Source: Opitutaceae bacterium
GTDB taxonomy: Bacteria; Verrucomicrobiota; Verrucomicrobiia; Opitutales; Opitutaceae
Length of the DNA: 64,000 nucleotides
Direction of reading: 5' to 3'
NCBI GenBank assembly: GCA_003151515.1
Contig: PLXS01000024.1
Location: forward strand, 1-64,000
Shown here piece after piece: positions 1 to 64,000 of this stretch. Under the pieces are notes generated by a model. The model was not told the DNA's origin, did not search any database, and saw only the letters and a program-made list of their open reading frames with translations. Numbering within the stretch: the first letter of the stretch is position 1; every line of letters begins with the position of its first letter. The translations under genes were made by a program, and so were the position numbers.

Positions 1-8
1 GGAATTAT

Positions 9-332
9 TCAGGACCGACTAGCTATGTCGAGCTCTTTTGCTTTGATGCTCTCGAAGAGCTGAGGGTCGACTTGGGCCAGGATTGAATCGGGAAGTAATA
101 CCTTTTCCACGTTACTAGCCCCTCCTTCATAACGGATTAATACTTTTGTCTGCGACTGAGAAACCACCCGGGCCTCACTGAACACCCTCCCGTCCTTAAG
201 CTCCAACTTCGGTATAATCGCGTCATGGATTGCGTGTTGCGCACCTGCTAGGCAAACCGCAAAAAAAGGCACAAGAACCGAGGAGATCTTTGCGAGTCGC
301 ACGGCAAGTACCTTCGTCTCTGGATTGAGCAT
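9..332 (-). CDS. hypothetical exported protein
   Basis: The product is 107 aa when started at the ATG at 332. That start gives a normal signal peptide (basic residues, then a hydrophobic stretch around residues 13-29 ending in an Ala-rich cleavage area). A purine-rich AGAGGAAAA lies upstream of this ATG. An in-frame ATG at 404 would add 24 Cys/Arg-rich residues and looks less natural. The mature part is short and charged (LKDGRVFSEARVVSQSQTKV), with no family I recognise. It lies in a lower-GC block of orphan genes and its stop falls just inside the window edge. Function is unknown. Confidence 0.55.
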   Translation of the reverse strand: MLNPETKVLAVRLAKISSVLVPFFAVCLAGAQHAIHDAIIPKLELKDGRVFSEARVVSQSQTKVLIRYEGGASNVEKVLLPDSILAQVDPQLFESIKAKELDIASRS

Positions 333-664
333 CTTCAGAGATTTTCCTCTCACTGCGGGACAATGACCTTTGCTCCGAGCAGCGCAACATTGGGTGCTGG
401 TCATTCAATGAGGTCCGCTCATTGCACATTATAGAGATCTAAGGATACAGACTGCAACGGCCGAAAACCGACCCTTTTAGAAACAGATAGCTCCCTATTT
501 GGTGGTCATCGGATCCGGCCTGTTCTCAATGTCGCGGCGCCGCCAATCCGGGCTGGCCGCGAGGGTGTTTCACGATTAACGTGCGGGCGGACTGAGGGCG
601 CCTGCCACTCTGACCGGCAAACCAAACGCAGCCCTTATCCGACCCGAAACCTAGCTGCCTCAGT
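333..664. other. gene-free intergenic stretch
   Basis: This 332-base gap separates divergent small genes, so it must hold promoters in both directions. It contains an AT-rich patch around 420-445 that could serve as a promoter, but no clear pair of -35 and -10 boxes, no terminator hairpin and no convincing coding frame. Confidence 0.4.
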
Positions 665-994
665 ATGAAGACTACTGAATCCTTGGAGGAGGTCGAAATC
701 GAGTCACGTCCCGTTAGGGTCGCTCGCCTAACCTTCCTGGGCAGCGTGCTGTTCTGGCCACTTTTCTTGTTTGCGGCGAAGTTCATGTTCGACCCGCCCC
801 TAAGAAACACGGCCGCCGAGGTGGAGAGAGCGGCTCTTGTCTATTGCACCTGGCTTTACCCTGTGGCCGTGGGCTTGGGATGGTATCTCTCCAAACGGGC
901 GATGAGGCGGGGAAGTCGGGAAATAATCTGCCTGCTACCCTGGCTCATCCCGACCCTGGTGGCCTGCTATTGGCTCGTCTACTTTTTGCTCTGA
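665..994 (+). CDS. small three-helix membrane protein, unknown function
   Basis: This 109-aa protein has a charged, Glu-rich N-terminus (about 20 residues) followed by three hydrophobic segments at roughly residues 23-42, 57-76 and 88-109, the last running to the C-terminus. No catalytic or binding motif is visible. Base composition is less GC-rich than in the rest of the window, like its neighbours. It could be an inner-membrane accessory protein, and I do not recognise the family. Confidence 0.55.
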   Translation: MKTTESLEEVEIESRPVRVARLTFLGSVLFWPLFLFAAKFMFDPPLRNTAAEVERAALVYCTWLYPVAVGLGWYLSKRAMRRGSREIICLLPWLIPTLVACYWLVYFLL

Positions 995-1019
995 CCCAAG
1001 TTAACGTGAAGGAGTCTCC

Positions 1020-1048
1020 GGTCGCCTCTGCCAACCTATCAGGCGACC
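1020..1048. repeat. inverted repeat (GGTCGCC/GGCGACC)
   Basis: A perfect 7-bp inverted repeat (1020-1026 and 1042-1048) with a 15-nt loop lies 26 bases after the stop of the small membrane protein gene. A five-T run follows at 1066-1070. The distance to the T run is too long for a textbook intrinsic terminator, so the role is uncertain. Confidence 0.35.
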
Positions 1049-1131
1049 AGATCCAAAACGGGTCCTTTTTCAAACAACTTGCTGCTTGGAGCAGCTCATA
1101 TTCGAGGGCATTCTCCGAACCAATAAACCCC

Positions 1132-1587
1132 ATGAAGACCTTATTGCTTTCATTTTGCTTAATCGCAGCGACACACCTCGCAGCTCAAGATGGTCTCCCT
1201 CTCACCCCAGGCGCCACGCCGCCCAAGACAGACTCCAACTCATCGGCGTTTTTGATGGGGGTGCTCCTTAGTGAGGCCAAGCCCGCGAAGGAGGATGTTG
1301 AAATTTTCACAAAGCTTTATTCCGCGCTAGAAAAAAAGGACTATGCTTCATTTGTTGGAGACGGAGAGCCTGCATTTAGGGCGTTTCCTGAGGAACAGTT
1401 TGATACCGTCGCCACGCAACTGGCCCCAAAGTTGGTCGGCGATCATCAGGTGACTTACCTTGGCGTCCTTCAACAGAAGGGGTTTCGAGTTACGCTTTGG
1501 AAAGTGAGCTTCAAGGACGGAAGCGATGATATGCTTGCAACTCTCAGTGTGAGGAGCGGGAAAGTTGGCGGCTTTTTCATTAGGTAG
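1132..1587 (+). CDS. hypothetical exported protein
   Basis: This 151-aa product starts with a clear signal peptide (MKTLLLSFCLIAATHLAAQ, cleavage probably after the Ala-Ala). The frame is open further upstream to 844, but that part overlaps the preceding gene and lacks protein-like composition, so I start at ATG 1132. The mature part has an acidic/aliphatic helix region and a C-terminal half with alternating strand-like segments ending GKVGGFFIR. This recalls the small DUF3887-like folds of exported proteins, but I cannot assign it. Function is unknown. Confidence 0.6.
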   Translation: MKTLLLSFCLIAATHLAAQDGLPLTPGATPPKTDSNSSAFLMGVLLSEAKPAKEDVEIFTKLYSALEKKDYASFVGDGEPAFRAFPEEQFDTVATQLAPKLVGDHQVTYLGVLQQKGFRVTLWKVSFKDGSDDMLATLSVRSGKVGGFFIR

Positions 1588-2050
1588 CCTAAAACGACTA
1601 GCGTAAGAGAAGGCACCGATTTCTGGATGCTATGGATTTTCGGGCCAACCCCCATAGGTTGTCCGGTTGCCTCCGTTCAATTCGTCCTCCGATTCGATCC
1701 GCTTTTCTTTCCGCCTCCGGTCAGCTTGTTGACCGCGGCCCAGGCCCGCATTACCGCGGTCTTCGTGCCGACGCCTCGTCTTTCGCAGCCTTATTCGATG
1801 CGCGCCGCCCGAAGCCTCTGCCTGCCCGTGTAGCTCGGCTTGTCGCCTTGGGGCATCGTTGTTTGTCGCTTGATCTCGACACCTCAATACGAGGCCAATG
1901 GCTGGCCATGTCCCATGGGGTATAACCCTTATCCGCCTCAAATTCCTGGTGGAAAAGGGTGTACTTTCGAGGGTTTCGGCTCCCCGGACGGAACCTTCGA
2001 CCGCCATTTGCCACCATACTGGCGCACTCGCAATAACAACAAGGACCTTT
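1588..2050. other. gene-free intergenic stretch
   Basis: These 463 bases contain several overlapping open frames on both strands. None has a plausible start with protein-like composition, and none resembles a known family. I see no tRNA, repeat array or strong terminator. It may be decayed sequence inside the lower-GC left block. Confidence 0.4.
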
Positions 2051-2401
2051 ATGGATACAATCCCTTCAGCATCCCACGATGAACCCGTCACGGATTCGTC
2101 CGCCAGGCATATTTCTATCGGCAAGAAAACCGTCGTCGGCGGCTCCGGGGCCCTGCTCGGGGCGATTGTCGGAGGACCGATTGGGGCGGTAGTCGGCGGC
2201 GCAATTGGAACCGCGGTTGGCGCGGTGGCCGAGCACAACCCCTCAGGCAAGACGTCTCATGCCATCGATTCGACAGTCAAATCAGTCCGGAAGGTAGCCG
2301 GCAGTACCGAATCAGCAGCCAAGACGGCCGCGGCAAGAACCGTCGCAGTGGCGAAAGGGGCCGCCGAAGGCGCCAAGCGCGAGATGAAAGCCACGAAGTA
2401 A
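2051..2401 (+). CDS. glycine-zipper protein
   Basis: This 116-aa protein has a hydrophilic N-terminus (about 22 residues), then a Gly/Ala/Val-rich segment at residues 29-60 with repeated GxxxG spacing (GAIVGGPIGAVVGGAIGTAV). A long Lys/Ala-rich amphipathic tail follows, reminiscent of late-embryogenesis-like or stress proteins. The start at 2051 follows AAGGA by a short gap. The frame is open further upstream, but that sequence does not look coding. Glycine zippers of this type insert in membranes, and a stress-related membrane role is inference. The gene is followed after 7 nt by the DUF3309 gene, so the two are probably co-transcribed. Confidence 0.6.
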   Translation: MDTIPSASHDEPVTDSSARHISIGKKTVVGGSGALLGAIVGGPIGAVVGGAIGTAVGAVAEHNPSGKTSHAIDSTVKSVRKVAGSTESAAKTAAARTVAVAKGAAEGAKREMKATK

Positions 2402-2408
2402 TCCGGCC

Positions 2409-2555
2409 GTGATCAGCACAGTCGTCCTCGTCTTGCTCCTGCTGCTCCTTGTCGGAGCGCTTCCCACTTGGCCTCACAGCAAAAACTGGGGTTACTATCC
2501 CAGCGGCGGTTTTGGCCTAGTCCTGATTGTGCTCTTGATCGTGCTTTTTGTTTAG
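2409..2555 (+). CDS. DUF3309 family small membrane protein
   Basis: This 48-codon gene with a GTG start encodes two hydrophobic Leu/Val-rich segments flanking a conserved centre, GALPTWPHSKNWGYYPSG. That centre is the signature of the DUF3309 family (about 50 aa, G-A-L-P-x-W-P-x-S-x-x-W-G-Y-x-P-S-G). Both membrane segments are present and the length matches, so the gene appears intact. It begins 7 nt after the glycine-zipper gene. The function of DUF3309 proteins is not established; they are common as small inner-membrane proteins in soil and aquatic bacteria. Confidence 0.8.
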   Translation: MISTVVLVLLLLLLVGALPTWPHSKNWGYYPSGGFGLVLIVLLIVLFV

Positions 2556-2768
2556 GGGCCAGCGCGACCGTCGAGCTTGGAGCCCATAGGGGCCAGCTCG
2601 ACCTGAAAGGTTGTTCTTCTATCACGATCCCTGTTCGATAGCTGAGGTGTTCGACAAAGGACCCCTTCTGACACGTCCGGCGGCGAATGAAAGGTTACCA
2701 CGGCATCCCGAGATCTAGGGCGTTGCGGACGCCCCGTTAATCTGACTAGCCTTTGGCGGGCTGTTGGG

Positions 2769-4862
2769 ATGGCGGCAAGGTATCGCCTCGAACCAAAGCA
2801 TAAGCAAGTGACCTACCTTTGTCCGAGAGGCTGCGATAAGATATCAAACGCAAGGGCGAAGGCATTTTCGGCACTCGCAGTGGTTCTACTGGTGTGTTCC
2901 TCGCACTGGGCGCTTGCTGAGTCGAACTCAGCCTCTGCGTTGAGCAACGAAGAACTTATCAGCCGGCTACAGGCCGCCGAGCTGTTCACGGACCACCAGT
3001 CCCAGAATCTCGGGCAGGCACCGCGCCTGTTGCCGCTCGGCGCGCCGGTGAACATCGGGCCGCGCGAATACCCGATTTTCATCGATGCCCCGGTCATGGC
3101 CGAACTGGTCCGGCGCGGGGCCGGCGCTTTACCCGCCTTGCTGGACCACCTGCCAGACGCGCGGCCTACGAAAATCGTGTTTGGCATGGCGCCGCGCGCC
3201 GGAGCGGGACGCACTGTCGTCTCCGGTGACGACTACGACTGTCGGTATCCCTCAAAGGACCGGCAACCCGCTGGAGTGAATACAAAGGAGAGAGACTCCT
3301 TGGGCGGCGACGGGACTTATTGCATCAAGGTAGGCGACCTCTGCTACATCGCCGTAGGGGAGATCGTGGATCGGAAACTGTATGTGGTGGGCTGGCACGG
3401 TGGCGGCGGGGCTTGGCCCATGGGGGCAGGATTGGGAGCGAAGATCGTTGCCATCGACTCGCCGGTCGAACGCCCGTCGCTTGCCGCCGCCGCCCGCGCT
3501 GACTGGGGCGGTCTAACCGCGAAGGACCATGAGCAATCCCTGCTCGATAGAATTGCTCTATCCCTAAACGGTGTTCAAGTGGATCTCGAGGCGGTTGACC
3601 GCCTACTCCTTTACTACCCTACGTCGGGGCTCCGGGTGGTCGAGGACGTCCTAAGGCGCAATGGGAACGCATGGGCCAAGGATGCGCTTGTGAAGGAACT
3701 AAAGCCGTTCCAGACGCCTGAATTGAACTCCATGCTCTACCAGGCCTATAAAGAAGCCGTAGCCGCCCAGAATGCGGACCTTAGGACGCAGCCGGCGGGA
3801 ACTTGGGATCCGGGAGTGGCGAGCCTTGGGAGCATGCTTCCCTCGGACTGCGCCCGCCTACTGATCCACCAGGGACACGACGACGAGTTCAGGGCCTTCG
3901 CCCAGGACCGCATAGCTCGTATCAAGGAGGCGGACAAGCATTCCCCGGAGAGACCTGCGCAGAACCAACCGGCGCCCGGAATCGACACACTGCGCATCGT
4001 CCACCTCTACGAATTGGGGTTCTACAAGGATCTGCTGGAGCAGCTCGATGGAGCCTCCCAGCCAAAGACTCAGGCGAGCACGGTCGCCGATGAGATGCCG
4101 AAGGCGACCCGCGGCGCCCACGTGACGATCGAATCCATCGAACATGGAGGAGGGGGATATGGACCGTTGGTCGTCCACTTCGGGCTTTCAGAGACCGCAG
4201 CCTCGCGGGTGCGCGCCGCTCGCGTCGTCGTGACCCGGGCCCGGGACGACGCTGGTGTGATATTGGAACAGACCGCCGAGCCGCGGTTCTCCTACATCAC
4301 CGTCGGGCGGACCTCGGATGATGTGATGACGGCCCTGCCGCCTCCCTCCCTTTCGGTCAGCCTCACGTCACCATCGAGGCCGGCAAAGAACCTGGCGATC
4401 CTGGAAGGGTGGCTAGAGGTCGTGGTTCCGGACCTTGATCGGTACGCGGTAGCAACGGTCGAGCATGTGAAGGCGAAGGTGGGTAAACCTGTCGACTCGG
4501 AAGCCTTCCTTCGGTTGGGCATGACCATCAAAGTATTCGATAGGGGGGCCGGCGAACGGTACCTGAAGGACGAGGTGGGCCCGGGAATGCCTGGCCTGGT
4601 AATCACAGAGCAAGACCTGGCGGTCCTGATAAAGGATGAGAAGGGCCGGCTGGTCAGCACCGAATTCAGATCCCGGGACGGTAGCCCTCTTAGGTACAAC
4701 CACAACGGGTGGGCCCACTACGGCAGCCTTCCGGGCACGCAACTCGACATCTACCGCTTCGAGGAGTCGCTCCCAGTGGATGCGCAAATGGTGTGTCTGC
4801 TCGCAACGCCAGGGGCTTTAATCGTCGCCCCGTTCAAGTTCACAAGTTTGGCTCTGCCTTAG
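2769..4862 (+). CDS. large exported orphan protein
   Basis: This 697-aa protein has an N-terminal export signal with a hydrophobic core at residues 33-50 (ALAVVLLVCSSHWALA). A GTG codon at residue 14 would give a shorter, more typical signal peptide. The mature region contains a Cys-bearing segment (GDGTYCIKVGDLCYIAVGEIVDRKLYVVGWHGGGGAWP, near residues 180-220), a helical middle and a beta-rich C-terminal half. I recognise no catalytic motif or domain family. It stands alone, flanked by gaps on both sides, at the right end of the lower-GC block. Confidence 0.7.
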   Translation: MAARYRLEPKHKQVTYLCPRGCDKISNARAKAFSALAVVLLVCSSHWALAESNSASALSNEELISRLQAAELFTDHQSQNLGQAPRLLPLGAPVNIGPREYPIFIDAPVMAELVRRGAGALPALLDHLPDARPTKIVFGMAPRAGAGRTVVSGDDYDCRYPSKDRQPAGVNTKERDSLGGDGTYCIKVGDLCYIAVGEIVDRKLYVVGWHGGGGAWPMGAGLGAKIVAIDSPVERPSLAAAARADWGGLTAKDHEQSLLDRIALSLNGVQVDLEAVDRLLLYYPTSGLRVVEDVLRRNGNAWAKDALVKELKPFQTPELNSMLYQAYKEAVAAQNADLRTQPAGTWDPGVASLGSMLPSDCARLLIHQGHDDEFRAFAQDRIARIKEADKHSPERPAQNQPAPGIDTLRIVHLYELGFYKDLLEQLDGASQPKTQASTVADEMPKATRGAHVTIESIEHGGGGYGPLVVHFGLSETAASRVRAARVVVTRARDDAGVILEQTAEPRFSYITVGRTSDDVMTALPPPSLSVSLTSPSRPAKNLAILEGWLEVVVPDLDRYAVATVEHVKAKVGKPVDSEAFLRLGMTIKVFDRGAGERYLKDEVGPGMPGLVITEQDLAVLIKDEKGRLVSTEFRSRDGSPLRYNHNGWAHYGSLPGTQLDIYRFEESLPVDAQMVCLLATPGALIVAPFKFTSLALP

Positions 4863-4952
4863 CCAAGGGTGTCTCTTAAAGGGTCCCATTTGGGGCACCC
4901 CCTTGGCGGCCGTGCGGTTGAACTGGGCCCGCTTGTTCGCTAGGCGTTTTAC

Positions 4953-5555
4953 ATGGAAGCACCCAAGCTCATGCTGTTCGACCTCGGCGGCGTCCTGGTC
5001 GAGAACGCCGCCTTCGGGAGGCTGGGCCGCCTCCTGCCCGGGTCCCCCGGCGCGGAGGACCTCAGGGGGCGCTGGATGCGCTCGAGCGCGGTCCGGCGCT
5101 TCGAGCTCGGGCAGGCGGCCCCGGGCGAGTTCGCGGACGAGTTCATTGCCGAATGGGGGCTCGGCCTGTCCGCGGGAGCGTTCCTAGCGGAGTTTGGCTC
5201 ATGGGTCGGCGGACTGGCCCCGGGCGCCCTGGAGGCGCTGCGCTCGCTGCGGGCCCGCTACCGGGTCGCGTGCCTGAGCAACTGCAGCGAGCTGCACTGG
5301 GAGAAATTCGGGGGCTTCCTGGGCGAATTCGACCAAGCTCTCTCCTCCCACCTGATCGGCGCCATGAAGCCCGACGAGGAGGCGTTCCGGCGCGCGTTCG
5401 CCCATTGCGGCGTCGAGCCGGCGGCCGTGTGCTTCTTCGACGACACGCCGATGAACGTCGAGGCCGCACGGCGCCTGGGCGCCCGGGCATTCCGCGTCGA
5501 GGGCGTCGGTCAGCTCGTCGCCACACTTCGGGCCCAGGGCTTCCTCTCCGCCTAG
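4953..5555 (+). CDS. HAD-superfamily hydrolase (YihX-like)
   Basis: This 200-aa cytosolic phosphatase-type protein has all four HAD motifs. These are motif I FDLGGVLVEN with nucleophile D10, motif II LSNCSE, motif III KPDEEAF with the conserved Lys, and motif IV FFDDTPMNVEAA. The second residue after D10 is Gly where most HAD phosphatases have Asp; the DLG(G/N)V form is typical of the YihX subgroup, which acts on sugar phosphates such as glucose 1-phosphate. The substrate here is not determined by sequence. It faces a convergent gene only 14 nt away. Confidence 0.85.
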   Translation: MEAPKLMLFDLGGVLVENAAFGRLGRLLPGSPGAEDLRGRWMRSSAVRRFELGQAAPGEFADEFIAEWGLGLSAGAFLAEFGSWVGGLAPGALEALRSLRARYRVACLSNCSELHWEKFGGFLGEFDQALSSHLIGAMKPDEEAFRRAFAHCGVEPAAVCFFDDTPMNVEAARRLGARAFRVEGVGQLVATLRAQGFLSA

Positions 5556-5569
5556 GCCGGCCGCGGGCT

Positions 5570-6784
5570 TCAGCGGCGGCGCGCTGGCAGCGGCATGATC
5601 CAGCCGGGCGGGTTGACAGGGACGATGATGGGCCTGCCCTCGCGGATGCTCGCCTCGTAGAGGCTCCAGTGCATGTCCACGAATGCCCGCTCCCTATAGC
5701 GCGGCGCGTTTACCAGGACGGCCCACGCCAGGAGCGCGGGCGCGAGCCTTCCGACACGGCCCTTCAGGCCCGCCGCCGCAATGAGGAGCCACATGAGGAC
5801 AAGCTGTGGGATGTAGAAGTAACGGGAGGCGGAGCCGGGGATGAAGGCCTCGTCGAACTTGTAGCGAAGCCGGTAGAGCGCGGCGGCAAGAAGGAGGAGG
5901 AATGCGAGCCCGAGCATCATCCTCTCTGAGCGGCGCGGCCCCTTCGTGAATGCGAGGTAGGCGACTCCCAGGAGCGTGCCGATGCCCACCAGGGTCCCGA
6001 CGTACAGGTCGGTGTCAGCCGACAGGAGCGCGCCCACCAAGAGCGAGCCGCCCACGCGCCGGCCGATCGCGGGAAGGACGACCCGCGGGGCGAAATGGGC
6101 CCCAGCCGCTGCGTCGCCAAGCGCGGGCGAGGTCAGGAAGCACCATCCCTGGACCAGGGCGCATGCGACGACGACCGCGGCCAGGAACGCGCTCGCGCGG
6201 CTGCGCCTGGCCCAGGCGCGGGCGACGAACAGGGGGGAGAGCATGATGCAGAAAGGGCCCGTGAGGCCCATGGCCGCAGCCGCGGCGAGATCGTGGGTGT
6301 TCTGGCGGGGACCCCTGGCGTCGCCGAGGATCAGGAGAAGCACCATGCCCGCGCCTATCACCCACTGCAGGTTGACGACCGTAAGCAGCACCTCGAACGT
6401 GTCCGGAACCAGGACGACGGCCAGCGCTGCGGTGCCGCAGAACCGCGGAAGGGGGCAGCGCGGCGACAGCGCGAGGCCTGCGACGTACAGGGTGACCGCG
6501 GACGAGCACGCCAGGAAGATCCAGGGCGCGCGGGCGGGATCGACGCTGACCGCGAGCTGAGCGATGGCCCTTAGCGCGGTGTGAAAGTAGCCGGCGAACG
6601 GGATCGTGAACGCGTGCCAGCCGAACTCGTACGCGTTCTCGAAGAGATAGGCGTCCTCGGCCCAGAACTGTGGATGGGTGACCGCCCCGGCCCGCCTCAG
6701 GCAGAGGATGAGGGCGCAGACCGCCAGGACGAGCGGCGCGGGCGGGTCGTAGAGGATGCGTCTCCTGGTCTGCGGAAGCTCCAT
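5570..6784 (-). CDS. polytopic membrane protein, GT-C-like
   Basis: This 404-aa protein has about ten hydrophobic segments. After the first transmembrane helix comes FWAEDAYLFENAYEFGW. An acidic loop of this kind after TM1, together with the overall size, recalls GT-C fold membrane proteins that use polyprenyl-linked sugars. The sequence lacks further recognisable signatures, so a glycosyltransferase role is only a guess. Its start is divergent from modA with a 156-base gap between them. Confidence 0.6.
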   Translation of the reverse strand: MELPQTRRRILYDPPAPLVLAVCALILCLRRAGAVTHPQFWAEDAYLFENAYEFGWHAFTIPFAGYFHTALRAIAQLAVSVDPARAPWIFLACSSAVTLYVAGLALSPRCPLPRFCGTAALAVVLVPDTFEVLLTVVNLQWVIGAGMVLLLILGDARGPRQNTHDLAAAAAMGLTGPFCIMLSPLFVARAWARRSRASAFLAAVVVACALVQGWCFLTSPALGDAAAGAHFAPRVVLPAIGRRVGGSLLVGALLSADTDLYVGTLVGIGTLLGVAYLAFTKGPRRSERMMLGLAFLLLLAAALYRLRYKFDEAFIPGSASRYFYIPQLVLMWLLIAAAGLKGRVGRLAPALLAWAVLVNAPRYRERAFVDMHWSLYEASIREGRPIIVPVNPPGWIMPLPARRR

Positions 6785-6940
6785 GGGCGTGGCCTTGCGG
6801 CGGCCGGGGCACTATGGAGGCGGTCGCGGCGGTGGGGAAGCATAAGTCCTCGCATGCCTGCCCGCCCGCGGAGCCCGGGATGGGGACCGGCCGATCGCCG
6901 CGTTTGACAGGGGAGGGCGCCGTCGCGCTATCCTTCGCGA

Positions 6941-7699
6941 ATGCGCAAACGGCTGCTCCTTGGGATCGCACTCTCGGCGGTTGCCGCGCAAATGCCGGCG
7001 GCCGAGAAGGTCATGGTCGCCGCGGCCGCCAACATGGCCTACGTGATGGGGCCACTGGACGCGGCGTTTGAAAGGGCACAGCCGAGCGTGGCCGTGGAGT
7101 CCGAGATCGGCGCCTCCGGGAGCCTTGTCGCCCAGATCGCCAACGGCGCCCCCTACGACGTGTTCCTGTCCGCGGACCTTGAGTTCCCGAGGAGGCTTGT
7201 CGCGATGGGCGGGGCGGACGGGGCCAGCCTGGTGACGTACGCGTTCGGCAGGCTCGTGCTGTGGACGACGCGGCCGGAACTCGGGATCGCCTCCGTCGAG
7301 TCGGTCGTGCGCAACCCGCGGGTGCTCAGGATAGCCATGGCGAACCCCGGCACGGCCCCGTACGGGCGCGCCGCCGAGGAGGCGCTCGGCCGCCTGGGGC
7401 TCGCGGACGCGGCGCGCCCGAAGATAGTCATCGGGGAGAACATCACGCAGGCGGCGCAGTTTGTCTCGAGCAGGAACGCCGACGCCGGGTTCGTCGCGTA
7501 CTCGCTCGTGGTGGCGCCAAACCTGAAGGAGCGGGGGCGCTGGATCGAGGTCCCGGCCGAACTCTACACGCCGATCGCGCAGGGCGCGGTCCTCACGATG
7601 CGGGGCGCGTCCAATCCGGCGGCCCGCCGCTACATTGGGTTCCTCGCAAGCAGGCAGGCGCGGGACGTGCTCGCGCAGTTCGGCTACCGTCTGCCCTAG
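6941..7699 (+). CDS. modA: molybdate ABC transporter substrate-binding protein ModA
   Basis: This 252-aa periplasmic protein has an N-terminal signal peptide (to about residue 20) and the ModA layout: VMVAAAANMAYVMGPLDAAFER near the start, then SGSLVAQIANGAPYDVFLSAD, then ANPGTAPYGRAAEEALGRLGL. It binds molybdate or tungstate in the periplasm and delivers it to ModBC. No modB or modC gene is in this window, so it is an orphan here. The convergent neighbour ends 16 nt away. Confidence 0.9.
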   Translation: MRKRLLLGIALSAVAAQMPAAEKVMVAAAANMAYVMGPLDAAFERAQPSVAVESEIGASGSLVAQIANGAPYDVFLSADLEFPRRLVAMGGADGASLVTYAFGRLVLWTTRPELGIASVESVVRNPRVLRIAMANPGTAPYGRAAEEALGRLGLADAARPKIVIGENITQAAQFVSSRNADAGFVAYSLVVAPNLKERGRWIEVPAELYTPIAQGAVLTMRGASNPAARRYIGFLASRQARDVLAQFGYRLP

Positions 7700-7715
7700 C
7701 GGGAAGCGCAGCCCG

Positions 7716-9296
7716 TCACTTGCCGAGCGTGTTGAGCAGGCCGAACCCGAACTTCTTGACGCCGCCGAGTAACCCGCGCGCGATCGAGACGCCCGAGAGC
7801 GAGATGACCTCCTCGTTGTGGTAGTCGCTCAGCACGAGGTCGCCGGTGCTCCAGAGAGCCGCCGTCCCGTCCGCGAAGTGGATCACGATGTCGAGGCCGT
7901 GCGTCCAGGTGCAGCGGCCCGGGGGCGTTATCCTGACGATGACCTCCTCGCCCTTGAGGTCGGCTTCCGTGAAGCCCTCGCCGGCGGGCGGGACGACCTC
8001 CCTCACGCTCACGCCCGGCCCTATGGCCTGGCCCTGGATGCTGAGGTACGCCACGGCGGCGCCGCCTCCCTTGGGGCCTATCGATATCTCGACGGGCACG
8101 TCGGCGCCCTTGCCCTTGCCGCTTGAGTACAGCTTGACGTCCATCCCCGTGAACTCGTCGCCCGAAACGGGCCTTGCGGCGCGGGCCGCCTCCTGCTGCG
8201 CCGCCGAGCCCGGGGCCCCTGCCGCGGCGCCGGAGCCTGCCGGGGCCACGGGCGCGGGTTCCTGGGTCTGCTGCACGCCACTCCGGCTCAGCAGCTTGAA
8301 CCCGAACTTCTCGACGCCGCCCAGGATCGACGCGTGCGCCGTCGTGGCCAGCGAAAGCGGCACCGTCTCCACGTCCCTTACGGCCGAGAGAACGAGGTCA
8401 CCCGATCCCAGGAGGGCCTGCGAGCCGTCGGCAAAATGGACGATCGCGTCAAACGAGCAGGTCCACGTCCCGCCGCCGGGCGGGGTGACCTTGATGACGA
8501 CCTGCTCCTTCTTCGAGTCGGCGCTCGTGAAGCCGTCCCCGGCCGGCAGCACGACCTCGGACACCTTGCTGAAAGGGGCGAACACCCGGTCGCGGATGTC
8601 GAGGTACGCGACGGCGGGGCCGCCCGCCCTCGGCTCTATCGAGATCTCGACGCGGGTGCCCGGCTCGGCGCCCCGGGCGCCGGTGTCGATCGCGATGTCC
8701 ATGTGCGTGAACTCCTTGGTCGACTTGTGCGGCACGCTTGAGGATACCGGCTCGGGGGCCGCCGCGCTCTTGCTCATCAGGCCGAAGCTGAACTTCTCCA
8801 CGTGGCCCAGGAGCCCCGTGCCCGCGACGGTCGCCAGGGTCAGGGGGACGCTTGCGACGGGCCGCGCCCCGGACAGGCTCAGGCTGCCGGACCCAAGGAG
8901 GGCCTGCGAGCCGTCGTCAAAGTTGAGCACGGCGTCGAAGGACGTGTGCCACATGCCGACGCCGTCCCCGGACAGCCTGAGCTCGATGTGCAGGTGGGAG
9001 AGCTGGTCGCGGGTGAAGCCGCCGTTTGAGGCCGGCACGACGACGCGCACCGTGGCGTAGGGGGACATCTCTACGCCCTGGACGTCCAGGTGGGCGACGG
9101 CGGGGCCGCCGGCGTCGGGGACGATCGAGATCTCCAGGCGGGTCTCGGCGGCCTTGCCCTTGTCGCTCGTGCTGACCGCCATGCTCATCTTCGTGAACTG
9201 GGGCGAGGCCTGAGCGCGGGAGGGCGGCGCCAGGAGCGCCGCGAGGGCCAGGGCGGGCGCGACGGCCGCGATTCTCAGAGTGGATGGGTATGGCAT
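7716..9296 (-). CDS. exported protein with three tandem copies of an unnamed domain
   Basis: The product is 526 aa when started at ATG 9296, which gives a good signal peptide ending in PPSRAQA. A TTG at 9359 in the same frame would add 21 residues with no export character. The mature protein is three copies of a domain of about 140 residues. Each copy has FTxMD, then VEISIxPxxGGPAVAYLDI, then a TW(T/H)xxFDxxxHFADGSQALLGSGDLVLS block, and ends GGVEKFGFxLLS. Copies 2 and 3 are separated by a Pro/Ala-rich linker (around residues 345-380). The pattern suggests stacked beta-sandwich domains. I do not recognise the family. It follows the TIM-barrel gene by 88 nt on the same strand. Confidence 0.7.
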   Translation of the reverse strand: MPYPSTLRIAAVAPALALAALLAPPSRAQASPQFTKMSMAVSTSDKGKAAETRLEISIVPDAGGPAVAHLDVQGVEMSPYATVRVVVPASNGGFTRDQLSHLHIELRLSGDGVGMWHTSFDAVLNFDDGSQALLGSGSLSLSGARPVASVPLTLATVAGTGLLGHVEKFSFGLMSKSAAAPEPVSSSVPHKSTKEFTHMDIAIDTGARGAEPGTRVEISIEPRAGGPAVAYLDIRDRVFAPFSKVSEVVLPAGDGFTSADSKKEQVVIKVTPPGGGTWTCSFDAIVHFADGSQALLGSGDLVLSAVRDVETVPLSLATTAHASILGGVEKFGFKLLSRSGVQQTQEPAPVAPAGSGAAAGAPGSAAQQEAARAARPVSGDEFTGMDVKLYSSGKGKGADVPVEISIGPKGGGAAVAYLSIQGQAIGPGVSVREVVPPAGEGFTEADLKGEEVIVRITPPGRCTWTHGLDIVIHFADGTAALWSTGDLVLSDYHNEEVISLSGVSIARGLLGGVKKFGFGLLNTLGK

Positions 9297-9384
9297 AGCT
9301 GGGGTTGAGGGGATGCCTGAACGGGGCGGGACGCTCGCACCCCCGGGACGCGAACTCAATTGCTTTCGGGGGCGGGCGCCGCGC

Positions 9385-10224
9385 CTAGAGCCCGAGTGAC
9401 CTGATGTACGCGATGCTCTGCGGGATGTTCTGCATCGGAGTCACCGACTCGTCCTCGATGAAGAACCACTGGACGCCCACGGACTTGGCCTCCGTGAACA
9501 CCGAGGGCCAGTCGACCTGGCCCGAGCCCACCGCCACGTCGTTGGTCGCCGGGGCGTGGCCGGTGTATATGCCGGTCGGGGCGCCCTTCCTGATGTCCTT
9601 GACGTGCATCAGCCTCCAGCGGTCCGGGTACTTCTCCATGAGCTTCACCGGGTCCTGCCCGCCGTGCGTCACCCAGAAGACGTCCATCTCGAAGTTGACG
9701 AACTGCGGGTTGGTCGAGCGGACGATGGAGTCGAAGAGGTTGCCGCCCCCGGGAATCGGTCGGAACTCATAGCCGTGGGGGTGGTAGCTGAAGGCGATGC
9801 CGGCGGCCCTGAACGCCGCTCCCCAGGCGTTGAAGTCTGCGGCGGCCTTGGCCGCCTCCTCGGCGGTGAACGTGTCGTCCTTGTGCGGGATCCATGCGAC
9901 CATCACGTATTGCGCGCCGAGCGCCTTGGCCTGCGCCACCGACCCGGCGATGTCCTTGGTCAGGGTCTCGTAGGCGAAGCCGACGCTCACGAGTTTCAAG
10001 CCGCGCAGCGCGAGGTAAGCGTTGAACTGGTCGACCGTGGTGTCCTTCGGAAGGCTGCCCTCGATCGCCGTGAGCCCGAACGCCTTCGCCTGGTCGAGGG
10101 CGGGGCGCCAGCCCTGCTGCATCCACTGCACGCGAAGGCTGTACATCTGCAGGCCGAGGCGGTCGGAGACGGTGTAGGCGGAGGCCGTGGCGGCCGTGAG
10201 GAGCGCTAGGACGAGGGTTTTCAT
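9385..10224 (-). CDS. secreted sugar phosphate isomerase/epimerase-like TIM-barrel protein
   Basis: This 279-aa protein has a signal peptide (MKTLVLALLTAATASA) followed by an AP_endonuc_2/xylose-isomerase-like barrel. Visible pieces are LGLQMYSLR at the start, SYHPHGYEFRP, NFEMDVFWVTHGG, LMHVKDIRKG, and the C-terminal FIEDES. The His, Glu and Asp residues in these strands match the metal-binding positions of the family. Secreted or Tat-like members of this family are common in Verrucomicrobiota and Planctomycetota and act on sugars or inositol-type compounds. The exact substrate is not evident. Confidence 0.85.
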   Translation of the reverse strand: MKTLVLALLTAATASAYTVSDRLGLQMYSLRVQWMQQGWRPALDQAKAFGLTAIEGSLPKDTTVDQFNAYLALRGLKLVSVGFAYETLTKDIAGSVAQAKALGAQYVMVAWIPHKDDTFTAEEAAKAAADFNAWGAAFRAAGIAFSYHPHGYEFRPIPGGGNLFDSIVRSTNPQFVNFEMDVFWVTHGGQDPVKLMEKYPDRWRLMHVKDIRKGAPTGIYTGHAPATNDVAVGSGQVDWPSVFTEAKSVGVQWFFIEDESVTPMQNIPQSIAYIRSLGL

Positions 10225-10277
10225 TTGGGGAGCCCAAACGCAAAACCCGCTTTGGCGTTATGACAAACGAATTGGGG

Positions 10278-11453
10278 CTAAAGCGTGTTCAGCCAGTCCC
10301 TAAACGAGTCGAAGGCGGCGCGCGTCTCCCGGGCCAGGTTGTGGATGGCGTCGTGCGCCTGGGAGGGATGGTGGATGAAGAGCCACACCAGGATCACGAA
10401 CACGGCGAGGCTAGCGACCGTGTTCCAGAAGTGGACGAACGGATGGCAGTACGGCGGCCCGTAACCGTACGTGAGCGAGTGGCGCATCGCCTTGAGGGGC
10501 CAGATGACCAACTGCACGAGGAGGATGAGGATGATAATCGCGGCCCAGCTCGGTACGCTCGCCGGCACCGCGATCCCGAAGACGGCCCCGTGGACCAGGA
10601 TCGAATAGATCGCGTAGAAGACGGCGAGGGTCACGACCAGGCTCGCGAGGGCGAAGACCGGCGCCAGGAGCCAGCCCCCGAGGAACACCGGCGGCGGGTG
10701 CTGCGCCCAGTGCCGGTGCCAGTTGTGGGCCCACTGGTGCGCGTTTCGCTGCATCTCCATCTTGAAGCTCTGGCGCCAGCCGCGCATCTCCTGCCTGAAC
10801 TTGCGCTTCCACGCGCGGTACTCGCTCTTGTCGCGGAAGGCCCGCATGCCCTCATAGTAGCCGTCGCGGGCGCGCTTGATGAAGTCCTGCGTGGTCGACG
10901 GCGTCCCGAAGGCCGCGGCCCTCTCGTCGGGCGTCGTCGCCGTCGGGATGATGACGGCCATGATCAGGTAGACCACGACGCCGAATCCCCACACGCAGCT
11001 CATGGCGAAGAAAATGATCCGGATGAGCGACACGTCGATGTCCAGATACGTCGAGAGCCCGTTGCAGACGCCGGCCAGCATCGCCCCGTCGTGGATCCGG
11101 TAGAGGCGCCGCGGGGCGCCCTGGGGCCCGCCCTTCGGGGCCTCCTTCGCGCCCCCGGCGGGCGCGGACGCCGCGCCCTGCGCGGCGCCGGCCTCGCCCG
11201 CGGCCTCGACCGGCCCCATCTCGGCGATGACGCTGTTCACCTCGGCCGCGAGGACCACCGTCTTGCTTGCCCCGAGGAAGGCACGGAACTTGTCGGCGAT
11301 GGCCTGCTCGATGTCGGCGATGATCTCGTCGCGGTCCGGGTTGCCCTCCAGCCGGGCCCGGGCGGTGTCCAGATAGGCGCGCAGCGCGTCGAAGGCATCC
11401 TCCTCGAGCTGGTAGGCGTTGCCGTTCAGGTTGATGATGATTACCTTGTTCAT
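10278..11453 (-). CDS. PspC-domain membrane protein
   Basis: This 391-aa inner-membrane protein has an N-terminal soluble domain of about 85 residues (MNKVIIINLNGNAYQLEEDAFDALRAYL...), of the kind that precedes PspC domains in many non-proteobacterial homologues. An Ala/Pro linker follows, then the PspC domain near residues 142-200 (RRLYRIHDGAMLAGVCNGLSTYLDID plus one membrane helix). Further helices follow near the C-terminus. PspC proteins take part in envelope-stress responses. The gene lies 18 nt downstream of a PadR-type regulator gene and is probably co-transcribed with it and controlled by it. Confidence 0.85.
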   Translation of the reverse strand: MNKVIIINLNGNAYQLEEDAFDALRAYLDTARARLEGNPDRDEIIADIEQAIADKFRAFLGASKTVVLAAEVNSVIAEMGPVEAAGEAGAAQGAASAPAGGAKEAPKGGPQGAPRRLYRIHDGAMLAGVCNGLSTYLDIDVSLIRIIFFAMSCVWGFGVVVYLIMAVIIPTATTPDERAAAFGTPSTTQDFIKRARDGYYEGMRAFRDKSEYRAWKRKFRQEMRGWRQSFKMEMQRNAHQWAHNWHRHWAQHPPPVFLGGWLLAPVFALASLVVTLAVFYAIYSILVHGAVFGIAVPASVPSWAAIIILILLVQLVIWPLKAMRHSLTYGYGPPYCHPFVHFWNTVASLAVFVILVWLFIHHPSQAHDAIHNLARETRAAFDSFRDWLNTL

Positions 11454-11471
11454 TGGGGATTGTCCTTGCGG

Positions 11472-11810
11472 TTATTGTCCCTGCCTCTGTCCCAGGTTCT
11501 TCACGGTTAGAATGATCTTCTGCCAGTAGTCGGAGGTCTCGCGCAGCTGGTCGCGGCCCTTGGCCGTGAGCTCGTAATACTTCCTCGGCGGGCCGGCCTC
11601 CGATTCCTTCCACTCGTAGTCCACAAGCTCCTCGCGGCGCATCTTGCTTAGGAGCGGGTAGAGCGTCCCCTCCTGCGTCGCGAATTCCGTCGCCCCGAGC
11701 TCCTTGAGGATGTCCGCGGCGTACACCTTGTCCGAGGCGATGATCTTGAGCACGAGGAACTCGAGGAGGCCCTTCCTGATGGGAGTGAATTTCTCGTTGA
11801 TGCTCGACAT
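11472..11810 (-). CDS. PadR-family transcriptional regulator
   Basis: This 112-aa protein matches the small PadR winged-helix class. It has KGLLEFLVLKIIASDKVYAADILKELGATEFATQEGTLYPLLSKMRREELVDYEW, followed by GPPRKYYELTAKGRDQL and a C-terminal dimerisation helix. These proteins bind short palindromes, often in their own promoter, and lose affinity on binding a ligand or when the signal changes. The downstream pspC gene is 18 nt away. A perfect CTACCTT-N8-AAGGTAG dyad sits 16-37 bases upstream of the start and is the likely operator. Confidence 0.9.
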   Translation of the reverse strand: MSSINEKFTPIRKGLLEFLVLKIIASDKVYAADILKELGATEFATQEGTLYPLLSKMRREELVDYEWKESEAGPPRKYYELTAKGRDQLRETSDYWQKIILTVKNLGQRQGQ

Positions 11811-11825
11811 GGTTGTGGCTCCAAG

Positions 11826-11847
11826 CTACCTTGTTTGATAAAGGTAG
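11826..11847. promoter_or_regulatory. candidate PadR operator (perfect dyad)
   Basis: CTACCTT (11826-11832) and AAGGTAG (11841-11847) form a perfect 7-bp inverted repeat with an 8-nt spacer, in a conspicuously AT-rich patch. It lies just upstream of the padR start. Known PadR operators are dyads with a spacer of about 8-10 nt, so autoregulation is a reasonable inference. A second, separate hairpin TTCCCG-N5-CGGGAA follows near 11863-11879. Confidence 0.5.
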
Positions 11848-11978
11848 TGTTAGATAAAAAGGTTCCCGTCAAGCGGGAAAATGAAAAAACCCTCTCAGGG
11901 AGCCCGCGTGCCCCCGCGAAGATGATCGCTCAGGGGCCCCGGTGGCGGTCATCCTGGGGGCACTCCCAATTCCGACAC

Positions 11979-12668
11979 ATGGATCCCGACGAGACGCGCG
12001 GCAGAAGCAGGGGATTGGCGGGCCTCGCGCTGGCGCGGATCCGCTCGCTCTGGGTTGCGAAGCTTTTCGGCATCCCGGCATGCATGGCCGCCTTCTTCCT
12101 TTTCTACTTCCTGCTGCTCGAGCACCCGCGCGCGGCGGTCGCGACCGTGCCGCTTGTGGCCGCCGACGCATGGGTGCCCTTCTCGCCATGGGCACTGCCC
12201 CTGTATGCCTCGCTGTGGCTGTACGTGGTCCTAGCCCCCGCGCTCCTTGACGACCGCCTGGACCTCCTCGCATACCTTGGCGCCTCCGTCGCGCTGAGCA
12301 CGGCCGGGTTCGCCGTCTTCTATATCTGGCCCACAACCGTGCCCCGGTTTGACGTGGACTGGTCCGCCCACCCCTGGCTCGCGCGCCTGAAGACGCTGGA
12401 CGCCTCCGGCAACGCCCTGCCGTCGTTCCATGTGGCGTTCGCCGTCTTCACGGGCGCATGGCTCGGCCGGCTGCTTCGCGCGATGGGAGCGGGGACGCCC
12501 CTGCTCTTGCTCAACTGGCTCTGGTGCGTGGGGATAGTCTACTCGACCATGGCCGTGCGCCAGCACGTGGCGCTGGACGTGCTCTCGGGGGCGGCCCTGG
12601 GGGCCGCCGCCGTGATCGCCCACGCCCATGTTCTTACCTTCTTGCGCGCACGCCGCGCGATCCGTTAG
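11979..12668 (+). CDS. PAP2-family membrane phosphatase
   Basis: This is a 229-aa membrane protein from ATG 11979. Longer in-frame starts exist, but they run through the padR promoter region. Five or six hydrophobic segments are visible. The active-site motifs are ALPSFHVAFAVFTG (PSxH) and STMAVRQHVALDVLSG (the SR-H-x3-D type motif with the conserved His and Asp). This pattern is closest to the inositolphosphotransferase-like PAP2 subgroup. It probably acts on lipid phosphates at the outer face of the inner membrane. It is divergent from padR. Confidence 0.8.
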   Translation: MDPDETRGRSRGLAGLALARIRSLWVAKLFGIPACMAAFFLFYFLLLEHPRAAVATVPLVAADAWVPFSPWALPLYASLWLYVVLAPALLDDRLDLLAYLGASVALSTAGFAVFYIWPTTVPRFDVDWSAHPWLARLKTLDASGNALPSFHVAFAVFTGAWLGRLLRAMGAGTPLLLLNWLWCVGIVYSTMAVRQHVALDVLSGAALGAAAVIAHAHVLTFLRARRAIR

Positions 12669-12688
12669 AAGAGGCGCCTTTTACGCCC

Positions 12689-13018
12689 ATGCTGGTCACG
12701 ACAACTTTCGAGATACAGGGTCACGAGGTCGCCGAATACAAGGGCATCGTCCGTGGGATCGTCGTGCGCTCGCCGACGATCGCGCAGGGCATCATGGGGG
12801 GGCTCAAGAACCTCATAGGCGGGCGAATCGGCGCCTACACCGAGATGTGCGAGCAGACCCGGGAGCAGGCGTACGAGGTGATGATCGAGCACGCAAAGGA
12901 GCTCGGGGCCGACGCGATCCTCGGCGCCCGCTACGATGCCTCGTCGGTCGAGCCCCAGGGCGGGGCCGTCGAGGTGCTGTGCTACGGCACGGCCGTCGTC
13001 CTGAGGAAGAAGCCGTGA
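12689..13018 (+). CDS. YbjQ/UPF0145 family protein
   Basis: This 109-aa protein shows the YbjQ family pattern over its whole length: MLVTTTFEIQGHEVAEYKGIVRGIVVRS, then GGRIGAYTEMCEQTREQAYEVMIEHAKELGADAILGARYD, ending with VLCYGTAVVL. The family is sometimes described as heavy-metal binding, on weak evidence; its members form pentameric or larger assemblies. The gene begins 20 nt after the PAP2 gene and ends 40 nt before the first antiporter-like gene of the Ehr cluster, so it may be part of the same transcript. Confidence 0.88.
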   Translation: MLVTTTFEIQGHEVAEYKGIVRGIVVRSPTIAQGIMGGLKNLIGGRIGAYTEMCEQTREQAYEVMIEHAKELGADAILGARYDASSVEPQGGAVEVLCYGTAVVLRKKP

Positions 13019-13058
13019 GCCGCCGGCGCCAGGGGGCGGATCCCCTGATGGGGGCGAC

Positions 13059-15008
13059 ATGAGCGCGGGCATCATGCTTGCAGGCGCCGCGGGCGCACTG
13101 GCGCTGTCCGCCGTCGCCGGCCTCTTCCTGCCGCGCCTCTGGCTTGGCGCCACGGTGGCTGGGCTGGCCGCCGCGTTCTGGGCTGGGGCGGCGGTGCTTG
13201 CGGGGGGGGCCCCCTGGGAGTGGCGCGGCGGGTTTCAGGTCGGGGGGTTCGCGCCGCACCTCCAGCTCGACGGGCTTGGCGCCCTCTTCCTGGTCCTCTT
13301 GGCCGTCGTGGGCGCCTGCGGCGCCGTGTATTCCCGCGGGTACTGGCCGGACCAGGCGCACCCGCGCTCGGCGCGGGTGGGCCGGGTCTGGTGGAGCGTC
13401 CACGTGATGAGCCTGGGCATGGTCCTGCTGTCCGCGAACGGCCTGCTCTTCCTGGTTGCGTGGGAGCTCTTCGCGGTCAGCGGCTACTTCCTGGTGACGC
13501 TGGAGCGCCAGCGCGCGCAGGCCCGGGCCGCGGGATGGCTCTACCTGGCGGTGTCGCACGTGTCCGCGCTCTGCCTCTTCGCCTTCTTCGGAATCCTTGC
13601 CGCGCGAACGGGAAGCTGGGAACTGGGCCCCATGCGCGACCAGCCGGGGCTGGCGCCGCTCTTCTGGCTGGCCCTCTTCGCGTTCGGCATCAAGGCGGGC
13701 GTTTTTCCGCTGCACATCTGGCTGCCGTCGGCCCACTCGAGCGCGCCCAGCCATGTCTCGGCGATCATGTCGGGGGTCAGCATCAAGATCGGGGTCTACG
13801 GCATCCTGCGCTTCGGCGGCTGGCTTGCGGTGCCGGACTCGGCCGGCTGGATCGTGGCCGTCCTGGGCGTGGTTAGCGCGGTGCTGGGCGTCGCCTTCGC
13901 GCTGGGCCAGCACGACCTCAAGCGCCTTCTCGCGTACCACAGCGTCGAGAACATAGGCATCATCCTTGTCGGCGTGGGCTTTGCCATGATCGCGGCCGGG
14001 CAGGGCGACGCGCCGTGGGGTCGGCTGGCCCTGGCGGGCGCGCTCCTGCACGTCTGGAACCACGGCCTGTTCAAGTCGCTCCTGTTCCTCGGGGCGGGAT
14101 CCGTGCTGCATGCGACGGGCGAGCGCGAGATGAGCCGCTTGGGGGGGCTGTGGCGTCTGATGCCGTGGACGGCCAGCCTCTTCGCCCTGGGGGCCGTCGC
14201 GATCTCGGGGCTTCCTCCGCTCAACGGATTCGTCAGCGAGTGGCTGGTCTACATCGGGCTATTCGACGCGTCCGTCGCGCGCGGCGCCGCGGCCTTCGCA
14301 TCGGTCTCCGCCATCGTCCTGCTGGCGCTGACGGGTGCCATGGCCCTGGCCTGCTTCACCAAGGCGTGCGGGGTCTCCTTCCTTGGGTCGCCCCGGAGCG
14401 AATCGGCCGCCCGGGCGCACGAAAGCGGCCCGCTGATGCTGGGGCCGATGCTGGCGCTCGGCTGCCTGTGCGCGGCGATCGGGCTCGCCCCCGTGCTCTT
14501 CTGGCCGGCGATCGACCGCGCCGCCTGCGCGTGGAACCCCGCGTGGGTCGCCATGGGGGCCCCCGCCTCGCTGGCCGCGATCGGCGCCTCGAACATCGCC
14601 CTGGCCCTTGCCTGCCTCGCGGCGGCGGCGCTGCTCTGGCGGCGCGTGACGAGGGTGGGGATGCGGCGCGCGGTCACCTGGGACTGCGGCTACGCGGCGC
14701 CGACGGCCCGCATGCAGTACACCGCCGGCTCGTTCGCCGGCATCATCACGGAATGGTTCGCCTGGATCATGGACCCGCAGGTCCAGAGGGATTGCCCCGA
14801 TGAGCCGTTCCCGTCCCATGCAAGCTATGAGGAGCACACCCCCGAGGTTGTGCTTGAACGCGTCGTGGAGCCTGCGGGGGCGCTGACGATGCGCCTGTAC
14901 GCGGCGGCGCGCCAGCTGCAGCACGGCAGGCTGCAGGCGTACCTGTTCTACATCGTGATCGGCCTGGCGGCGCTGGCCGCCATCGCGGTCATGGGGGGCG
15001 GGCGATGA
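13059..15008 (+). CDS. hyfB: antiporter-like subunit HyfB, copy 1 (Ehr complex)
   Basis: This 649-aa polytopic membrane protein belongs to the NuoL/NuoM/MrpA antiporter family and is of the HyfB type. It has the TM5-type Glu in WELFAVSGYFLV (E136), the TM7 Lys in GIKAGVFPLHIWLPSAH, a TM8 Lys (SIKIGVYGI, K243), HVWNHGLFKSLLF, and a C-terminal Lys in CFTKACG. The hydrophilic C-terminal section TWDCGYAAPTARMQYTAGSF is diagnostic of HyfB-like subunits and precedes a final membrane helix. It should form a proton or sodium channel half. A GGGGG run lies just before the start. It opens the operon and is followed 49 nt later by the EIIA-fusion gene. Confidence 0.92.
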   Translation: MSAGIMLAGAAGALALSAVAGLFLPRLWLGATVAGLAAAFWAGAAVLAGGAPWEWRGGFQVGGFAPHLQLDGLGALFLVLLAVVGACGAVYSRGYWPDQAHPRSARVGRVWWSVHVMSLGMVLLSANGLLFLVAWELFAVSGYFLVTLERQRAQARAAGWLYLAVSHVSALCLFAFFGILAARTGSWELGPMRDQPGLAPLFWLALFAFGIKAGVFPLHIWLPSAHSSAPSHVSAIMSGVSIKIGVYGILRFGGWLAVPDSAGWIVAVLGVVSAVLGVAFALGQHDLKRLLAYHSVENIGIILVGVGFAMIAAGQGDAPWGRLALAGALLHVWNHGLFKSLLFLGAGSVLHATGEREMSRLGGLWRLMPWTASLFALGAVAISGLPPLNGFVSEWLVYIGLFDASVARGAAAFASVSAIVLLALTGAMALACFTKACGVSFLGSPRSESAARAHESGPLMLGPMLALGCLCAAIGLAPVLFWPAIDRAACAWNPAWVAMGAPASLAAIGASNIALALACLAAAALLWRRVTRVGMRRAVTWDCGYAAPTARMQYTAGSFAGIITEWFAWIMDPQVQRDCPDEPFPSHASYEEHTPEVVLERVVEPAGALTMRLYAAARQLQHGRLQAYLFYIVIGLAALAAIAVMGGGR

Positions 15009-15057
15009 GGACGCGCGCACGCTCACGATTCTGCCGCCGCCGGTCGGCCTTCGAGCC

Positions 15058-15759
15058 ATGTACCTGAACCAGATCCAGATAGCCGAGTCCTTCGGCGTGG
15101 AGGAGAAGATCGTTGAGGACTGGATCCGCAACGAGGGCCTTCCGCACACCGTCGACCGCGGCCGCTACCTGTTCGACCGGGTCCAGGTGGCGGACTGGGC
15201 CGCCGCGCGTGGGCTGGCCGCCCAGTCGGGATTCCTCGCGCCCCAGTCCCCGTCGACCGCGACCGCGCTGCGCCTCGGGCCCCTCCTGCGCGCGGGCGGC
15301 ATCTGGCGCGGCGTGGCCCCGGACGGGGTGCTGGGTGTGTTTGAGAAGGTCGTCCGGGCGCTGCCGGGGACCGTCCCGGCGATCCAGAAGGTCCTCATCC
15401 AGCGGCTGCACGCGAAGGATGGCATCAACTTCGCCCCGATCGGCCGCGGCCTCGCCGTGCCGCACCTGAGCGCGCGGGTGGCGCTGGGCCGCGAGTGCGG
15501 CACCCTGGCCCTGCTGCTGCTCAGGGATCCGCTGACCCTGGCCCAGGGCTCGCCGGACGGCGCGCCGCTCACCCGGTTGTTCTTCTTCATCGCCCCGTCC
15601 GCGCGGGCCCACTTGGATATTCTCGGCCGCATCTGCCGCGTCCTCGACCACGGGCCGCTGCCGGACTGCCTGGCGCGGGATTCGACGGACGCCGAGATAT
15701 TGGCGGCGGTGGACGGTCTGGACGAGAGGGCGTCCGCGCAGGGGGGAAAGCCGCGATGA
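15058..15759 (+). CDS. excisionase-type HTH fused to PTS EIIA-2 domain
   Basis: This 233-aa soluble protein has two parts. Residues 1-52 look like a MerR/excisionase-type helix-turn-helix (LNQIQIAESFGVEEKIVEDWIRNEG, then RGRYLFDRVQVADW). Residues about 72-222 resemble a PTS EIIA type-2 (mannitol/nitrogen-regulatory class) domain, with the phosphoacceptor region IGRGLAVPHLS and H136, and a second His (H185) in SARAHLDILGRIC. It is embedded in the Ehr operon, and its TGA overlaps the ATG of the next hyfB copy (ATGA). No other PTS gene is present. A regulatory or sensing role for the complex is likely but unproven. Confidence 0.85.
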   Translation: MYLNQIQIAESFGVEEKIVEDWIRNEGLPHTVDRGRYLFDRVQVADWAAARGLAAQSGFLAPQSPSTATALRLGPLLRAGGIWRGVAPDGVLGVFEKVVRALPGTVPAIQKVLIQRLHAKDGINFAPIGRGLAVPHLSARVALGRECGTLALLLLRDPLTLAQGSPDGAPLTRLFFFIAPSARAHLDILGRICRVLDHGPLPDCLARDSTDAEILAAVDGLDERASAQGGKPR

Positions 15760-17693
15760 CGGGCGACCTGCTGCTGCTCTCATTGATATGCCTCGCGGCG
15801 GGGACCGCCGTGGGCCCCAGGCTCGCGGGGGCGTGGCTCGCGCTCACCCTCGCTGGCGCGTCGGCCGCGCTCGGCGCGGCAATCCTCGTGCTCTACGGCG
15901 GGGCGGCCTGGGAGTGGCGAAGCGCCGTCTCGCTCGGAGGCGAGGCGCTGCACCTGCGCCTCGACGCGGTGAGCGCGATGTTCATGGCCCTGCTGGGCGT
16001 CGTGGGCGGGGCGGGGGCCGTGTTCGCGCAGGGGTACTGGACGGACGGCGAGCATCCCGATTCGGCGCCGCGCGGCAGGCTGTGGTGGGACGCGATGCTC
16101 CTGAGCATGTCCGTCGTGCTTCTCTCGTCCAACGGCCTTCATTTCCTGATCGCATGGGAGCTGTTCGCTATCAGCAGCTACTTCCTGATCTCCCTCGAGC
16201 GCGAGCGGCGCGAGGCGCGCGCCGCGGGCTGGCTCTTCCTGGCGGCCTCGCACGCGGGCACGCTCTGCCTCTTCGCCTTCTTCGCCGTGCTTGCGGGGCG
16301 AAACGGCACATGGGACCTGGGCCCGATGCAGGGGCGCGCAGAGCTGGCCCCGTTCTTCTGGCTCGCGCTCGCCGGCTTCGGGGTGAAGGCGGGCCTCTTC
16401 CCGATGCACGTCTGGCTCCCGTCCGCGCACGCCAGCGCCCCGAGCCACGTGTCCGCCCTCATGTCGGGAATGGCCATCAACATGGGCGTCTACGGGATCG
16501 TGCGCTTCAGCGGCTGGATGCCGGCGCCCGCGCTTGCGGGCTGGGCCATGGTCGGGGCCGGGGCCTGCGGCGCCGTGCTCGGGATCGCGTTCGCGCTCGC
16601 GCAGAACGACCTCAAGCGGCTGCTCGCCTACTGCTCAGTCGAGAACGTGGGCGTCATCTTCATGGGGCTTGGCGGCGCGATGCTCGGCGCGGCGCACGGG
16701 GACGCGCCCTGGGGGCGGCTCCTGCTCGCCGGCGCGCTACTGCACGTGTGGAACCACGGCCTGTGCAAGTCGCTCCTGTTCCTCTGCGCGGGCTCCGTCC
16801 TGCACGCCACCGGCACCCGCGAGATGAGCAGGCTCGGCGGGCTCTGGAGGGCGATGCCCTGGACCGCGGCGCTTTTCGCCATGGGCTCGGTGGCGATCTC
16901 CGGCCTGCCGCCGCTCAACGGGTTCGTGAGCGAATGGCTCGTGTACCTTGGGCTTTTCGATGCGGTGTCGGGGCGCGGGGTCCTCGGGTGGGCGGCGATG
17001 CCTGCGGCCGTCGCGCTCGCCGGGGCGGGCGCGCTCGCGCTTGCAAGCTTCGTCAAGGCCGGGGCCGTCGTGTTCCTCGGCGCCGCGCGAACCGAGGCCG
17101 CGGCGCCGGCGCACGAGTGCGGGGCGCTGATGCGCGCTCCCATGCTGGCGCTGGGCGGCGCATGCGCGCTTCTTGCGCTCGCCCCGGCCGCGGCGTGGCC
17201 CGCGCTGGCACGCGCGACGGGCGCATGGCACCCGGCCTGGGCGGACCCGGCGACGCCCGTTCCCCTGGCCGTCCTTGGCTTCGTGAACACGGCGCTCGCG
17301 CTCTGCCTCGCAGCCGCCGTTGGGGCGCTTTGGGCCAGGGTGAGGGTGAACGGCCTGCGCCGCGCGCCCACCTGGGACTGCGGGTATGCGGCGCCGGACG
17401 CGCGGATGCAGTACACGGGCGGCTCCTTCGGGAGAACGGCCTCGGACTGGTTCTCGTGGATCCTGCTGCCGGAGCGGGTCATGCGCCGGCCCCGCGGGCC
17501 GTTTCCGCCGAACACGGTCCTGTTCGAGCGCGTCCCGGAGACCGTGCTTGAGCGCCTCGTGAGCCCGGTGGCGGCGGGGGTCATGCGGCTGGCCTCCGGC
17601 GCACGCCGCCTTCAGCACGGCCGGGTGCAGTTCTACATCGTCTATCTGGTGGGCGGCATCACAGTGCTGGCCATCCTTGCCCTGCTCGGATGA
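15756..17693 (+). CDS. hyfB: antiporter-like subunit HyfB, copy 2 (Ehr complex)
   Basis: This 645-aa protein is a clear paralogue of the first HyfB, co-linear over its full length including the TWDCGYAAPDARMQYTGGSF segment and the last helix. The TM5-type Glu (E135 in WELFAISSYFLI), the TM7 Lys in GVKAGLFPMHVWLPSAH, HVWNHGLCKSLLF and the C-terminal Lys (SFVKAGA) are kept. The TM8 Lys of copy 1 is Asn here (AINMGVYGI, N242), so the two copies may not be equivalent ion channels. I start at ATG 15756, which overlaps the preceding stop (ATGA) after a GGGGGGAAAG motif. Longer upstream reading is non-coding in this frame. Confidence 0.92.
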   Translation: MTGDLLLLSLICLAAGTAVGPRLAGAWLALTLAGASAALGAAILVLYGGAAWEWRSAVSLGGEALHLRLDAVSAMFMALLGVVGGAGAVFAQGYWTDGEHPDSAPRGRLWWDAMLLSMSVVLLSSNGLHFLIAWELFAISSYFLISLERERREARAAGWLFLAASHAGTLCLFAFFAVLAGRNGTWDLGPMQGRAELAPFFWLALAGFGVKAGLFPMHVWLPSAHASAPSHVSALMSGMAINMGVYGIVRFSGWMPAPALAGWAMVGAGACGAVLGIAFALAQNDLKRLLAYCSVENVGVIFMGLGGAMLGAAHGDAPWGRLLLAGALLHVWNHGLCKSLLFLCAGSVLHATGTREMSRLGGLWRAMPWTAALFAMGSVAISGLPPLNGFVSEWLVYLGLFDAVSGRGVLGWAAMPAAVALAGAGALALASFVKAGAVVFLGAARTEAAAPAHECGALMRAPMLALGGACALLALAPAAAWPALARATGAWHPAWADPATPVPLAVLGFVNTALALCLAAAVGALWARVRVNGLRRAPTWDCGYAAPDARMQYTGGSFGRTASDWFSWILLPERVMRRPRGPFPPNTVLFERVPETVLERLVSPVAAGVMRLASGARRLQHGRVQFYIVYLVGGITVLAILALLG

Positions 17694-18607
17694 ACACCGC
17701 CGTGTCATTCCTCGAACTGCCCGCCCGCCTTGCGGCGTGGCTCCTGCTTGCGCCGCTCCTGCCGGGCATCATAAACAGGGTGAAGGCCTGGGTCGCCGGT
17801 CGGCGGGGGCCGCCCCTCCTGCAGCTCTACTACGACCTCGCGCGCCTCTGGCGCAAGAGCGTCGTGATGAGCACCCTTGCGTCCCCCGGCTTCATCGTGG
17901 GCCCCGCGGTCGCGTGGGTGGCCGTGGCGGGCGCCGCGCTTCTCATGCCGATCGGGGCCGCAGGCGGCGCCCTGAGCTTCAGGGGGGACGTGCTGCTCCT
18001 CATCTATCTTCTGGCGCTCGCGCGGTTCGCCACCGCCTGGGCCGCGCTTGAGACGGGCTCGGCGTTCGAGGGGATGGGCGCGGCGCGCGAGGTGAGCTTC
18101 GGAGTGCTTGCGGAGGCGGCGCTCATAGCCGCGGTGCTGTCGCTAAGCGTGCAGTCGGGGAGCACGACGCTCGACGCCATGCTAGCGCCGTCGGCGTGGC
18201 CCGGGGCCGTGCTGCTGGCCTCCGGCCTTTTCGCCGTGCTGCTCGCCGAGAACTGCCGCGTCCCGTTCGACGATCCGAACACGCACCTTGAGCTGACCAT
18301 GATCCACGAGGCGATGGTGCTCGACCACAGCGGGCCCCCGCTGGCGGTGGTGCTGCACGGGGCCTCCGTGAAGCTCCTGCTCTTCGCGGTGCTGCTGAGC
18401 GAGGCGGCGCTCCCGATCGGGCGGCTGGCGCCCGGCGCCGGCGCCGCGGCCCTCGCCGGCTCGGTGCTGGCGGTGACCGCCGGGATCGGGCTCGTCGAGT
18501 CCTTCATGGCCCGGTTCGCCTTCCGGCGCGTGCCGCTGCTGCTGACCGCGGCGTTCCTTCTGTGCCTGTTCGCGCTCGTGCTCGCCTGGAAGGGGGGCGC
18601 CCAATGA
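17690..18607 (+). CDS. hyfC: HyfC/NuoH-like membrane subunit (Ehr complex)
   Basis: This 305-aa membrane protein has about eight helices and is of the complex I subunit 1 (NuoH/HyfC/EchB) family. It shows NRVKAWVAGRRGPPLLQLYYDLARLWRK near the N-terminus and the family signature ENCRVPFDDPNTHLELTMIHEAMVLDHSGP in the second half, with its Glu and Asp residues intact. This subunit anchors the peripheral arm to the membrane and links redox chemistry to ion movement. Its ATG overlaps the previous stop, and its TGA overlaps the next ATG. Confidence 0.93.
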   Translation: MNTAVSFLELPARLAAWLLLAPLLPGIINRVKAWVAGRRGPPLLQLYYDLARLWRKSVVMSTLASPGFIVGPAVAWVAVAGAALLMPIGAAGGALSFRGDVLLLIYLLALARFATAWAALETGSAFEGMGAAREVSFGVLAEAALIAAVLSLSVQSGSTTLDAMLAPSAWPGAVLLASGLFAVLLAENCRVPFDDPNTHLELTMIHEAMVLDHSGPPLAVVLHGASVKLLLFAVLLSEAALPIGRLAPGAGAAALAGSVLAVTAGIGLVESFMARFAFRRVPLLLTAAFLLCLFALVLAWKGGAQ

Positions 18608-19245
18608 TCGGCTCGGTCAACCTCCTGATCGGGCTCGCCATGGGGCTCAACCTGATGGCGCTCGGCAGCAGCCGCCTTCCGTCGGTCATCCGCGCGATGG
18701 CGGTGCAGGGCGTCGCGCTCGGCCTGCTGCCGCTCCTGATGAGCGAGCACTTCGAGCTGCTGGTCGCGCTGGCGGCCGTGGGCACCGTGATCATCAAGGG
18801 CTTTGTGATCCCGCACCTGCTGCGCCGCGCGATGCGCGCCGCCAACATAGACCGCGAGGTCGAGCCGCTGGTCGGGTACGTCCCCTCGCTCCTCCTGGGC
18901 GCGGCGGGCACGATCGCCGCCGTCGCCGTGACCTACAGGCTGCCGCTGCTCCCGGAACACGCCCACACGCTCCTGGTGCCCGGCTCGCTCGCGACAATCT
19001 TCACCGGCTTCATCCTTCTCATCTGCAGGGTGAAGGCCATTTCGCAGGTCTGCGGCTACCTGATCCTCGAGAACGGGATATACCTGTTCGGCCTGCTCCT
19101 GATCCGCTCGACGCCGTTCCTGGTCGAGTCCGGGATACTCCTGGACCTGACGGTGGGCGTGTTCGTGATCGGCATCATCGCGGACCGCATCCAGCGGGCG
19201 TTCGACTCCCTGGACACCCGCAAGCTGACCGTGCTCCGCGAATGA
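18604..19245 (+). CDS. hyfE: HyfE-like membrane subunit (Ehr complex)
   Basis: This 213-aa membrane protein has six or seven helices and matches HyfE, whose core corresponds to NuoK. It starts MIGSVNLLIGLAMGLNLMALGSS, and the second part contains CGYLILENGIYLFGLLL with the membrane-embedded Glu typical of NuoK/HyfE. I use the ATG at 18604, which overlaps the hyfC stop (ATGA); an earlier in-frame start lies inside hyfC. It also overlaps hyfF by four bases. Confidence 0.92.
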   Translation: MIGSVNLLIGLAMGLNLMALGSSRLPSVIRAMAVQGVALGLLPLLMSEHFELLVALAAVGTVIIKGFVIPHLLRRAMRAANIDREVEPLVGYVPSLLLGAAGTIAAVAVTYRLPLLPEHAHTLLVPGSLATIFTGFILLICRVKAISQVCGYLILENGIYLFGLLLIRSTPFLVESGILLDLTVGVFVIGIIADRIQRAFDSLDTRKLTVLRE

Positions 19246-20684
19246 GGGAGGACCTGCTCATCATCCTGCCGTTCGCCGGCGCCATCCTCGCCTGGTTCTG
19301 GCCCACCGAGCGGACGCGCCCGCTCCTGCTGCCGGCGGTCGGCCTCGCGCACACGGCGCTGGCGTTCTGGCTGCTCGCGGCCCCTCCGGCCGTGGCGCCG
19401 GGGGCGTGGCTCGGCTTTGACGCGCTCTCGCGGGCGCTCTTGCCCGCCGTCTCGCTCCTGTTCCTCGTGTGCGCGGCCTACAGCGTGCCCTACCTGAGGA
19501 TGCGCACGGAGCGCCCGAACCGGGTGTTCGTCTCGCTCCTGCTCGCGATCCTGGGGCTCATGAGCACGGCCCACCAGGCGCGCCACCTGGGCGTCCTCTG
19601 GATTGCGACGGAGGCGCTCACGTTCGCGGCGGTGCCGCTCATCCACTTCAACGCCACGGCCAGGGCCTTCGAGGCAACATGGAAGTACCTGCTGATCGGG
19701 GGCACCGGGATCGCGCTCTCGCTCCTGGGCTCCTTCTGCCTGGGCTACGCGTCCCTGCACGGCGGCGGTACGGGCGACCTAACCTTCGCCGCGCTGGCGG
19801 CGCAGGGCGCGTCGCTGTCGGGACCCTGGGTGACGATCGCCTGGGTGCTCCTGCTCGCCGGCTACGGGACGAAGATGGGGCTTGCGCCGATGCACACCTG
19901 GAAGCCCGACGTCTACGGCGAGGCCTCCGGGGTGGTCGGGGCGATCCTCGCGGGGGGCGTGACGACGGTCGCCTTCACGGCCCTGCTTCGCGTGCGGACC
20001 GTCGTGGACGCCGCCGGCGGGAGCGCGATGGCCGCCCGGACGCTCCTCGCGATCGGGCTCTTCTCCATGTTCGTCGCGGCCCTGTTCCTGCTCGGGACCC
20101 GCGACTTCAAGCGGATGCTCGCGTACTCGAGCGTCGAGCACATGGGCATCCTCGTCATCGCGACCGCGCTCGGCCGCATCGGCGTCTGGGCGGCCCTCTT
20201 CCACGTGTGGAACAACAGCGTCACGAAGGGCAGCCTTTTCCTGAGCGCCGGCAACATCCGCCGGGCGGCCGGGGCGCGAACCGCAGACGAGGTGAGCGGC
20301 ATGTTCGCGGTGACGCCCCGCTCGGCCGCGATATTCGTGGCGGGGATGTTCGCGGTCACGGCCTGCCCGCCGTTCGGCCCCTTCTTCAGCGAGCTGCTCG
20401 TGGTGCGCGCGGCGTTTGCGGGCGGCAACTGGGCGGCCGCGGCCATATTCCTTGGCTGCCTATTCCTGGCGTTCCTCGGCATGACGCGCCTCGTGTTCGC
20501 GGTCGTCGACGGCCGGCCGCGCGCGTCCGCCAAGCAGGGGCCGAGGCAATTCAGGGAGACGGCGGGGCTCATCGTGCCCCCGCTGGTGCTGCTCGCCCTC
20601 TCCCTCTGGCTCGGTCTCGCGACGCCGTCGGTGCTGCGCGACTCGTGGACGGCCGCGGCGAACCAGGTTTTCCCGGGGCCATGA
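19242..20684 (+). CDS. hyfF: antiporter-like subunit HyfF (Ehr complex)
   Basis: This 480-aa NuoM/N-type membrane protein has the conserved Glu in LWIATEALTFAAVPLIHF, the Lys-containing GYGTKMGLAPMHTWKPDVYGEA, DFKRMLAYSSVEHMGILVIA, and HVWNNSVTKGSLFLSAGN. These are HyfF features. Together with two HyfB copies it gives the complex three antiporter-like subunits. It overlaps both neighbours by four bases (ATGA), which indicates translational coupling. Confidence 0.92.
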   Translation: MREDLLIILPFAGAILAWFWPTERTRPLLLPAVGLAHTALAFWLLAAPPAVAPGAWLGFDALSRALLPAVSLLFLVCAAYSVPYLRMRTERPNRVFVSLLLAILGLMSTAHQARHLGVLWIATEALTFAAVPLIHFNATARAFEATWKYLLIGGTGIALSLLGSFCLGYASLHGGGTGDLTFAALAAQGASLSGPWVTIAWVLLLAGYGTKMGLAPMHTWKPDVYGEASGVVGAILAGGVTTVAFTALLRVRTVVDAAGGSAMAARTLLAIGLFSMFVAALFLLGTRDFKRMLAYSSVEHMGILVIATALGRIGVWAALFHVWNNSVTKGSLFLSAGNIRRAAGARTADEVSGMFAVTPRSAAIFVAGMFAVTACPPFGPFFSELLVVRAAFAGGNWAAAAIFLGCLFLAFLGMTRLVFAVVDGRPRASAKQGPRQFRETAGLIVPPLVLLALSLWLGLATPSVLRDSWTAAANQVFPGP

Positions 20685-22162
20685 ACGCGGCACAACCCTT
20701 TGCGCAGCTCACGAACGCCACGGCGCTTCCCTGGCCGCAGGTGCCCGACCTGCCGGTCTCGCGGCTGCTGGAGGCCACGGCGGCCGAGCTCGACCGGGGC
20801 GCGCGCCTCTGCGCGTGGTTCGGCGTGCCGGAGGACGGCGCAACGAGGTTGGCGGCCGTTCTCGCCTATGACGCCGACAACGTGCTTGCAGTCGCCCGCA
20901 GCCATCCGACGAGCGGGAGCTACCCCTCGCTCACCCCGGCGCACCCCCAGGCGCACCTGTTCGAGCGGGAGATCTGGGAGCAGCACGGCCTGAAGCCCGA
21001 GGGCCACCCGTGGCTCAAGCCCATGCGCGCCCTGCGGGGCGGCGCCCCCGCCAACGCCGAGTTCTTCCGCGTGGAGGGGCGCGAGGTGCACGAGGTCGCG
21101 GTCGGCCCGGTCCACGCGGGGGTCATCGAGCCCGGGCATTTCCGGTTCCAGTGCTCGGGCGAGGAGGTGCTTCACCTCGAGATCGCGCTCGGCTACCAGC
21201 ACCGGGGGATCGAGGGCGCGCTCGCCGGGGGGCCGCACCGCGCGACGCAGGTCCAGGTGGAGGCGATTGCCGGCGATTCGACCGTCGGGCACGCGACGGC
21301 GTTCGCCTCGGCCATGGAGGCCCTCGGGGGCGGGGAGGCCCCCCTGCGGGCCCAGTGGCTGCGCCTCATCGCGCTCGAGCTTGAGCGGCTGGCGAACCAC
21401 ACCGGGGACATCGGCGCGCTGGCCGGCGACGTGGCCTTCCTGCCGTCGGCGTCGGCATGCGGCAGGATCCGCGGCGACCTCCTCAACCTGACGGCGCTTG
21501 TCTGCGGCAACCGCTTCGGGCGCGGGCTCGTGGCCCCGGGGGGCTGCCGCCACGACCTCGACACGGCGCGCCTGGCCGAGATCGGCGAAAGGCTCGACAG
21601 GGCGCTTGCGGATGCCGAGCAGGCGTGCACGTGGCTCTGGGACGCCGCATCGGTGCGGTCGCGCTTCGAGAGCACGGGCACCGTGTCCTCCAAGCAGGCG
21701 AACGACCTGGGCCTCGTCGGGCTCGCCGCCCGCGCGTGCGGGCTGGTTCGCGACGTGCGCTACGACCATGCGGCCGGATGGCACCGCTTCGCGCAGGCGC
21801 CCGTGGCCGTGTGGCCGAGCGGGGACGTCTTCGGCCGGGCCCGCGTGCGCTGGCTCGAGATCCAGCGCTCCGGCCAGATGGTGAGGGAGCAGCTCGCCGG
21901 GCCCCCGGAGGGCGGGGTGCGCGACGCGGCCCCAGAGGCCGCCCCGGACATGCTGGCCGTCGCCCTGGTCGAGGGCTGGCGCGGCGAGATCTGCCACGTG
22001 GCGCTCACCGGCCCCCGGGGGGAGATCCGCCGCTACAAGATCGTCGACCCCTCCTTCCACAACTGGATGGGCCTCGCGATGGCCATGCGCGGCCAGGCCG
22101 TCTCGGACTTTCCCATCTGCAACAAGAGCTTCAACCTGTCCTACTGCGGGGTCGACCTCTAG
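20681..22162 (+). CDS. hyfG: HyfG-like large subunit lacking NiFe ligands (Ehr complex)
   Basis: This 493-aa protein combines a NuoC-like part (residues 1-115, with FEREIWEQHGLKPEGHPWLKPMR) and a NuoD/hydrogenase large-subunit-like part (VGPVHAGVIEPGHFRF at 141-156, GYQHRGIE at 171-178). In group 4 hydrogenases the first NiFe motif reads RICGxC; here residues 193-204 read VEAIAGDSTVGH, with Ala197 and Ser200 in place of the cysteines. The C-terminal DPCxxC motif is replaced by SFNLSYCGVDL (483-493). The protein also ends there, without the tail that hydrogenases have cleaved during maturation. The NiFe centre cannot form, so this is an Ehr-type, non-hydrogenase subunit. It is coupled to hyfF by ATGA. 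Confidence 0.92.
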   Translation: MNAAQPFAQLTNATALPWPQVPDLPVSRLLEATAAELDRGARLCAWFGVPEDGATRLAAVLAYDADNVLAVARSHPTSGSYPSLTPAHPQAHLFEREIWEQHGLKPEGHPWLKPMRALRGGAPANAEFFRVEGREVHEVAVGPVHAGVIEPGHFRFQCSGEEVLHLEIALGYQHRGIEGALAGGPHRATQVQVEAIAGDSTVGHATAFASAMEALGGGEAPLRAQWLRLIALELERLANHTGDIGALAGDVAFLPSASACGRIRGDLLNLTALVCGNRFGRGLVAPGGCRHDLDTARLAEIGERLDRALADAEQACTWLWDAASVRSRFESTGTVSSKQANDLGLVGLAARACGLVRDVRYDHAAGWHRFAQAPVAVWPSGDVFGRARVRWLEIQRSGQMVREQLAGPPEGGVRDAAPEAAPDMLAVALVEGWRGEICHVALTGPRGEIRRYKIVDPSFHNWMGLAMAMRGQAVSDFPICNKSFNLSYCGVDL

Positions 22163-22183
22163 GACCCGAGCCCCGCTTCCGCC

Positions 22184-23002
22184 ATGTTCGTCCTCGACAC
22201 ACTCACCCACAGGCTCAAGCGCGGCTGCGAGACGATGGATTACCCCAAGGGAGCGCCTGCGGCGCTGCCCGACAGGCACGGCGGCTCCCTGCGCGTGGAA
22301 TCCTCGAAATGCGCCGAGCGCTGCAGCGAATGCGCCGGGGTCTGCCCGACGCAGGCGATCATGCCGCGCGCCCAAAAGGGCGTCACGCTCGACCTGGGCC
22401 GCTGCATCTTCTGCGCGGCGTGCGTCGAGGCGTGCCCCGAGGGCGCGATCACCCAGACCGGCGACCACCGGATGGCGGCGCGCACGCGAGCCGACCTCGT
22501 CCTCGGGGAGGAGGGCAGGGAGGAGGTGCGCCTGGCACCGGCGCTTGACGCGAAGCTTCGCAGTCTCCTCGGCCGCTCGCTCAAGCTTCGCGTGGTGAGC
22601 GCCGGCGGGTGCGGCGCTGAGGAGGCCGACCTGAACGTGCTCGGCACCATTGGCTGGGACATCGGCCGCTTCGGAATCCAGTTTGTCGCCTCCCCGCGGC
22701 ACGCGGACGGCCTGGTCATCACCGGGCCCGTCTCCCGGGGCATGGAGCTCGCCCTCAAGAAGACGTGGGATGCCGTGCCCGACCCGAAGATCGCGATCGC
22801 CGTCGGGTCCTCCGCGGTCTCCGGGGTGCCGTTCACGGGCAACCCGGAGGTCCTTGCCGGCGCCTCGTCGGTCGTGCCCGTTGACCTCTACATCCCGGGC
22901 TGGCCGCCCCATCCGCTGACGATCCTGGACGGCCTGCTGCGGCTCCTGGGCAGGCTGGGGAACGACCGGTTCACCCCGCCCGCCAGGCCTCCCGCGGCCT
23001 AA
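22184..23002 (+). CDS. ferredoxin (HyfH)-NuoB/HyfI fusion subunit with lost proximal-cluster ligands
   Basis: This 272-aa protein is the last gene of the Ehr operon, 21 nt after hyfG. Residues 1-95 hold two [4Fe-4S] ferredoxin motifs: C43-x3-C47-x2-C50-x3-C54-P (unusual x3 spacing after the first Cys) and the standard C74-x2-C77-x2-C80-x3-C84-P. Residues about 132-258 are NuoB/HyfI-like (LKLRVVSAGGCG, LVITGPVSRGM, IAIAVGSS, YIPGWPPHP). The proximal cluster needs four cysteines, but only C143 remains. The second of the first pair is Glu146, the AVG(D/S)C position is Ser, and PGCPP has become PGWPP (W240). HyfH and HyfI are normally separate proteins. The electron path beyond the ferredoxin clusters is therefore unclear. 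Confidence 0.88.
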   Translation: MFVLDTLTHRLKRGCETMDYPKGAPAALPDRHGGSLRVESSKCAERCSECAGVCPTQAIMPRAQKGVTLDLGRCIFCAACVEACPEGAITQTGDHRMAARTRADLVLGEEGREEVRLAPALDAKLRSLLGRSLKLRVVSAGGCGAEEADLNVLGTIGWDIGRFGIQFVASPRHADGLVITGPVSRGMELALKKTWDAVPDPKIAIAVGSSAVSGVPFTGNPEVLAGASSVVPVDLYIPGWPPHPLTILDGLLRLLGRLGNDRFTPPARPPAA

Positions 23003-23011
23003 GGGGGCCCG

Positions 23012-23034
23012 GGGCGCCGGACGGCCCGGCGCCC
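23012..23034. terminator. strong hairpin between convergent genes
   Basis: GGGCGCCGG (23012-23020) and CCGGCGCCC (23026-23034) form a perfect 9-bp GC stem with a 5-nt loop, located 9 nt after the Ehr operon stop and 7 nt before the stop of the converging GPH transporter gene. There is no T tract on either strand, so it may act as a bidirectional transcription barrier and not as a classic intrinsic terminator. Confidence 0.45.
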
Positions 23035-23041
23035 GCAAGGT

Positions 23042-24511
23042 TCAGGTCGCGGCTTCGGCCGCCCGGCGCAGCTTCAGGTCCGCAGCAATCTGCGACATCC
23101 TCTTCTCGTTGAGCGGGTAGAAGAGCATGATGATCACCATCGACACGACGCCGATCGCGGCCGGGTAGACGCTCATGAGCATCCTCAGGCCATGGAGCGA
23201 GGAAGGCGTCTGGGCCTGGTTTGCGACAAAGCCCACGCTGTTCATGAGGAAGAGCGAGAAGCCGGTCCCGTAGGCCCAACCCTGCTTCTGGGAGAAGATC
23301 GAGGCGGAGAAGATGAGCCCGGTCGCCCTGCGCCCCTTCTTCCACTCCGCGTAGTCCGCGGTGTCGGCGTACATGGCCCAGAGGAGCGCGCTCATCGGGC
23401 CGCCCGTTATGGAGCCCAGGGCGTTGATCCCGTAGATGAGGAGGAGTTGGTCGGGCTTGAGGAAGATGAACGCGCCGGTCGAGATGATGGCGCACGTGAA
23501 GAGGATGACGAAGGCTATCTTGCGGCCGGTGGCCCTGGCGAGGAAGGGGACCAGCATGGCCCCGACCAGCGACAGCACCTGGTTGCTCGTGTTGAAGAAG
23601 GAGACAAGGCTCTCCCAGCTCCACTCCTGGGTTCCCGCAATGGACGCGGGCAGGAACGAGGGAAGCGTCAGCTTCTGCGTCCCGACATAGTACTTGAACC
23701 AGTAGGCGGTGATGTTCAGGCGCAGGGCCACGAAGAAGATGAAGGTGATCGTGGCCGCCAGGAGGATGAGCCAGGGCCGGTTCGTGACGAGGTCGCCCAG
23801 GTCCTTGAGCACCGAGGTCTTCTGGGCCTTGGACGGCTGGACGCGCTCGCGCGTGTTGAAGAAGACGACCAGGAAGGAGGCGACCGCCACGACCCCGTAG
23901 ATCATGAACGCCGTGCGCCATCCGGTCTGCGCCGTCGGCGCCCCAAGCCATCCGCCCGCCTTCGCCATCGGCAGGAGCGTCGCGGAGACGACGATGCCCG
24001 CGGCGAACGCGCCCACGAACTTGATCGAGGAGAGCGTCGTCCGCTCGTTCGAGTTGGGGGAGATGACGCCGAGCATCGCCGTGTACGGGATGTTGATCGC
24101 CGTGTAGAGGATCATCAGGGCGTTGAACGTCGCGTAGGCCCAGATGAGCTTCCCGGTGGCCCCGAAGCCGGGCACCGTGAAGGTGAGGACGCCCGCGATC
24201 GCCAGGGGCACGCAGCCGAAGAGGAGGTAGGGCCGGAACTTCCCCCAGCGCGACTTGGTGCGGTCCGCGATCATCCCGATCACCGGGTCGAAGAACGCGT
24301 CGGTGCTGCGGCTGAGCGTGATCATGGCGCCCGCCGCGAGCGCGGTTATCCCGAAGATGTCCGTGTAGTAGATCGCGAGGTACGTGGAGATCGACTGCCA
24401 GTAGAGGCAGGAGGCGAAGTCGCCGAACCCGTAGGAGAACTTCTCGCGGGCCTTCACATGCTCGGCGGGCGCTACGAGGGGTGCGGTTGCGGGGGCAGGG
24501 GTGTCGGCCAT
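23042..24511 (-). CDS. GPH-family sugar:cation symporter (MFS)
   Basis: This 489-aa protein has twelve predicted membrane helices. The N-terminal region after a Pro/Ala-rich leader reads EKFSYGFGDFASCLYWQSISTYLAIYYTDIFG, followed by RSTDAFFDPVIGMIADRTKSRWGKFRPYLLFG. This is the glycoside-pentoside-hexuronide signature (MelB/YicJ type), including the cation-site Asp residues and the RWGKFRP loop. It should import oligosaccharides or glycosides. It lies downstream of the SSS symporter on the same strand, 97 nt away, and converges on the Ehr operon. Confidence 0.9.
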   Translation of the reverse strand: MADTPAPATAPLVAPAEHVKAREKFSYGFGDFASCLYWQSISTYLAIYYTDIFGITALAAGAMITLSRSTDAFFDPVIGMIADRTKSRWGKFRPYLLFGCVPLAIAGVLTFTVPGFGATGKLIWAYATFNALMILYTAINIPYTAMLGVISPNSNERTTLSSIKFVGAFAAGIVVSATLLPMAKAGGWLGAPTAQTGWRTAFMIYGVVAVASFLVVFFNTRERVQPSKAQKTSVLKDLGDLVTNRPWLILLAATITFIFFVALRLNITAYWFKYYVGTQKLTLPSFLPASIAGTQEWSWESLVSFFNTSNQVLSLVGAMLVPFLARATGRKIAFVILFTCAIISTGAFIFLKPDQLLLIYGINALGSITGGPMSALLWAMYADTADYAEWKKGRRATGLIFSASIFSQKQGWAYGTGFSLFLMNSVGFVANQAQTPSSLHGLRMLMSVYPAAIGVVSMVIIMLFYPLNEKRMSQIAADLKLRRAAEAAT

Positions 24512-24608
24512 GGGGATGGGGGTCTGCGGTTCGCGCTCGGATTGCGGCGGGCCCGTGCTTCCTACACGAGCGCCCGGGTGTTTTAAATCAGAATCTTCGC
24601 GGCGGGCC

Positions 24609-26189
24609 CTAGCGCATCGCGTACCAGAGGCCGGACGCCGCGGCGAGCAGCAGGATGAGCCAAACGCGGTAGTCGCGCAGGCCCCGCTCCGGCCCCGGCG
24701 CGACCAGCGCGGCCCAGCTTGTGACGGTCGTCGTCGAGAGCTTCAGGTCGGACGTGCGGGCGGTGGCGAGGCTGGCGGCGACGAAGGCCACCATCGAGAC
24801 CGCGAAGGCGACCATGGCCTGGTGCAGCCACGGCGACAGAAGCGGCGTGTCCATGAACGGCAGGAAGCGGTACCTGCCGTTCAGCATGAGCAGCGGGCAG
24901 ACGACGCCCGCCGTGCAGAGGCAGGCCGCGACGCCCTGGGCCGTGGCCCGGCGCCAGAGGACGCCCAGGAAGAATATCCCCGCGAACGGCAGCATGAGGT
25001 AGACCTGGATGGTCTGAAGGTAGGTGAAGAGGTTGCCGAATCGCCCGATCATCGGGGCCCAGAGCGAGCCGAGGGCGAAGACGACGATGACGGCGATGCG
25101 CCCGACAAGGATCTGGCGCTGCTGCGAGGCTCCCGGGCGCCACCGCAGGTAGAAGTCCCTCGTGAAGAGGGTCGAGATCGAGTTGTAGGTCGCGCTGATG
25201 TGGCCCATGAGCGCGGCGCCGATGCCGCAGATCGTCAGGCCCAGGAGCCCCGCCGGCATGATGTGCGTCAGGAGCGCCCCGTAGGCCTGGTCCGCCCGCG
25301 CCAGTCCCGGGAACATGACCCGGGCGATGAGCCCGGGAAGGACGAGCAGGAAGGGGGTCGAGAGCTTCAGGAACCCGCAGAGGATCGCGCCCTTTCGCCC
25401 CTCGTTGAGGTCGCGCGCGGCGAAGGCCCGCTGGACAAGCACCTGGTCCATGGACCAGTAGAAGCTTCCCGCCAGGAAGACGCCGAAGAACATGCCCGGC
25501 CAGGGATAGTCGGGGTCTGTCGCCGGCCGCACCATCGAGAAGAAGGACGGCGCGAGGCCCGCGCGAAGCCCGCTCCAGCCCCCGACGTGCCTCAGGCCCG
25601 TCACGGTCAGGACGACCGCGGCGGCGAGGAGGATCGTGGTCTGCAGGGCGTCCGTGTAGACGACGATCCTCAAGCCCCCCTTCATCGTGTAGAGGGCGGT
25701 CCCCAGGCCCACGATCCAGATGACGGCCACGGGGTTCCAGCCGAGCAGGTCCGAGAAGACGAGCGACGAGGCCCAGAGCGACACGGAGATCTTGGTCAGC
25801 ACCGAGAGGATCACCATGAAGCCCGAGAAGAACAGGCGCACGCCCGTGCCGTAGCGCTGCTCCAGGAACTCGGGCACGGTGAAGATCCGGTTTCGGATGT
25901 AGAAGGGCAGAAAGAGCGTGATCAGCGGCACGAGGCAGAACACCGCCGACCACTCGTAGCCGCCCACCGCCATGCCGCCCGAGTAGCCGCTGCCGGCGAG
26001 CCCCACGAAGTGCTCGGCAGAGATGTTGGCGGCGAAGAGCGAGGCGCCGATGAACGGCCAGCTGAGCGAGCGGCCCGCGAGGAAGTAGTCCTCCGAGGAC
26101 TTCGGGCGGCGCGAGAGGAGCGTGCCCGCGACCGCGATCACCAGCACGTACCCCCCGATCGCGAGCCAGTCGATCGCCTGGAGCGTCAT
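24609..26189 (-). CDS. SSS-family sodium:solute symporter
   Basis: This 526-aa membrane protein with about 13-14 helices begins MTLQAIDWLAIGGYVLVIAVAG and carries SSS-family features: SSEDYFLAGRSLSWPFIGASLFAANISAEHFVGLAGSGY, then FTVPEFLEQRYG, and later ISATYNSISTLFTRDFY. The ANISAEH form is common among SGLT-like sugar or solute transporters. I start at ATG 26189; the longer frame runs back through the preceding redoxin gene. It begins 17 nt after that gene's stop, so the two are probably co-transcribed. Confidence 0.9.
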   Translation of the reverse strand: MTLQAIDWLAIGGYVLVIAVAGTLLSRRPKSSEDYFLAGRSLSWPFIGASLFAANISAEHFVGLAGSGYSGGMAVGGYEWSAVFCLVPLITLFLPFYIRNRIFTVPEFLEQRYGTGVRLFFSGFMVILSVLTKISVSLWASSLVFSDLLGWNPVAVIWIVGLGTALYTMKGGLRIVVYTDALQTTILLAAAVVLTVTGLRHVGGWSGLRAGLAPSFFSMVRPATDPDYPWPGMFFGVFLAGSFYWSMDQVLVQRAFAARDLNEGRKGAILCGFLKLSTPFLLVLPGLIARVMFPGLARADQAYGALLTHIMPAGLLGLTICGIGAALMGHISATYNSISTLFTRDFYLRWRPGASQQRQILVGRIAVIVVFALGSLWAPMIGRFGNLFTYLQTIQVYLMLPFAGIFFLGVLWRRATAQGVAACLCTAGVVCPLLMLNGRYRFLPFMDTPLLSPWLHQAMVAFAVSMVAFVAASLATARTSDLKLSTTTVTSWAALVAPGPERGLRDYRVWLILLLAAASGLWYAMR

Positions 26190-26206
26190 GGGCAGGCCGC
26201 GCCGCT

Positions 26207-27403
26207 CTACTTGTAGTAGATGCCCAGGCGGTCGATCAGGTGGGACTGGAACTCGGCCACGTCGAGGCCGCCCGGGTACCGGTCGAGGATCTCCCCCCCC
26301 GGGGCGATGACGACGGTGTACGGGTAGCCGCCCGGCCACTTCGGGTCGAGGGCCTGCGCCAGCGCGTCGCCGCCGGGACCCGTGTAGATGAAGTTGTTCG
26401 TGCTGCGGCCCTGCTTCTGGACGGAGGCCCTGGCGCCGACCGGCACGGCCGCGTGCATCCTCTCCAGGAAGCGAAGCGCCTTGCCGCGGTCCTCGGGCAC
26501 GTCAACGCTGACCGTTATCAGGTCGAAGTCGCGCGTCTCGAAGCGCCTCGACAGGGCGACCAGGCCCGGGAACTCCTCGACGCAGGGCACGCACCACGTG
26601 GCCCACAGGTTGATGACCCGCAGCCGGTCCGTCGGGTTGCGCGCCAGGGCCGCGAGCCCGGCGGCGTCCACGCCCTCGATCGAGACCGGCAGCCTCTTCC
26701 AGGCCTCGTTGCCCTCCTCGACCATGCTCTGCTTGGTCTGCCACTTCGTGGAGCAGCCCATCGGGCGGGTGACCTCGACAGGCACGGGCCTTGCGGCCAG
26801 CAGCGCCTCCATCGCGACCGCGCCGTCGCTCGAGTGGACCGAGGCCGGGTCCGGCAGCTGCGAGTCGTCGAAGCGCCCCTTGTAGCGAAGCCGGCGCTGC
26901 TGGTCGAAGATGAACAGGTGCGGCGTGCACAGGCACCCGTAGGCCTTCGCCGCCGCCTGCGTCGCGCCGTCGTAGAGGTACGGGAAGATGAAGCCGCGCT
27001 CCCTCGCGTAGACCTTCATGTCGGCGAAGCTGTCGGTGTACTTGCTGTAGCCCAGCTCCTCGAGCCTCAGGCCCTCGAGGCTGTTGGGGTTTATGGCTAC
27101 GACGGCGACGCCCTTGCCCTTCAGCCCTGCGACGAACGGTATGAAGCGCGTCTCCGCCGCGTGCGAGGCGGGGCAGTGGTTCGAGAGGAAGATCACCATG
27201 AGGAACGGCGAGTCCCTGAAGTCGGCGAGGGAGTAGGTCCTGCCGTCGACCCCGGGGAGCGAGAAGTCCGGCGCCGGGTCGCCTATGGCGAGCGAGTGGA
27301 AGCCCGGGGGCATGCCGTGCTCCGAGACGTCGGGGTCCTGGGCCGCCGGGAGGCCGCAGGCGAGGATGCCGAGGGCCATGATGCCAGCGAGGGGTGTTTT
27401 CAT
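26207..27403 (-). CDS. tandem thioredoxin-fold exported protein (AhpC/TSA-like + TlpA-like)
   Basis: This 398-aa protein from ATG 27403 has a signal peptide ending near residue 21. Domain 1 (about 38-200) is redoxin-like (GDPAPDFSLPGVDG, then SNHCPAS with C77, single Cys followed by Pro, and later GCLCTPHLFIFD). Domain 2 (about 235-395) is TlpA-like with the dithiol motif WATWCVPC (C271, C274). Such tandem proteins handle thiol redox reactions outside the cytoplasm, for example cytochrome maturation or oxidative defence. The actual substrate is unknown. It is divergent from the prolyl oligopeptidase gene and upstream of the SSS symporter. Confidence 0.85.
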   Translation of the reverse strand: MKTPLAGIMALGILACGLPAAQDPDVSEHGMPPGFHSLAIGDPAPDFSLPGVDGRTYSLADFRDSPFLMVIFLSNHCPASHAAETRFIPFVAGLKGKGVAVVAINPNSLEGLRLEELGYSKYTDSFADMKVYARERGFIFPYLYDGATQAAAKAYGCLCTPHLFIFDQQRRLRYKGRFDDSQLPDPASVHSSDGAVAMEALLAARPVPVEVTRPMGCSTKWQTKQSMVEEGNEAWKRLPVSIEGVDAAGLAALARNPTDRLRVINLWATWCVPCVEEFPGLVALSRRFETRDFDLITVSVDVPEDRGKALRFLERMHAAVPVGARASVQKQGRSTNNFIYTGPGGDALAQALDPKWPGGYPYTVVIAPGGEILDRYPGGLDVAEFQSHLIDRLGIYYK

Positions 27404-27503
27404 GACTGAGGCAGAACATGGGCGCGGCCGCGCCCGCGGGCAAGCCGAACGGCAAGGCTCTCCGGCGCTTGCCAAAGCGGATGCCCGGGACAATTTGACG
27501 GTC

Positions 27504-29582
27504 ATGAGATTGACCCCGATCGCGGCCGTCGGCCTGCTCCTGCCCCTCGCTTGCGTCGCCCAGGTTTCCCAAGGCGACCCCTATGCCTGGCTGGAGGACG
27601 TCGACGGCGCGAAGGCGCTCGACTGGGTCCGCGCCCAAGACGCGGTGGCGAAGGGCGAACTCGAGGCCAGGCCGCAGTTCGGGCCCCTGCACGACAGGCT
27701 GCTGTCCATATTCAACTCGAACGAGCGCATCCCTTACGTCGAGAAGCAGGGGGCCTACTACTACAACTTCTGGCAGGACGCGCAGCACGTGCGCGGGCTC
27801 TGGAGGCGCACGACGCCCGAGGAGTACCGCAAGAAGGACCCCGCATGGGAGACCGTGCTCGACCTGGACGCCCTGTCCGCCTCCGACAAGGAGAACTGGG
27901 TTTGGAAGGGCGCGCAGTTCTGCTACCCGCAGCGGGACCGCTGCCTTGTCTCGCTGTCGCGCGGCGGCGGCGACTCGGTCATCGTGCGCGAATTCGACCC
28001 TGCGGCCAAGGCCTTCGTGAAGGGTGGATTCGAGCTCGCCGACGCGAAGAGCTTCGTCACGTGGCGGAACAGGGACAGCCTATACGTGGGGACGGACTTC
28101 GGACCCGGCTCGATGACGGACTCGGGCTACCCGCTGATCGTAAAGGAGTGGTCTCGCGGGGCGCCGCTCGCGGGCGCTCGCGTGGTGTTCGAGGGCGCGA
28201 AGACCGACGTGGGCACCAGCGCAGCCGTCTCCGACGAGCCGGGCTTCCACCGGGAGTTCATCGAGAGGGGCCTCACGACGTGGACGTCCGAGCACTACCT
28301 TATCGAGGGCGCCAAGCCCGTTAGGCTTGACGTCCCGATCGACTCGCGCGTCGACACCTTCCGCGACCAGTTCCTGGTCACGCTTCGCACCGACTGGGCC
28401 GCCGGGGGGAAGACGTACCCGGCCGGCGCGCTCATCGCCATCCCATGGGACAAGTTTCTGGCCGGCGGCCGCGACTTCGCGGTGCTCTTCCAGCCGCGGC
28501 CGCGCGTCGCGTTGGCCGAGGCGGGAAGCACGCGAAGCCACGTGATCGTCAACGAGCTCGACAACGTGAGGAACCGCCTCTTCGTGCTGACGCCCAAGGA
28601 CGACGGCACCTGGGAGCGGGTCCCGCTTGCCGCGCCGGAGTTCGGGACCGTGTCCGCCGAGGAGGTGGAGCCCGAGTCGGACGACTATTTCCTTAGCGTC
28701 ACGGACTTCCTGACGCCCTCCAGCCTCTACCTGGGGACGCTTGGCAGCCCCGAGCGCGTGCTCCTCAAGCAGCTGCCCGCGTTCTTCAACGCCGAGGGGC
28801 TCGAGGTGTCCCAGCACGAGTCAGTCTCGAAGGACGGCTCGCGGGTGCCGTACTTCCAGGTCTCGCGCAAGGGCATGCCCACCGACGGCTCGAACCCCAC
28901 GCTCCTCTACGGCTACGGCGGGTTCGAGATCTCGCTCACGGCCGCGTACAGCGCCTCCGTCGGCGCCTCCTGGCTCGAGAAGGGCGGCGTGTACGTCCTG
29001 GCGAACATCCGGGGCGGCGGCGAATTCGGGCCCTCCTGGCACCAGGCGGCGCTCAAGGAGAACCGCCAGAGGGCCTATGACGACTTCATCTCGATCGCCG
29101 AGGACCTGATCAAGCGCGGGATGACGGCTCCGAGGCACCTGGGGATCATGGGCGGCAGCAACGGGGGGCTCCTCATGGGGGTCATGATCACCGAGCGCCC
29201 CGACCTCTTCGGGGCCGTGGTCTGCCAGTCGCCGCTCCTCGACATGCGCCGCTACAGCCACCTGCTCGCCGGGGCCAGCTGGATGGGCGAGTACGGCGAC
29301 CCCGACATCCCGCAGCAGTGGGCCTACATCAGCAAGTACTCGCCCTACCAGAACGCGCGCGAGGGGGTCAAGTACCCGCCGATCCTCATCACCACCTCGA
29401 CCCGCGACGACCGCGTCCACCCGGGCCATGCCCGCAAGATGGCGGCGCTGCTCGAGGCGCAGCACCACGACGTCACCTACTACGAGAACACCGAGGGCGG
29501 CCACAGCGCGGGCGCCACGAACGCCGAGAGGGCCACCATGTATGCCCTGGCGTACACATTCCTCGACAAGGAGCTGCGCTAG
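27504..29582 (+). CDS. exported prolyl oligopeptidase family (S9A) peptidase
   Basis: This 692-aa protein has a signal peptide (MRLTPIAAVGLLLPLACVAQ) and then the S9A layout: beta-propeller (DPYAWLEDVDGAKALDWVRAQD at the start) and a C-terminal alpha/beta-hydrolase domain. The catalytic residues are visible: Ser552 in GGSNGG, Asp at 635/636 in TRDDRVHPGH, and His667 in EGGHSAGA. Length and motifs are complete. It cleaves short Pro-containing peptides, here probably in the periplasm. I choose ATG 27504 because the longer frame overlaps the divergent redoxin gene. Confidence 0.92.
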   Translation: MRLTPIAAVGLLLPLACVAQVSQGDPYAWLEDVDGAKALDWVRAQDAVAKGELEARPQFGPLHDRLLSIFNSNERIPYVEKQGAYYYNFWQDAQHVRGLWRRTTPEEYRKKDPAWETVLDLDALSASDKENWVWKGAQFCYPQRDRCLVSLSRGGGDSVIVREFDPAAKAFVKGGFELADAKSFVTWRNRDSLYVGTDFGPGSMTDSGYPLIVKEWSRGAPLAGARVVFEGAKTDVGTSAAVSDEPGFHREFIERGLTTWTSEHYLIEGAKPVRLDVPIDSRVDTFRDQFLVTLRTDWAAGGKTYPAGALIAIPWDKFLAGGRDFAVLFQPRPRVALAEAGSTRSHVIVNELDNVRNRLFVLTPKDDGTWERVPLAAPEFGTVSAEEVEPESDDYFLSVTDFLTPSSLYLGTLGSPERVLLKQLPAFFNAEGLEVSQHESVSKDGSRVPYFQVSRKGMPTDGSNPTLLYGYGGFEISLTAAYSASVGASWLEKGGVYVLANIRGGGEFGPSWHQAALKENRQRAYDDFISIAEDLIKRGMTAPRHLGIMGGSNGGLLMGVMITERPDLFGAVVCQSPLLDMRRYSHLLAGASWMGEYGDPDIPQQWAYISKYSPYQNAREGVKYPPILITTSTRDDRVHPGHARKMAALLEAQHHDVTYYENTEGGHSAGATNAERATMYALAYTFLDKELR

Positions 29583-29606
29583 GCCCCGGACCCCTTCAGA
29601 AATCCC

Positions 29607-31334
29607 ATGAACAAACCCGTACGCGCCGCCCTCTCGGCCGCCCTGCTCCCGCTCCTCGCCTGCGCCGCCCTCGCTGGGGCCGACGAGGGCGACCCCGCGC
29701 AGGGCAAGGCCTACTTCGTCCAGAACTGCGCCCTCTGCCACTCGACCTACGTGGACCCGAGCGGCCAGCCCATAGCGGGACAGGGGCCCGGCCTCGCCGG
29801 GATCCTCGGCCGGCGCGCGGCCTCGACCGGCAACTTCAACTACTCGAAGGCCCTCTCCCAGACGGGGATCGTGTGGGACCGCGGGACCCTGAGCCGCTTC
29901 CTCGCCGCGCCGGGCTCGGTCGTGCCTGGGACGCTCATGCCGCTCGCCGTGCCCGGCGTCGCGGACCGGCAGGACCTGGTCGCCTACCTGGCCACGGTGG
30001 GGACGAGCGACGTGCTGCGGGGGCCGCCCCCGGCGCCCGCGGCCATGGCCGCGGCGGACATGAACGACTTCCGACACGACGCGCCGGGCAACGTGCACAG
30101 CGTCGTCATTTCCGAGCTCCCGGCGCCGTTCAGCACGGCCTCGGCGGGCAACGGACCCAAGGTCGTCGCGGCGCCGCCGGGCGCCTTCCTCTCGGTCCCT
30201 CACGGGTTCAGGATCATGCCGTACGTCCAGGGGCTCGAGGCTCCGCGCATGATCCGGGTCGCGCCCAACGGGGACATCTTCGTAGCCGAGACCAACGCGG
30301 GCCGCATCACCGTGCTGCGCGGCAAGGACGGGTCGGGCGAGGCCCCCTGGCGCGTGGTGTTCGCGTCCGGCCTCGAGGGGCCCTTCGGCATCGCGTTCTT
30401 CCCTCTGATCGGCGACCCGAAGTGGGTCTACGTGGCGAACCTCAACTCGGTGGTCCGCTTCCCCTACGAGAGCGGCGACATGAAGGCGCGGGGCGAGCCC
30501 GAGACCGTGCTCGCGAGCCTGGCGCCAAGGAGCGCGGGCGGCCACACGACGCGCGACATCGCGTTCTCGCCGGACGGCCGGCGCATGTATGTCTCCGTCG
30601 GCTCGGGCTCGAACGTCGCCGAGGGCATGGTGACCAAGGGCGCGGACGAGGTCCGCTCCTGGGAGGCCGAGCACGGGTTTGGCGCGGCGTGGGGCCCGGA
30701 GACGAGCCGCGCGAACATTTTGGTCACCGACCCCGATGGCCGGGAACCGCTGCGCACCTTCGCCACCGGGATCCGCAATCCCGTCGGGCTCGCCGTCCAC
30801 CCGGCGACGGGCGCCCTCTGGACGTCGACCAACGAGCGCGACGCGCTGGGCGACGACCTCGTTCCCGACTATGTCACGAGCGTGAAGGAGGGCGGATTCT
30901 ACGGCTGGCCCTGGTACTACATGGGCAACCACGAGGATCCCCGCCACGCCGGGGAGCGCCCCGACTTGGCGGGCAAGACCACGAACCCGGACGTCCCCGT
31001 GCAGTCGCACTCCGCGACCCTGGGGATCGTCTTCTACACGGCCACGTCGGGCAGCTCGGTCTTCCCGGCGGAATACCGCGGCGACCTCTTCGTAGCCTGC
31101 CACGGCTCGTGGAACCGGACGTCGCGCACGGGCTACAAGGTGGTGCGCGCGCGCTTCAAGGACGGCGCCCCCACCGGCGACTACGAGGACTTCATCACGG
31201 GTTTCGTCGTCGACGAGCGCAGCGTCTGGGGCAGGCCCGTAGGGGTGGCCGTGGCGCACGACGGGGCGCTGCTCATGAGCGACGACGGAGGCGGCACGCT
31301 CTGGCGCGTCTCATACGCCGGCGCGGCGCGCTGA
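29607..31334 (+). CDS. cytochrome c-PQQ-type sugar dehydrogenase fusion
   Basis: This 575-aa exported protein has a signal peptide (to about residue 24) and a c-type cytochrome domain (heme motif C41-A-L-C44-H45, probable axial Met111). A six-bladed beta-propeller of the glucose/sorbosone dehydrogenase family follows from about residue 190 (MIRVAPNGDIFVAETNAGRI, GGHTTRDIAFSPDGRRMYVSVGSGSN, ATGIRNPVGLAVHP, GGFYGWPWYYMG). Such fusions oxidise sugars or aldehydes in the periplasm and pass electrons to their own heme. It follows the peptidase gene by 24 nt. Confidence 0.88.
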   Translation: MNKPVRAALSAALLPLLACAALAGADEGDPAQGKAYFVQNCALCHSTYVDPSGQPIAGQGPGLAGILGRRAASTGNFNYSKALSQTGIVWDRGTLSRFLAAPGSVVPGTLMPLAVPGVADRQDLVAYLATVGTSDVLRGPPPAPAAMAAADMNDFRHDAPGNVHSVVISELPAPFSTASAGNGPKVVAAPPGAFLSVPHGFRIMPYVQGLEAPRMIRVAPNGDIFVAETNAGRITVLRGKDGSGEAPWRVVFASGLEGPFGIAFFPLIGDPKWVYVANLNSVVRFPYESGDMKARGEPETVLASLAPRSAGGHTTRDIAFSPDGRRMYVSVGSGSNVAEGMVTKGADEVRSWEAEHGFGAAWGPETSRANILVTDPDGREPLRTFATGIRNPVGLAVHPATGALWTSTNERDALGDDLVPDYVTSVKEGGFYGWPWYYMGNHEDPRHAGERPDLAGKTTNPDVPVQSHSATLGIVFYTATSGSSVFPAEYRGDLFVACHGSWNRTSRTGYKVVRARFKDGAPTGDYEDFITGFVVDERSVWGRPVGVAVAHDGALLMSDDGGGTLWRVSYAGAAR

Positions 31335-31347
31335 CCCGGGCGGGCGG

Positions 31348-31365
31348 AATTACAAATCTGTAATT
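31348..31365. promoter_or_regulatory. perfect AT-rich palindrome upstream of htrA
   Basis: AATTACA-AATC-TGTAATT is a perfect 7-bp inverted repeat with a 4-nt spacer, 50 nt upstream of the HtrA start codon and 13 nt after the preceding stop. Its AT content contrasts sharply with the surroundings. It lacks the T tract and GC stem of a terminator, so a regulator-binding site is the better reading. Confidence 0.5.
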
Positions 31366-31383
31366 TTCGGGAAAGGCCCCAGA

Positions 31384-31403
31384 AAGGATCGCGTGCGATC
31401 CTT
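31384..31403. promoter_or_regulatory. second perfect dyad upstream of htrA
   Basis: AAGGATCGC-GT-GCGATCCTT is a 9-bp perfect inverted repeat with a 2-nt centre, ending 11 nt before the HtrA ATG. The position overlaps the expected ribosome-binding region, so it could be an operator or an mRNA hairpin that limits translation. Confidence 0.45.
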
Positions 31404-31414
31404 GCGGCAAGCCT

Positions 31415-32941
31415 ATGAACAACCCATCCCGAATCACCCTTCTGCGGCGCGCGGCCGCCGGCGCCGCCTGCGTCCTCGCGACGGCGGGCCTCTTCGCCGC
31501 GATCGAGGGCGCGCAGCCCAGCGACCACGCGATCGCGCTCAAGCGCGACGACAGCTCAGTCAACCGCGGGAAGATCGAGTCGGCGAGCTTCGCCGCCGTC
31601 GTCAAGCGCGTGGCCCCCAGCATCGTCAAGGTCACGGTCCAGATCAGTCCGCGCCACGCGGCCATCGGCCCCGGCGAGCAGGGCGGCATGCTCCCGGGCC
31701 TCATCGACCCCAGCCTTCGCCAGTTCTTCGGCAACCGCCTCCAGGTCGCGCCGGAGGAGCCCGAGAGCGGCCTCGGCTCCGGCGTCATCATCAGCACCGA
31801 CGGCTACATCGTGACCAACAACCACGTGGTCGACGGCGCCAAGACGGTCACCGTTACCCTCTCCGACGGCCGCGAGCTGCAGGCCCGGGTCGTGGGGCGC
31901 GACCCCCAGACCGACGTCGCCGTCATCAAGGTGCAGGCCAAGGACCTGCCCGCGATCACGTTCGCCCCGAGCCACAACGTGGAGGTCGGCGACCGCGTGC
32001 TCGCGATAGGCAACCCCTTCGGGATCGGCGAGACCGTGACGACGGGGATCGTGAGCGCGACCGGCCGCAGGGCCGGCCTGGGGCTCAAGTATGAGGACTT
32101 CATCCAGACGGACGCCGCCATCAACCCGGGCAACTCCGGCGGCGCGCTCGTGGACGTCGAGGGCCGCCTGGTCGGCATCAACACGGCAATCCTTAGCCAC
32201 AGCGGCGGCTTCCAGGGCGTGGGCCTCGCCGTGCCGTCCGACCTGGTCGGCAACGTGGCGGACAACCTGGTCGCCCACGGCAAGGTCGTCCGCGGCTACA
32301 TCGGCATAGGCATCCAGGACCTGACGCCCGGCCTCGCCGACTCCTTCGGCATCAAGGCCAGGTCGGGGGCGCTCGTCTCCGACGTGCAGCCGGGCAGCCC
32401 TGCGGCCAAGGCGGGCCTGCGAAGCGGCGACGTCATCACCGCGGTCGGCAGCCAGCCCGTGGATTCCGCGGGGCGCCTGAGCGTCTCGGTGGCGGAGACC
32501 CCGCCGGGCACGCGGGTGGTGCTCGACGTCCTTCGCGACGGCAAGACCGAGTCGATCCCGGTCACCACCGTCGTCAAGGGCGCCGGCGACAGCGCCGGAA
32601 ACGAGGACCTGTCGGCCGAGGCCGACGACAAGGGCGTCCTGAACGGCGTCGGCGTCTCCGACGTGGACGCCAACGCGCGGCGCGAGCTCAACCTTCCCGA
32701 CAGGCTCTCCGGAGCCGTGATCACGCACGTCGACCCCGACTCGGCCTCCGCCCGCGCCGGACTGCGCGAGGGCGACGTCATCCTTGAGCTGAACCGCCAG
32801 CCGGTCACCTCGGCGAAGGCCGCCGTGGACCTGTGCGAGGGCGCGGCGGGCCGGCGCACGCTGCTCAAGCTCTGGTCGCACGGCAGCACGGTGTACGTCG
32901 TCGTCGACGAGACCGGCGGGCCCTCCGAGGGGGGCCCGTGA
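31415..32941 (+). CDS. htrA: DegP/HtrA (Do) family periplasmic serine protease
   Basis: This 508-aa protein has an N-terminal signal/anchor (residues 14-30) and a trypsin-like domain with catalytic triad H137 (TNNHVVDG), D167 (DPQTDVAVIK) and S241 (NPGNSGGAL). Two PDZ domains follow (about 300-385 and 415-495). It degrades or refolds misfolded envelope proteins. Two perfect palindromes lie upstream and a strong terminator downstream, so it is probably its own transcription unit. A two-component system follows, which suggests an envelope-stress module. Confidence 0.94.
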   Translation: MNNPSRITLLRRAAAGAACVLATAGLFAAIEGAQPSDHAIALKRDDSSVNRGKIESASFAAVVKRVAPSIVKVTVQISPRHAAIGPGEQGGMLPGLIDPSLRQFFGNRLQVAPEEPESGLGSGVIISTDGYIVTNNHVVDGAKTVTVTLSDGRELQARVVGRDPQTDVAVIKVQAKDLPAITFAPSHNVEVGDRVLAIGNPFGIGETVTTGIVSATGRRAGLGLKYEDFIQTDAAINPGNSGGALVDVEGRLVGINTAILSHSGGFQGVGLAVPSDLVGNVADNLVAHGKVVRGYIGIGIQDLTPGLADSFGIKARSGALVSDVQPGSPAAKAGLRSGDVITAVGSQPVDSAGRLSVSVAETPPGTRVVLDVLRDGKTESIPVTTVVKGAGDSAGNEDLSAEADDKGVLNGVGVSDVDANARRELNLPDRLSGAVITHVDPDSASARAGLREGDVILELNRQPVTSAKAAVDLCEGAAGRRTLLKLWSHGSTVYVVVDETGGPSEGGP

Positions 32942-32982
32942 GGCCGAGGGCGCCGATTTTCGTGGTGCAGTAGGTGTTGGAC

Positions 32983-33024
32983 GGGGGCGCCGGGGCCGCG
33001 CAAGCAGCCCGGCGCCCCCTTTTT
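32983..33024 (+). terminator. Rho-independent terminator after htrA
   Basis: A perfect 12-bp GC stem (32983-32994 pairing with 33008-33019) with a 13-nt loop is followed directly by five T residues (33020-33024). It lies 41 nt after the htrA stop and separates htrA from the response-regulator gene. Confidence 0.85.
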
Positions 33025-33075
33025 CCGCCGGCAATCACTCCCATCTTTCCATCGGGGTGGCCATGGTACACAATC

Positions 33076-33753
33076 ATGCAAATGCGGGTCCTCGTGGTCG
33101 AAGATGATGCAAAGATAGCCTCGTTCGTCGTGCGGGGGCTCAAGCAGGCGGGCTACGCCGTCGACCACGCCGCGGAAGGCGAGACGGGCCTCGCGCTCGC
33201 CCAATCGACGGGGTACGACGCCGCGATCGTGGACGTCATGCTACCCGGCCTCGACGGGTTCAGCCTCGTGCGCCGGCTGCGCTCGGCGCGAAGCCAGGTG
33301 CCCGTGCTCTTCCTGAGCGCCCGGGGCGCGGTCGAGGACCGCGTCCGCGGCCTGGAGAGCGGCGCCGACGACTACCTGACGAAGCCCTTCGCGTTCTCCG
33401 AGCTGCTGGCGCGGGTGCAGGCGCTGATCCGCAGGGCCACGCACGCACCCGACGCGACGCGCCTGGTGGCGGGCGACGTGTCGCTCGACCTGGTGACCCG
33501 CGAGGTGACGAGCGGCGGCAGGCCGGTGGAGCTGCAGCCCAGGGAGTTCTCGCTGCTCGCCTTCCTGCTGCGACACGCGGGCCACCCCGTAAGCAAGACC
33601 AAGATTCTGGAGCAGGTCTGGGACTACGGGTTCGACCCGCAGACCAACGTCGTCGACGTGGTCATGCACAGGCTCAGGAACAAGATCGACCCCGACCACA
33701 CCCGCATCGAGACGCTGCGGGGCGTGGGATACGTCTTCCGCCCCCATGCTTGA
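33076..33753 (+). CDS. OmpR/PhoB-family response regulator
   Basis: This 225-aa protein has a receiver domain with acidic pocket E9-D10-D11, phosphoacceptor D53 (DAAIVDVMLPG) and K103 (DYLTKPF), then a winged-helix DNA-binding domain (about 127-222: PREFSLLAFLLRHAGHPVSKTKILEQVWDYGFDPQTNVVDVVMHRLRNKID). I start at ATG 33076; a second ATG two codons later is also possible. Its end overlaps the histidine kinase start by 8 nt, so the two are co-translated partners. The signal is unknown. The upstream htrA gene suggests envelope stress. Confidence 0.92.
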   Translation: MQMRVLVVEDDAKIASFVVRGLKQAGYAVDHAAEGETGLALAQSTGYDAAIVDVMLPGLDGFSLVRRLRSARSQVPVLFLSARGAVEDRVRGLESGADDYLTKPFAFSELLARVQALIRRATHAPDATRLVAGDVSLDLVTREVTSGGRPVELQPREFSLLAFLLRHAGHPVSKTKILEQVWDYGFDPQTNVVDVVMHRLRNKIDPDHTRIETLRGVGYVFRPHA

Positions 33754-35143
33754 GGCCTTCCGCCAGTCCCTGGCGATGCGCCTCGCCGCGCTCTACGCCG
33801 CGGTCTTCGCCGCCGGAGCTGCGGCGCTCTTCGGGGTCCTGTACTGGGTGCTCGCGCACTCGCTCGAGGCGCGCGAGCGCGCCGCCGTGGAGCTGCGGGC
33901 CGAGGAGTTCGCACAGGCCTACGGGCGGGGCGGCCCCGGCGCCCTTCGCGACAGGCTGAACGCCGACTCGTCGCCCGAGGTGCGCTCGCTCTTCGTGCGC
34001 CTGCTCGGGCCCGGGGGCGAGACCGTGTTCGCGACGGTGCCCTCCGACTGGATCGACCCGCAGTTCGAGACCCGCCTCGTGCCCGACGGGTGGGGGGGCT
34101 GGAGCAAGCAGGAGGTGCACTCGGTTCGCGTCCCGAGGGACGCTCAGAGGGACTTCGCGGTGGCCTCTCGCGTGCTCCCGGACGGAAGGCTGATCCAGGT
34201 CGCGCGCAGCACCGACAGCCGGGCAGTGCTCCTGGCGCCGCTGCGCCGCGATTTCGCCGGCGTCGGCGCCGTGGCCCTCATGCTGTCGATGACGGCGGGG
34301 GTGGGGCTGGCCTGGAGGGCCACGCGGCCGCTCAGGGAGGTCGCGACCACCGCCCGGCGCATCCTCGAGGAGGACGACCTCGCCGCGCGCATCCGTGGCC
34401 CGGGCGGCAGCGGGGAGCTCGCGGTGCTCGCCCGGCAGCTCAACACGCTCCTCGACAGGAACGAGGCCCACATCCGCGTCCTGCGGGAGACCCTCGACAA
34501 CCTCGCGCACGACATGCGAACGCCGCTCACGAGGCTGCGGGGCACCGCGGAGCTCGCGCTTCGCGACGGGGGCGACCCGGCGGAGGCGAAGTCGGCCCTC
34601 GCGGACTGCGTCGACGAGACGGACAGGGTGCTTCACCTCCTGGAGGTGCTGCTCGACGTGTCGGCCGCCGAGGCCGGCGCCCTCGCCCTGAGGCGCGAGC
34701 GCGTGGACCCGCGCGCCCTGGTGATGCGGGCCGCCGACCTCTACCGCGAGGTCGCCGAGCAGAAGGGCATCACGATGGAGACCGCCGCCGCGCAGGCGGC
34801 GGAGCTGGACGCGGACCCGGTGCGCGTCGGCCAGGCGCTCTCCAACCTGGTCGACAATGCGCTCAAGTACACGCCGCAGGGCGGGCGCGTGGCCATCGCA
34901 GTGGAGAGGGTCCCCGGCTCGGTCACCTTTGCCGTCAGCGACACCGGGCCGGGCGTGCCCGCGGCGGAGCGCGATGCCGTGTGGAGGCGCCTGTACCGAA
35001 GCGACTCAAGCCGGTCGCAGAGGGGGTTCGGCCTCGGGCTTGCGCTCGTGCGGGCCGTGGCCGAGGCGCACGGCGGCTCGGCGTGGGTCGACGACGCCCC
35101 AGGAGGGGGCGCGTGCTTCCGGCTGCGGCTGCCCTCGGGCTAG
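33746..35143 (+). CDS. HAMP-domain sensor histidine kinase
   Basis: This 465-aa inner-membrane kinase has TM1 at residues 11-35, a periplasmic sensor region of about 130 residues, TM2 near 170-192, a HAMP segment (ATRPLREVATTARRILEEDDLAARI), and the H-box NLAHDMRTPLTRLRG with phosphorylated H255. The N-box (LVDNALKYTPQGG), G1 (DTGPGVP) and G2 (GFGLGLALV) boxes complete the ATPase domain. It pairs with the overlapping OmpR-type regulator. It converges with the subtilase gene, and the two ends overlap by 4 nt. Confidence 0.93.
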   Translation: MLEAFRQSLAMRLAALYAAVFAAGAAALFGVLYWVLAHSLEARERAAVELRAEEFAQAYGRGGPGALRDRLNADSSPEVRSLFVRLLGPGGETVFATVPSDWIDPQFETRLVPDGWGGWSKQEVHSVRVPRDAQRDFAVASRVLPDGRLIQVARSTDSRAVLLAPLRRDFAGVGAVALMLSMTAGVGLAWRATRPLREVATTARRILEEDDLAARIRGPGGSGELAVLARQLNTLLDRNEAHIRVLRETLDNLAHDMRTPLTRLRGTAELALRDGGDPAEAKSALADCVDETDRVLHLLEVLLDVSAAEAGALALRRERVDPRALVMRAADLYREVAEQKGITMETAAAQAAELDADPVRVGQALSNLVDNALKYTPQGGRVAIAVERVPGSVTFAVSDTGPGVPAAERDAVWRRLYRSDSSRSQRGFGLGLALVRAVAEAHGGSAWVDDAPGGGACFRLRLPSG

Positions 35144-36990
35144 GGCGCTCCCAGCTTCTTCTCCAGGAGGCCGATGCTCTTCGCCGGGCTCACCAGGTTC
35201 ACCCGGCCGTCCTTGTCGCAGCCTTCCATGATGAGGGCCTTGGCCTCGGCGGGGGTGAGCGCCGGGTCGAGCGCGAAGAGCTTCGCCGCAAGGTTGGTCA
35301 CCTGGGGCGAGGCCATGGAGGTGCCGCTGAACTTCAGGCGCTGGCCGCCCGGGATGTAGCTCTCGACCTCGAATCCGTTGGCATGCACGTTGACCATGGG
35401 GCCGAAGGAGGAGAACGAGGTCTCGTGGCCCGCCTGGTCGACCGCGCCGACCGTGATCATGTTCGCCAGCTGGTAGGACGACGGGATGAACTCGTCGAAC
35501 TTCACGTTGTCGTCCGCGTTGCCCGCCGCGACGACGAACAGGATCCCAGGAGCGTCCCGCAGCGCCGCGAGGAGGCCCTCCTTGCCTATGTCGAAGATCT
35601 GCCTCGCGAGCTTCTTCCTCTCCTCGGCGCTGCCGCCGGCGCCGTTGGCCTCGAGGTCGTTCTCGACCTCCTTGAGCGACCCGCCCCAGCTCATGTTCAC
35701 GACGCGCACGCCGCTCTTCTTGAAGTAGTCGATCACGGCCTGGTAGGCGGCGGCGTCCTTCTTGGCCTGCTCGATCGTGGGCGTCTCCGGGATCATGTGG
35801 TAGTCGAACGTGATGCGGCCGATCACAAGCTGGGCGAACGGGTCGCCGGCCAGGGCTATGCCCGTCACGTGCGTCCCGTGCGCGTAGTTCTCGACAAGCT
35901 GCAGGTTCTCGAGCGTGGGCTTAACCTGCTCGGGCTTGAGGCCAGACATGTAGCGCTTGAGGTCCGAGGCCTCCTGGCTGTCGACCGAGGCGGTCACGTC
36001 GATGAATCCCTTGAGCCGGGCGATGTACTCGGGCAGGTTCGCCTTCGCGTCGCCCAGCGGGAAGAGGAGGTCGGCCGAGGGGTTGGAATGCAGGTCGAAC
36101 GCGATCCCGTGGCGGCCCTCCGCGTCGGTCACCACGCTGTCCTTGAAGATGCTCTCGTCGACGCCGCTGTCCCAGATACCGACGCGCACGGGCTTCGCCT
36201 TGGCGGTCGGCGGCAGCGCGACCAGGCGCGCGCTCCAGAGGTCTGGCATGACGGCCTTGTGCGCCGAGACCACGCCCTCGTAGGCGGAGACAATGTCCGC
36301 CTTGTAGGGCAGGAGGTTCACGAGCTGGTTGCGCATCGCGACCAGCTGGCGCGCGACGGTGGCCGAGATCGCCGAGGTCTTGGCCGCGGCCGGGTCGAAC
36401 TGCTGCTGGGCGATCCCCACGACGAGCGCCGGGCTGCGCACCTCGTAGCCCGCCTTCGCGGACTTGAGGTCGTCCTGGACGGTCTCCCACGGAAGCTTCG
36501 CGGCCTTCCTCGCGAGGATGGCCCCCATCTCCTTGCCGAAGTCCGCGGGCGGCGGGCTCTCGCGGCGGGCGTCCGCCCAGGCCTCGGAGACCAGGCCGGT
36601 CGTCAGCTTGAGGCTCGGCTTCTCCTCGATCGAGCGCAGCTCGGCGACCAGGCGCCCGGTCGCCGCATAGTCCCTGTCGAGCATCGCCAGCGCGAGCAGC
36701 GTCGCCTTGTAGCCCTCGAGCGTGGTGCGGTCCTGGATGTCGTAGTCCCTCAGGTCCGACTCGATGTCCTTCTTCACGGCGGAGGCCAGCGCCGCGAACG
36801 CGTCGTCGTCGCCCAGGATGAGTGAGGGTGCCTCGGTGACCGCGTAGGTGTGCCTCGGCAGGTCGTCGGCCGACTGGACCGGCTTCTTGGCCGGCGCGCC
36901 CTGGGCGCCAATGAGGGGGGCGATTGTCAGGGCGGCCGCCAGGGCCAGCAGCCGGCGCACGGCCGCGGGGGAGGGGATGGGTTGATTCAT
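35140..36990 (-). CDS. exported subtilisin-like (S8) serine peptidase
   Basis: This 616-aa protein has a signal peptide (MNQPIPSPAAVRRLLALAAALTIAPLIGAQG) and a long N-terminal region (residues 31-265) of unknown fold. The S8 catalytic domain has Asp274 (VGIWDSGVD), His371 (YAHGTHVTGIALAG), oxyanion Asn491 (AAGNADDN) and Ser558 (FSGTSMASPQVTN). All catalytic residues are present. The spacing between Asp and His (about 97 residues) is wider than in short subtilisins, which points to an insertion. It probably degrades proteins outside the cytoplasm. It is divergent from the peptide transporter gene. Confidence 0.93.
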   Translation of the reverse strand: MNQPIPSPAAVRRLLALAAALTIAPLIGAQGAPAKKPVQSADDLPRHTYAVTEAPSLILGDDDAFAALASAVKKDIESDLRDYDIQDRTTLEGYKATLLALAMLDRDYAATGRLVAELRSIEEKPSLKLTTGLVSEAWADARRESPPPADFGKEMGAILARKAAKLPWETVQDDLKSAKAGYEVRSPALVVGIAQQQFDPAAAKTSAISATVARQLVAMRNQLVNLLPYKADIVSAYEGVVSAHKAVMPDLWSARLVALPPTAKAKPVRVGIWDSGVDESIFKDSVVTDAEGRHGIAFDLHSNPSADLLFPLGDAKANLPEYIARLKGFIDVTASVDSQEASDLKRYMSGLKPEQVKPTLENLQLVENYAHGTHVTGIALAGDPFAQLVIGRITFDYHMIPETPTIEQAKKDAAAYQAVIDYFKKSGVRVVNMSWGGSLKEVENDLEANGAGGSAEERKKLARQIFDIGKEGLLAALRDAPGILFVVAAGNADDNVKFDEFIPSSYQLANMITVGAVDQAGHETSFSSFGPMVNVHANGFEVESYIPGGQRLKFSGTSMASPQVTNLAAKLFALDPALTPAEAKALIMEGCDKDGRVNLVSPAKSIGLLEKKLGAP

Positions 36991-37161
36991 TGTTGCAACA
37001 TCCAGCCCGCAGACCGGGCGGTAGGGAAGGCGAAAAAGAGGCCGGGCCCCTCACGGGGGCGCGCGGGCCCGTGTCAGAATAGTTCTGGATTTTCACGCCA
37101 AAACCAATCATCTGACCTCACATGCGCTGCCCTGACGCAGGCCCCCAACCAACCCCGAGCC

Positions 37162-38514
37162 GTGGATAACCCAGGAGACGGCGCGGCCCCGGCCAAGACG
37201 GGGGCCATGCCGCCGGGCATCCCCTACATCGTGGGAAACGAGGCCGCCGAGCGGTTCAACTTCTACGGGATGCGCGCGATCCTGGTCGTGTTCATGACGC
37301 AGTACCTGCGCGACAGCTCTGGCGCGCTGGCGCCGATGAGCGAGAACGACGCGAACAAGTGGTACCACGTCTTCGTGGCGTCGAACTACTTCTTCCCGAT
37401 CTTCGGTGCCATCCTGGCCGACGCGGTCTGGGGCAAGTTCCTGACGATCTTCTCGCTCTCGATCGTCTATTCCATCGGGAGCTTCGCCCTCGCCCTCAAC
37501 GACACGCGCCTGGGGCTCGCCATGGGGCTCAGCCTGATCGCGATCGGCTCGGGCGGGATCAAGCCCTGCGTGTCGGCCAACGTGGGCGACCAGTTCACGG
37601 CGTCAAACCAGCACCTGATCTCGCGCGCCTTCAGCTGGTTCTATGCCTCGATCAACGCGGGCTCCTTCGTCTCGATCATGCTGATCCCCTGGCTGCTGCA
37701 GCATTTCGGCTCCAAGGTGGCCTTCGCCGTGCCGGGTGTCCTGATGGCGGCCGCGACTGTCATCTTCTGGATGGGGCGCAAGAAGTTCATCCACATCCCG
37801 CCCGGCGGAAAGACGTTCCTGCGCGACACGTTCAACCGCGAAGGGTTCAAGGCGCTCGGCCGGCTCGGGATCATCTTCGTCTTTGTCGCCGTGTTCTGGT
37901 CACTTTGGGACCAGAGCGGAGGGGAGTGGGTGCTGCAGGCGACGAAGATGAACCTGCACTTCATGGGGATCACCTGGCTCGCCTCCCAGATCCAGGCGCT
38001 TAACGCCATCATGATCCTGGCCTTCATCCCGCTTTTCCAATTCGTGGTCTATCCGGCTATCAGCAAGGTCTACCCGCTTACGCCCCTGCGCAAGATCGGC
38101 ATCGGCCTCGTCGTGGCGGGCTCCTCGTTCCTGGTGAGCGCGTGGATCGAGACGCAGATTTCGGCGGGACTGACGCCAAGCATCATCTGGCAATTCCCGG
38201 CCTACGCGCTCCTGACGGCGGCGGAGATCATGGTGTCCATCACCTCGCTCGAGTTCTCGTACACGCAGGCCCCGAAGTCGATGAAGTCGATCGTGATGGC
38301 TGTGTATCTCTGGTCGATCTCGGCCGGCAACGCGTTCACGGCGCTCGTCCACGTCTTCATCCAGAGGCCGGACGGAACGGTCAAGCTGAGCGGCTCGTCA
38401 TACTATCTGTTCTTCGCGGGCCTGGCGGCGGCGTCCGCAGTCGTCTTCACCTTCTTCGCGCTAAGGCACAAGGAGAAGACGCACCTTCAGGACGAAGCGC
38501 AGCGGACGGCCTAG
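37162..38514 (+). CDS. POT-family proton-dependent oligopeptide transporter
   Basis: This protein of about 450 aa has 12-14 membrane helices. The POT (PTR2) signatures are PPGIPYIVGNEAAERFNFYGMRAILVVFMTQYL near the start and the region around FSWFYASINAGSFVSIMLIPWL. The start is not certain. GTG 37162 gives a short cytosolic leader like that of relatives, while ATG 37207 begins directly at MPPGIPY; the open frame continues further upstream but does not look coding. It imports di- and tripeptides with protons, which fits the divergent neighbouring subtilase. Confidence 0.88.
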   Translation: MDNPGDGAAPAKTGAMPPGIPYIVGNEAAERFNFYGMRAILVVFMTQYLRDSSGALAPMSENDANKWYHVFVASNYFFPIFGAILADAVWGKFLTIFSLSIVYSIGSFALALNDTRLGLAMGLSLIAIGSGGIKPCVSANVGDQFTASNQHLISRAFSWFYASINAGSFVSIMLIPWLLQHFGSKVAFAVPGVLMAAATVIFWMGRKKFIHIPPGGKTFLRDTFNREGFKALGRLGIIFVFVAVFWSLWDQSGGEWVLQATKMNLHFMGITWLASQIQALNAIMILAFIPLFQFVVYPAISKVYPLTPLRKIGIGLVVAGSSFLVSAWIETQISAGLTPSIIWQFPAYALLTAAEIMVSITSLEFSYTQAPKSMKSIVMAVYLWSISAGNAFTALVHVFIQRPDGTVKLSGSSYYLFFAGLAAASAVVFTFFALRHKEKTHLQDEAQRTA

Positions 38515-38713
38515 TGCTGGCGACGCGTAACGCACTTGTGACGCAAAGCAGTGGCGCCAATGTGATTGGGCCTTGCCAAGAAAATCTTATCTATAAGTGT
38601 AGCCGCCCTAATAGTGCTACTGCCCTGAATATACCCCGCGGCGGTCGCCGAACGGGCCGTGCGGCCAAACCGCATGGCCGGGATCGGCGCCGCCCGCACA
38701 AACAAATGGTCCC

Positions 38714-39439
38714 ATGAAAATGAACCCAAGATATGCCGCGGCCCTGGCGCCGCTTTTTGCCGTGTGCCTAGCAGCCGCAGCCGACGACGCCGCGACGAAG
38801 TCCGCCGCCCCGATGCTGCCGACGGCCACCGTTCAGGCCGTCTCGACGGAGGATTCGTCCGGTTACGCGACGTGGATCGCGAAGAGCAACGAGGCATTCA
38901 AGGCTGCGGGCGGCCCGGAGAACTTCACCCATGTCTACGAGGCGGTTGTCGCAGGCGACGAGACGGGCATGGTCTTCGCCGTGCGCTTCGGGAGCTCGGC
39001 GGTCGAACTGGCGGGCAACACCAACGCGCTCATGAAGGTGGCAGCTAGCTCGGATGTCCGGGAGCATCTCAGGGGCATCCGCAAGCTGGGGGCCGCGGAG
39101 ATGCTCAAGGCGGTGCGCTTTGATGGCGGCTACCCGGGTGAGTGGCTCTTCATAACGGACGTCCTTGTGAAGGACGAGGCGGCGTATGCCAAGTCGATCG
39201 ACGAGCTTCGCGGGCTTCTCGACGGCCACGGGCTCAAGGACGCCAAGATAAACGTATTCCGCGTCGTCGCGGGCCGCTCGAACCACACCCACGAGGTGGT
39301 GATAAGCACGCCGGCGCACGAGCGCGTCGCGGCGCTGATCGACGCCACAGGGGAGCCCTGGTTCGGCGAGTGGGCCGCAGGAGTGACAGCCAACCGCACC
39401 GTGGTCTCCAACGCGGTTCTCCACGAGATAAGCAAGTAG
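38714..39439 (+). CDS. hypothetical exported protein
   Basis: This 241-aa protein has a signal peptide (MKMNPRYAAALAPLFAVCLAAAA). The mature part contains two related stretches with an alternating strand/helix pattern (VYEAVVAGDETGMVFAVRFGSSAV near 75-95 and FRVVAGRSNHTHEVVISTPAHERVAAL near 190-215), suggesting two copies of a small ferredoxin-like alpha/beta fold. I do not recognise the family. It is preceded by a 199-base gap with an AT-rich patch around 38580-38635 that probably holds its promoter. Confidence 0.65.
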   Translation: MKMNPRYAAALAPLFAVCLAAAADDAATKSAAPMLPTATVQAVSTEDSSGYATWIAKSNEAFKAAGGPENFTHVYEAVVAGDETGMVFAVRFGSSAVELAGNTNALMKVAASSDVREHLRGIRKLGAAEMLKAVRFDGGYPGEWLFITDVLVKDEAAYAKSIDELRGLLDGHGLKDAKINVFRVVAGRSNHTHEVVISTPAHERVAALIDATGEPWFGEWAAGVTANRTVVSNAVLHEISK

Positions 39440-39559
39440 TCCCAAGACCGCTGCCCCCGGGGCGGCTGGTGCGGGCCTGCCCGCGCCCGGCCGCCCTTCC
39501 CGGGGCGCGCCCGCCTCCGGGCATTTGGCAATCCCCGCCCATCTGCCAGATTCGCGGCC

Positions 39560-40330
39560 ATGTCGTCCAGCAGCCTGAGCCAGGGGCCGTGGGCCATCGC
39601 TTTCCTGGGTGTCGCCTCGCTCGTCCTGCTCTGGCTGAGCCTTTGGCTGCGCCGGCGCGAGCGCCTGATAAGGGACCTGCCCAACTCGAAGGTCCAGGGC
39701 GTCTTCATCGGGCTCGTCGAGCTCAAGGTGACGGCCGAATCCGAGAAGCCGCTGACGAGCTTCCTCTCGGCCCAGGTCTGCGTCCAGTACGCTTACACGG
39801 TCGAGGAGCATTGGTCGCGCACGGTCACGGAGTCGTACACCGACGACAAGGGCCAGGCCCAGACCCGCACGAAGGCGGAGGAGGGGTGGACGACCGTGGC
39901 AAGCGGCGGCGCCCCGGAGCCCTTCTACGGGCGCGACGACACGGGGGTCATCATGATCAGGCCCCAGGGCGCCACGTTCGAGGCCGCGAACTTCTTCGAC
40001 CGGACGGCCACGGCGGCCGAGCCGTTCTACCGCGAGAAGGGCCCGCTGGCCGCGATACCCAACTCCACCGGGCGGCGCCGCTTCAAGGAGGAGTGGATCC
40101 CTTTGCATGCGCCTCTGTTCGTCGTGGGCCAGGCCCGCGAGAGGCAGGACGTCGTCGCCCCCGAGATCGCGGCCAGCAAGGGCGCCGCGCTCTTCCTCAT
40201 CTCGGCCAAGCCCCAGGAGCTCCTGCAGACCAAGTACTCGGCGTACTCGTGGCTCGCCCTGGCGGGCGGCCTCGCCTTCGCGGTCGCGGCGGGCCACTTC
40301 GGGCGCGCGTGCGCCAGGGCTGGTCCCTGA
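39560..40330 (+). CDS. GIDE-domain membrane protein (N-terminal part of a GIDE-LemA gene)
   Basis: This 256-aa protein has an N-terminal membrane helix (residues 12-30) and a GIDE-type domain (LPNSKVQGVFIGLVELKVTAESEKPLTSFLSAQVCVQYAYTVEEHWSR, then FYGRDDTGVIMIRPQGATFEA and PLHAPLFVVGQARERQDVVAPEI). It has a second hydrophobic segment near 230-247. In homologues as I recall them, this domain continues through a longer membrane segment into a LemA domain in one polypeptide. Here the frame stops at 40330, while LemA coding continues in another frame from about 40309. A deletion with frameshift is likely; see the findings. Confidence 0.75.
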   Translation: MSSSSLSQGPWAIAFLGVASLVLLWLSLWLRRRERLIRDLPNSKVQGVFIGLVELKVTAESEKPLTSFLSAQVCVQYAYTVEEHWSRTVTESYTDDKGQAQTRTKAEEGWTTVASGGAPEPFYGRDDTGVIMIRPQGATFEAANFFDRTATAAEPFYREKGPLAAIPNSTGRRRFKEEWIPLHAPLFVVGQARERQDVVAPEIAASKGAALFLISAKPQELLQTKYSAYSWLALAGGLAFAVAAGHFGRACARAGP

Positions 40331-40764
40331 TAGACGTGGAGCTCAAGCGCCGCCACGACCTGATCCCGGGCCTCGCGGCCGCCGTGGCGGCCCTGAGCAG
40401 CCACGAAGCGAGCGTCCAGTCGGCGGTCGCCGCCCTGAGGGCGCAGGAGACGGCCACCCGAGCGGGCGATCCGGGAGCGGACTTTGCGGGCGTAGCCGGG
40501 ACGCTTCGGGCGGTCGCCGAGAAGTACCCCAACCTCGTGGCCCAGGAGGGCTTCGGTCGGCTCAGCGGCCAGCTCGTGGAGACCGAGCAGCGGATCGCGC
40601 TCGCAAGGACCTATTACAACGACATCGCGGCGCATTTCGCGACGAGGGTGGCCCAGATTCCCGACGCGTGGCTCGCCGCGCTCGGGGGGATCCGCGCGGA
40701 GCCGCTCCTCGCGGCGGCGGGCTTCGAGAGGGCGCCGGTCAAGGTGAGCCTCGCGGCCGGCTGA
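40309..40764 (+). CDS. LemA-domain fragment, out of frame with the GIDE gene
   Basis: This frame gives 151 aa from GTG 40309 with clear LemA homology: VRQGWSLIDVELKRRHDLIPGLAAAVAALSSHE, then LRAVAEKYPNLVAQEGFGRLSGQLVETEQRIALARTYYNDIAAHF and a C-terminal region ending in SLAAG. The N-terminal membrane helix that normally precedes the RVRQxWS motif is missing. The GTG overlaps the end of the GIDE frame by 22 nt, so re-initiation is possible, but a disrupted gene is at least as likely. Confidence 0.7.
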   Translation: MRQGWSLIDVELKRRHDLIPGLAAAVAALSSHEASVQSAVAALRAQETATRAGDPGADFAGVAGTLRAVAEKYPNLVAQEGFGRLSGQLVETEQRIALARTYYNDIAAHFATRVAQIPDAWLAALGGIRAEPLLAAAGFERAPVKVSLAAG

Positions 40765-40799
40765 GGCCTCGGGTCCCCCGGCAGGCGCCGGCGCGCAAT

Positions 40800-40828
40800 T
40801 TGCGTTGGCGGGCGCCGGGGACTATGTT
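40800..40828 (+). promoter_or_regulatory. candidate sigma-70-type promoter
   Basis: TTGCGT (40800-40805), a 17-nt spacer and TATGTT (40823-40828) form a plausible housekeeping promoter ahead of the cytidylate-kinase-like gene and its possible leader frame. This is a prediction from spacing and box similarity only. Confidence 0.35.
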
Positions 40829-40854
40829 ATCTCGGAATCAGAGCAGGTTCCCCA

Positions 40855-41040
40855 ATGAGAGGCTGGCTTCCAGTCACGGCGGCCGGTTTGCTCGCCGGGC
40901 CACTAACCGGGCCCAACGGCGAATGGGGAACCGCGAGCCTGCGCGCCCCTGTCGGGCCGGGGCGCAACCCTCACCCCCGCCCGGGCCCCGGCCCCGGCAT
41001 GAACGCGCAAGCGCAACCCCAACCGCCCCGCACCCCATGA
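40855..41040 (+). CDS. possible leader ORF
   Basis: This 61-codon frame is preceded by AGCAGG eight bases upstream of its ATG, and its TGA overlaps the ATG of the cytidylate-kinase-like gene (ATGA). The product is Pro/Gly-rich with a weakly hydrophobic start and resembles no family. It could be a translated leader that couples to the next gene, or simply chance. Confidence 0.3.
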   Translation: MRGWLPVTAAGLLAGPLTGPNGEWGTASLRAPVGPGRNPHPRPGPGPGMNAQAQPQPPRTP

Positions 41041-41768
41041 GCACGCATGCCCACCTCGAAAGCGGAATGGCAATTCTCAAGGCCCGCCTCACGAGCCCCG
41101 GGGAGGCGCCGTCGTCCTCCCCCGCCATCGTCCGCCCGTTCATCACCCTGTCGCGCGAAGTGTGCGCGGGGGCCACGACCATAGGCGGGCTACTCATCCC
41201 CAGGCTCAACGCGGAATTCGGGGAGGAGGGCCAGGACTGGGTCCTCATGGACAGGGACCTGCTCACCTACGCGCTCGCCCACCACGAGCTGCCCCAGCAG
41301 CTGGCCCGCTTCCTGCCCGAGGACAAGATCTCCGAGATCGACTCGCTCATCGGGGAGATCATGGGGCTGCACCCGTCGATCTGGTCGCTCGAGCAGCAGG
41401 TCGCCCAGGCGATCGTCCAGTTCGCCCACGTCGGGCACTTGGTCTTCGTCGGCAGGGCGGGCCACCTGCTGACCCAGTCGCTCCCCGGGGGGTTCCATGT
41501 CAGGCTCGTGGCGAGCAAGGAGATCCGGGTCAGGCGCATGATGGGCGAGCATGGGATTACGGCCCATGAGGCCGAGGCCGAGATCGACCGCACGGACCTC
41601 GGCCGGCGCCGCTTCATGCGCAGCCACTTCGCGAAGGACATCGACGACCCGCACACCTACGACCTCGTCATCAACACGGACAGGATTTGCCCGGAGACGG
41701 CGGCCAGCATCGTGATCGAGGGGCTGCGAAACCGGGTGAGGACCTCGGCCGGCGCGGCGCACCGCTAG
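41037..41768 (+). CDS. cytidylate kinase-like family protein
   Basis: This 243-aa cytosolic protein resembles the cytidylate-kinase-like family (P-loop kinase relatives). A nucleotide-binding start FITLSREVCAGATTIGGLLIPRLN is followed by the DRDLLTYAL segment, VFVGRAGHLLTQ, VRLVASKEIRVRRMMGEHGI, and DLVINTDRICPETAASIV near the end. The P-loop is degenerate compared with true Cmk (no GKS/T), as is usual for this family. Its substrate is unknown. I start at ATG 41037 because the longer frame crosses unrelated upstream sequence. Confidence 0.8.
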   Translation: MSTHAHLESGMAILKARLTSPGEAPSSSPAIVRPFITLSREVCAGATTIGGLLIPRLNAEFGEEGQDWVLMDRDLLTYALAHHELPQQLARFLPEDKISEIDSLIGEIMGLHPSIWSLEQQVAQAIVQFAHVGHLVFVGRAGHLLTQSLPGGFHVRLVASKEIRVRRMMGEHGITAHEAEAEIDRTDLGRRRFMRSHFAKDIDDPHTYDLVINTDRICPETAASIVIEGLRNRVRTSAGAAHR

Positions 41769-41785
41769 GACACTGAGGCAGGAGC

Positions 41786-42454
41786 ATGGAAGACCAGAGC
41801 CCCGGCCCCATGAGGCGAAGAAACCTGACAATCTCGGCCGTGATCACCGTCGTCCTGATCGGCGGCCTCGCATGGTACGGCGAGCGCACGCACGGCATCC
41901 CGTTCAGGCCCGTCAAGGACCCGATTGCCGTCCTCAAGCCGATGCCGCCCTTCGAGGTCGAGCCCGCCGAAAGGACCCCCGATCCCTCGCAGGAGCAGAA
42001 GCCCGCGGAGAAGAAGCCCATTCCGGATTCGCAGGAGGACCAGGTGGCCCCCAGGCCATCGGACGCCTTCACCCAGCCGGTCGAGCCCCCGCCGGTGGTG
42101 GCCACCGAGCACAACAGCCTCAGGGACGTCGCCATGAACGTGGCGCCGGGCCCGGACGCCTTTGACCCGTCGCAGGTGGACCAGATGCCGGCCGTCAGGT
42201 TTCAGGCGCGCCCGGAGTACCCGCACGGCATGCAGGCGGGTCGGATCTCGGGCGAGGTGCTCGTGGACTTCATCGTCGACAGGAACGGCGGCGTGACGAA
42301 CGCCTTCGCCGTGAGCGCGTCGCGGCAAGAGTTCGAGGCGGCCGCCGTCGGCGCGGTCAGCCGGTGGCGCTTCACCCCGGGCCTCAAGGGAGGCCGGGCC
42401 GTCGCGGTGCACATGAGGGTGCCGATTGTCTTCAGCCTGGGTGACGGCAGGTGA
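41786..42454 (+). CDS. TonB-family protein
   Basis: This 222-aa protein has a single N-terminal membrane helix (about 15-31), a Pro/Glu/Lys-rich periplasmic linker (45-105) and a TonB C-terminal domain (about 125-217: YPHGMQAGRISGEVLVDFIVDRNGGVTNAFAVSASRQEFEAAAVGAVSRWRFTPG). It would link the energised inner membrane to outer-membrane receptors. No exbB or exbD gene is adjacent. It lies 17 nt after the cytidylate-kinase-like gene, so co-transcription is possible. Confidence 0.85.
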   Translation: MEDQSPGPMRRRNLTISAVITVVLIGGLAWYGERTHGIPFRPVKDPIAVLKPMPPFEVEPAERTPDPSQEQKPAEKKPIPDSQEDQVAPRPSDAFTQPVEPPPVVATEHNSLRDVAMNVAPGPDAFDPSQVDQMPAVRFQARPEYPHGMQAGRISGEVLVDFIVDRNGGVTNAFAVSASRQEFEAAAVGAVSRWRFTPGLKGGRAVAVHMRVPIVFSLGDGR

Positions 42455-42532
42455 CCCCGGGGGCCTCCCGGGGAGCGGCGCGCCGCGCGGCTTGCGACCG
42501 GCCCCGATTTCTCCATGAAAGAGGGAGCGTCC

Positions 42533-44185
42533 ATGCACACGCCAATCCCGCCCGGCAATTCCGGATCAGGCATCGAGAGGCGCGCGCGCGCGCCTTGGCG
42601 GGCGGCTGCCGCGCTTGCAGTCGCCCTGGCCGCCCTCGGCCCGGCGATCCCGCGCGGCGCCGCCGCGGCGGGGGACGGCGCGCCCCGCGACGAGATCTTC
42701 TACCAAATTTTCGTTCGCAGCTTCCGGGACAGCAACGGCGACCGAAACGGCGACCTCAAGGGGATCGAGGACGAGCTCGGCTACCTCCAGGGTCTGGGCA
42801 TCACGACCCTCCTGCTGACGCCGCTCTATGATTCGCCATTCTACCACAGCTACTTCGCCAACGACTTCGCGAAGATCGACCCCGCCTACGGCACGGAGGG
42901 GGACTTCCGCCACCTGGTGCGGGCGCTCCACGCGCGCAGGATGAAGATATTCCTGGACGAGGAGGTGCAGTACGTGACGACCGCCCACGAGTGGTACAAG
43001 GACTCGCTCAACAATCCGAAGTCACGGTTCAGCCACTTCATCGTCTACGACGATTCGGCAAACGCGAAGCCGGATCTCGGTATCTGGGGCATTATCGAGC
43101 TCCCGTCATACGACGGCTCGAAGTACGGGATCGCCTCCGTCAACCTGCACGACCCCGGGGTCGTCGAGTACCAGGCCAAGCTGTTTGAGCATTGGATGGA
43201 GCCTGTGGGCCGCGCCGGGGACGACGGTGTCGACGGCTTCAGGATCGACCACATGATGGACGACCTCGACAACAGAAGGAGGATGACCGACCTGTTCTCG
43301 CGCTTCTGGGCGCCGATCTTCGCTAAACTGCGCGCGGACGATCCCAGGGTCCGCATCCTCGCCGAGCAGGCGGACTGGGGCTACGGCGACGACTGGCTCA
43401 GGCGCGGCGGCGTCGACATGGTGTTCGCATTCCCGATCCGCATGGCGATCGTGTCCTTTGACAAGGGGAAGTTGAGCGAGGCCGTGTCCCGGACCTGGGA
43501 GAAGACGCCGCCCGGCAAGCAGCAGGTGGTCTTCATCGAGAACCACGACACCAGCCGGTTCGCCTCCGAGGTCTGCGCGGACCCGCGCAAGGAGAGGGTG
43601 GGCGCCGCCCTGAACCTACTCCTTAAGGGGATTCCCCTGATCTACTACGGCCAGGAGCTGGGCATGGAGGGCTTCAAGGCCAGCGACCGGAACTCGGACG
43701 CCAACGACATTGCGCAGCGGGAGGCGTTCCCCTGGACTGCGACCTTGGGCCCGGGCATCGCCGTGTGGTACAAGGACTCGGGGCCCTGGTGGAACCTGAG
43801 CGCGCTTGCGAGGGGCGCCAGCGTCTCGCTCGACAGGGAGTCCGCCCTGCCCGACTCGCTGCTCAACTACTACAAATGGCTGATTGCGCTTAGAGAGGGA
43901 CACCCGGAGCTGGTCTCGGGCGACCAGGCGCTCGTGCCGAACGACAGCCCGAGCGTCTTCTCGTTCGTGCGGTTTGACGGCGCGCGCCGGATGCTTGTCG
44001 CCGTAAACCTGTCCGCCGACCAGGCGGCGGCCCACGTGAAGGCCGCCGACGTTGCGCCCAACGGCGGGGCGTCGCTGCGCAGCGTCACCTCCGGTGACGT
44101 GACCCCTCGCGGCGCCGACGGCGCCTTCGCCGTCGTCCTTCCGGGCTACGGCGTCTGCATCGACGAAGTTTCGGGGGGGAACTAG
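42533..44185 (+). CDS. exported GH13 family alpha-amylase-like glycoside hydrolase
   Basis: This 550-aa protein is preceded by a good ribosome-binding site (GAGGGAG) before ATG 42533, which decides the start over an ATG six codons upstream. A signal peptide with hydrophobic core near residues 22-40 precedes the GH13 barrel (IFYQIFVRSFRDSNGDRNGDLKGI). Catalytic residues are the nucleophile Asp239 (GFRIDHM), acid/base Glu278 (ILAEQAD) and Asp339 (FIENHDTSRF). It acts on alpha-glucosidic linkages, but the exact specificity cannot be read from these motifs. The Gfo/Idh/MocA gene starts 9 nt later. Confidence 0.92.
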   Translation: MHTPIPPGNSGSGIERRARAPWRAAAALAVALAALGPAIPRGAAAAGDGAPRDEIFYQIFVRSFRDSNGDRNGDLKGIEDELGYLQGLGITTLLLTPLYDSPFYHSYFANDFAKIDPAYGTEGDFRHLVRALHARRMKIFLDEEVQYVTTAHEWYKDSLNNPKSRFSHFIVYDDSANAKPDLGIWGIIELPSYDGSKYGIASVNLHDPGVVEYQAKLFEHWMEPVGRAGDDGVDGFRIDHMMDDLDNRRRMTDLFSRFWAPIFAKLRADDPRVRILAEQADWGYGDDWLRRGGVDMVFAFPIRMAIVSFDKGKLSEAVSRTWEKTPPGKQQVVFIENHDTSRFASEVCADPRKERVGAALNLLLKGIPLIYYGQELGMEGFKASDRNSDANDIAQREAFPWTATLGPGIAVWYKDSGPWWNLSALARGASVSLDRESALPDSLLNYYKWLIALREGHPELVSGDQALVPNDSPSVFSFVRFDGARRMLVAVNLSADQAAAHVKAADVAPNGGASLRSVTSGDVTPRGADGAFAVVLPGYGVCIDEVSGGN

Positions 44186-44194
44186 GGTCCGCCC

Positions 44195-45265
44195 ATGACA
44201 AAGGGGAGCCGCGGCAGGGCGCCTGTTCGGATCGCCATCATCGGGACGGGGGGCATGGCGCACACGCACGCCGCGGAGTATGCGCGCATCCGCGGCTGCC
44301 GGCTGGTGGCCGTCTGCGACGTGGACCGCGCCCGCGCCGAGGCGTTCGCGCGCAAGTTCGGGGTGAGCGAGGTGTACGCCAGCGCAGCCGACCTGCTCGC
44401 GCGCTCCGGCGCGCAGGCCGTCTCCGTCGTGACGCCGGACGCCGACCATGCGGCAACGGCGATCCGGTGCCTTCGTGCCGGCAGGCACGTCCTCTGCGAG
44501 AAGCCCCTCGCCCTGAGCCACGCCGAGGCGCTGCGCATGGTCGGCGCGGCGCGCCGGGCGCGAAGGGTCAACATGGTCAACCTCTCCTACAGGAATTGGG
44601 CGGCCCTGGAGGGCCTTGCGGGCGCCGTGCGCCGCGGGGCGATCGGGAGGGTCCTCCACGTCGAGGCGAGCTACCTTCAGGCCTGGCTCCTGTGCCGGAT
44701 CTGGGGCGACTGGCGAAAGACGCCGGCGCTCCTGTGGCGCCTGTCGAAGCGGCACGGCAGCCGCGGTGTCCTGGGCGACCTGGGCGTGCACCTCGTGGAC
44801 TTCGCGACGTACCCGGCCGGCCCGATCGCGCGGGTGCACTGCCAGCTGAAGACCTACCCCAAGGCCAGGGGAAACCGCGTCGGCCGGTACGTCCTGGACG
44901 CGAACGACTCGGCGACGATCAGCGCCGAGTTCGCCAACGGCGCGATCGGCGTCCTGCACACCACCCGCTGGTGCGCCGGCCGCCCGAACAGGCTCTTCCT
45001 GCGGATATCGGGATCCAAGGGCAGCGTGGAGCTGGATTCGGACCGCTCGACAAGCTCCTACTGGATCTGCGCGGGGCGCGACATCGACCCCAGCGCGTGG
45101 CGCGAGAGGAAGGCGCGGGCAGTCCCCAGCATCTACAGGCGCTTTGTCACCGCGATCAGGACGGGGCGCGCCGCGCAGCCCGACTTCGCGCGCGGAGCCG
45201 AGGTGCAGAAGGTGCTGGACGCCTGCGTGCTCTCGGACCGGCGCGGGCGCCCGGTGCGGGTCTAA
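44195..45265 (+). CDS. Gfo/Idh/MocA family oxidoreductase
   Basis: This 356-aa protein has an N-terminal Rossmann fold with the NAD(P)-binding motif (IAIIGTGGMAHTHAAEYARIRGCRLVAVCDVD), the conserved EKPLALSHAEA segment (the family's EKP motif), and a C-terminal alpha/beta domain with GDLGVHLVDFATYP carrying the catalytic-region Asp/His. It oxidises or isomerises sugar or cyclitol substrates in the cytosol. It sits between the GH13 enzyme and an MFS transporter, consistent with a carbohydrate pathway. The substrate is unknown. Confidence 0.9.
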   Translation: MTKGSRGRAPVRIAIIGTGGMAHTHAAEYARIRGCRLVAVCDVDRARAEAFARKFGVSEVYASAADLLARSGAQAVSVVTPDADHAATAIRCLRAGRHVLCEKPLALSHAEALRMVGAARRARRVNMVNLSYRNWAALEGLAGAVRRGAIGRVLHVEASYLQAWLLCRIWGDWRKTPALLWRLSKRHGSRGVLGDLGVHLVDFATYPAGPIARVHCQLKTYPKARGNRVGRYVLDANDSATISAEFANGAIGVLHTTRWCAGRPNRLFLRISGSKGSVELDSDRSTSSYWICAGRDIDPSAWRERKARAVPSIYRRFVTAIRTGRAAQPDFARGAEVQKVLDACVLSDRRGRPVRV

Positions 45266-45386
45266 GGCGCCCCGGGCACGTTGGGTGTTGCCGTGGGCGC
45301 GGCGATTCCCTTGGGATAGCTGATTCACAACCCGCGGGCCGAGGGCCCGAAGGGGCGTTCCCCAGAAAAACCCCGCCGCATCCGCC

Positions 45387-46832
45387 ATGTCCGAACCCGC
45401 CCGTAGCCGATCCGCATCGGAGATGATCATTGGCTACTTCAAGGACTTCGGGGTCCTGCGGGAGACGCGCAAGGAGTACTGGGGCATCCAGCTCATCAAC
45501 TTCCTCGACTGCACCGCGTACTTCGCGCTGCTCACGATCGCGTCGGTCTTCCTCTCCGACGACCTCGGGCTGAGCGACCGCGCGGCCGGCTACTCGATCA
45601 CGGCGTTCACGTCGGCCGTCTCCATCCTCCTGTTCTTCTCCGGGATGGCCACGGACTGGCTCGGGATCCGCAGGTCGCTGGACTTCTCGCTGGGCGGCCA
45701 GCTCGTCCTTCGCCTGGCGATGGTGTGGGTCGGCCTCACGCCCTCGCTGCCCCACCGCGGCCTGCTTGCGAGCGTCATCTTCTTCCTCATGGCGCCTTTC
45801 ATCGCGGGCCTGCAGACCGTGTTCCAGTCGGCCACCAACCGCTACACGACGCGCAAGTCCCGCGGCGCCGGGTTCAACCTCTGGTACCTCTTCATGAACA
45901 TCGGCGCGGCGGCCGCGGGCTTCTCGATAGACATCGTTCGAAAGCTCATGCGCGTGGGCGACGTCCAAATCTTCACGCTGTGCGTCGCGATGTCGGTCCT
46001 GTGCATCATTGCGGCGAAGCTGCTCATCAAGAGCGAGGAGCAGCTCGTCGACCCCGGCGAGCCGCCCGAGGAGCGGGCGAAGGACGCCAAGGTCGTCCGC
46101 AAGAACCCCTTGAGGGAATGGCGCGACATGGCCAGGCAGCCCCAGCTTTGGCGCCTGCTCGTGCTGGTCAGCTTGATCGTCGGCGTGCGGGCGGTGTACG
46201 TGTACGTCTATCTGCTGATGCCCAAGTACTGGATCCGCACGATAGGGCCGGACGCGGCCTTCGGGACGCTCAACGCGATAAACCCAATCGGGATCGTGAT
46301 CGGCATCACCCTCTTCATCCCGTTCGCCAACCGGTTCCCCGTCTTCAAGATGCTGGTGTACGGCGCGATGATATCGTCGGTCTCCCTGCTGCCCTTGGCG
46401 CTGCCGTGGACCGTCTACGGCCTGAGCATCGGCAATGCCCACTACCTGATGGCGCTCCTGTGCATGGTGGTCCTGACCGTCGGCGAGGTCGCATGGTCAC
46501 CCAAGCTCTACGAGTACGCGGCCGTCATCGCGCCCAAGGGCCAGGAGGGCGCCTACCTCGGGCTGGCTCTCTTCCCCTGGTTCCTCGCGAAGACCCTCGT
46601 CAGCGCCATCTCGGGGCATCTGCTCGAGCGCTGGTGCCCCGAGACGGTCGTCATCAATGGGAGCCCCGTCCCGCTGCAGCAGGCGATGATCGCCCACCAG
46701 CTTGACTACTGGCACCGGCCCGAGGCCATGTGGCTCATCCTCGGCGGCTATGCGCTCGCAAGCTGCCTGATCGCCGCCAGCCTTGGCAAATGGCTGACGC
46801 AGGGGGCGGTCGAGAACCGCCCGGCGGCGTAG
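45387..46832 (+). CDS. POT-like MFS transporter
   Basis: This 481-aa membrane protein has about 12 helices. The first half contains EYWGIQLINFLDCTAYFALLTIASVFLSDDLGLSD and the loop GMATDWLGIRRSLDFSLGG between helices 2 and 3, an MFS-type motif. The region SATNRYTTRKSRGAGFNLWYLFMNIGAAAAGFSID resembles the peptide-transporter (POT) branch, but the PTR2 signature is weaker than in the gene at 37162-38514. Its substrate is not evident; the gene follows a sugar-metabolism pair. Confidence 0.85.
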   Translation: MSEPARSRSASEMIIGYFKDFGVLRETRKEYWGIQLINFLDCTAYFALLTIASVFLSDDLGLSDRAAGYSITAFTSAVSILLFFSGMATDWLGIRRSLDFSLGGQLVLRLAMVWVGLTPSLPHRGLLASVIFFLMAPFIAGLQTVFQSATNRYTTRKSRGAGFNLWYLFMNIGAAAAGFSIDIVRKLMRVGDVQIFTLCVAMSVLCIIAAKLLIKSEEQLVDPGEPPEERAKDAKVVRKNPLREWRDMARQPQLWRLLVLVSLIVGVRAVYVYVYLLMPKYWIRTIGPDAAFGTLNAINPIGIVIGITLFIPFANRFPVFKMLVYGAMISSVSLLPLALPWTVYGLSIGNAHYLMALLCMVVLTVGEVAWSPKLYEYAAVIAPKGQEGAYLGLALFPWFLAKTLVSAISGHLLERWCPETVVINGSPVPLQQAMIAHQLDYWHRPEAMWLILGGYALASCLIAASLGKWLTQGAVENRPAA

Positions 46833-46866
46833 GGCCGATTCGCGGTCAATCCGCGCGCGGGGGCCC

Positions 46867-47958
46867 TCAGGCGGCGCCCGGACCCTTCAGGTCGCCAACG
46901 ATCAGCCACCCGTCGCCGGCGGCCTCGATGCGCGGGTTGCGCAGCCGGGGCGCCCGGGACGGAAAGGCCGCGCCCGCGCCCCCGACCGCGGAGAGCGCCC
47001 GCTGCGACCCTATGAGCGTCGGCGAGACGAACCAGTAGGCGCGGTCTGCAAGGCCGGCGTCGATGAAGCTTCCCAGGACCTCGCTGCCTCCCTCGACCAG
47101 GACGCTAATGATGCCGAACCCGGCGAGCCTCGCCAGGAGGCGCCGTAGGGGGACGCGTCTGCCCGGGAAGCGCCACACCCGCGCGCCAAGGGCCTCGAGC
47201 CTGGCCTGCCTGCCGCGGCTCGCCCCGGCCGCGCACGCGACGATGCACCTGCCGCTTCGCACGACGCGGCTCGCCGGAGGGGTGCGCAGCCGCGAGTCGA
47301 GCACGATCCTCCACGTCTGTCCCGCGCCGCGGGCCCTCGGCCCGAGGTGCGGGTCGTCCGCAAGGACGGTCGCTATGCCGACCAGCACCGCCTGGTGTTC
47401 GGCGCGGATGCGCCGGGCGCGCCGCCTGGCCGCGGCCCCCGTGATCCACCTCGAGCGCCCGGTGCGCGTCGCCGTCTTCCCGTCGAGGCTTGCCGCGGCC
47501 TTTACGCTCACAAAGGGGAGGCCGCTCGAGCGGAACTTGAGGTACACCTCGTTAAGGGCGCGCGCCTCGCGGGCGCAGATTCCCGACACGACCTGCATCC
47601 CGTGGCGCCGCAGGATCCGGTCCCCCTTCCCGCAGACCAGCGGATTGGGGTCGCGCATCGCGTAGACCACGCGGCGCACCCCCGCCCGGATCAGGGCGTC
47701 GGTGCAGGGCGCCGTGCGCCCGAAGTGGCAGCACGGCTCAAGGGTGACGTAGACCGTCGCTCCGCGAGCGCGCCGCCCCGCCGCGCGCAGCGCAGCGGCC
47801 TCCGCATGCGCCGTCCCCGGCCCGCAGTGCCAGCCGCGGCCGACGATCCTTGCGCCGGCAACGATGACGCACCCGACCCACGGGTTGGGGTAGGGCGGGA
47901 CGGCGGGGCGCCGGGCCAGCCCGAGGGCCACGCGCATGTATGCCTCGTGGTCCTTCAC
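46867..47958 (-). CDS. ribD: bifunctional riboflavin deaminase-reductase RibD
   Basis: This 363-aa cytosolic enzyme carries out the second and third steps from the GTP branch of riboflavin synthesis. The N-terminal deaminase domain (1-145) has the zinc site HAEAAAL and PCCHFGRTAPC. The C-terminal reductase domain (about 150-355) has VSVKAAASLDGKTATRTGRSRWITG and VLVEGGSEVLGSFIDAGLAD. Both halves are complete. It is the last gene of the rib operon; its start immediately follows the ribBA stop. Confidence 0.93.
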   Translation of the reverse strand: MKDHEAYMRVALGLARRPAVPPYPNPWVGCVIVAGARIVGRGWHCGPGTAHAEAAALRAAGRRARGATVYVTLEPCCHFGRTAPCTDALIRAGVRRVVYAMRDPNPLVCGKGDRILRRHGMQVVSGICAREARALNEVYLKFRSSGLPFVSVKAAASLDGKTATRTGRSRWITGAAARRRARRIRAEHQAVLVGIATVLADDPHLGPRARGAGQTWRIVLDSRLRTPPASRVVRSGRCIVACAAGASRGRQARLEALGARVWRFPGRRVPLRRLLARLAGFGIISVLVEGGSEVLGSFIDAGLADRAYWFVSPTLIGSQRALSAVGGAGAAFPSRAPRLRNPRIEAAGDGWLIVGDLKGPGAA

Positions 47959-49170
47959 CTATTGAACCTTGCTCAGAAGGTGCCCCAGCTTGTCCTTCTT
48001 CACGCGCAGGTAGGTGCGGTTCGTCCTTCGCGGCGTCGTCTCGAGCGGGACGCGCTTGAGGATCTTCAGCCCGTAGCGCGCGATGCCCGAGATCTTCCTG
48101 GGGTTGTTCGTGAGCAGGTGCACCTTGCGAACGCCGAGGTCGGCCAGGATCCGCGCGCCGACCGAGTAGTCGCGCATGTCAACCGGCAGCCCGAGCCTCT
48201 CGTTGGCCTCCACCGTGTCGAACCCCCGGTCCTGCAACGCGTAGGCGAGGATCTTGTTCGCCAGGCCGATGCCGCGGCCCTCCTGGCTCAGGTAGACGAC
48301 CACGCCCTCGCCTCGCTCCTGGATCTTGCGCATCGCGCTCTCGAGCTGGTCGTGGCAGTCGCAGCGAACCGAGTGGAGCGCGTCGCCCGTCAGGCACTGC
48401 GAGTGTACCCTCACGAGCGTGGGGCGGCTGGGGGAGACCGACCCCATGACCAGTGCGATGTGCTGGAGGTTCTGCGACGGGCAGTCGTAGACGTGGGCCG
48501 TGAAGAGCCCGAAAGCGGTCGGAAGGCGCGCCGAGGCGATGCGCTTGACCAGCTGCTCGCTCGCCCGCCGGTGCTCGATCAGCTGGCGGATCGTGACGAC
48601 CCTGAGCCGGTGCCTGCGAGCGAGGCGCTCCAGGGCCGGGCCGCGCGCGGCCTGACCGTCCCTGTCCAGGATCTCGCAGATCGCGGCGATGGGCCGCAGT
48701 CCCGCGAGGCGGGCGAGGTCGACGGCGGCCTCGGTGTGGCCGGGGCGCACGAGAACGCCGCCGGTGCGGGCGCGCACCGGGAAGACGTGGCCCGGGCGCA
48801 CGAGGTCGTGGGCGCGGGTTGCCGGGGACGCGAGCAGCCGGATGGTCTCGGCGCGGTCGGCCGCGGAAATCCCCGTCGTTATGCCCCTGCGGGCGTCAAC
48901 GGACACCGTGAAGTCGCAGCCGTAGGGCGTGGCGTTGTCCTCCATGGCGACCATGGGGGGCAGGCCGAGGTACGCGGCCGACTCGCGGGGCATCGCGACG
49001 CAGATCAGCCCTCCGCCCTCCCTGATCATGAGGTTCACCGCGGACGCGGTTGCCTTCTGGGCCGCGACGACGAGGTCCCCCTCGTTCTCGCGGTCCATGC
49101 TGTCCCGGACGATGACCATGCGCCCCCGGCGGATGTCCGCCAGGGCCTGCTCGATGGTTGATGCCTTCAT
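47959..49170 (-). CDS. ribBA: bifunctional DHBP synthase / GTP cyclohydrolase II RibBA
   Basis: This 403-aa enzyme provides both precursors of riboflavin. Residues 1-200 are 3,4-dihydroxy-2-butanone 4-phosphate synthase ([61 protein letters not shown]). Residues about 205-400 are GTP cyclohydrolase II with the zinc cysteines in [20 protein letters not shown] and the segment [13 protein letters not shown]. Active-site residues of both domains are present. It is directly abutted by ribH upstream and ribD downstream. Confidence 0.94.
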
Positions 49171-49647
49171 CTAAAGGGAGTCCAGGCGCTCCAGCATCGC
49201 CAGCGCCGCGGAGGCGGCCTCCAGGCCCTTGTTCATGCGGTTGTCCCCCGCCCTGCGCAGCGCATCGCGCCTGCTGTTGACCGCGAGGACCTCGAAGATG
49301 ACGGGGAGGTTGTGCCTGAGCGACACGTCCATGATCCCGCGGGCGCATTCGTTCGCCACGAGCTCGAAGTGGTAGGTGTCGCCGCGAATGACGGCGCCGA
49401 GCACGATGACGGCGTCGTAGCGCTTGCGCAGCGCGAGGCGCTGCGCCATGAGGGGCAGCTCGAAGCAGCCCGGCACGGAGAAGCGCTCCACGCGGCCTTC
49501 GGCGATCCCGGCCGATCGCAGCGCGCCGAGGCAGGCCCGCTCGAGGCTCCGGGTGATCTGCGCGTTGAACTCGGCGCGGACGACCGCGATGCGCACCCGC
49601 CTCGCCAGCCTGCGGGGCAGGCGGCCCATGGTGGCCCCGGTCCTCAT
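49171..49647 (-). CDS. ribH: 6,7-dimethyl-8-ribityllumazine synthase RibH
   Basis: This 158-aa protein is lumazine synthase: [22 protein letters not shown] at the start, [16 protein letters not shown], then the catalytic region [29 protein letters not shown], with the conserved His, and a C-terminal [14 protein letters not shown]. It condenses the RibA/RibD product with the butanone phosphate. The subunits usually form 60-mer or pentameric shells. Its ATG overlaps the ribE stop (ATGA) and its stop abuts the ribBA start. Confidence 0.94.
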   Translation of the reverse strand: [158 protein letters not shown]

Positions 49648-50228
49648 CGCGCGAGGAGCCTTTCCACGTACTTCGCCATCAGGTCGACCTCGATGTTGAC
49701 CCGATCCCCCGGCGCCTTCCTGCCGAGGGTCGTGTGCCCCAGGGTGTAGGCGAGCAGCGACACCGTGAAGGCCCGGGCGGTCGCGGAGACCACCGTGAGG
49801 CTGACGCCGTCGACGGCGATCGAGCCCTTCTCCACGATGTAGCGCATGTACCGCGCGGGGATGCCGAACCTGTAGATCCGCGCGTCCCCGTCCTTGCGGA
49901 CGCCCAGGATCGCGGCGGTCGTGTCGACGTGGCCCTGGACGAGGTGGCCCCCCACGAGGCCGTTCAGGCGCAGGCTGCGCTCCAGGTTGACGGGGCTGCC
50001 GCGGCTCAGGGACCTCAGGGTCGTGCGCCTGAGCGTCTCGTGCATGTAGACGACGCGGAACGTCCGGGCGCCGCGCCTCTGCACGGTCGAGCAGACCCCC
50101 TCGACCGAGACGCTCTCGCCCTGCGCGAACCCCCAGCCCGCGGGGGTGCGTATTGATACGGCGCGCTCCCCCGGGGTGTCGTGCACACCGGCGACCACGC
50201 CAATCTTCTCGACGATTCCGCTGAACAT
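49644..50228 (-). CDS. ribE: riboflavin synthase alpha chain RibE
   Basis: This 194-aa protein starts at ATG 50228 with the conserved MFSGIVEKIG; a GTG three codons upstream is less likely. It contains two lumazine-binding repeats of about 95 residues (VSVEGVCSTVQRR / GHLVQGHVDTTAAI and IAVDGVSLTVVSA / VNIEVDLMAKYVERLL). It dismutates two lumazine molecules to riboflavin. It is the first gene of the ribE-ribH-ribBA-ribD operon. The 93-base upstream gap shows no FMN riboswitch. Confidence 0.94.
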   Translation of the reverse strand: MFSGIVEKIGVVAGVHDTPGERAVSIRTPAGWGFAQGESVSVEGVCSTVQRRGARTFRVVYMHETLRRTTLRSLSRGSPVNLERSLRLNGLVGGHLVQGHVDTTAAILGVRKDGDARIYRFGIPARYMRYIVEKGSIAVDGVSLTVVSATARAFTVSLLAYTLGHTTLGRKAPGDRVNIEVDLMAKYVERLLAR

Positions 50229-50295
50229 GGAGATCACATGTGTATCAGTTTAACCCGCCATTTCAACACCGGCAGGGTAAAGGGAGTGTTACGCC

Positions 50296-50312
50296 GGCGC
50301 CTGTGTGGCGCC
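50296..50312. repeat. GGCGCC hairpin between rib operon and hydrolase gene
   Basis: GGCGCC (50296-50301), a 5-nt loop and GGCGCC (50307-50312) form a short GC hairpin just downstream of the carbon-nitrogen hydrolase stop. No T run follows on the minus strand. A second imperfect stem (ACCCGCC / GGCAGGGT) lies near 50251-50276. They may limit read-through into the rib operon. Confidence 0.3.
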
Positions 50313-50321
50313 CGCGCGCTG

Positions 50322-51644
50322 TCACCTTGCCTGGAGCAGATCCCTCCTGAGCTCCTTGTGGAAGCGCGGCCGCATGTCGCCCAGCCACGGGTCGGTGAAC
50401 CGGCGCGACAGGTCGACCGCGATCGTCTTGTGCACTCCCGACTCCTTGGTCTCGAACAGGACCTCGCCCGTCGGGTCGATGATCGCCGAGTCCACGTCGA
50501 ATCCGGACGAGGCCACGTAGAGGTGGTTCTCCAGCGCCCGGGTCCTGAGCAGCGTCAGGTAGCCCCCGGCCGCGGGCACGAGCAGGACCTCGGCTCCCTG
50601 GAGCGCCATCGCCCGCGCGGGGTCGGCGTACTCGGCGTCCCAGCAGATCATCATGCCTATCCTGCCAAAGTCCGTGTCGAAGACCGGGCAGGTGTCGCCG
50701 GGTGTCAGGCCGCCCTCGACCTCCTCGCGCGGCAGGTAGACCTTCCTGTACTTCCCCGCCACGTTCCCGCCCCGGTCGATGAGCACCGCCGTGTTGTAGT
50801 CCAGCTTCCCGTCGCTCTCGGTTAGCCCGGCGACGATGTACATCCCATACCTGCGGGCCTTTTCGCCCAGGAGCCTCGTGCTGGGGCCCGGAATCGGCTC
50901 GGCCGCCCCCGTGTAGCTCCTCGAGCTGCCCTCGAGCAGTATCTCCTCCCCGAGGCAAACGATGTCGGGCTTGTCGGCGGCGATCTCGTCCAGGGCCCGC
51001 AGGAAGGCCGCGAGGTTCTCCTGCGCGCTGCCGCGCGGGTGCAGCGAAACCGTGCCTATCCTCACCCAGCGCGGGGGAGGGGGCTGCGTCTCCTCGAGCA
51101 CGACGTCGTCCCACCACACCGTCCCCAGCGGGGCCCAGCAGAGGGAGAGCTCGATGCGCACCCTGGCGGCGGCCGCCGGGGCGGGCACGGCCAGCGTGAC
51201 ACGTGTCCAAGGCCCGTCCGCCGACGTCTCGTAGGCGTAGTCGGGCTGGCCGACGCGGCGCCCCTCGGCGTCCCGCCAGTCAAGCCGGGCCAAAACCTGC
51301 CGTTGCTCGTCCGGCACCGACTGCACGCGGTACTTGGCCGAGAGGCGGTAGTACTTGCCCGCGACAATCCCGCCGGCCGTGTACGCCCATCCCCCGCATT
51401 CGGCGGGGTTCCCGTTCCCGGAGATGGCGAGCACGGCCCGGGCCGGGGGCACGGGCGAGGCGTCCACGTAGCATCTCGGGCGGATCTCGTCCCTCTGGGC
51501 CCATGCGGACCAGCCCGCGACCCCGCTGCTGCTGAAATCGCGCAGCTCGATCCTGAGCGGCTGCGCGGCCCCTCCCGGAACGGGGGCTGCAAGCGCGGCG
51601 CCGAGGCATGCGGCGGTGAGGCTCAGGAGAAGGGGTGGGCGCAT
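50322..51644 (-). CDS. exported carbon-nitrogen hydrolase with N-terminal carbohydrate-binding-like domain
   Basis: This 440-aa protein from ATG 51644 has a signal peptide (to about residue 28) and a beta-rich domain (about 30-188) with the look of a galactose-binding/CBM fold (GGWAYTAGGIVAGKYYRLSAKYRV, WWDDVVLEE). The nitrilase-superfamily domain has the triad Glu233 (CLGEEILLEG), Lys301 (KYRKVYLPREE) and Cys334 (GMMICWDAEY). It hydrolyses an amide or nitrile outside the cytoplasm; the substrate is unknown. The combination of sugar-binding-like and amidase domains suggests an N-acyl sugar or cell-wall amide, which is inference. Confidence 0.88.
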   Translation of the reverse strand: MRPPLLLSLTAACLGAALAAPVPGGAAQPLRIELRDFSSSGVAGWSAWAQRDEIRPRCYVDASPVPPARAVLAISGNGNPAECGGWAYTAGGIVAGKYYRLSAKYRVQSVPDEQRQVLARLDWRDAEGRRVGQPDYAYETSADGPWTRVTLAVPAPAAAARVRIELSLCWAPLGTVWWDDVVLEETQPPPPRWVRIGTVSLHPRGSAQENLAAFLRALDEIAADKPDIVCLGEEILLEGSSRSYTGAAEPIPGPSTRLLGEKARRYGMYIVAGLTESDGKLDYNTAVLIDRGGNVAGKYRKVYLPREEVEGGLTPGDTCPVFDTDFGRIGMMICWDAEYADPARAMALQGAEVLLVPAAGGYLTLLRTRALENHLYVASSGFDVDSAIIDPTGEVLFETKESGVHKTIAVDLSRRFTDPWLGDMRPRFHKELRRDLLQAR

Positions 51645-51780
51645 GTTGGCGCAGGGTTGTGGCGCCAATCGTCTATCGCACGGCGCGGCATGGCAAGTGC
51701 CTGGGAGGAAGCGGAGGCGCGCCGGTCACGGCGACGCTCCTTGACCCGCGGGTGGCGCGGGCCGATAAGACATCGTCCAC

Positions 51781-53580
51781 TTGAAGGCGCCCCTTCCATC
51801 GGTTCGGACAGTTCTCGCGGGACTCTCCCGCGTCGTGGGGCGGTTCCCGTTCGTCTGCCTTGCGGCGCTCGTCGGGGCGTTCGCGGCGATCATGGCCGTG
51901 GACAACGCGAGCACGAGCTTCGCGAACGTCATCATGGCCTGCGCGCTCGGGCTGCCGGTCATGTTCGCCCTGCGCGTCGTTGTCGAGCGGCGCCTGCGCG
52001 GCCGCGGTGCGGGCCTCGCCCTGGAGATCGCGGGCATCCTCCTCGTGGCCGCCTACGCGTGGAGCGTCCCCTCAGATTGCAGCAAGTTCACGGGCATGGT
52101 CTGGATCCGGTACGGCCTGCTGATACTGGGTCTGCACTTCGCCGTGGCATTTGCGCCCTGTTTCGCGGGCGCCGACGAGGCCGAGTACTGGCACTTCAAC
52201 TGGAGGCTATTCGGCCGCTTTGCTCTGACGACGCTCTACTCGGGGGTGCTGTACCTCGGGCTCGCGGCCGCGCTCGCGAGCTCGGACAAGCTGTTCGACC
52301 TCAAGGTCGACGCGAAGCGCTACGCCGAGCTCTGGATCGTGATGGCGGGCCTCTTTCATCCGCTCTTCTTCCTGAGCGGGGTGCCGCCCGCCGATCGCGA
52401 CCCCGCGGCCGGCCCGTCGTACCCCAACGGGCTGCGGGCGTTCGCGCAATTCGCGCTCGCGCCGCTCGTCGTCGTGTATGTCGCGATCCTCTACGCCTAC
52501 GCGGTCAAGATCATCGTCAGGTGGTCCTGGCCCCACGGGTGGATCGCGATGCCGGTCTCCGTGCTGGCCGTGTCGGGAATACTCGCGGCGCTCCTGCTGC
52601 AGCCCGCCAGGAACCTCGACTCCGAGCGGTGGGCGAGGTGGTACTGGAAGTACTTCTACAAGGCGCTCGCCCCCCTGTCCGTCCTGCTCATGCTCTCCAT
52701 CTGGAGGCGCGAGTCGGAATACGGCTTCACCGAGTGGCGCTACTACGGCATGGTCATGGGCGTTTGGCTCCTGGCGACCTCCCTTTTCTACGCCTTCAGG
52801 CCCGGGGCGTCGACCCGCGCGATTCCGGCCTCGCTCTCGATCATCTGCCTTCTGACGGTCTGGGGGCCTTGGAGCGTGTTCTCGGTATCGATGGCCAGCC
52901 AGAGGCACCGCCTTGTGTCGACGCTCCAGCCGGACGGCCTCGAGAATGGGCTGGTCGCGCCGGCCAAGGGGACCCTTCCCCCCAAGGAGGTTGAAGCGGT
53001 AAGGTCCATCGTTTCGCACCTGATCAGGACGTACGGGATCGAATCCATCTCGGACCTCCTGCCCAAGGATCTGCGCGAGAAGGTCGCCTCGGCCTACGCC
53101 GGGCGCAACGGCTTCGCCGGCGAATACCAGGCCACGCAGCAGATCGTCGACTTCATAACGGGCGGCAAGGCCGCCGCGGCCAAGGTTGCCCATCACCAGC
53201 AGGTGCTCAGCGTGGACCTTGACCTTGCCGGGGGATTGCCGGTCGACGGCTACGCCAGGCTGTACCATGCGTGCATCTGCCCGGGCCAGCCCGAGCAGAC
53301 GCTGGGGGAATTGTCGGTTAGGTCCCCGGCGGGCGGCGCGATGCCGGAATTCAGGTCGCACGGGGAAAGGCTCGATGGGGCCGCGGTTGCGGCGCGCATC
53401 AGGGCCGTCGAGGACTCGGCGGCGAAGGGCGCGCGCAAGCTGGCGCCCTCCGAGATGTCGGCTAGCGTCGTCTCGGTCGCCCACGAGTGGCTCGTCATCA
53501 TAGACAAGGCGAGCATGCGCAGGGTCGGCGGCACCCCGGCGACCCTGACCGAGCTGGATATCTACGTCCTCGAGAAATAG
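51781..53580 (+). CDS. DUF4153 family membrane protein
   Basis: This 599-aa protein starts at a TTG codon, the only reasonable start, right after the gap to the divergent hydrolase gene. About eleven hydrophobic segments fill residues 20-375, in the style of DUF4153 (an N-terminal multi-helix region with YGFTEWRYYGMVMGVWLLATSLFYAF near the last helices). A soluble C-terminal region (about 390-599) follows. The function of the family is not established. A probable terminator follows at 53630-53662. Confidence 0.75.
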   Translation: MKAPLPSVRTVLAGLSRVVGRFPFVCLAALVGAFAAIMAVDNASTSFANVIMACALGLPVMFALRVVVERRLRGRGAGLALEIAGILLVAAYAWSVPSDCSKFTGMVWIRYGLLILGLHFAVAFAPCFAGADEAEYWHFNWRLFGRFALTTLYSGVLYLGLAAALASSDKLFDLKVDAKRYAELWIVMAGLFHPLFFLSGVPPADRDPAAGPSYPNGLRAFAQFALAPLVVVYVAILYAYAVKIIVRWSWPHGWIAMPVSVLAVSGILAALLLQPARNLDSERWARWYWKYFYKALAPLSVLLMLSIWRRESEYGFTEWRYYGMVMGVWLLATSLFYAFRPGASTRAIPASLSIICLLTVWGPWSVFSVSMASQRHRLVSTLQPDGLENGLVAPAKGTLPPKEVEAVRSIVSHLIRTYGIESISDLLPKDLREKVASAYAGRNGFAGEYQATQQIVDFITGGKAAAAKVAHHQQVLSVDLDLAGGLPVDGYARLYHACICPGQPEQTLGELSVRSPAGGAMPEFRSHGERLDGAAVAARIRAVEDSAAKGARKLAPSEMSASVVSVAHEWLVIIDKASMRRVGGTPATLTELDIYVLEK

Positions 53581-53629
53581 GGGGCCTGGGACGCCATCCG
53601 GGAAGGCGCGCCCTAATTCTGCGCTCTTT

Positions 53630-53662
53630 GCCGGCTTCTGGGATGGCCGGCGGGGGCTTTTT
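53630..53662 (+). terminator. probable intrinsic terminator
   Basis: GCCGGC (53630-53635) and GCCGGC (53646-53651) form a 6-bp stem with a 10-nt loop, followed by GGGGGC and five T residues (53658-53662), 50 nt after the DUF4153 gene stop. The gap between stem and T run is a little long, so efficiency is uncertain. Confidence 0.5.
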
Positions 53663-53699
53663 CATTGGATTGGCCGGCCGGATTGGCTACGCTCCAGAC

Positions 53700-54476
53700 G
53701 TGCGCTCGACACGCCGGCTTCTTGCGCTGTGCACCCTTGCCTGCGGCCTCTGGGCCGCCTGTTCCCACAACAACGGCCCCGCGACCAGCGCCTACCTTCG
53801 CGAGGGCTCGAAGCTCGCCGCGGGCATCACGGACCAGGCGCGCGCCCTGCCGGCCGTCGCGATGCCTGCGCACCCGGCCCTGCCGCAGAGCCCCACCGAC
53901 GACCAGCAGCGCGTCTATGACGGCCTCGTGCGGATCTATCCCCTCTACGTGAACCAGTACCACGCGGCCGTGATGCAGCGCCTGCAGGCCATCACCGAGC
54001 TGTACAACCAGGCGCTGGAACGCATCGGCTCCCTGGACGCCGCGGGCGTGGACGCACAGGGCGTCCAGCTGATGACGCTCCATGTGCAGCTCCTCACCGA
54101 GGAGCGCGACTTCTACGCCGAGCTGCGAAGCCTGGCCGACCACAACCAGACATCCCTCGTCAGGCGCAAGAGCGTCGACGAGGCCGACGAGCGCCTGCTC
54201 GCCGTCTTCAACGCTGCGATGGGCGAGATTTCGGGGGCGCCCGGCGCCGTGGGCTCTGGCCTCAGGGACATCGCCGCCGCGTTCTCGAAGCGCGGGGCCG
54301 AGCCATTCGCGGTCGGGGACCAGGCGGCCAAGCTTGCGGACCGGGCGGCCCAGCTGCAGCGCGACATGGAAGGCTACCGGACCGAGAGCGCGAAATTCGC
54401 GGCGAGCCTGGACGCGAAGTATCCCGGCCAGGACTGGGGCGGGTACGGGCCAAAGCCGGGGGCGCCTGGGAAGTAA
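53700..54476 (+). CDS. hypothetical lipoprotein
   Basis: This 258-aa protein starts at GTG 53700, which gives a short signal peptide with a lipobox-like end (ACGLWAAC, with Cys21 as the lipidation site). Earlier in-frame starts lie in the preceding gene and terminator. The mature protein is rich in helix formers, with Gln/Glu/Ala-rich stretches (around 90-150 and 205-240) that could form coiled coils. I do not recognise the family. It converges with the NxxGxxAF-repeat gene. Confidence 0.65.
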   Translation: MRSTRRLLALCTLACGLWAACSHNNGPATSAYLREGSKLAAGITDQARALPAVAMPAHPALPQSPTDDQQRVYDGLVRIYPLYVNQYHAAVMQRLQAITELYNQALERIGSLDAAGVDAQGVQLMTLHVQLLTEERDFYAELRSLADHNQTSLVRRKSVDEADERLLAVFNAAMGEISGAPGAVGSGLRDIAAAFSKRGAEPFAVGDQAAKLADRAAQLQRDMEGYRTESAKFAASLDAKYPGQDWGGYGPKPGAPGK

Positions 54477-54499
54477 CGAGGCCGGGGCGGCCGCTGCGC

Positions 54500-55525
54500 C
54501 TAGGGAACGGGATCGACCCGGATCACGGCCTGGCGCCCGTCAACCAAAGACACGCGCACCGCAAGCTGGGCAGCCTCGTTGGCCGACACCGGGTTCAGGG
54601 CGAACTCCGCGACCGCGGAGCCGTAGAGCGGGTCGCCGACGGCGATGATCCGGCAGGCCGCCGGGTCCGCGCCGCTGAAGACGCCGAGCTGGCCGCCCAT
54701 GGGGGTCGCGAAGAAGGCGACGAGCCCCCTGCGGTTTATCAGGGCGCCCCGGAAGCTCTCGAACAGGCCGCCGGCGTCGTCGACCAGGGTGTCGATTCGC
54801 CCCCCGGTCGCCGCGAAGATGCCCGATCCTCCCGACCTGAGCGTCGCCGCGAATGCAACGGCGCCCTCGTCATTCAGGGCGGGGAAAGGGGCAATTTCGC
54901 TGAACTGCTCGCCGGTTTCGGCGACGGTCTCGATCGATCCGCCGCGGCTCGCATAAATGCCCTGGACTCCCCCCTTGCGGTCGGCCCGGAAGGCGATGGC
55001 CCCCATTGCGTTGATGACGGGAAGACCGTGGAAGGCGGTGAACCGCCCGGTCGTGTCCGCTATGGTGGCGACCGATTCGCCTTCGGTTGCGAAGACGCCG
55101 TGCGCGCCCGAGGCGAGGATCCCCCTGAAGGCGATCGCGCCCCAATCGTTCATCGTGGGTCCCAGGGGGCCGATGGCCTGGAACCGCCCGTCGGTGGAGG
55201 CGACAGCCGTGAGCTTGTTCCCGCGCGAGAGGAAGGCGCCCTGGACCCCGGACTTGAGTGTGCCGTAGAAGCACAGGTCGCCGCCCCGGTTCACGTCCGG
55301 ATGGCTGTAGACGCCCACAAGGCCGGCGTCCGCCGCGTCCGCCCCCGAGGCCGGGCCGCCGTTGCCCGTGAATGCGCCGCTGCCTCCCGCGGCGAGGCTC
55401 GCCTGGAACGCGACGAGGCCCGCATCGTTCACGGACGCGACGTAGGGGTCGAAGCGGCTGAACAGCGCGCCCGTCTCCGCGATCCGCGTGAGCCTGAACG
55501 CCCTGATCTGCGATGGCTGTGGCAC
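54500..55525 (-). CDS. NxxGxxAF tandem-repeat protein
   Basis: This protein of about 341 aa is read from a GTG at 55525. It contains at least five copies of the motif N-x-x-G-x-x-A-F (NDAGLVAF, NDWGAIAF, NAMGAIAF, NDEGAVAF, NRRGLVAF), plus a weaker copy NRGGDLCF, in repeats of about 50 residues. Each is followed by a GG(V/S)xG(I/V)(Y/F)A segment, which suggests a beta-propeller. The family is known as choice-of-anchor NxxGxxAF repeat proteins, normally surface-associated. There is no clear signal peptide, and the frame remains open upstream of the GTG without an ATG. The true start, or a lost N-terminus, is therefore open to question. Confidence 0.7.
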   Translation of the reverse strand: MPQPSQIRAFRLTRIAETGALFSRFDPYVASVNDAGLVAFQASLAAGGSGAFTGNGGPASGADAADAGLVGVYSHPDVNRGGDLCFYGTLKSGVQGAFLSRGNKLTAVASTDGRFQAIGPLGPTMNDWGAIAFRGILASGAHGVFATEGESVATIADTTGRFTAFHGLPVINAMGAIAFRADRKGGVQGIYASRGGSIETVAETGEQFSEIAPFPALNDEGAVAFAATLRSGGSGIFAATGGRIDTLVDDAGGLFESFRGALINRRGLVAFFATPMGGQLGVFSGADPAACRIIAVGDPLYGSAVAEFALNPVSANEAAQLAVRVSLVDGRQAVIRVDPVP

Positions 55526-55590
55526 AAGGGACCTGTCTCGCAGGAAACCCTGCGGATGGGAACTCCATAAGAGCGGCGCGGGCGCCGGGG

Positions 55591-57219
55591 TCAGTTCGAG
55601 GGGCCGCAGCGGAACGCGGTGGTCCGGGTGTCCCTGTCCGTGCGGCGGGTCGCCGCGGAGTCGTCGGCCAGCAGGACCCCGGGCGGAGGCGGCCCGACGG
55701 CGAACGTGACCACGACGGGCTGGGCGGCGAGGTACACCGAGTTGCCGGGCTGCGTCGCCGTCACGGTGACCTCGCCGGTTGACCCCGTGGGGGTCACCAC
55801 AGCGCCGGCGAGCGCGACCGGGCCAGAGTCCAGCGTGAGGGAGACGGGAAGGCCGCTCGAGGTCGTGGCGGCGAGCGCAAAGGCCGGCGTGCGCGTCGTG
55901 ACGGTGCCCGGGGCGGTGAATGAAATCGTCTGCGCGAGCATCGGCGTGAAGTGGGCCGTCAGCGACTTGTTGGAGTTCATGAGCACCGGGAGGACCGCGG
56001 ACGCGCCCGTAGCGTCCCCTGTCCAGCCCGTGAATGCGTAGCCTTGGGCCGCCGCCGCGGTCGCGCTTGCATCGGCGTTCGGCGCGTAGCTGCCGGCGCC
56101 GCTGACGGAGCCGCCGGAGGTTGCCGAAAGGCTGAGCGTGAAGAAGGGGGCCTGGACCGAGACCGACGCCGAGGCAGCGGGGGACGGGTTGTAGTTCGCG
56201 TTGCCCGAGTCGACAACGGTGACCGTGTAGGCGCCCGGCGACGGGAACGCCACGGCCTGAGTCGGCCCGGAGCCGGAGGCCGACCCTCCGAAGGCATAGT
56301 TGCCGGTGGCGCCACCCGAGGCGGCGAAGCTGACGCTCTGGCCGGCCGTTATCGAGGCGCTAGCCGGCGTTAGCGTGACCGCGGGCTGGCTCGCCTTTGC
56401 GACCGCGAGCGCCGCCTGCGCCGATCCCGTGAGCCCGGCGGAGTCCGTCGCCGTGACCCTGAGCGTGGCGGTCCCGGCCGCACCGAAGGCGTACGCTGCG
56501 CTTTCGGAGTCGGACGGGCTCGACGGGCTGGAGTCGGAGAGGATCCGCGTCCATGTGGCGCCGTTGTTCAGGGAGACATCCAGCACCACCGAGGCGAGCG
56601 GGTTGCCGCCCGACGAGGCCGAAGCCGCCACCGTCACCTGCTGGAAGGCCGTCGCGGACGCAGGCGGCGACACCGTGGCCGTCGGGGGCTGCGCCGGGGG
56701 CGGGGCGGGGGAGGCGCCGACGGGGCCTCCTGCTCCTCCGTTCAGGGCGTCAGTCGAGATCGTGCTCGCGCTAGTCCTCGGAAGGGAGCTCTGGGTGAAC
56801 CAGAACCGAAAGGCGTACGTGCCGGGTCCGAGGTCGGGCAGCGTCCATGTCCCGGCTGCGATTCCGTCGGCCGGAGTGCCGCCGGCGCCGTTTAGGTGGA
56901 TGACCGCGGACTCGTTTGAAACGGCGCCCGCGCCGTACACGGAAGCCAGCTCGTTTCCGTTCGCCGCCGTCACAAACAGCTGGCCCACGAGGTTCCCGCC
57001 CCCGTCCACGAGGTCGATGCGGCCCGGGGCGCTCACTGTGCCGCCCGGGTTGTCGTCGCACGTCCAGACGATGCGGAAATTGAGGACGTAGCCCCCTGGC
57101 CCCATGGTGAACGACTCCGACGAGTAGGGCGCAGCCTGGCACCGGGCCCTGGGCCCGGAGGCGGCTGCGGCGGCGATCAGCGCCCAAAGGGCGAACCGAC
57201 AGAAGCGCGCGGGTTTCAT
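55591..57219 (-). CDS. exported multi-domain adhesin-like protein (Ig-like/InlB-B repeat)
   Basis: This 542-aa protein from ATG 57219 has a signal peptide (MKPARFCRFALWALIAAAAASG) and an N-terminal domain of about 120 residues with no match I know. Pro-rich and Ig-like segments follow (about 170-345). An InlB B-repeat-like unit (about 350-425: LSLSATSGGSVSGAGSYAPNADASATAAAAQGYAFTGWTG) precedes a C-terminal Ig-like part. No LPXTG or PEP-CTERM anchor is visible. It probably works at or beyond the outer membrane. Its promoter region is unusually AT-rich. The NxxGxxAF gene follows after 65 nt. Confidence 0.75.
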   Translation of the reverse strand: MKPARFCRFALWALIAAAAASGPRARCQAAPYSSESFTMGPGGYVLNFRIVWTCDDNPGGTVSAPGRIDLVDGGGNLVGQLFVTAANGNELASVYGAGAVSNESAVIHLNGAGGTPADGIAAGTWTLPDLGPGTYAFRFWFTQSSLPRTSASTISTDALNGGAGGPVGASPAPPPAQPPTATVSPPASATAFQQVTVAASASSGGNPLASVVLDVSLNNGATWTRILSDSSPSSPSDSESAAYAFGAAGTATLRVTATDSAGLTGSAQAALAVAKASQPAVTLTPASASITAGQSVSFAASGGATGNYAFGGSASGSGPTQAVAFPSPGAYTVTVVDSGNANYNPSPAASASVSVQAPFFTLSLSATSGGSVSGAGSYAPNADASATAAAAQGYAFTGWTGDATGASAVLPVLMNSNKSLTAHFTPMLAQTISFTAPGTVTTRTPAFALAATTSSGLPVSLTLDSGPVALAGAVVTPTGSTGEVTVTATQPGNSVYLAAQPVVVTFAVGPPPPGVLLADDSAATRRTDRDTRTTAFRCGPSN

Positions 57220-57224
57220 GGCGC

Positions 57225-57272
57225 GCACAGGATTATTAAGACATGTTATTAGACAAGTCTAAATATATCCAT
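57225..57272 (-). promoter_or_regulatory. AT-rich promoter region with dyad
   Basis: This patch upstream of the adhesin-like gene is strikingly AT-rich and contains a TTAGAC-AA-GTCTAA dyad at 57249-57262. Read on the minus strand it offers TTTAGA-like and TAATAA-like boxes at roughly promoter spacing. It probably holds the promoter and perhaps a regulator site. The assignment is by composition only. Confidence 0.35.
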
Positions 57273-57306
57273 CGCCCGGCGCCAAGCCTCGCCGGCGAGC
57301 CGCGGC

Positions 57307-58557
57307 TCAGCCCGGTTGCCCGCTTGGCTGCGCCGTCTTCACCCCGAGCCTGTACTTGAAGGCAAACGGGAAGATGAGCCCCAGGACCAGCGCGTAGGCG
57401 GCGAAGACAAACCAGATGCTCCTCCAGTCCTTGACGCCGTCGACCGTGAAGTAGTCGACGACGCGGCCGCTTGCGACGCCGCCAATGAGCGCCCCAAGGC
57501 CGTTCGTCATGATCATAAACAGGCCCTGCGCGCTCGCCCGGATGCTCGGCTCGGCCTCAAGCTCCACGAAGAGCGAGCCCGAGATGTTGTAGAAGTCGAA
57601 GGCCATCCCGTAGATGATCATCGAGAGGACCAAAAGGATGAGGCCGCTTCCCGGGTTGCCCAGGCCGAACAGGCCGAAGCGAAGCACCCAGGCGCATATG
57701 CTGATCATCATGATCTTCTTTATCCCGAATCTCCCCAGGAAGAAGGGGATCGTGAGGATGAACAGGGTCTCCGATATCTGGGAGACCGACATCAGGAGCC
57801 CGGGGTGGGCGACCGCGAACGAGTTGGCGTACATCCCCTTGAAGTCGTGCAGGAAGGCCTCGCCGAAAGTGTTTGTTATCTGCAGGGCCGCGCCGATGAA
57901 CGCCGCGAAGGTGAAGAAGACGGCCATCTGGCGGTTCTTGAAGAGCACGAGCGCGTCAAGCCCGAGCGCGGACACGAGCGAGGTCGACTTCCTCGCTCGG
58001 CTGGCGGGGGGGCAGGCCGGCAGCGTGAACGCGTAGATGCCGAGCGCGAGGGCGGAGGCCGAGGCGATGTACAGCTGCATCGGGCTGACTGTCCAGCCGA
58101 CCAGGTCCACGACCCACATGGCGACGATGAAGCCCACGGTGCCCCACACGCGTACCGGAGGGAAATGCGTCACGACGTCGAACTTCGCGGTCGAGAGGAT
58201 CTCGTAGCTCACCGCATTGTTGAGCGCGATGGTCGGCATGTAGACCATGCAGTTGAGCAGCATCACCCAATACATGAGGCCCGGGTCCCTGATGGTGGAG
58301 GCGAGGAACAGAAGGACCGCCCCCGCAATGTGGCAGAGGCCGAGCACCCGCTCCGCGTTGATCCAGCGGTCAGCGACGATCCCCAGGAGCCCCGGCATGA
58401 AGAGCGAGGCCAACCCCATCGTCGAGTAGATGCTCCCGACCTGCCCCCCGGTAAACTTGAGGGTGGCGATCATGTATCCCCCGAATGAGATGAGCCAGGA
58501 ACCCCAGACAAAGAACTGGGTGAAATTGAGGATGATCAGGCGGGTCTTTACGCTCAT
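57307..58557 (-). CDS. NupG-family nucleoside:proton symporter (MFS)
   Basis: This 416-aa protein has twelve predicted helices and the NHS/NupG pattern: LIILNFTQFFVWGSWLISFGGYM at the start, FMPGLLGIVADRWINAERVLGLCHIAGAVLLF, then ALNNAVSYEIL and PPVRVWGTVGFIVAMW. Members import nucleosides with protons. The C-terminal end is short and cytosolic. It is followed on the same strand, after 88 nt, by the adhesin-like gene. A 558-base gene-free leader lies upstream. Confidence 0.88.
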   Translation of the reverse strand: MSVKTRLIILNFTQFFVWGSWLISFGGYMIATLKFTGGQVGSIYSTMGLASLFMPGLLGIVADRWINAERVLGLCHIAGAVLLFLASTIRDPGLMYWVMLLNCMVYMPTIALNNAVSYEILSTAKFDVVTHFPPVRVWGTVGFIVAMWVVDLVGWTVSPMQLYIASASALALGIYAFTLPACPPASRARKSTSLVSALGLDALVLFKNRQMAVFFTFAAFIGAALQITNTFGEAFLHDFKGMYANSFAVAHPGLLMSVSQISETLFILTIPFFLGRFGIKKIMMISICAWVLRFGLFGLGNPGSGLILLVLSMIIYGMAFDFYNISGSLFVELEAEPSIRASAQGLFMIMTNGLGALIGGVASGRVVDYFTVDGVKDWRSIWFVFAAYALVLGLIFPFAFKYRLGVKTAQPSGQPG

Positions 58558-59115
58558 AGTGTGATGTCAGCGGGCCGCGGGCGCCGAAGGAGCGCCGCCC
58601 GGATGCCGGCCGGCAGCCCAAGCGCTGAGGCAGGAAGGGCCGCGCACAGCCGCGCCGGCATGTGCTGCGACGAGGCCAGGCGGACGCATGACGTGGGGGG
58701 CATCGGTCGGGGCAATTGGGCTGGAACGGAACCGAAAAGGGCGTTTTTGGGACCTCTGTGCGAGGCAAATCTTGCCTAGCAGGGACCTCCGGATCGCGTC
58801 GCGGCATGCCCGCAATCGCGGGAGATCCCGTTACAGAGGGAGCGCACCTGGCCGGGTTGGCGTTCCCGAGCCCGTCCGGGAGTTGTCGGGGAGCGCGTCC
58901 GGGGGTTGGCTGCGCTCCCATTCCACAGAAAGGATTTCCATCGCGGCCGCCGGCCCTGGAGCGCGCGCAATCGCCCTGACGGCCTATCTCCGCAAGGGCC
59001 CTTGCGGGCGCGAGCGTCCGCGCGCCGCGAGGGATCTCCTTTGCGCGGTTTGGGCCGATTGCCGCACGGACACCATCGGACCCCGCGCTGCCCGCCGGCC
59101 ATCGGCCGTCCGTGG
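58558..59115. other. gene-free 558-base region with several inverted repeats
   Basis: This gap lies between the nucleoside transporter start and the histidine kinase stop, both on the minus strand. Open frames here have no protein-like composition. It holds three perfect inverted repeats: AGGCAA-ATC-TTGCCT (58763-58777), CCCGC-AATC-GCGGG (58809-58822), and GGGAGCGCA (58838-58846) facing TGCGCTCCC (58911-58919). It must contain the transporter promoter. A structured leader or small RNA is possible. Confidence 0.45.
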
Positions 59116-60531
59116 CTATGCGGTCGACGCCAAAAGGGCCGCTGACGGGACCTTCGACCTTTTCCGATTAGCGGGGCGAAGCGGAACCTCGGCCCCAATC
59201 GTCGTGCCCTTGCCCGGCTCGGATGCGATGCTGAATTCGCCGCCGACCATTTCCACGCGTTCGCGCATGCCGGTCAATCCGAGGCGGTTCTGCCACTTGC
59301 TTGTCGAGATATGCCTCACGTCGAAGGACCTGCCATTGTCGGCGACTTCCAGGGACACGCCTGCCGGGGTCCTTGTCAGTCGTATGCTGACAAAGCTGGC
59401 ATTCGCGTGCTTGACGACGTTTGTAAGCGCCTCCTGGGCGATGCGGTAGAGCACCGTCCGTCCGTCATTGTCCAGGCTTTCAATGGCCGCGTCGGCCCTC
59501 AGCTTGAACGTTATGCCGTGCTGTTTGGGAATGTCGTCGATGTAGGAGCGCAGCGTTGGAATGAGCCCAAGATCGTCCAGCATCGCGGGCCGGAGTTCGC
59601 GGGCAAACCGATGCACGATCCGCACGGCCTTGTCCACTATTCGGCGCATGGGCCCGAGCGCCCGTCTGACGCGGCCCGGATCGGTGGCCGCAATCTTTGC
59701 GAATATCGCCAGGCGGACGTTTATGCTGAGCAGAATCTGGCTGACCTCATCATGCAGCTCGCGGCTGATCTTCTTTCGCTGATCCTCCTGCGCCTTCAGC
59801 ATCTCGTGCGTCATGTTGCGCAGCCGCTTCTCCAGCTGGCGCGATTGATACAGGAGATTGCGGAAGCGTTCCTCGCTTTTCTTGAGCTCGGCCTCGCTCG
59901 TCCGCCGCAGGGCGATCTCCTTTTGCAGGTCCCTGTTCGTGGCGGCCAGGACCCCAATGCGCTTGTGCTCCAGCTCCGCGAGCTTTCGGGCTGAGATGTC
60001 TGAGACCACGATACGGGACAACCTTGGCGCGCCCTCGGCCGCCGGCGCGGATGTCCCCGCGAGTTCCGCCCAGAACGCCCCCCCTGCTTCCTTCAGCAGC
60101 TCCGCCTCGCAATACTGCCTGCCAGTCCCCGAAAAGATCGCGTCCAGAAACACCTGAAAGGCCCGCCGGCTCGTCGGCGCCACAAAAAGCTGGAAGCGGC
60201 GGCCGGTCAGGCGCGACCGTTCCACACCCAGCAGCATCGCCCCCGCCATGTTCAATTCCGCCATCTGGCCGCTTTCGTCCAGCGAGAAGTAGCCCACCGG
60301 CGCGAAATCATAGAGGTCCGTGTACTTCTCCAGGGCGGCCTCTGCGGCGGAGTTGGCGCGGTTAAGCTCCTCGTTCTGCAGCTCAAGCTCGATCTGGTGC
60401 ACCTGCAGCTCATGGAAGAGGCGCTGGGTGTCGTGGCCGATCTCGACTTCGCCCTTCTCTTCGGTCTTCTCCCGAAGCCGGCGCTCGGAGCGCTTGCGCA
60501 GCGCGGACGGGCTTTTCGATGTTTTCTTCAC
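59116..60531 (-). CDS. PAS-domain histidine kinase of the HisKA_3 (NarX/LiaS-like) class
   Basis: This 471-aa cytosolic protein has a Lys/Arg-rich and coiled-coil N-terminus (1-70), a PAS domain (about 71-185, YTDLYDFAPVGYFSLDESGQMAELNMAGA), a second coiled coil, the HisKA_3 dimerisation domain (QRKKISRELHDEVSQILLSINVRLA, phosphorylated H260), and a HATPase domain (ALTNVVKHANA, VADNG, LGLTGMRERVEMVGG). Such kinases usually pair with LuxR-type regulators, and none is present here. It starts 3 nt after the CheB-CheR fusion gene stop, so the two are surely co-transcribed. Confidence 0.92.
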   Translation of the reverse strand: MKKTSKSPSALRKRSERRLREKTEEKGEVEIGHDTQRLFHELQVHQIELELQNEELNRANSAAEAALEKYTDLYDFAPVGYFSLDESGQMAELNMAGAMLLGVERSRLTGRRFQLFVAPTSRRAFQVFLDAIFSGTGRQYCEAELLKEAGGAFWAELAGTSAPAAEGAPRLSRIVVSDISARKLAELEHKRIGVLAATNRDLQKEIALRRTSEAELKKSEERFRNLLYQSRQLEKRLRNMTHEMLKAQEDQRKKISRELHDEVSQILLSINVRLAIFAKIAATDPGRVRRALGPMRRIVDKAVRIVHRFARELRPAMLDDLGLIPTLRSYIDDIPKQHGITFKLRADAAIESLDNDGRTVLYRIAQEALTNVVKHANASFVSIRLTRTPAGVSLEVADNGRSFDVRHISTSKWQNRLGLTGMRERVEMVGGEFSIASEPGKGTTIGAEVPLRPANRKRSKVPSAALLASTA

Positions 60532-60534
60532 AGT

Positions 60535-63225
60535 TTAAAGCATCTTTTTCGCGGATGGGCGCGGAGCCGGGCGCGGGCCTGGGGGTTGCTGCGCGGATGC
60601 TGCCTCCAGGAGTTTGTGCCTATCGCGCAGGCTGGCCTCAAGCTTCTTAGCTGTGGTTATGTTCGCGAAGGTGATCACGACCCCGTCGATCCGGTTGTCC
60701 AATGTCCGGTATGGCATGATGCGCGCCGTGAACCAGCGCCCGTCGGCCGTGCCGACCGATTTCTCCGAAATGGCGAGCGTCCTTAGCACCTCCTGGGCGT
60801 CCACCGCCAGCTCGGGGTAGAGCAGGCTGGAGGCCAGGTCGGTGATCGGCCGCCCCACGTCTCCGGGTATGAGCTTGAAGATGCTCTTCGCCTGTATTGT
60901 GAACCGGCGCACCCGCATGCCATTGTCCAGGAACACCGTGGCGATTTCGGTACTGTCGAGCAGGTTCTTCATGTCGTTGTTCGATGAGGAGAGCTCGTCG
61001 AGCTTTGACTGAAGCTCTGCGTTGACGGTCTGGAGTTCCTCGTTGAGCGACTGCATCTCTTCCTTCGAGGTCGTCAGCTCCTCGTTGGTGGACTGCAGCT
61101 CCTCGTTGGTGGACTGCAGCTCCTCGTTCATGGACTTGAGCTCCTCCTGCGAAGACTGCATCTCCTCCCGGTTTGTCTTGGCCTCGTCTCGCGCGTAGCG
61201 AAGCTCCCGCTCGAGGTGCCCGCGCCTGGCGGAGGGAGGCCGCGCCTTCCCCTTCTCATCGTCCGGGCGTGATCCAACCTCGGAGTCTGCGTCGCTAAAG
61301 ACGACAAGGACCATTCCGAGAAGCTCCTTGGGTTCCTGAAGCGCCTGCACGAGAACATCCACGATTCGCCGCTCGGGGCCGTTTCCGACCCTGATGCCAT
61401 GGATGGCGACCGGTTCCTTGGACCGATTGGTCCTCTGAAGCGCAATCGTGAGGTCCTGCCGCAACTCCTCGCGGGCCATTGCGATGATGTTCCAGTTGGC
61501 CTTGCCCGCCGCCGGTTCCAGGTATTTCCCGGTGCGGCCGCTGATGTAGACGATGTCGCCCTGTTTGTTCACCAGCACCGAGGGCGGGACGTACCGCGTC
61601 CGGAGAACCTGGTCCGCCAGCGATTGGAGGCTGGCGGCGGTCCGCTGCGATACGGGCGCATCCTTCGGCCGGCGCCCCGAGGCCGGTGCGAACACGCCGG
61701 GGAAGTCCGCCTGGTCGTCCTGCAGCGGCCACTCGCAGCGCCGGAAGATCCGCTCCCTGGCGGCTACGGGTGCGAACAGGTTGGCGAAGCTGCCTGTGCT
61801 CTCCGAGCTGCCGAGAAAGAGCAGGCCTTCGGGGTTCAGGATGTAATGGAACAGCGGGATTAGCTTCCTCTGCAGTTCCGGCGTCAGGTAGATCAGCAGG
61901 TTGCGGCAGGAGAAGATGTCCAGCTTGGTGAACGGCGGATCCATGATCAGGTTCTGCGGCGCGAAGACCACCATCGACCTGATCTCCTTGCTCACGCGGT
62001 AGCCGGCCTCTTCCTTCGCGAAGAATCGCCGAAGCCGCGACGGGGAGACGTCGACGGCGATGTTGGCCGGGAAGAAGCCCTGGCGCGCCTTGTCGATCGC
62101 GTCCCGGTCGAGGTCGGTGGCGTAGATTTGCAGGGAGAAATTCCTCTTGGATCTATCGCGCCTGAGCGTCTCCTTGAACAGGATCGCCAGGGAATAGGCC
62201 TCTTCGCCCGTGGAGCAGCCGGCGACCCAGGCGCGCAGCACGCTGCCTGCCTTCCGGCTGGCCAGCAGCGCCGGAAGCGCCTTTCTCTCAAGCCTTTCCC
62301 ATGAGGCCTTGTCGCGGAAGAAACTCGTTACGCCGATCAGCAGCTCCTTGAAGAGGATGTCGAGCTCCTGGGGATTCTCCTGCAGGTACCGGACGTACGC
62401 GCCGATCTGGACGATCTGGTGAATGCCCATTCGGCGCTCGACCCTGCGGTAGAGCGTGCTCCGCCGGTAGAGGGTGAAATCGTGCCCGGTCTTGGACCGC
62501 AGCAGGATGATCACCTTGTCGAGGGCGCTCAATGTCTTCTCCTCCAGCGGGGCCTCGGATCTTCCGATCCGGGGCATGTGCCGCAGGTAGTCGACGAGCT
62601 TTCCGGGCAGCTCCTCGGCGGGGGCCACGAAATCCGCGAGCCCTGCCTCGATGACGCTGCGCGGCATGCCGTCGAATTTCGCCGAGGCCGGCTCCTGAAC
62701 CAGGACCAGGCCCGCGGATTCCTTTATGGCTTTGAGCCCCAGCGTCCCGTCGCTGCCCATGCCCGACAGGATCACCCCTATGCCCAGCTCATGCTGGTCC
62801 TCGGCGAGGGAGCGGAAGAAGAAGTCGATCGGAAGGCGAAGCCCGCGGGGGGCGACCGGCTCGAGCAGGTGCAGCCTCCCGTGGAGTATGGACATGTCCT
62901 TGTTCGGGGGGATCACGTACACGAAGCCCGGCCGGACCTTTGAATTGTCCTTCACCTGGACCACCTGCATGGCCGTGACCCGCTGCAGCAGCTCGGGCAT
63001 CATGCCCTTGAGCGTGGGATCGAGGTGCTGGATCACGACATACGCTATCCCGCTGTCCGCCCGCGCGTTCGAGAGAAACTGGGTCAATGCCTCCAGTCCA
63101 CCGGCTGAGGCGCCGATGCCCACGATGGGAAAGGGGCTGCTCGCCTCCCGTGACGCCAATCGGCGATTCGAACCCGACTTAGCCGATCGGCGTTTTGCTC
63201 CTTTCAATTTGCCGCGGTTTGTCAT
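60535..63225 (-). CDS. CheB-CheR-PAS fusion protein
   Basis: This 896-aa protein starts with a basic stretch (1-30). A CheB methylesterase domain follows (about 31-215) with triad Ser40 (GIGASAGG), His67 (VIQHLDP) and Asp159 (SGMGSDG). A CheR methyltransferase domain (about 230-500) has LRAWVAGCSTGEEAYSLAILF. After a linker comes a long coiled coil built of the repeat EELQSTNEELQSTNEEL, then a C-terminal PAS domain (about 765-880). The CheB part has no receiver domain. Such proteins regulate signalling by methylation chemistry and often work with PAS kinases. Here one follows after 3 nt. Confidence 0.93.
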   Translation of the reverse strand: MTNRGKLKGAKRRSAKSGSNRRLASREASSPFPIVGIGASAGGLEALTQFLSNARADSGIAYVVIQHLDPTLKGMMPELLQRVTAMQVVQVKDNSKVRPGFVYVIPPNKDMSILHGRLHLLEPVAPRGLRLPIDFFFRSLAEDQHELGIGVILSGMGSDGTLGLKAIKESAGLVLVQEPASAKFDGMPRSVIEAGLADFVAPAEELPGKLVDYLRHMPRIGRSEAPLEEKTLSALDKVIILLRSKTGHDFTLYRRSTLYRRVERRMGIHQIVQIGAYVRYLQENPQELDILFKELLIGVTSFFRDKASWERLERKALPALLASRKAGSVLRAWVAGCSTGEEAYSLAILFKETLRRDRSKRNFSLQIYATDLDRDAIDKARQGFFPANIAVDVSPSRLRRFFAKEEAGYRVSKEIRSMVVFAPQNLIMDPPFTKLDIFSCRNLLIYLTPELQRKLIPLFHYILNPEGLLFLGSSESTGSFANLFAPVAARERIFRRCEWPLQDDQADFPGVFAPASGRRPKDAPVSQRTAASLQSLADQVLRTRYVPPSVLVNKQGDIVYISGRTGKYLEPAAGKANWNIIAMAREELRQDLTIALQRTNRSKEPVAIHGIRVGNGPERRIVDVLVQALQEPKELLGMVLVVFSDADSEVGSRPDDEKGKARPPSARRGHLERELRYARDEAKTNREEMQSSQEELKSMNEELQSTNEELQSTNEELTTSKEEMQSLNEELQTVNAELQSKLDELSSSNNDMKNLLDSTEIATVFLDNGMRVRRFTIQAKSIFKLIPGDVGRPITDLASSLLYPELAVDAQEVLRTLAISEKSVGTADGRWFTARIMPYRTLDNRIDGVVITFANITTAKKLEASLRDRHKLLEAASAQQPPGPRPAPRPSAKKML

Positions 63226-63533
63226 GGTCCAAGGCGCAGGCCTTCATGCCCTGCCTGCGCAGTGTTGGAGCTAAGGAGACTTCAGAACCCGCGACCTGTC
63301 CAGTCAGACAGATGAAAATGAATTGCGATACGATGTTCACCCCATAGATTGCGCGCATGTCCGGCGCATTTCGGCAGCCAAATGAGGATTTGAGGTCCGC
63401 CTGGCCGGCCAAAGCGCCCGTTTGCCTGCGTTTCCTAGCTTCCTGCGCAGGCGCGGCCGCCCCGGTCACCCGTGCGGGCAACCGAGAAGGTGCCTTCCCT
63501 GCGCTGGCGTGCGAACCCGGACCTGTCCGTTCG
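63226..63533. other. gene-free intergenic stretch
   Basis: This 308-base gap separates the CheB-CheR fusion gene (start at 63225) from the partial gene at the edge, both on the minus strand. It should hold the promoter of the chemosensory operon. I see no terminator with a T run, no repeat and no convincing short gene. Confidence 0.4.
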
Positions 63534-64000
63534 CTACCGGACGCCCTGCCAGAGTGCCCTATATGCGGCGACGCACTCGCTTGGAATGCTCGCGCGCGCA
63601 TTGAGTTGCGACTGAATGAGCCTTTTAAGGGCTGGTTCGTCGATCGCCCCCGGTTCCCAAAGCAGCAACGGCAGCAAGCGCAACAGCCGCTGTCGAGGAT
63701 GCCGCCATGGGCGCGGCTTCGACCGCAACCGGAACCCATCGGCGCGCAGATTGAGCAGAATGTTGAGGAATGGGGGGGTGCCGGGGCACACGTCGCGAGG
63801 ATCCTCCGCATAGGCGCGAGCCGATGGATATGCGCGGCCGAGGCGGCGCGCCTCAAGCCAGAGCCAGCATTTCATGGCGAGGGCGGTGATCTCGTCATGC
63901 GCCGCGACGAGCGAATCGCGCGAGATTGCGTCCGCCTGCGGATGCAGCTTGAATCCGACGCCAACGGCGTGGTGCCGGAGCGCCGCATCGAACCACGCCG
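63534..64000 (-). CDS. partial gene, unknown function (N-terminus beyond window edge)
   Basis: This frame is open from the stop at 63534-63536 to the right edge, so at least 154 codons are coding and the start lies outside. The visible part reads as a real protein: helical stretches (HDEITALAMKCWLWLEARRLG), then a segment with CPGTPPFLNILLNLRADGF, a basic RHPRQRLLRLLPLLLWEPG and a helical C-terminus ending LWQGVR. It is consistent with a cytosolic enzyme fragment, but I recognise no family. An internal ATG at 63875 is not a likely start because coding character continues upstream of it. Confidence 0.6.
   Translation of the reverse strand, partial: AWFDAALRHHAVGVGFKLHPQADAISRDSLVAAHDEITALAMKCWLWLEARRLGRAYPSARAYAEDPRDVCPGTPPFLNILLNLRADGFRLRSKPRPWRHPRQRLLRLLPLLLWEPGAIDEPALKRLIQSQLNARASIPSECVAAYRALWQGVR

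Follow-up and report, generated by a model that had tools for sequence, protein, structure and literature searches.

The window, by which we mean the whole stretch of 64,000 nucleotides analysed from an Opitutaceae bacterium, holds an operon of eight genes, all of them open frames (Table 1), which ends with the gene of the small subunit. Three of the eight encode antiporter-like subunits, as the earlier note had said. B1 finds its best NCBIfam match in hydrogenase 4 subunit B, under that family's cut-off, and the HyfE-like gene, which overlaps the HyfC/NuoH-like gene and whose start codon is uncertain, has no Pfam match. The residues of the ion path are present in B1 (TM5 Glu136, TM7 Lys212, TM12 Glu394), in B2 (TM5 Glu135, TM7 Lys211, TM12 Glu393) and in the HyfF-like subunit (TM5 Glu124, TM7 Lys211, TM12 Glu384); the TM8 Lys is retained in B1 only, being Asn in B2 and absent from the HyfF-like subunit, as it is from E. 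coli HyfF.

Table 1. Genes of the operon, with positions in the window
Feature	Position	Strand	Length	Basis
B1, HyfB-like antiporter subunit	13059..15008	+	649 aa	Proton_antipo_M E=3.4e-49
Helix-turn-helix + PTS EIIA-like regulator	15058..15759	+	233 aa	PTS_EIIA_2 E=3.2e-5, HTH_17 E=7e-4, both under curated cut-off
B2, second HyfB-like antiporter subunit	15756..17693	+	645 aa	Proton_antipo_M E=2.9e-46
HyfC/NuoH-like membrane subunit	17690..18607	+	305 aa	NADHdh E=4.7e-25
HyfE-like membrane subunit	18562..19245	+	227 aa	NCBIfam hydrogenase 4 membrane subunit E=6.6e-22, under its cut-off
HyfF-like antiporter subunit	19242..20684	+	480 aa	Proton_antipo_M E=2e-42
Large subunit, NuoC+NuoD fusion type, HycE/HyfG-like, without NiFe cysteines	20681..22162	+	493 aa	Complex1_30kDa + Complex1_49kDa, motif alignments
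Fused small subunit, ferredoxin domain + HycG/NuoB-like domain without proximal cluster site	22184..23002	+	272 aa	

The EIIA-like regulator has a His of the active-site type in all 89 aligned rows, a count that includes duplicate loci, and the window genome holds one match to HPr. A scan for promoters and terminators gave nothing above shuffles. In 66 sets of flanks the commoner ORF clusters were operon genes or, as read rather than checked individually, overlapping-frame ORFs; one protein some 600 aa long appears in 15 of these sets, and no flank gene was read as recurring in more. Neither hyp genes nor a formate dehydrogenase gene turned up among the eight operon genes in Pfam and NCBIfam profile searches, which agrees with what had been said of the operon; for the genome the statement about hyp genes fails, as hypF and hypD lie outside the operon on contig C40, where two frames also match the NiFe large-subunit family NiFeSe_Hases.

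The translation of the large subunit is free of stops, and the top hit that it gives among solved structures is the corresponding subunit of E. coli formate hydrogenlyase (7z0s_E, E = 9.4e-38). Aligned with HycE and HyfG, it reads AIAGDS at the RVCGIC column and NLSYCG at the DPCYSC column, with A197 and S200 in place of the cysteines of the first motif and S487 and G490 in place of those of the second. All four NiFe cysteines are thus replaced, and the earlier claim that both motifs had been lost is borne out. Could the ligands simply have moved? Cys489, one position ahead of the last Cys of the second motif, and Cys480 lie close enough to raise the question, but the first motif has no Cys whatever, so a four-Cys NiFe site is impossible; moreover, the alignment has Ser or Ala at the place of Cys489 in other energy-converting hydrogenase-related (Ehr) complexes, as these are called in three papers (PMC6349859, PMC10284858, PMC10432482). 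Among 117 large-subunit or NuoD rows surveyed, the same-type rows that cover the sites carry the same change, and only L015 (27% identity), a true hydrogenase, has all four cysteines. Close relatives have one replacement motif in common (AGD ... NKSFxLSYCGxDL), which makes the loss of the NiFe cysteines a family trait of the known Ehr type. The assignment to Ehr also holds in a tree of 34 large subunits, where, with long-branch warnings, all 25 rows that lack the NiFe ligands fall together in a single clade (100/99), whose sister is E. coli HycE and HyfG (96/96). In an alignment with 2fug_4, Gly198 stands at the column of the quinone-site Tyr of complex I (which we take to be Y87 of T. thermophilus Nqo4, adjoining the first motif), and the NuoD-type Tyr is absent. 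The predicted model of the large subunit has a mean pLDDT of 75.5, with residues 116-174 and 473-493, the second motif included, below 50.

The small subunit holds a second loss. Its ferredoxin domain has eight Cys, from which two [4Fe-4S] clusters are expected, and all eight are kept in each of the ten family members, the window included, that lack the proximal [4Fe-4S] site, the N2 of complex I. At the ligand positions of N2 the window reads C143, E146, S210 and W240, three of the four Cys being gone, versus CCCC in 89 of 101 close-relative rows; the other 12 rows, with the window sequence represented twice, make up 11 distinct N2-less sequences. Counted by genome, the 37 family genomes with the complex divide into 10 N2-less, 26 with CCCC and 1 with a broken frame. 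An error of sequencing or assembly was rejected, as PGWPP also occurs in ten other distinct sequences. The description of the complex as a full, well-preserved member must therefore be given up, for the proximal site is also gone and most close relatives keep it; as far as sequence can say, this loss, which the earlier note overlooked, is a further step beyond that of the NiFe site.

The N2-less rows share G144, V178 and W240 (11 of 11 each) and L150 (10 of 11), and beside the old NiFe motif of the large subunit Ala or Val stands at position 195 in 10 of 11, versus 6 of 89 intact rows. Two further shared changes, at positions 61 and 66, sit in the ferredoxin part, so that not all of them lie at the N2 motifs. 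At the other ligand positions the same rows vary (C/S/D/N at 143, E/A/V/D at 146, C/S/D/E/G/A at 210), with sets such as DDGW, SEEW and NEDW, and CACW in L036. A scan for the Trp pattern matched 10 of 387 genomes, and 8 of these matches are put down to chance because their loci have no small-subunit match. Free trees ask for 4 or 3 changes at N2 (7 from the large subunit alone, 2 from the small subunit alone) and so for several separate losses inside Verrucomicrobiota, but a single origin there is not rejected (AU p 0.52 to 0.93), and the shared signature favours it.

The sampling of Ehr small subunits covered plasmids, a portion of a single phylum and the 80 top hits from one scan of genomes. 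Two Ehr complexes remote from the window, in Allomeiothermus and in Mycobacterium branderi, are likewise N2-less (ligand positions TDES and NDDA), and each keeps 4 of the 8 ferredoxin Cys, as many as a single cluster needs. Allomeiothermus silvanus DSM 9946 has the complex in two copies. A common origin of N2 loss for these two and the window clade is rejected (AU p 0.00014), as it is for each pairing of the three lineages (AU p 0.0008, 0.00026, 0.00014). In five clusters on plasmids (Variovorax cluster 2, Rhodococcus, Rhizobium, Paraburkholderia and Methylocalor) the N2 subunit, 175-180 aa long, lacks a ferredoxin domain, and the neighbours listed, in gene tables that are incomplete, include nothing NuoI-like; the class relatives L232 and L237 retain N2 with one ferredoxin Cys each. 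A Streptomyces plasmid sequence (L217) in which one N2 Cys has become Arg was left out of the count of losses, as no large subunit turned up for it in the fetched stretch and it is absent from the tree. No metal cluster is common to all of the Ehr complexes examined.

What, then, might such a machine do? The usual proposal for Ehr is that a redox reaction drives, or is driven by, coupled movement of charge (PMC6349859). Because no cluster is common to the Ehr complexes examined, and because 18 of 19 aligned Ehr antiporter subunits retain TM5 Glu, TM7 Lys and TM12 Glu, the conserved job that we infer is ion translocation rather than the transfer of electrons to a catalytic site; and with N2 lost, a redox substrate at the canonical site is unlikely for the N2-less clade. 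That the NiFe site and N2 are both gone from a complex of hydrogenase descent suggests that it moves ions without redox chemistry at the former active site. We would put at about an even chance the proposal that the window complex, an Ehr without NiFe and without N2, functions in ion translocation. On this view electrons would have no path from the ferredoxin domain to the old active-site cavity; the complex would serve as a translocator of the Mrp/complex-I type, in proton or cation exchange or in proton re-entry; the hydrophilic arm would have a structural or gating role and would not deliver electrons to a substrate; the clusters kept in the ferredoxin domain would have a structural part or sense redox state; and expression or activity may be tied to the state of the PTS through the EIIA-like protein encoded within the operon. 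Rather more speculative, and in our judgement somewhat likelier to fail than to stand, is the extension to the class: that Ehr complexes would be not oxidoreductases but ion translocators on a hydrogenase scaffold, the NiFe site being gone throughout and N2 and both ferredoxin clusters each lost somewhere, with the N2 cavity turned into a packed or acid-lined switch that gates the antiporters.

Several observations weigh against the translocator reading. The eight ferredoxin cysteines have no obvious purpose in a purely non-redox machine; most relatives keep N2, so that redox activity may persist in the wider family; and two of the changes shared by the N2-less rows fall in the ferredoxin part. 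The first two are also strengths of the best of the alternatives, in which the complex is still an oxidoreductase: a ferredoxin or a partner dehydrogenase would feed the two ferredoxin clusters, and electrons would leave by a soluble acceptor, or by a metal of some non-standard kind bound where N2 used to be, to drive the pump. The acids that often replace the N2 Cys (E146 in the window and those of the sets given above) could bind such a metal. However, at three of the ligand positions the residue differs from one N2-less row to another, which is not the pattern of a conserved metal site; the fourth is fixed as Trp, and in L036 none of the four is an acid. The eight operon genes include no dehydrogenase, and Allomeiothermus and M. 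branderi are down to half of the ferredoxin Cys. We consider this alternative unlikely, though a serious contender.

Quite improbable, to our minds, is that the complex without N2 is in decay or superfluous while another complex in the same cell does the work. A cluster of a second type does occur in 3 of the 10 N2-less family genomes, adjoining and with N2 intact in G135 and G663, on another contig in G740, but the other seven, the window's included, have one small-subunit match each (E <= 1e-35; mostly drafts, the window genome being 92% complete). The changes are shared across 11 sequences, and each of the eight genes in the window has an open frame. When the window is compared with five N2-less relatives, dN/dS is 0.11-0.36 for every comparable gene pair, and it is about equally low against N2-intact relatives. 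The HyfC/NuoH-like gene has the lowest value in the operon in all six comparisons to which it belongs (0.11-0.16). As judged from these sequences, the N2-less lineage is mainly Opitutaceae and its operon is under purifying selection. We give as little credence to a non-redox reaction in the large-subunit cavity linked to the flow of ions, for instance the hydration of CO2 or the uptake of bicarbonate, for which the CO2-concentrating NDH-1 and DAB systems are models: the conserved new motif in place of the NiFe ligands implies a kept ligand or substrate, but no carbonic anhydrase-like protein is among the eight operon genes and no flank gene exceeds the 15 sets mentioned above.

Relatives that have or lack N2, and that carry two ferredoxin clusters, one or none, form a natural series that offers a direct test of the redox proposal, for a redox pump should not outlive at least three losses of its own terminal cluster. 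Because the N2-less ones keep the membrane machine without the terminal electron carrier, they are also natural controls for the debate on how the arm of complex I is coupled to its antiporters.

The window complex resembles Ehr in its group 4-like operon, its antiporter-like subunits, a large subunit without NiFe ligands and its place in one clade with NiFe-less sequences. It differs in having its small subunit fused to a ferredoxin domain, in its two HyfB-like subunits and in an HTH-EIIA gene within the operon, as well as in lacking the proximal [4Fe-4S] site of an electron-transfer small subunit, a site expected on our reading of the redox proposal and not defining for Ehr. The type was already known, and N2 loss within it appears to be the variant described here; a literature search found no paper on N2 loss in Ehr, which is weak evidence of novelty, as subscription papers lay mostly outside the search.

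A distant Ehr group adjoins fluoride riboswitches, with CrcB, pyrophosphatase or enolase genes. Like the window complex it is without the set of NiFe ligands and has its ferredoxin domain fused to NuoB, and M. branderi is N2-less too; unlike it, the group belongs to a fluoride regulon, has a DUF190 neighbour and a different C-terminal motif (EASFGL), and shows no EIIA gene among its listed neighbours. In a review its complex is named 'formate hydrogen lyase' (the annotation being NuoH/NuoC/NuoB), and Na+/H+ antiporters in the fluoride regulon are said to have a part in pH homeostasis (PMC11139923), a point in favour of the translocator reading. That fluoride controls the window operon was rejected, for the window and three relatives (L036, L084, L071) have no Rfam match to the fluoride riboswitch RF01734 at gathering score; this, the other C-terminal motif and the group's separate, long-branched clade speak against using it as support.

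With E. coli Hyf and Hyc (formate hydrogenlyase-1) the window shares a similar gene order, B-C-E-F-G-H/I, and the best match among solved structures, by sequence for the large subunit and by fold for the small-subunit domain. It differs from them in having neither a NiFe site nor a proximal cluster site, in the fusion of H and I, and in the lack of HyfA and HyfJ among its eight genes; judged by the NiFe cysteines, it is not a group 4a [NiFe] hydrogenase, though there are hyp genes in the genome. Mbx/Mbs of Pyrococcus, a group 4 relative without hydrogenase activity, gives a weak sequence match to the large subunit (6u8y_L, E = 5.9e-14); Mbs is thought to use its N2-equivalent cluster as the catalytic site, and that cluster is absent here. 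Mrp antiporters and the membrane arm of complex I share with the window complex the TM5 Glu, TM7 Lys and TM12 Glu (aligned to E. coli NuoM), but it has a hydrophilic arm, which Mrp has not, and does without the NADH module of complex I.

By its sequence, the complex of the window, an energy-converting hydrogenase-related (Ehr) complex, has no NiFe site and no site for N2, the proximal [4Fe-4S] cluster of the small subunit; two ferredoxin clusters are possible, the ion path is intact, and selection has been maintained. Ehr complexes without NiFe are already known. For the loss of N2 in Ehr, we found no account in the open literature that we searched.

The operon consists of eight co-directional genes, whose coding sequences overlap or lie no more than 50 bases apart. 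Its EIIA-like protein scores under the Pfam cut-off, but all 89 of the 89 rows aligned for it (duplicate loci counted) have the active-site-type His, and the window genome has a match to HPr. Because hypF and hypD, together with two frames that match the family of NiFe large subunits, lie on another contig of the same genome, the missing maturation genes are a trait of the operon only.

Features of the window operon and of the plasmid Ehr clusters with fluoride riboswitches
Feature	Location	Strand	Remarks
Ehr operon	13059-23002	+	gene order: HyfB-like, HTH-EIIA, HyfB-like, HyfC-like, HyfE-like, HyfF-like, large subunit, ferredoxin-NuoB fusion
Large-subunit gene	20681-22162	+	open frame, 493 aa
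Fluoride riboswitch	L205 4100-4173	coding strand	upstream of Ehr gene run
Fluoride riboswitch	L206 2858-2928	coding strand	upstream of Ehr gene run
Fluoride riboswitch	L216 3857-3927	coding strand	upstream of Ehr gene run

The formate hydrogenlyase large subunit aligns with residues 79-488 of its window counterpart, and alignment with HycE and HyfG puts A197, S200, S487 and G490 in place of the four NiFe cysteines. Judged from the aligned proteins, this substitution is non-random, since 13 motif positions (G198, D199, N481, K482, S483, F484, L486, S487, Y488, C489, G490, D492 and L493) are invariant in 57 sequences, the window and 56 relatives.

How common is the loss of N2? The ferredoxin-NuoB fusion protein has a match in 42 of 252 genomes of the same family, of which we read 37 as window type (by identity, 64-100%) and five as having a second type alone; the 37 comprise 10 N2-less genomes (window counted), 26 with all four ligand cysteines and one with a broken frame. 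Among 101 rows with both subunits, 89 keep the four cysteines and 12 do not, one of the 12 (L116) being the window sequence again. The best 80 of 543 related loci are chiefly from Verrucomicrobiota, a few standing under the titles Desulfomicrobium, Desulfovibrionales, Gemmatimonadetes, Planctomycetota, Elusimicrobia and Deltaproteobacteria; most of these 80 come from metagenome bins, and some record titles may be wrong.

The site left behind may have been remodelled. G144, V178 and W240 are common to all 11 distinct N2-less rows, L150 occurs in 10 and M198 in eight (the window not among them), and Ala or Val at large-subunit position 195, beside the old NiFe motif, is found in 10 of 11 such rows versus 6 of 89 intact ones. 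In their ferredoxin part the N2-less rows are also distinct at positions 61 and 66, and a few weaker differences fall in other subunits. Being near the ligand motifs, G144, L150 and V178 would line the N2 site; apart from W240, the three other ligand positions are variable, which is the expectation after cluster loss. The window gives dN/dS values of 0.11-0.36 against five N2-less relatives in all genes compared, and similar ones against two N2-intact relatives; these values are rough because synonymous sites are near saturation, and for L156 they come from the last two genes only.

A single N2-less origin within Verrucomicrobiota was not rejected (AU p 0.52 to 0.93); unconstrained trees have three to four N2 changes there, and the large subunit alone gives seven. 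On plasmids, N2 was lost independently: the four positions read T, D, E, S in two cluster copies of Allomeiothermus silvanus and N, D, D, A in M. branderi. One clade of all N2-less rows was rejected (AU p 0.00014), and so was each pairwise grouping: p was 0.0008 for Allomeiothermus plus M. branderi, 0.00026 for Allomeiothermus plus the window clade and 0.00014 for M. branderi plus the window clade. The tree has 31 rows, eight of which are N2-less; its long branches and the naming of groups after the data were seen call for caution. The ferredoxin domains of both plasmid complexes have four of eight cysteines, consistent with one cluster. The two copies on pMESIL01 of Allomeiothermus silvanus (L199, L204), with mostly identical protein accessions, lie within a longer duplicated region, in which a sugar ABC transporter is also encoded. 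In an Ehr-like small subunit from a Streptomyces plasmid (L217:8845-9357), Arg replaces one of the four N2 cysteines, perhaps a further loss in progress.

The second verrucomicrobial type is often in tandem with the first or nested inside it and, among the rows listed, keeps N2 with at most four ferredoxin cysteines. Such a cluster, about 40% identical, is in tandem with the first at L184 (G135), L156 (G663), L067, L083, L087, L112, L096 and L174, and at L184 and L156 it is nested between the F and G genes, an arrangement that suggests that the two act together. At the N2-less locus of G634 (L160), F and G stand about 0.8 kb apart (about 7876-8647); this gap matches in position the nested cluster of L184 and L156 and may be a scar.

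Other Ehr groups have lost other clusters. Five plasmid clusters, four proteobacterial and one from Rhodococcus, have the N2 subunit alone, the fusion is present in Variovorax cluster 1 and in the Burkholderia and Caballeronia plasmid clusters, and in two class members N2 is retained beside a single ferredoxin Cys. With N2 or ferredoxin clusters missing in different groups, no metal cluster is common to all Ehr complexes examined. Universal stress protein genes lie near the Ehr gene clusters of several unrelated bacteria (L198, L201, L202, L205), and spermidine synthase-like genes near L198 and L202.

What is kept is the ion path. TM5 Glu, TM7 Lys and TM12 Glu are retained in all three window antiporter-like subunits (TM8 Lys only in the first) and in 18 of 19 aligned Ehr antiporter subunits, the sole exception being a Rhodococcus HyfF-like subunit (L200:8286-9803) that has none of the three. 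What, then, might such a complex do? Without N2, and judging by distances in complex I, the path from the inner ferredoxin cluster to the old cavity would be too long for fast transfer, so that electrons would not arrive there efficiently. The complex may exchange protons or cations, with the hydrophilic arm serving as scaffold or gate. What speaks most strongly against a purely non-redox view is that the window clade strictly retains the ferredoxin cysteines.

Fluoride riboswitches adjoin four plasmid Ehr clusters, those of M. branderi, B. cenocepacia, B. multivorans and Caballeronia; in the three annotated ones the riboswitch lies ahead of the gene run to which the Ehr genes belong, and CrcB, pyrophosphatase, enolase or DUF190 genes are nearby. 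No fluoride riboswitch was found in the window. A review (PMC11139923) counts formate hydrogen lyase among the commonest riboswitch-associated enzymes and reads it as metabolism. The four-Cys NiFe set is missing from all four large subunits of this group (L205, L206, L215, L216), although in M. branderi the second motif has a lone Cys, at its first position; formate hydrogenlyase is therefore an unlikely identity for these complexes. It is simpler to read them as serving ion or pH homeostasis, and papers on fluoride that speak of “formate hydrogen lyase” may be misnaming such Ehr complexes.
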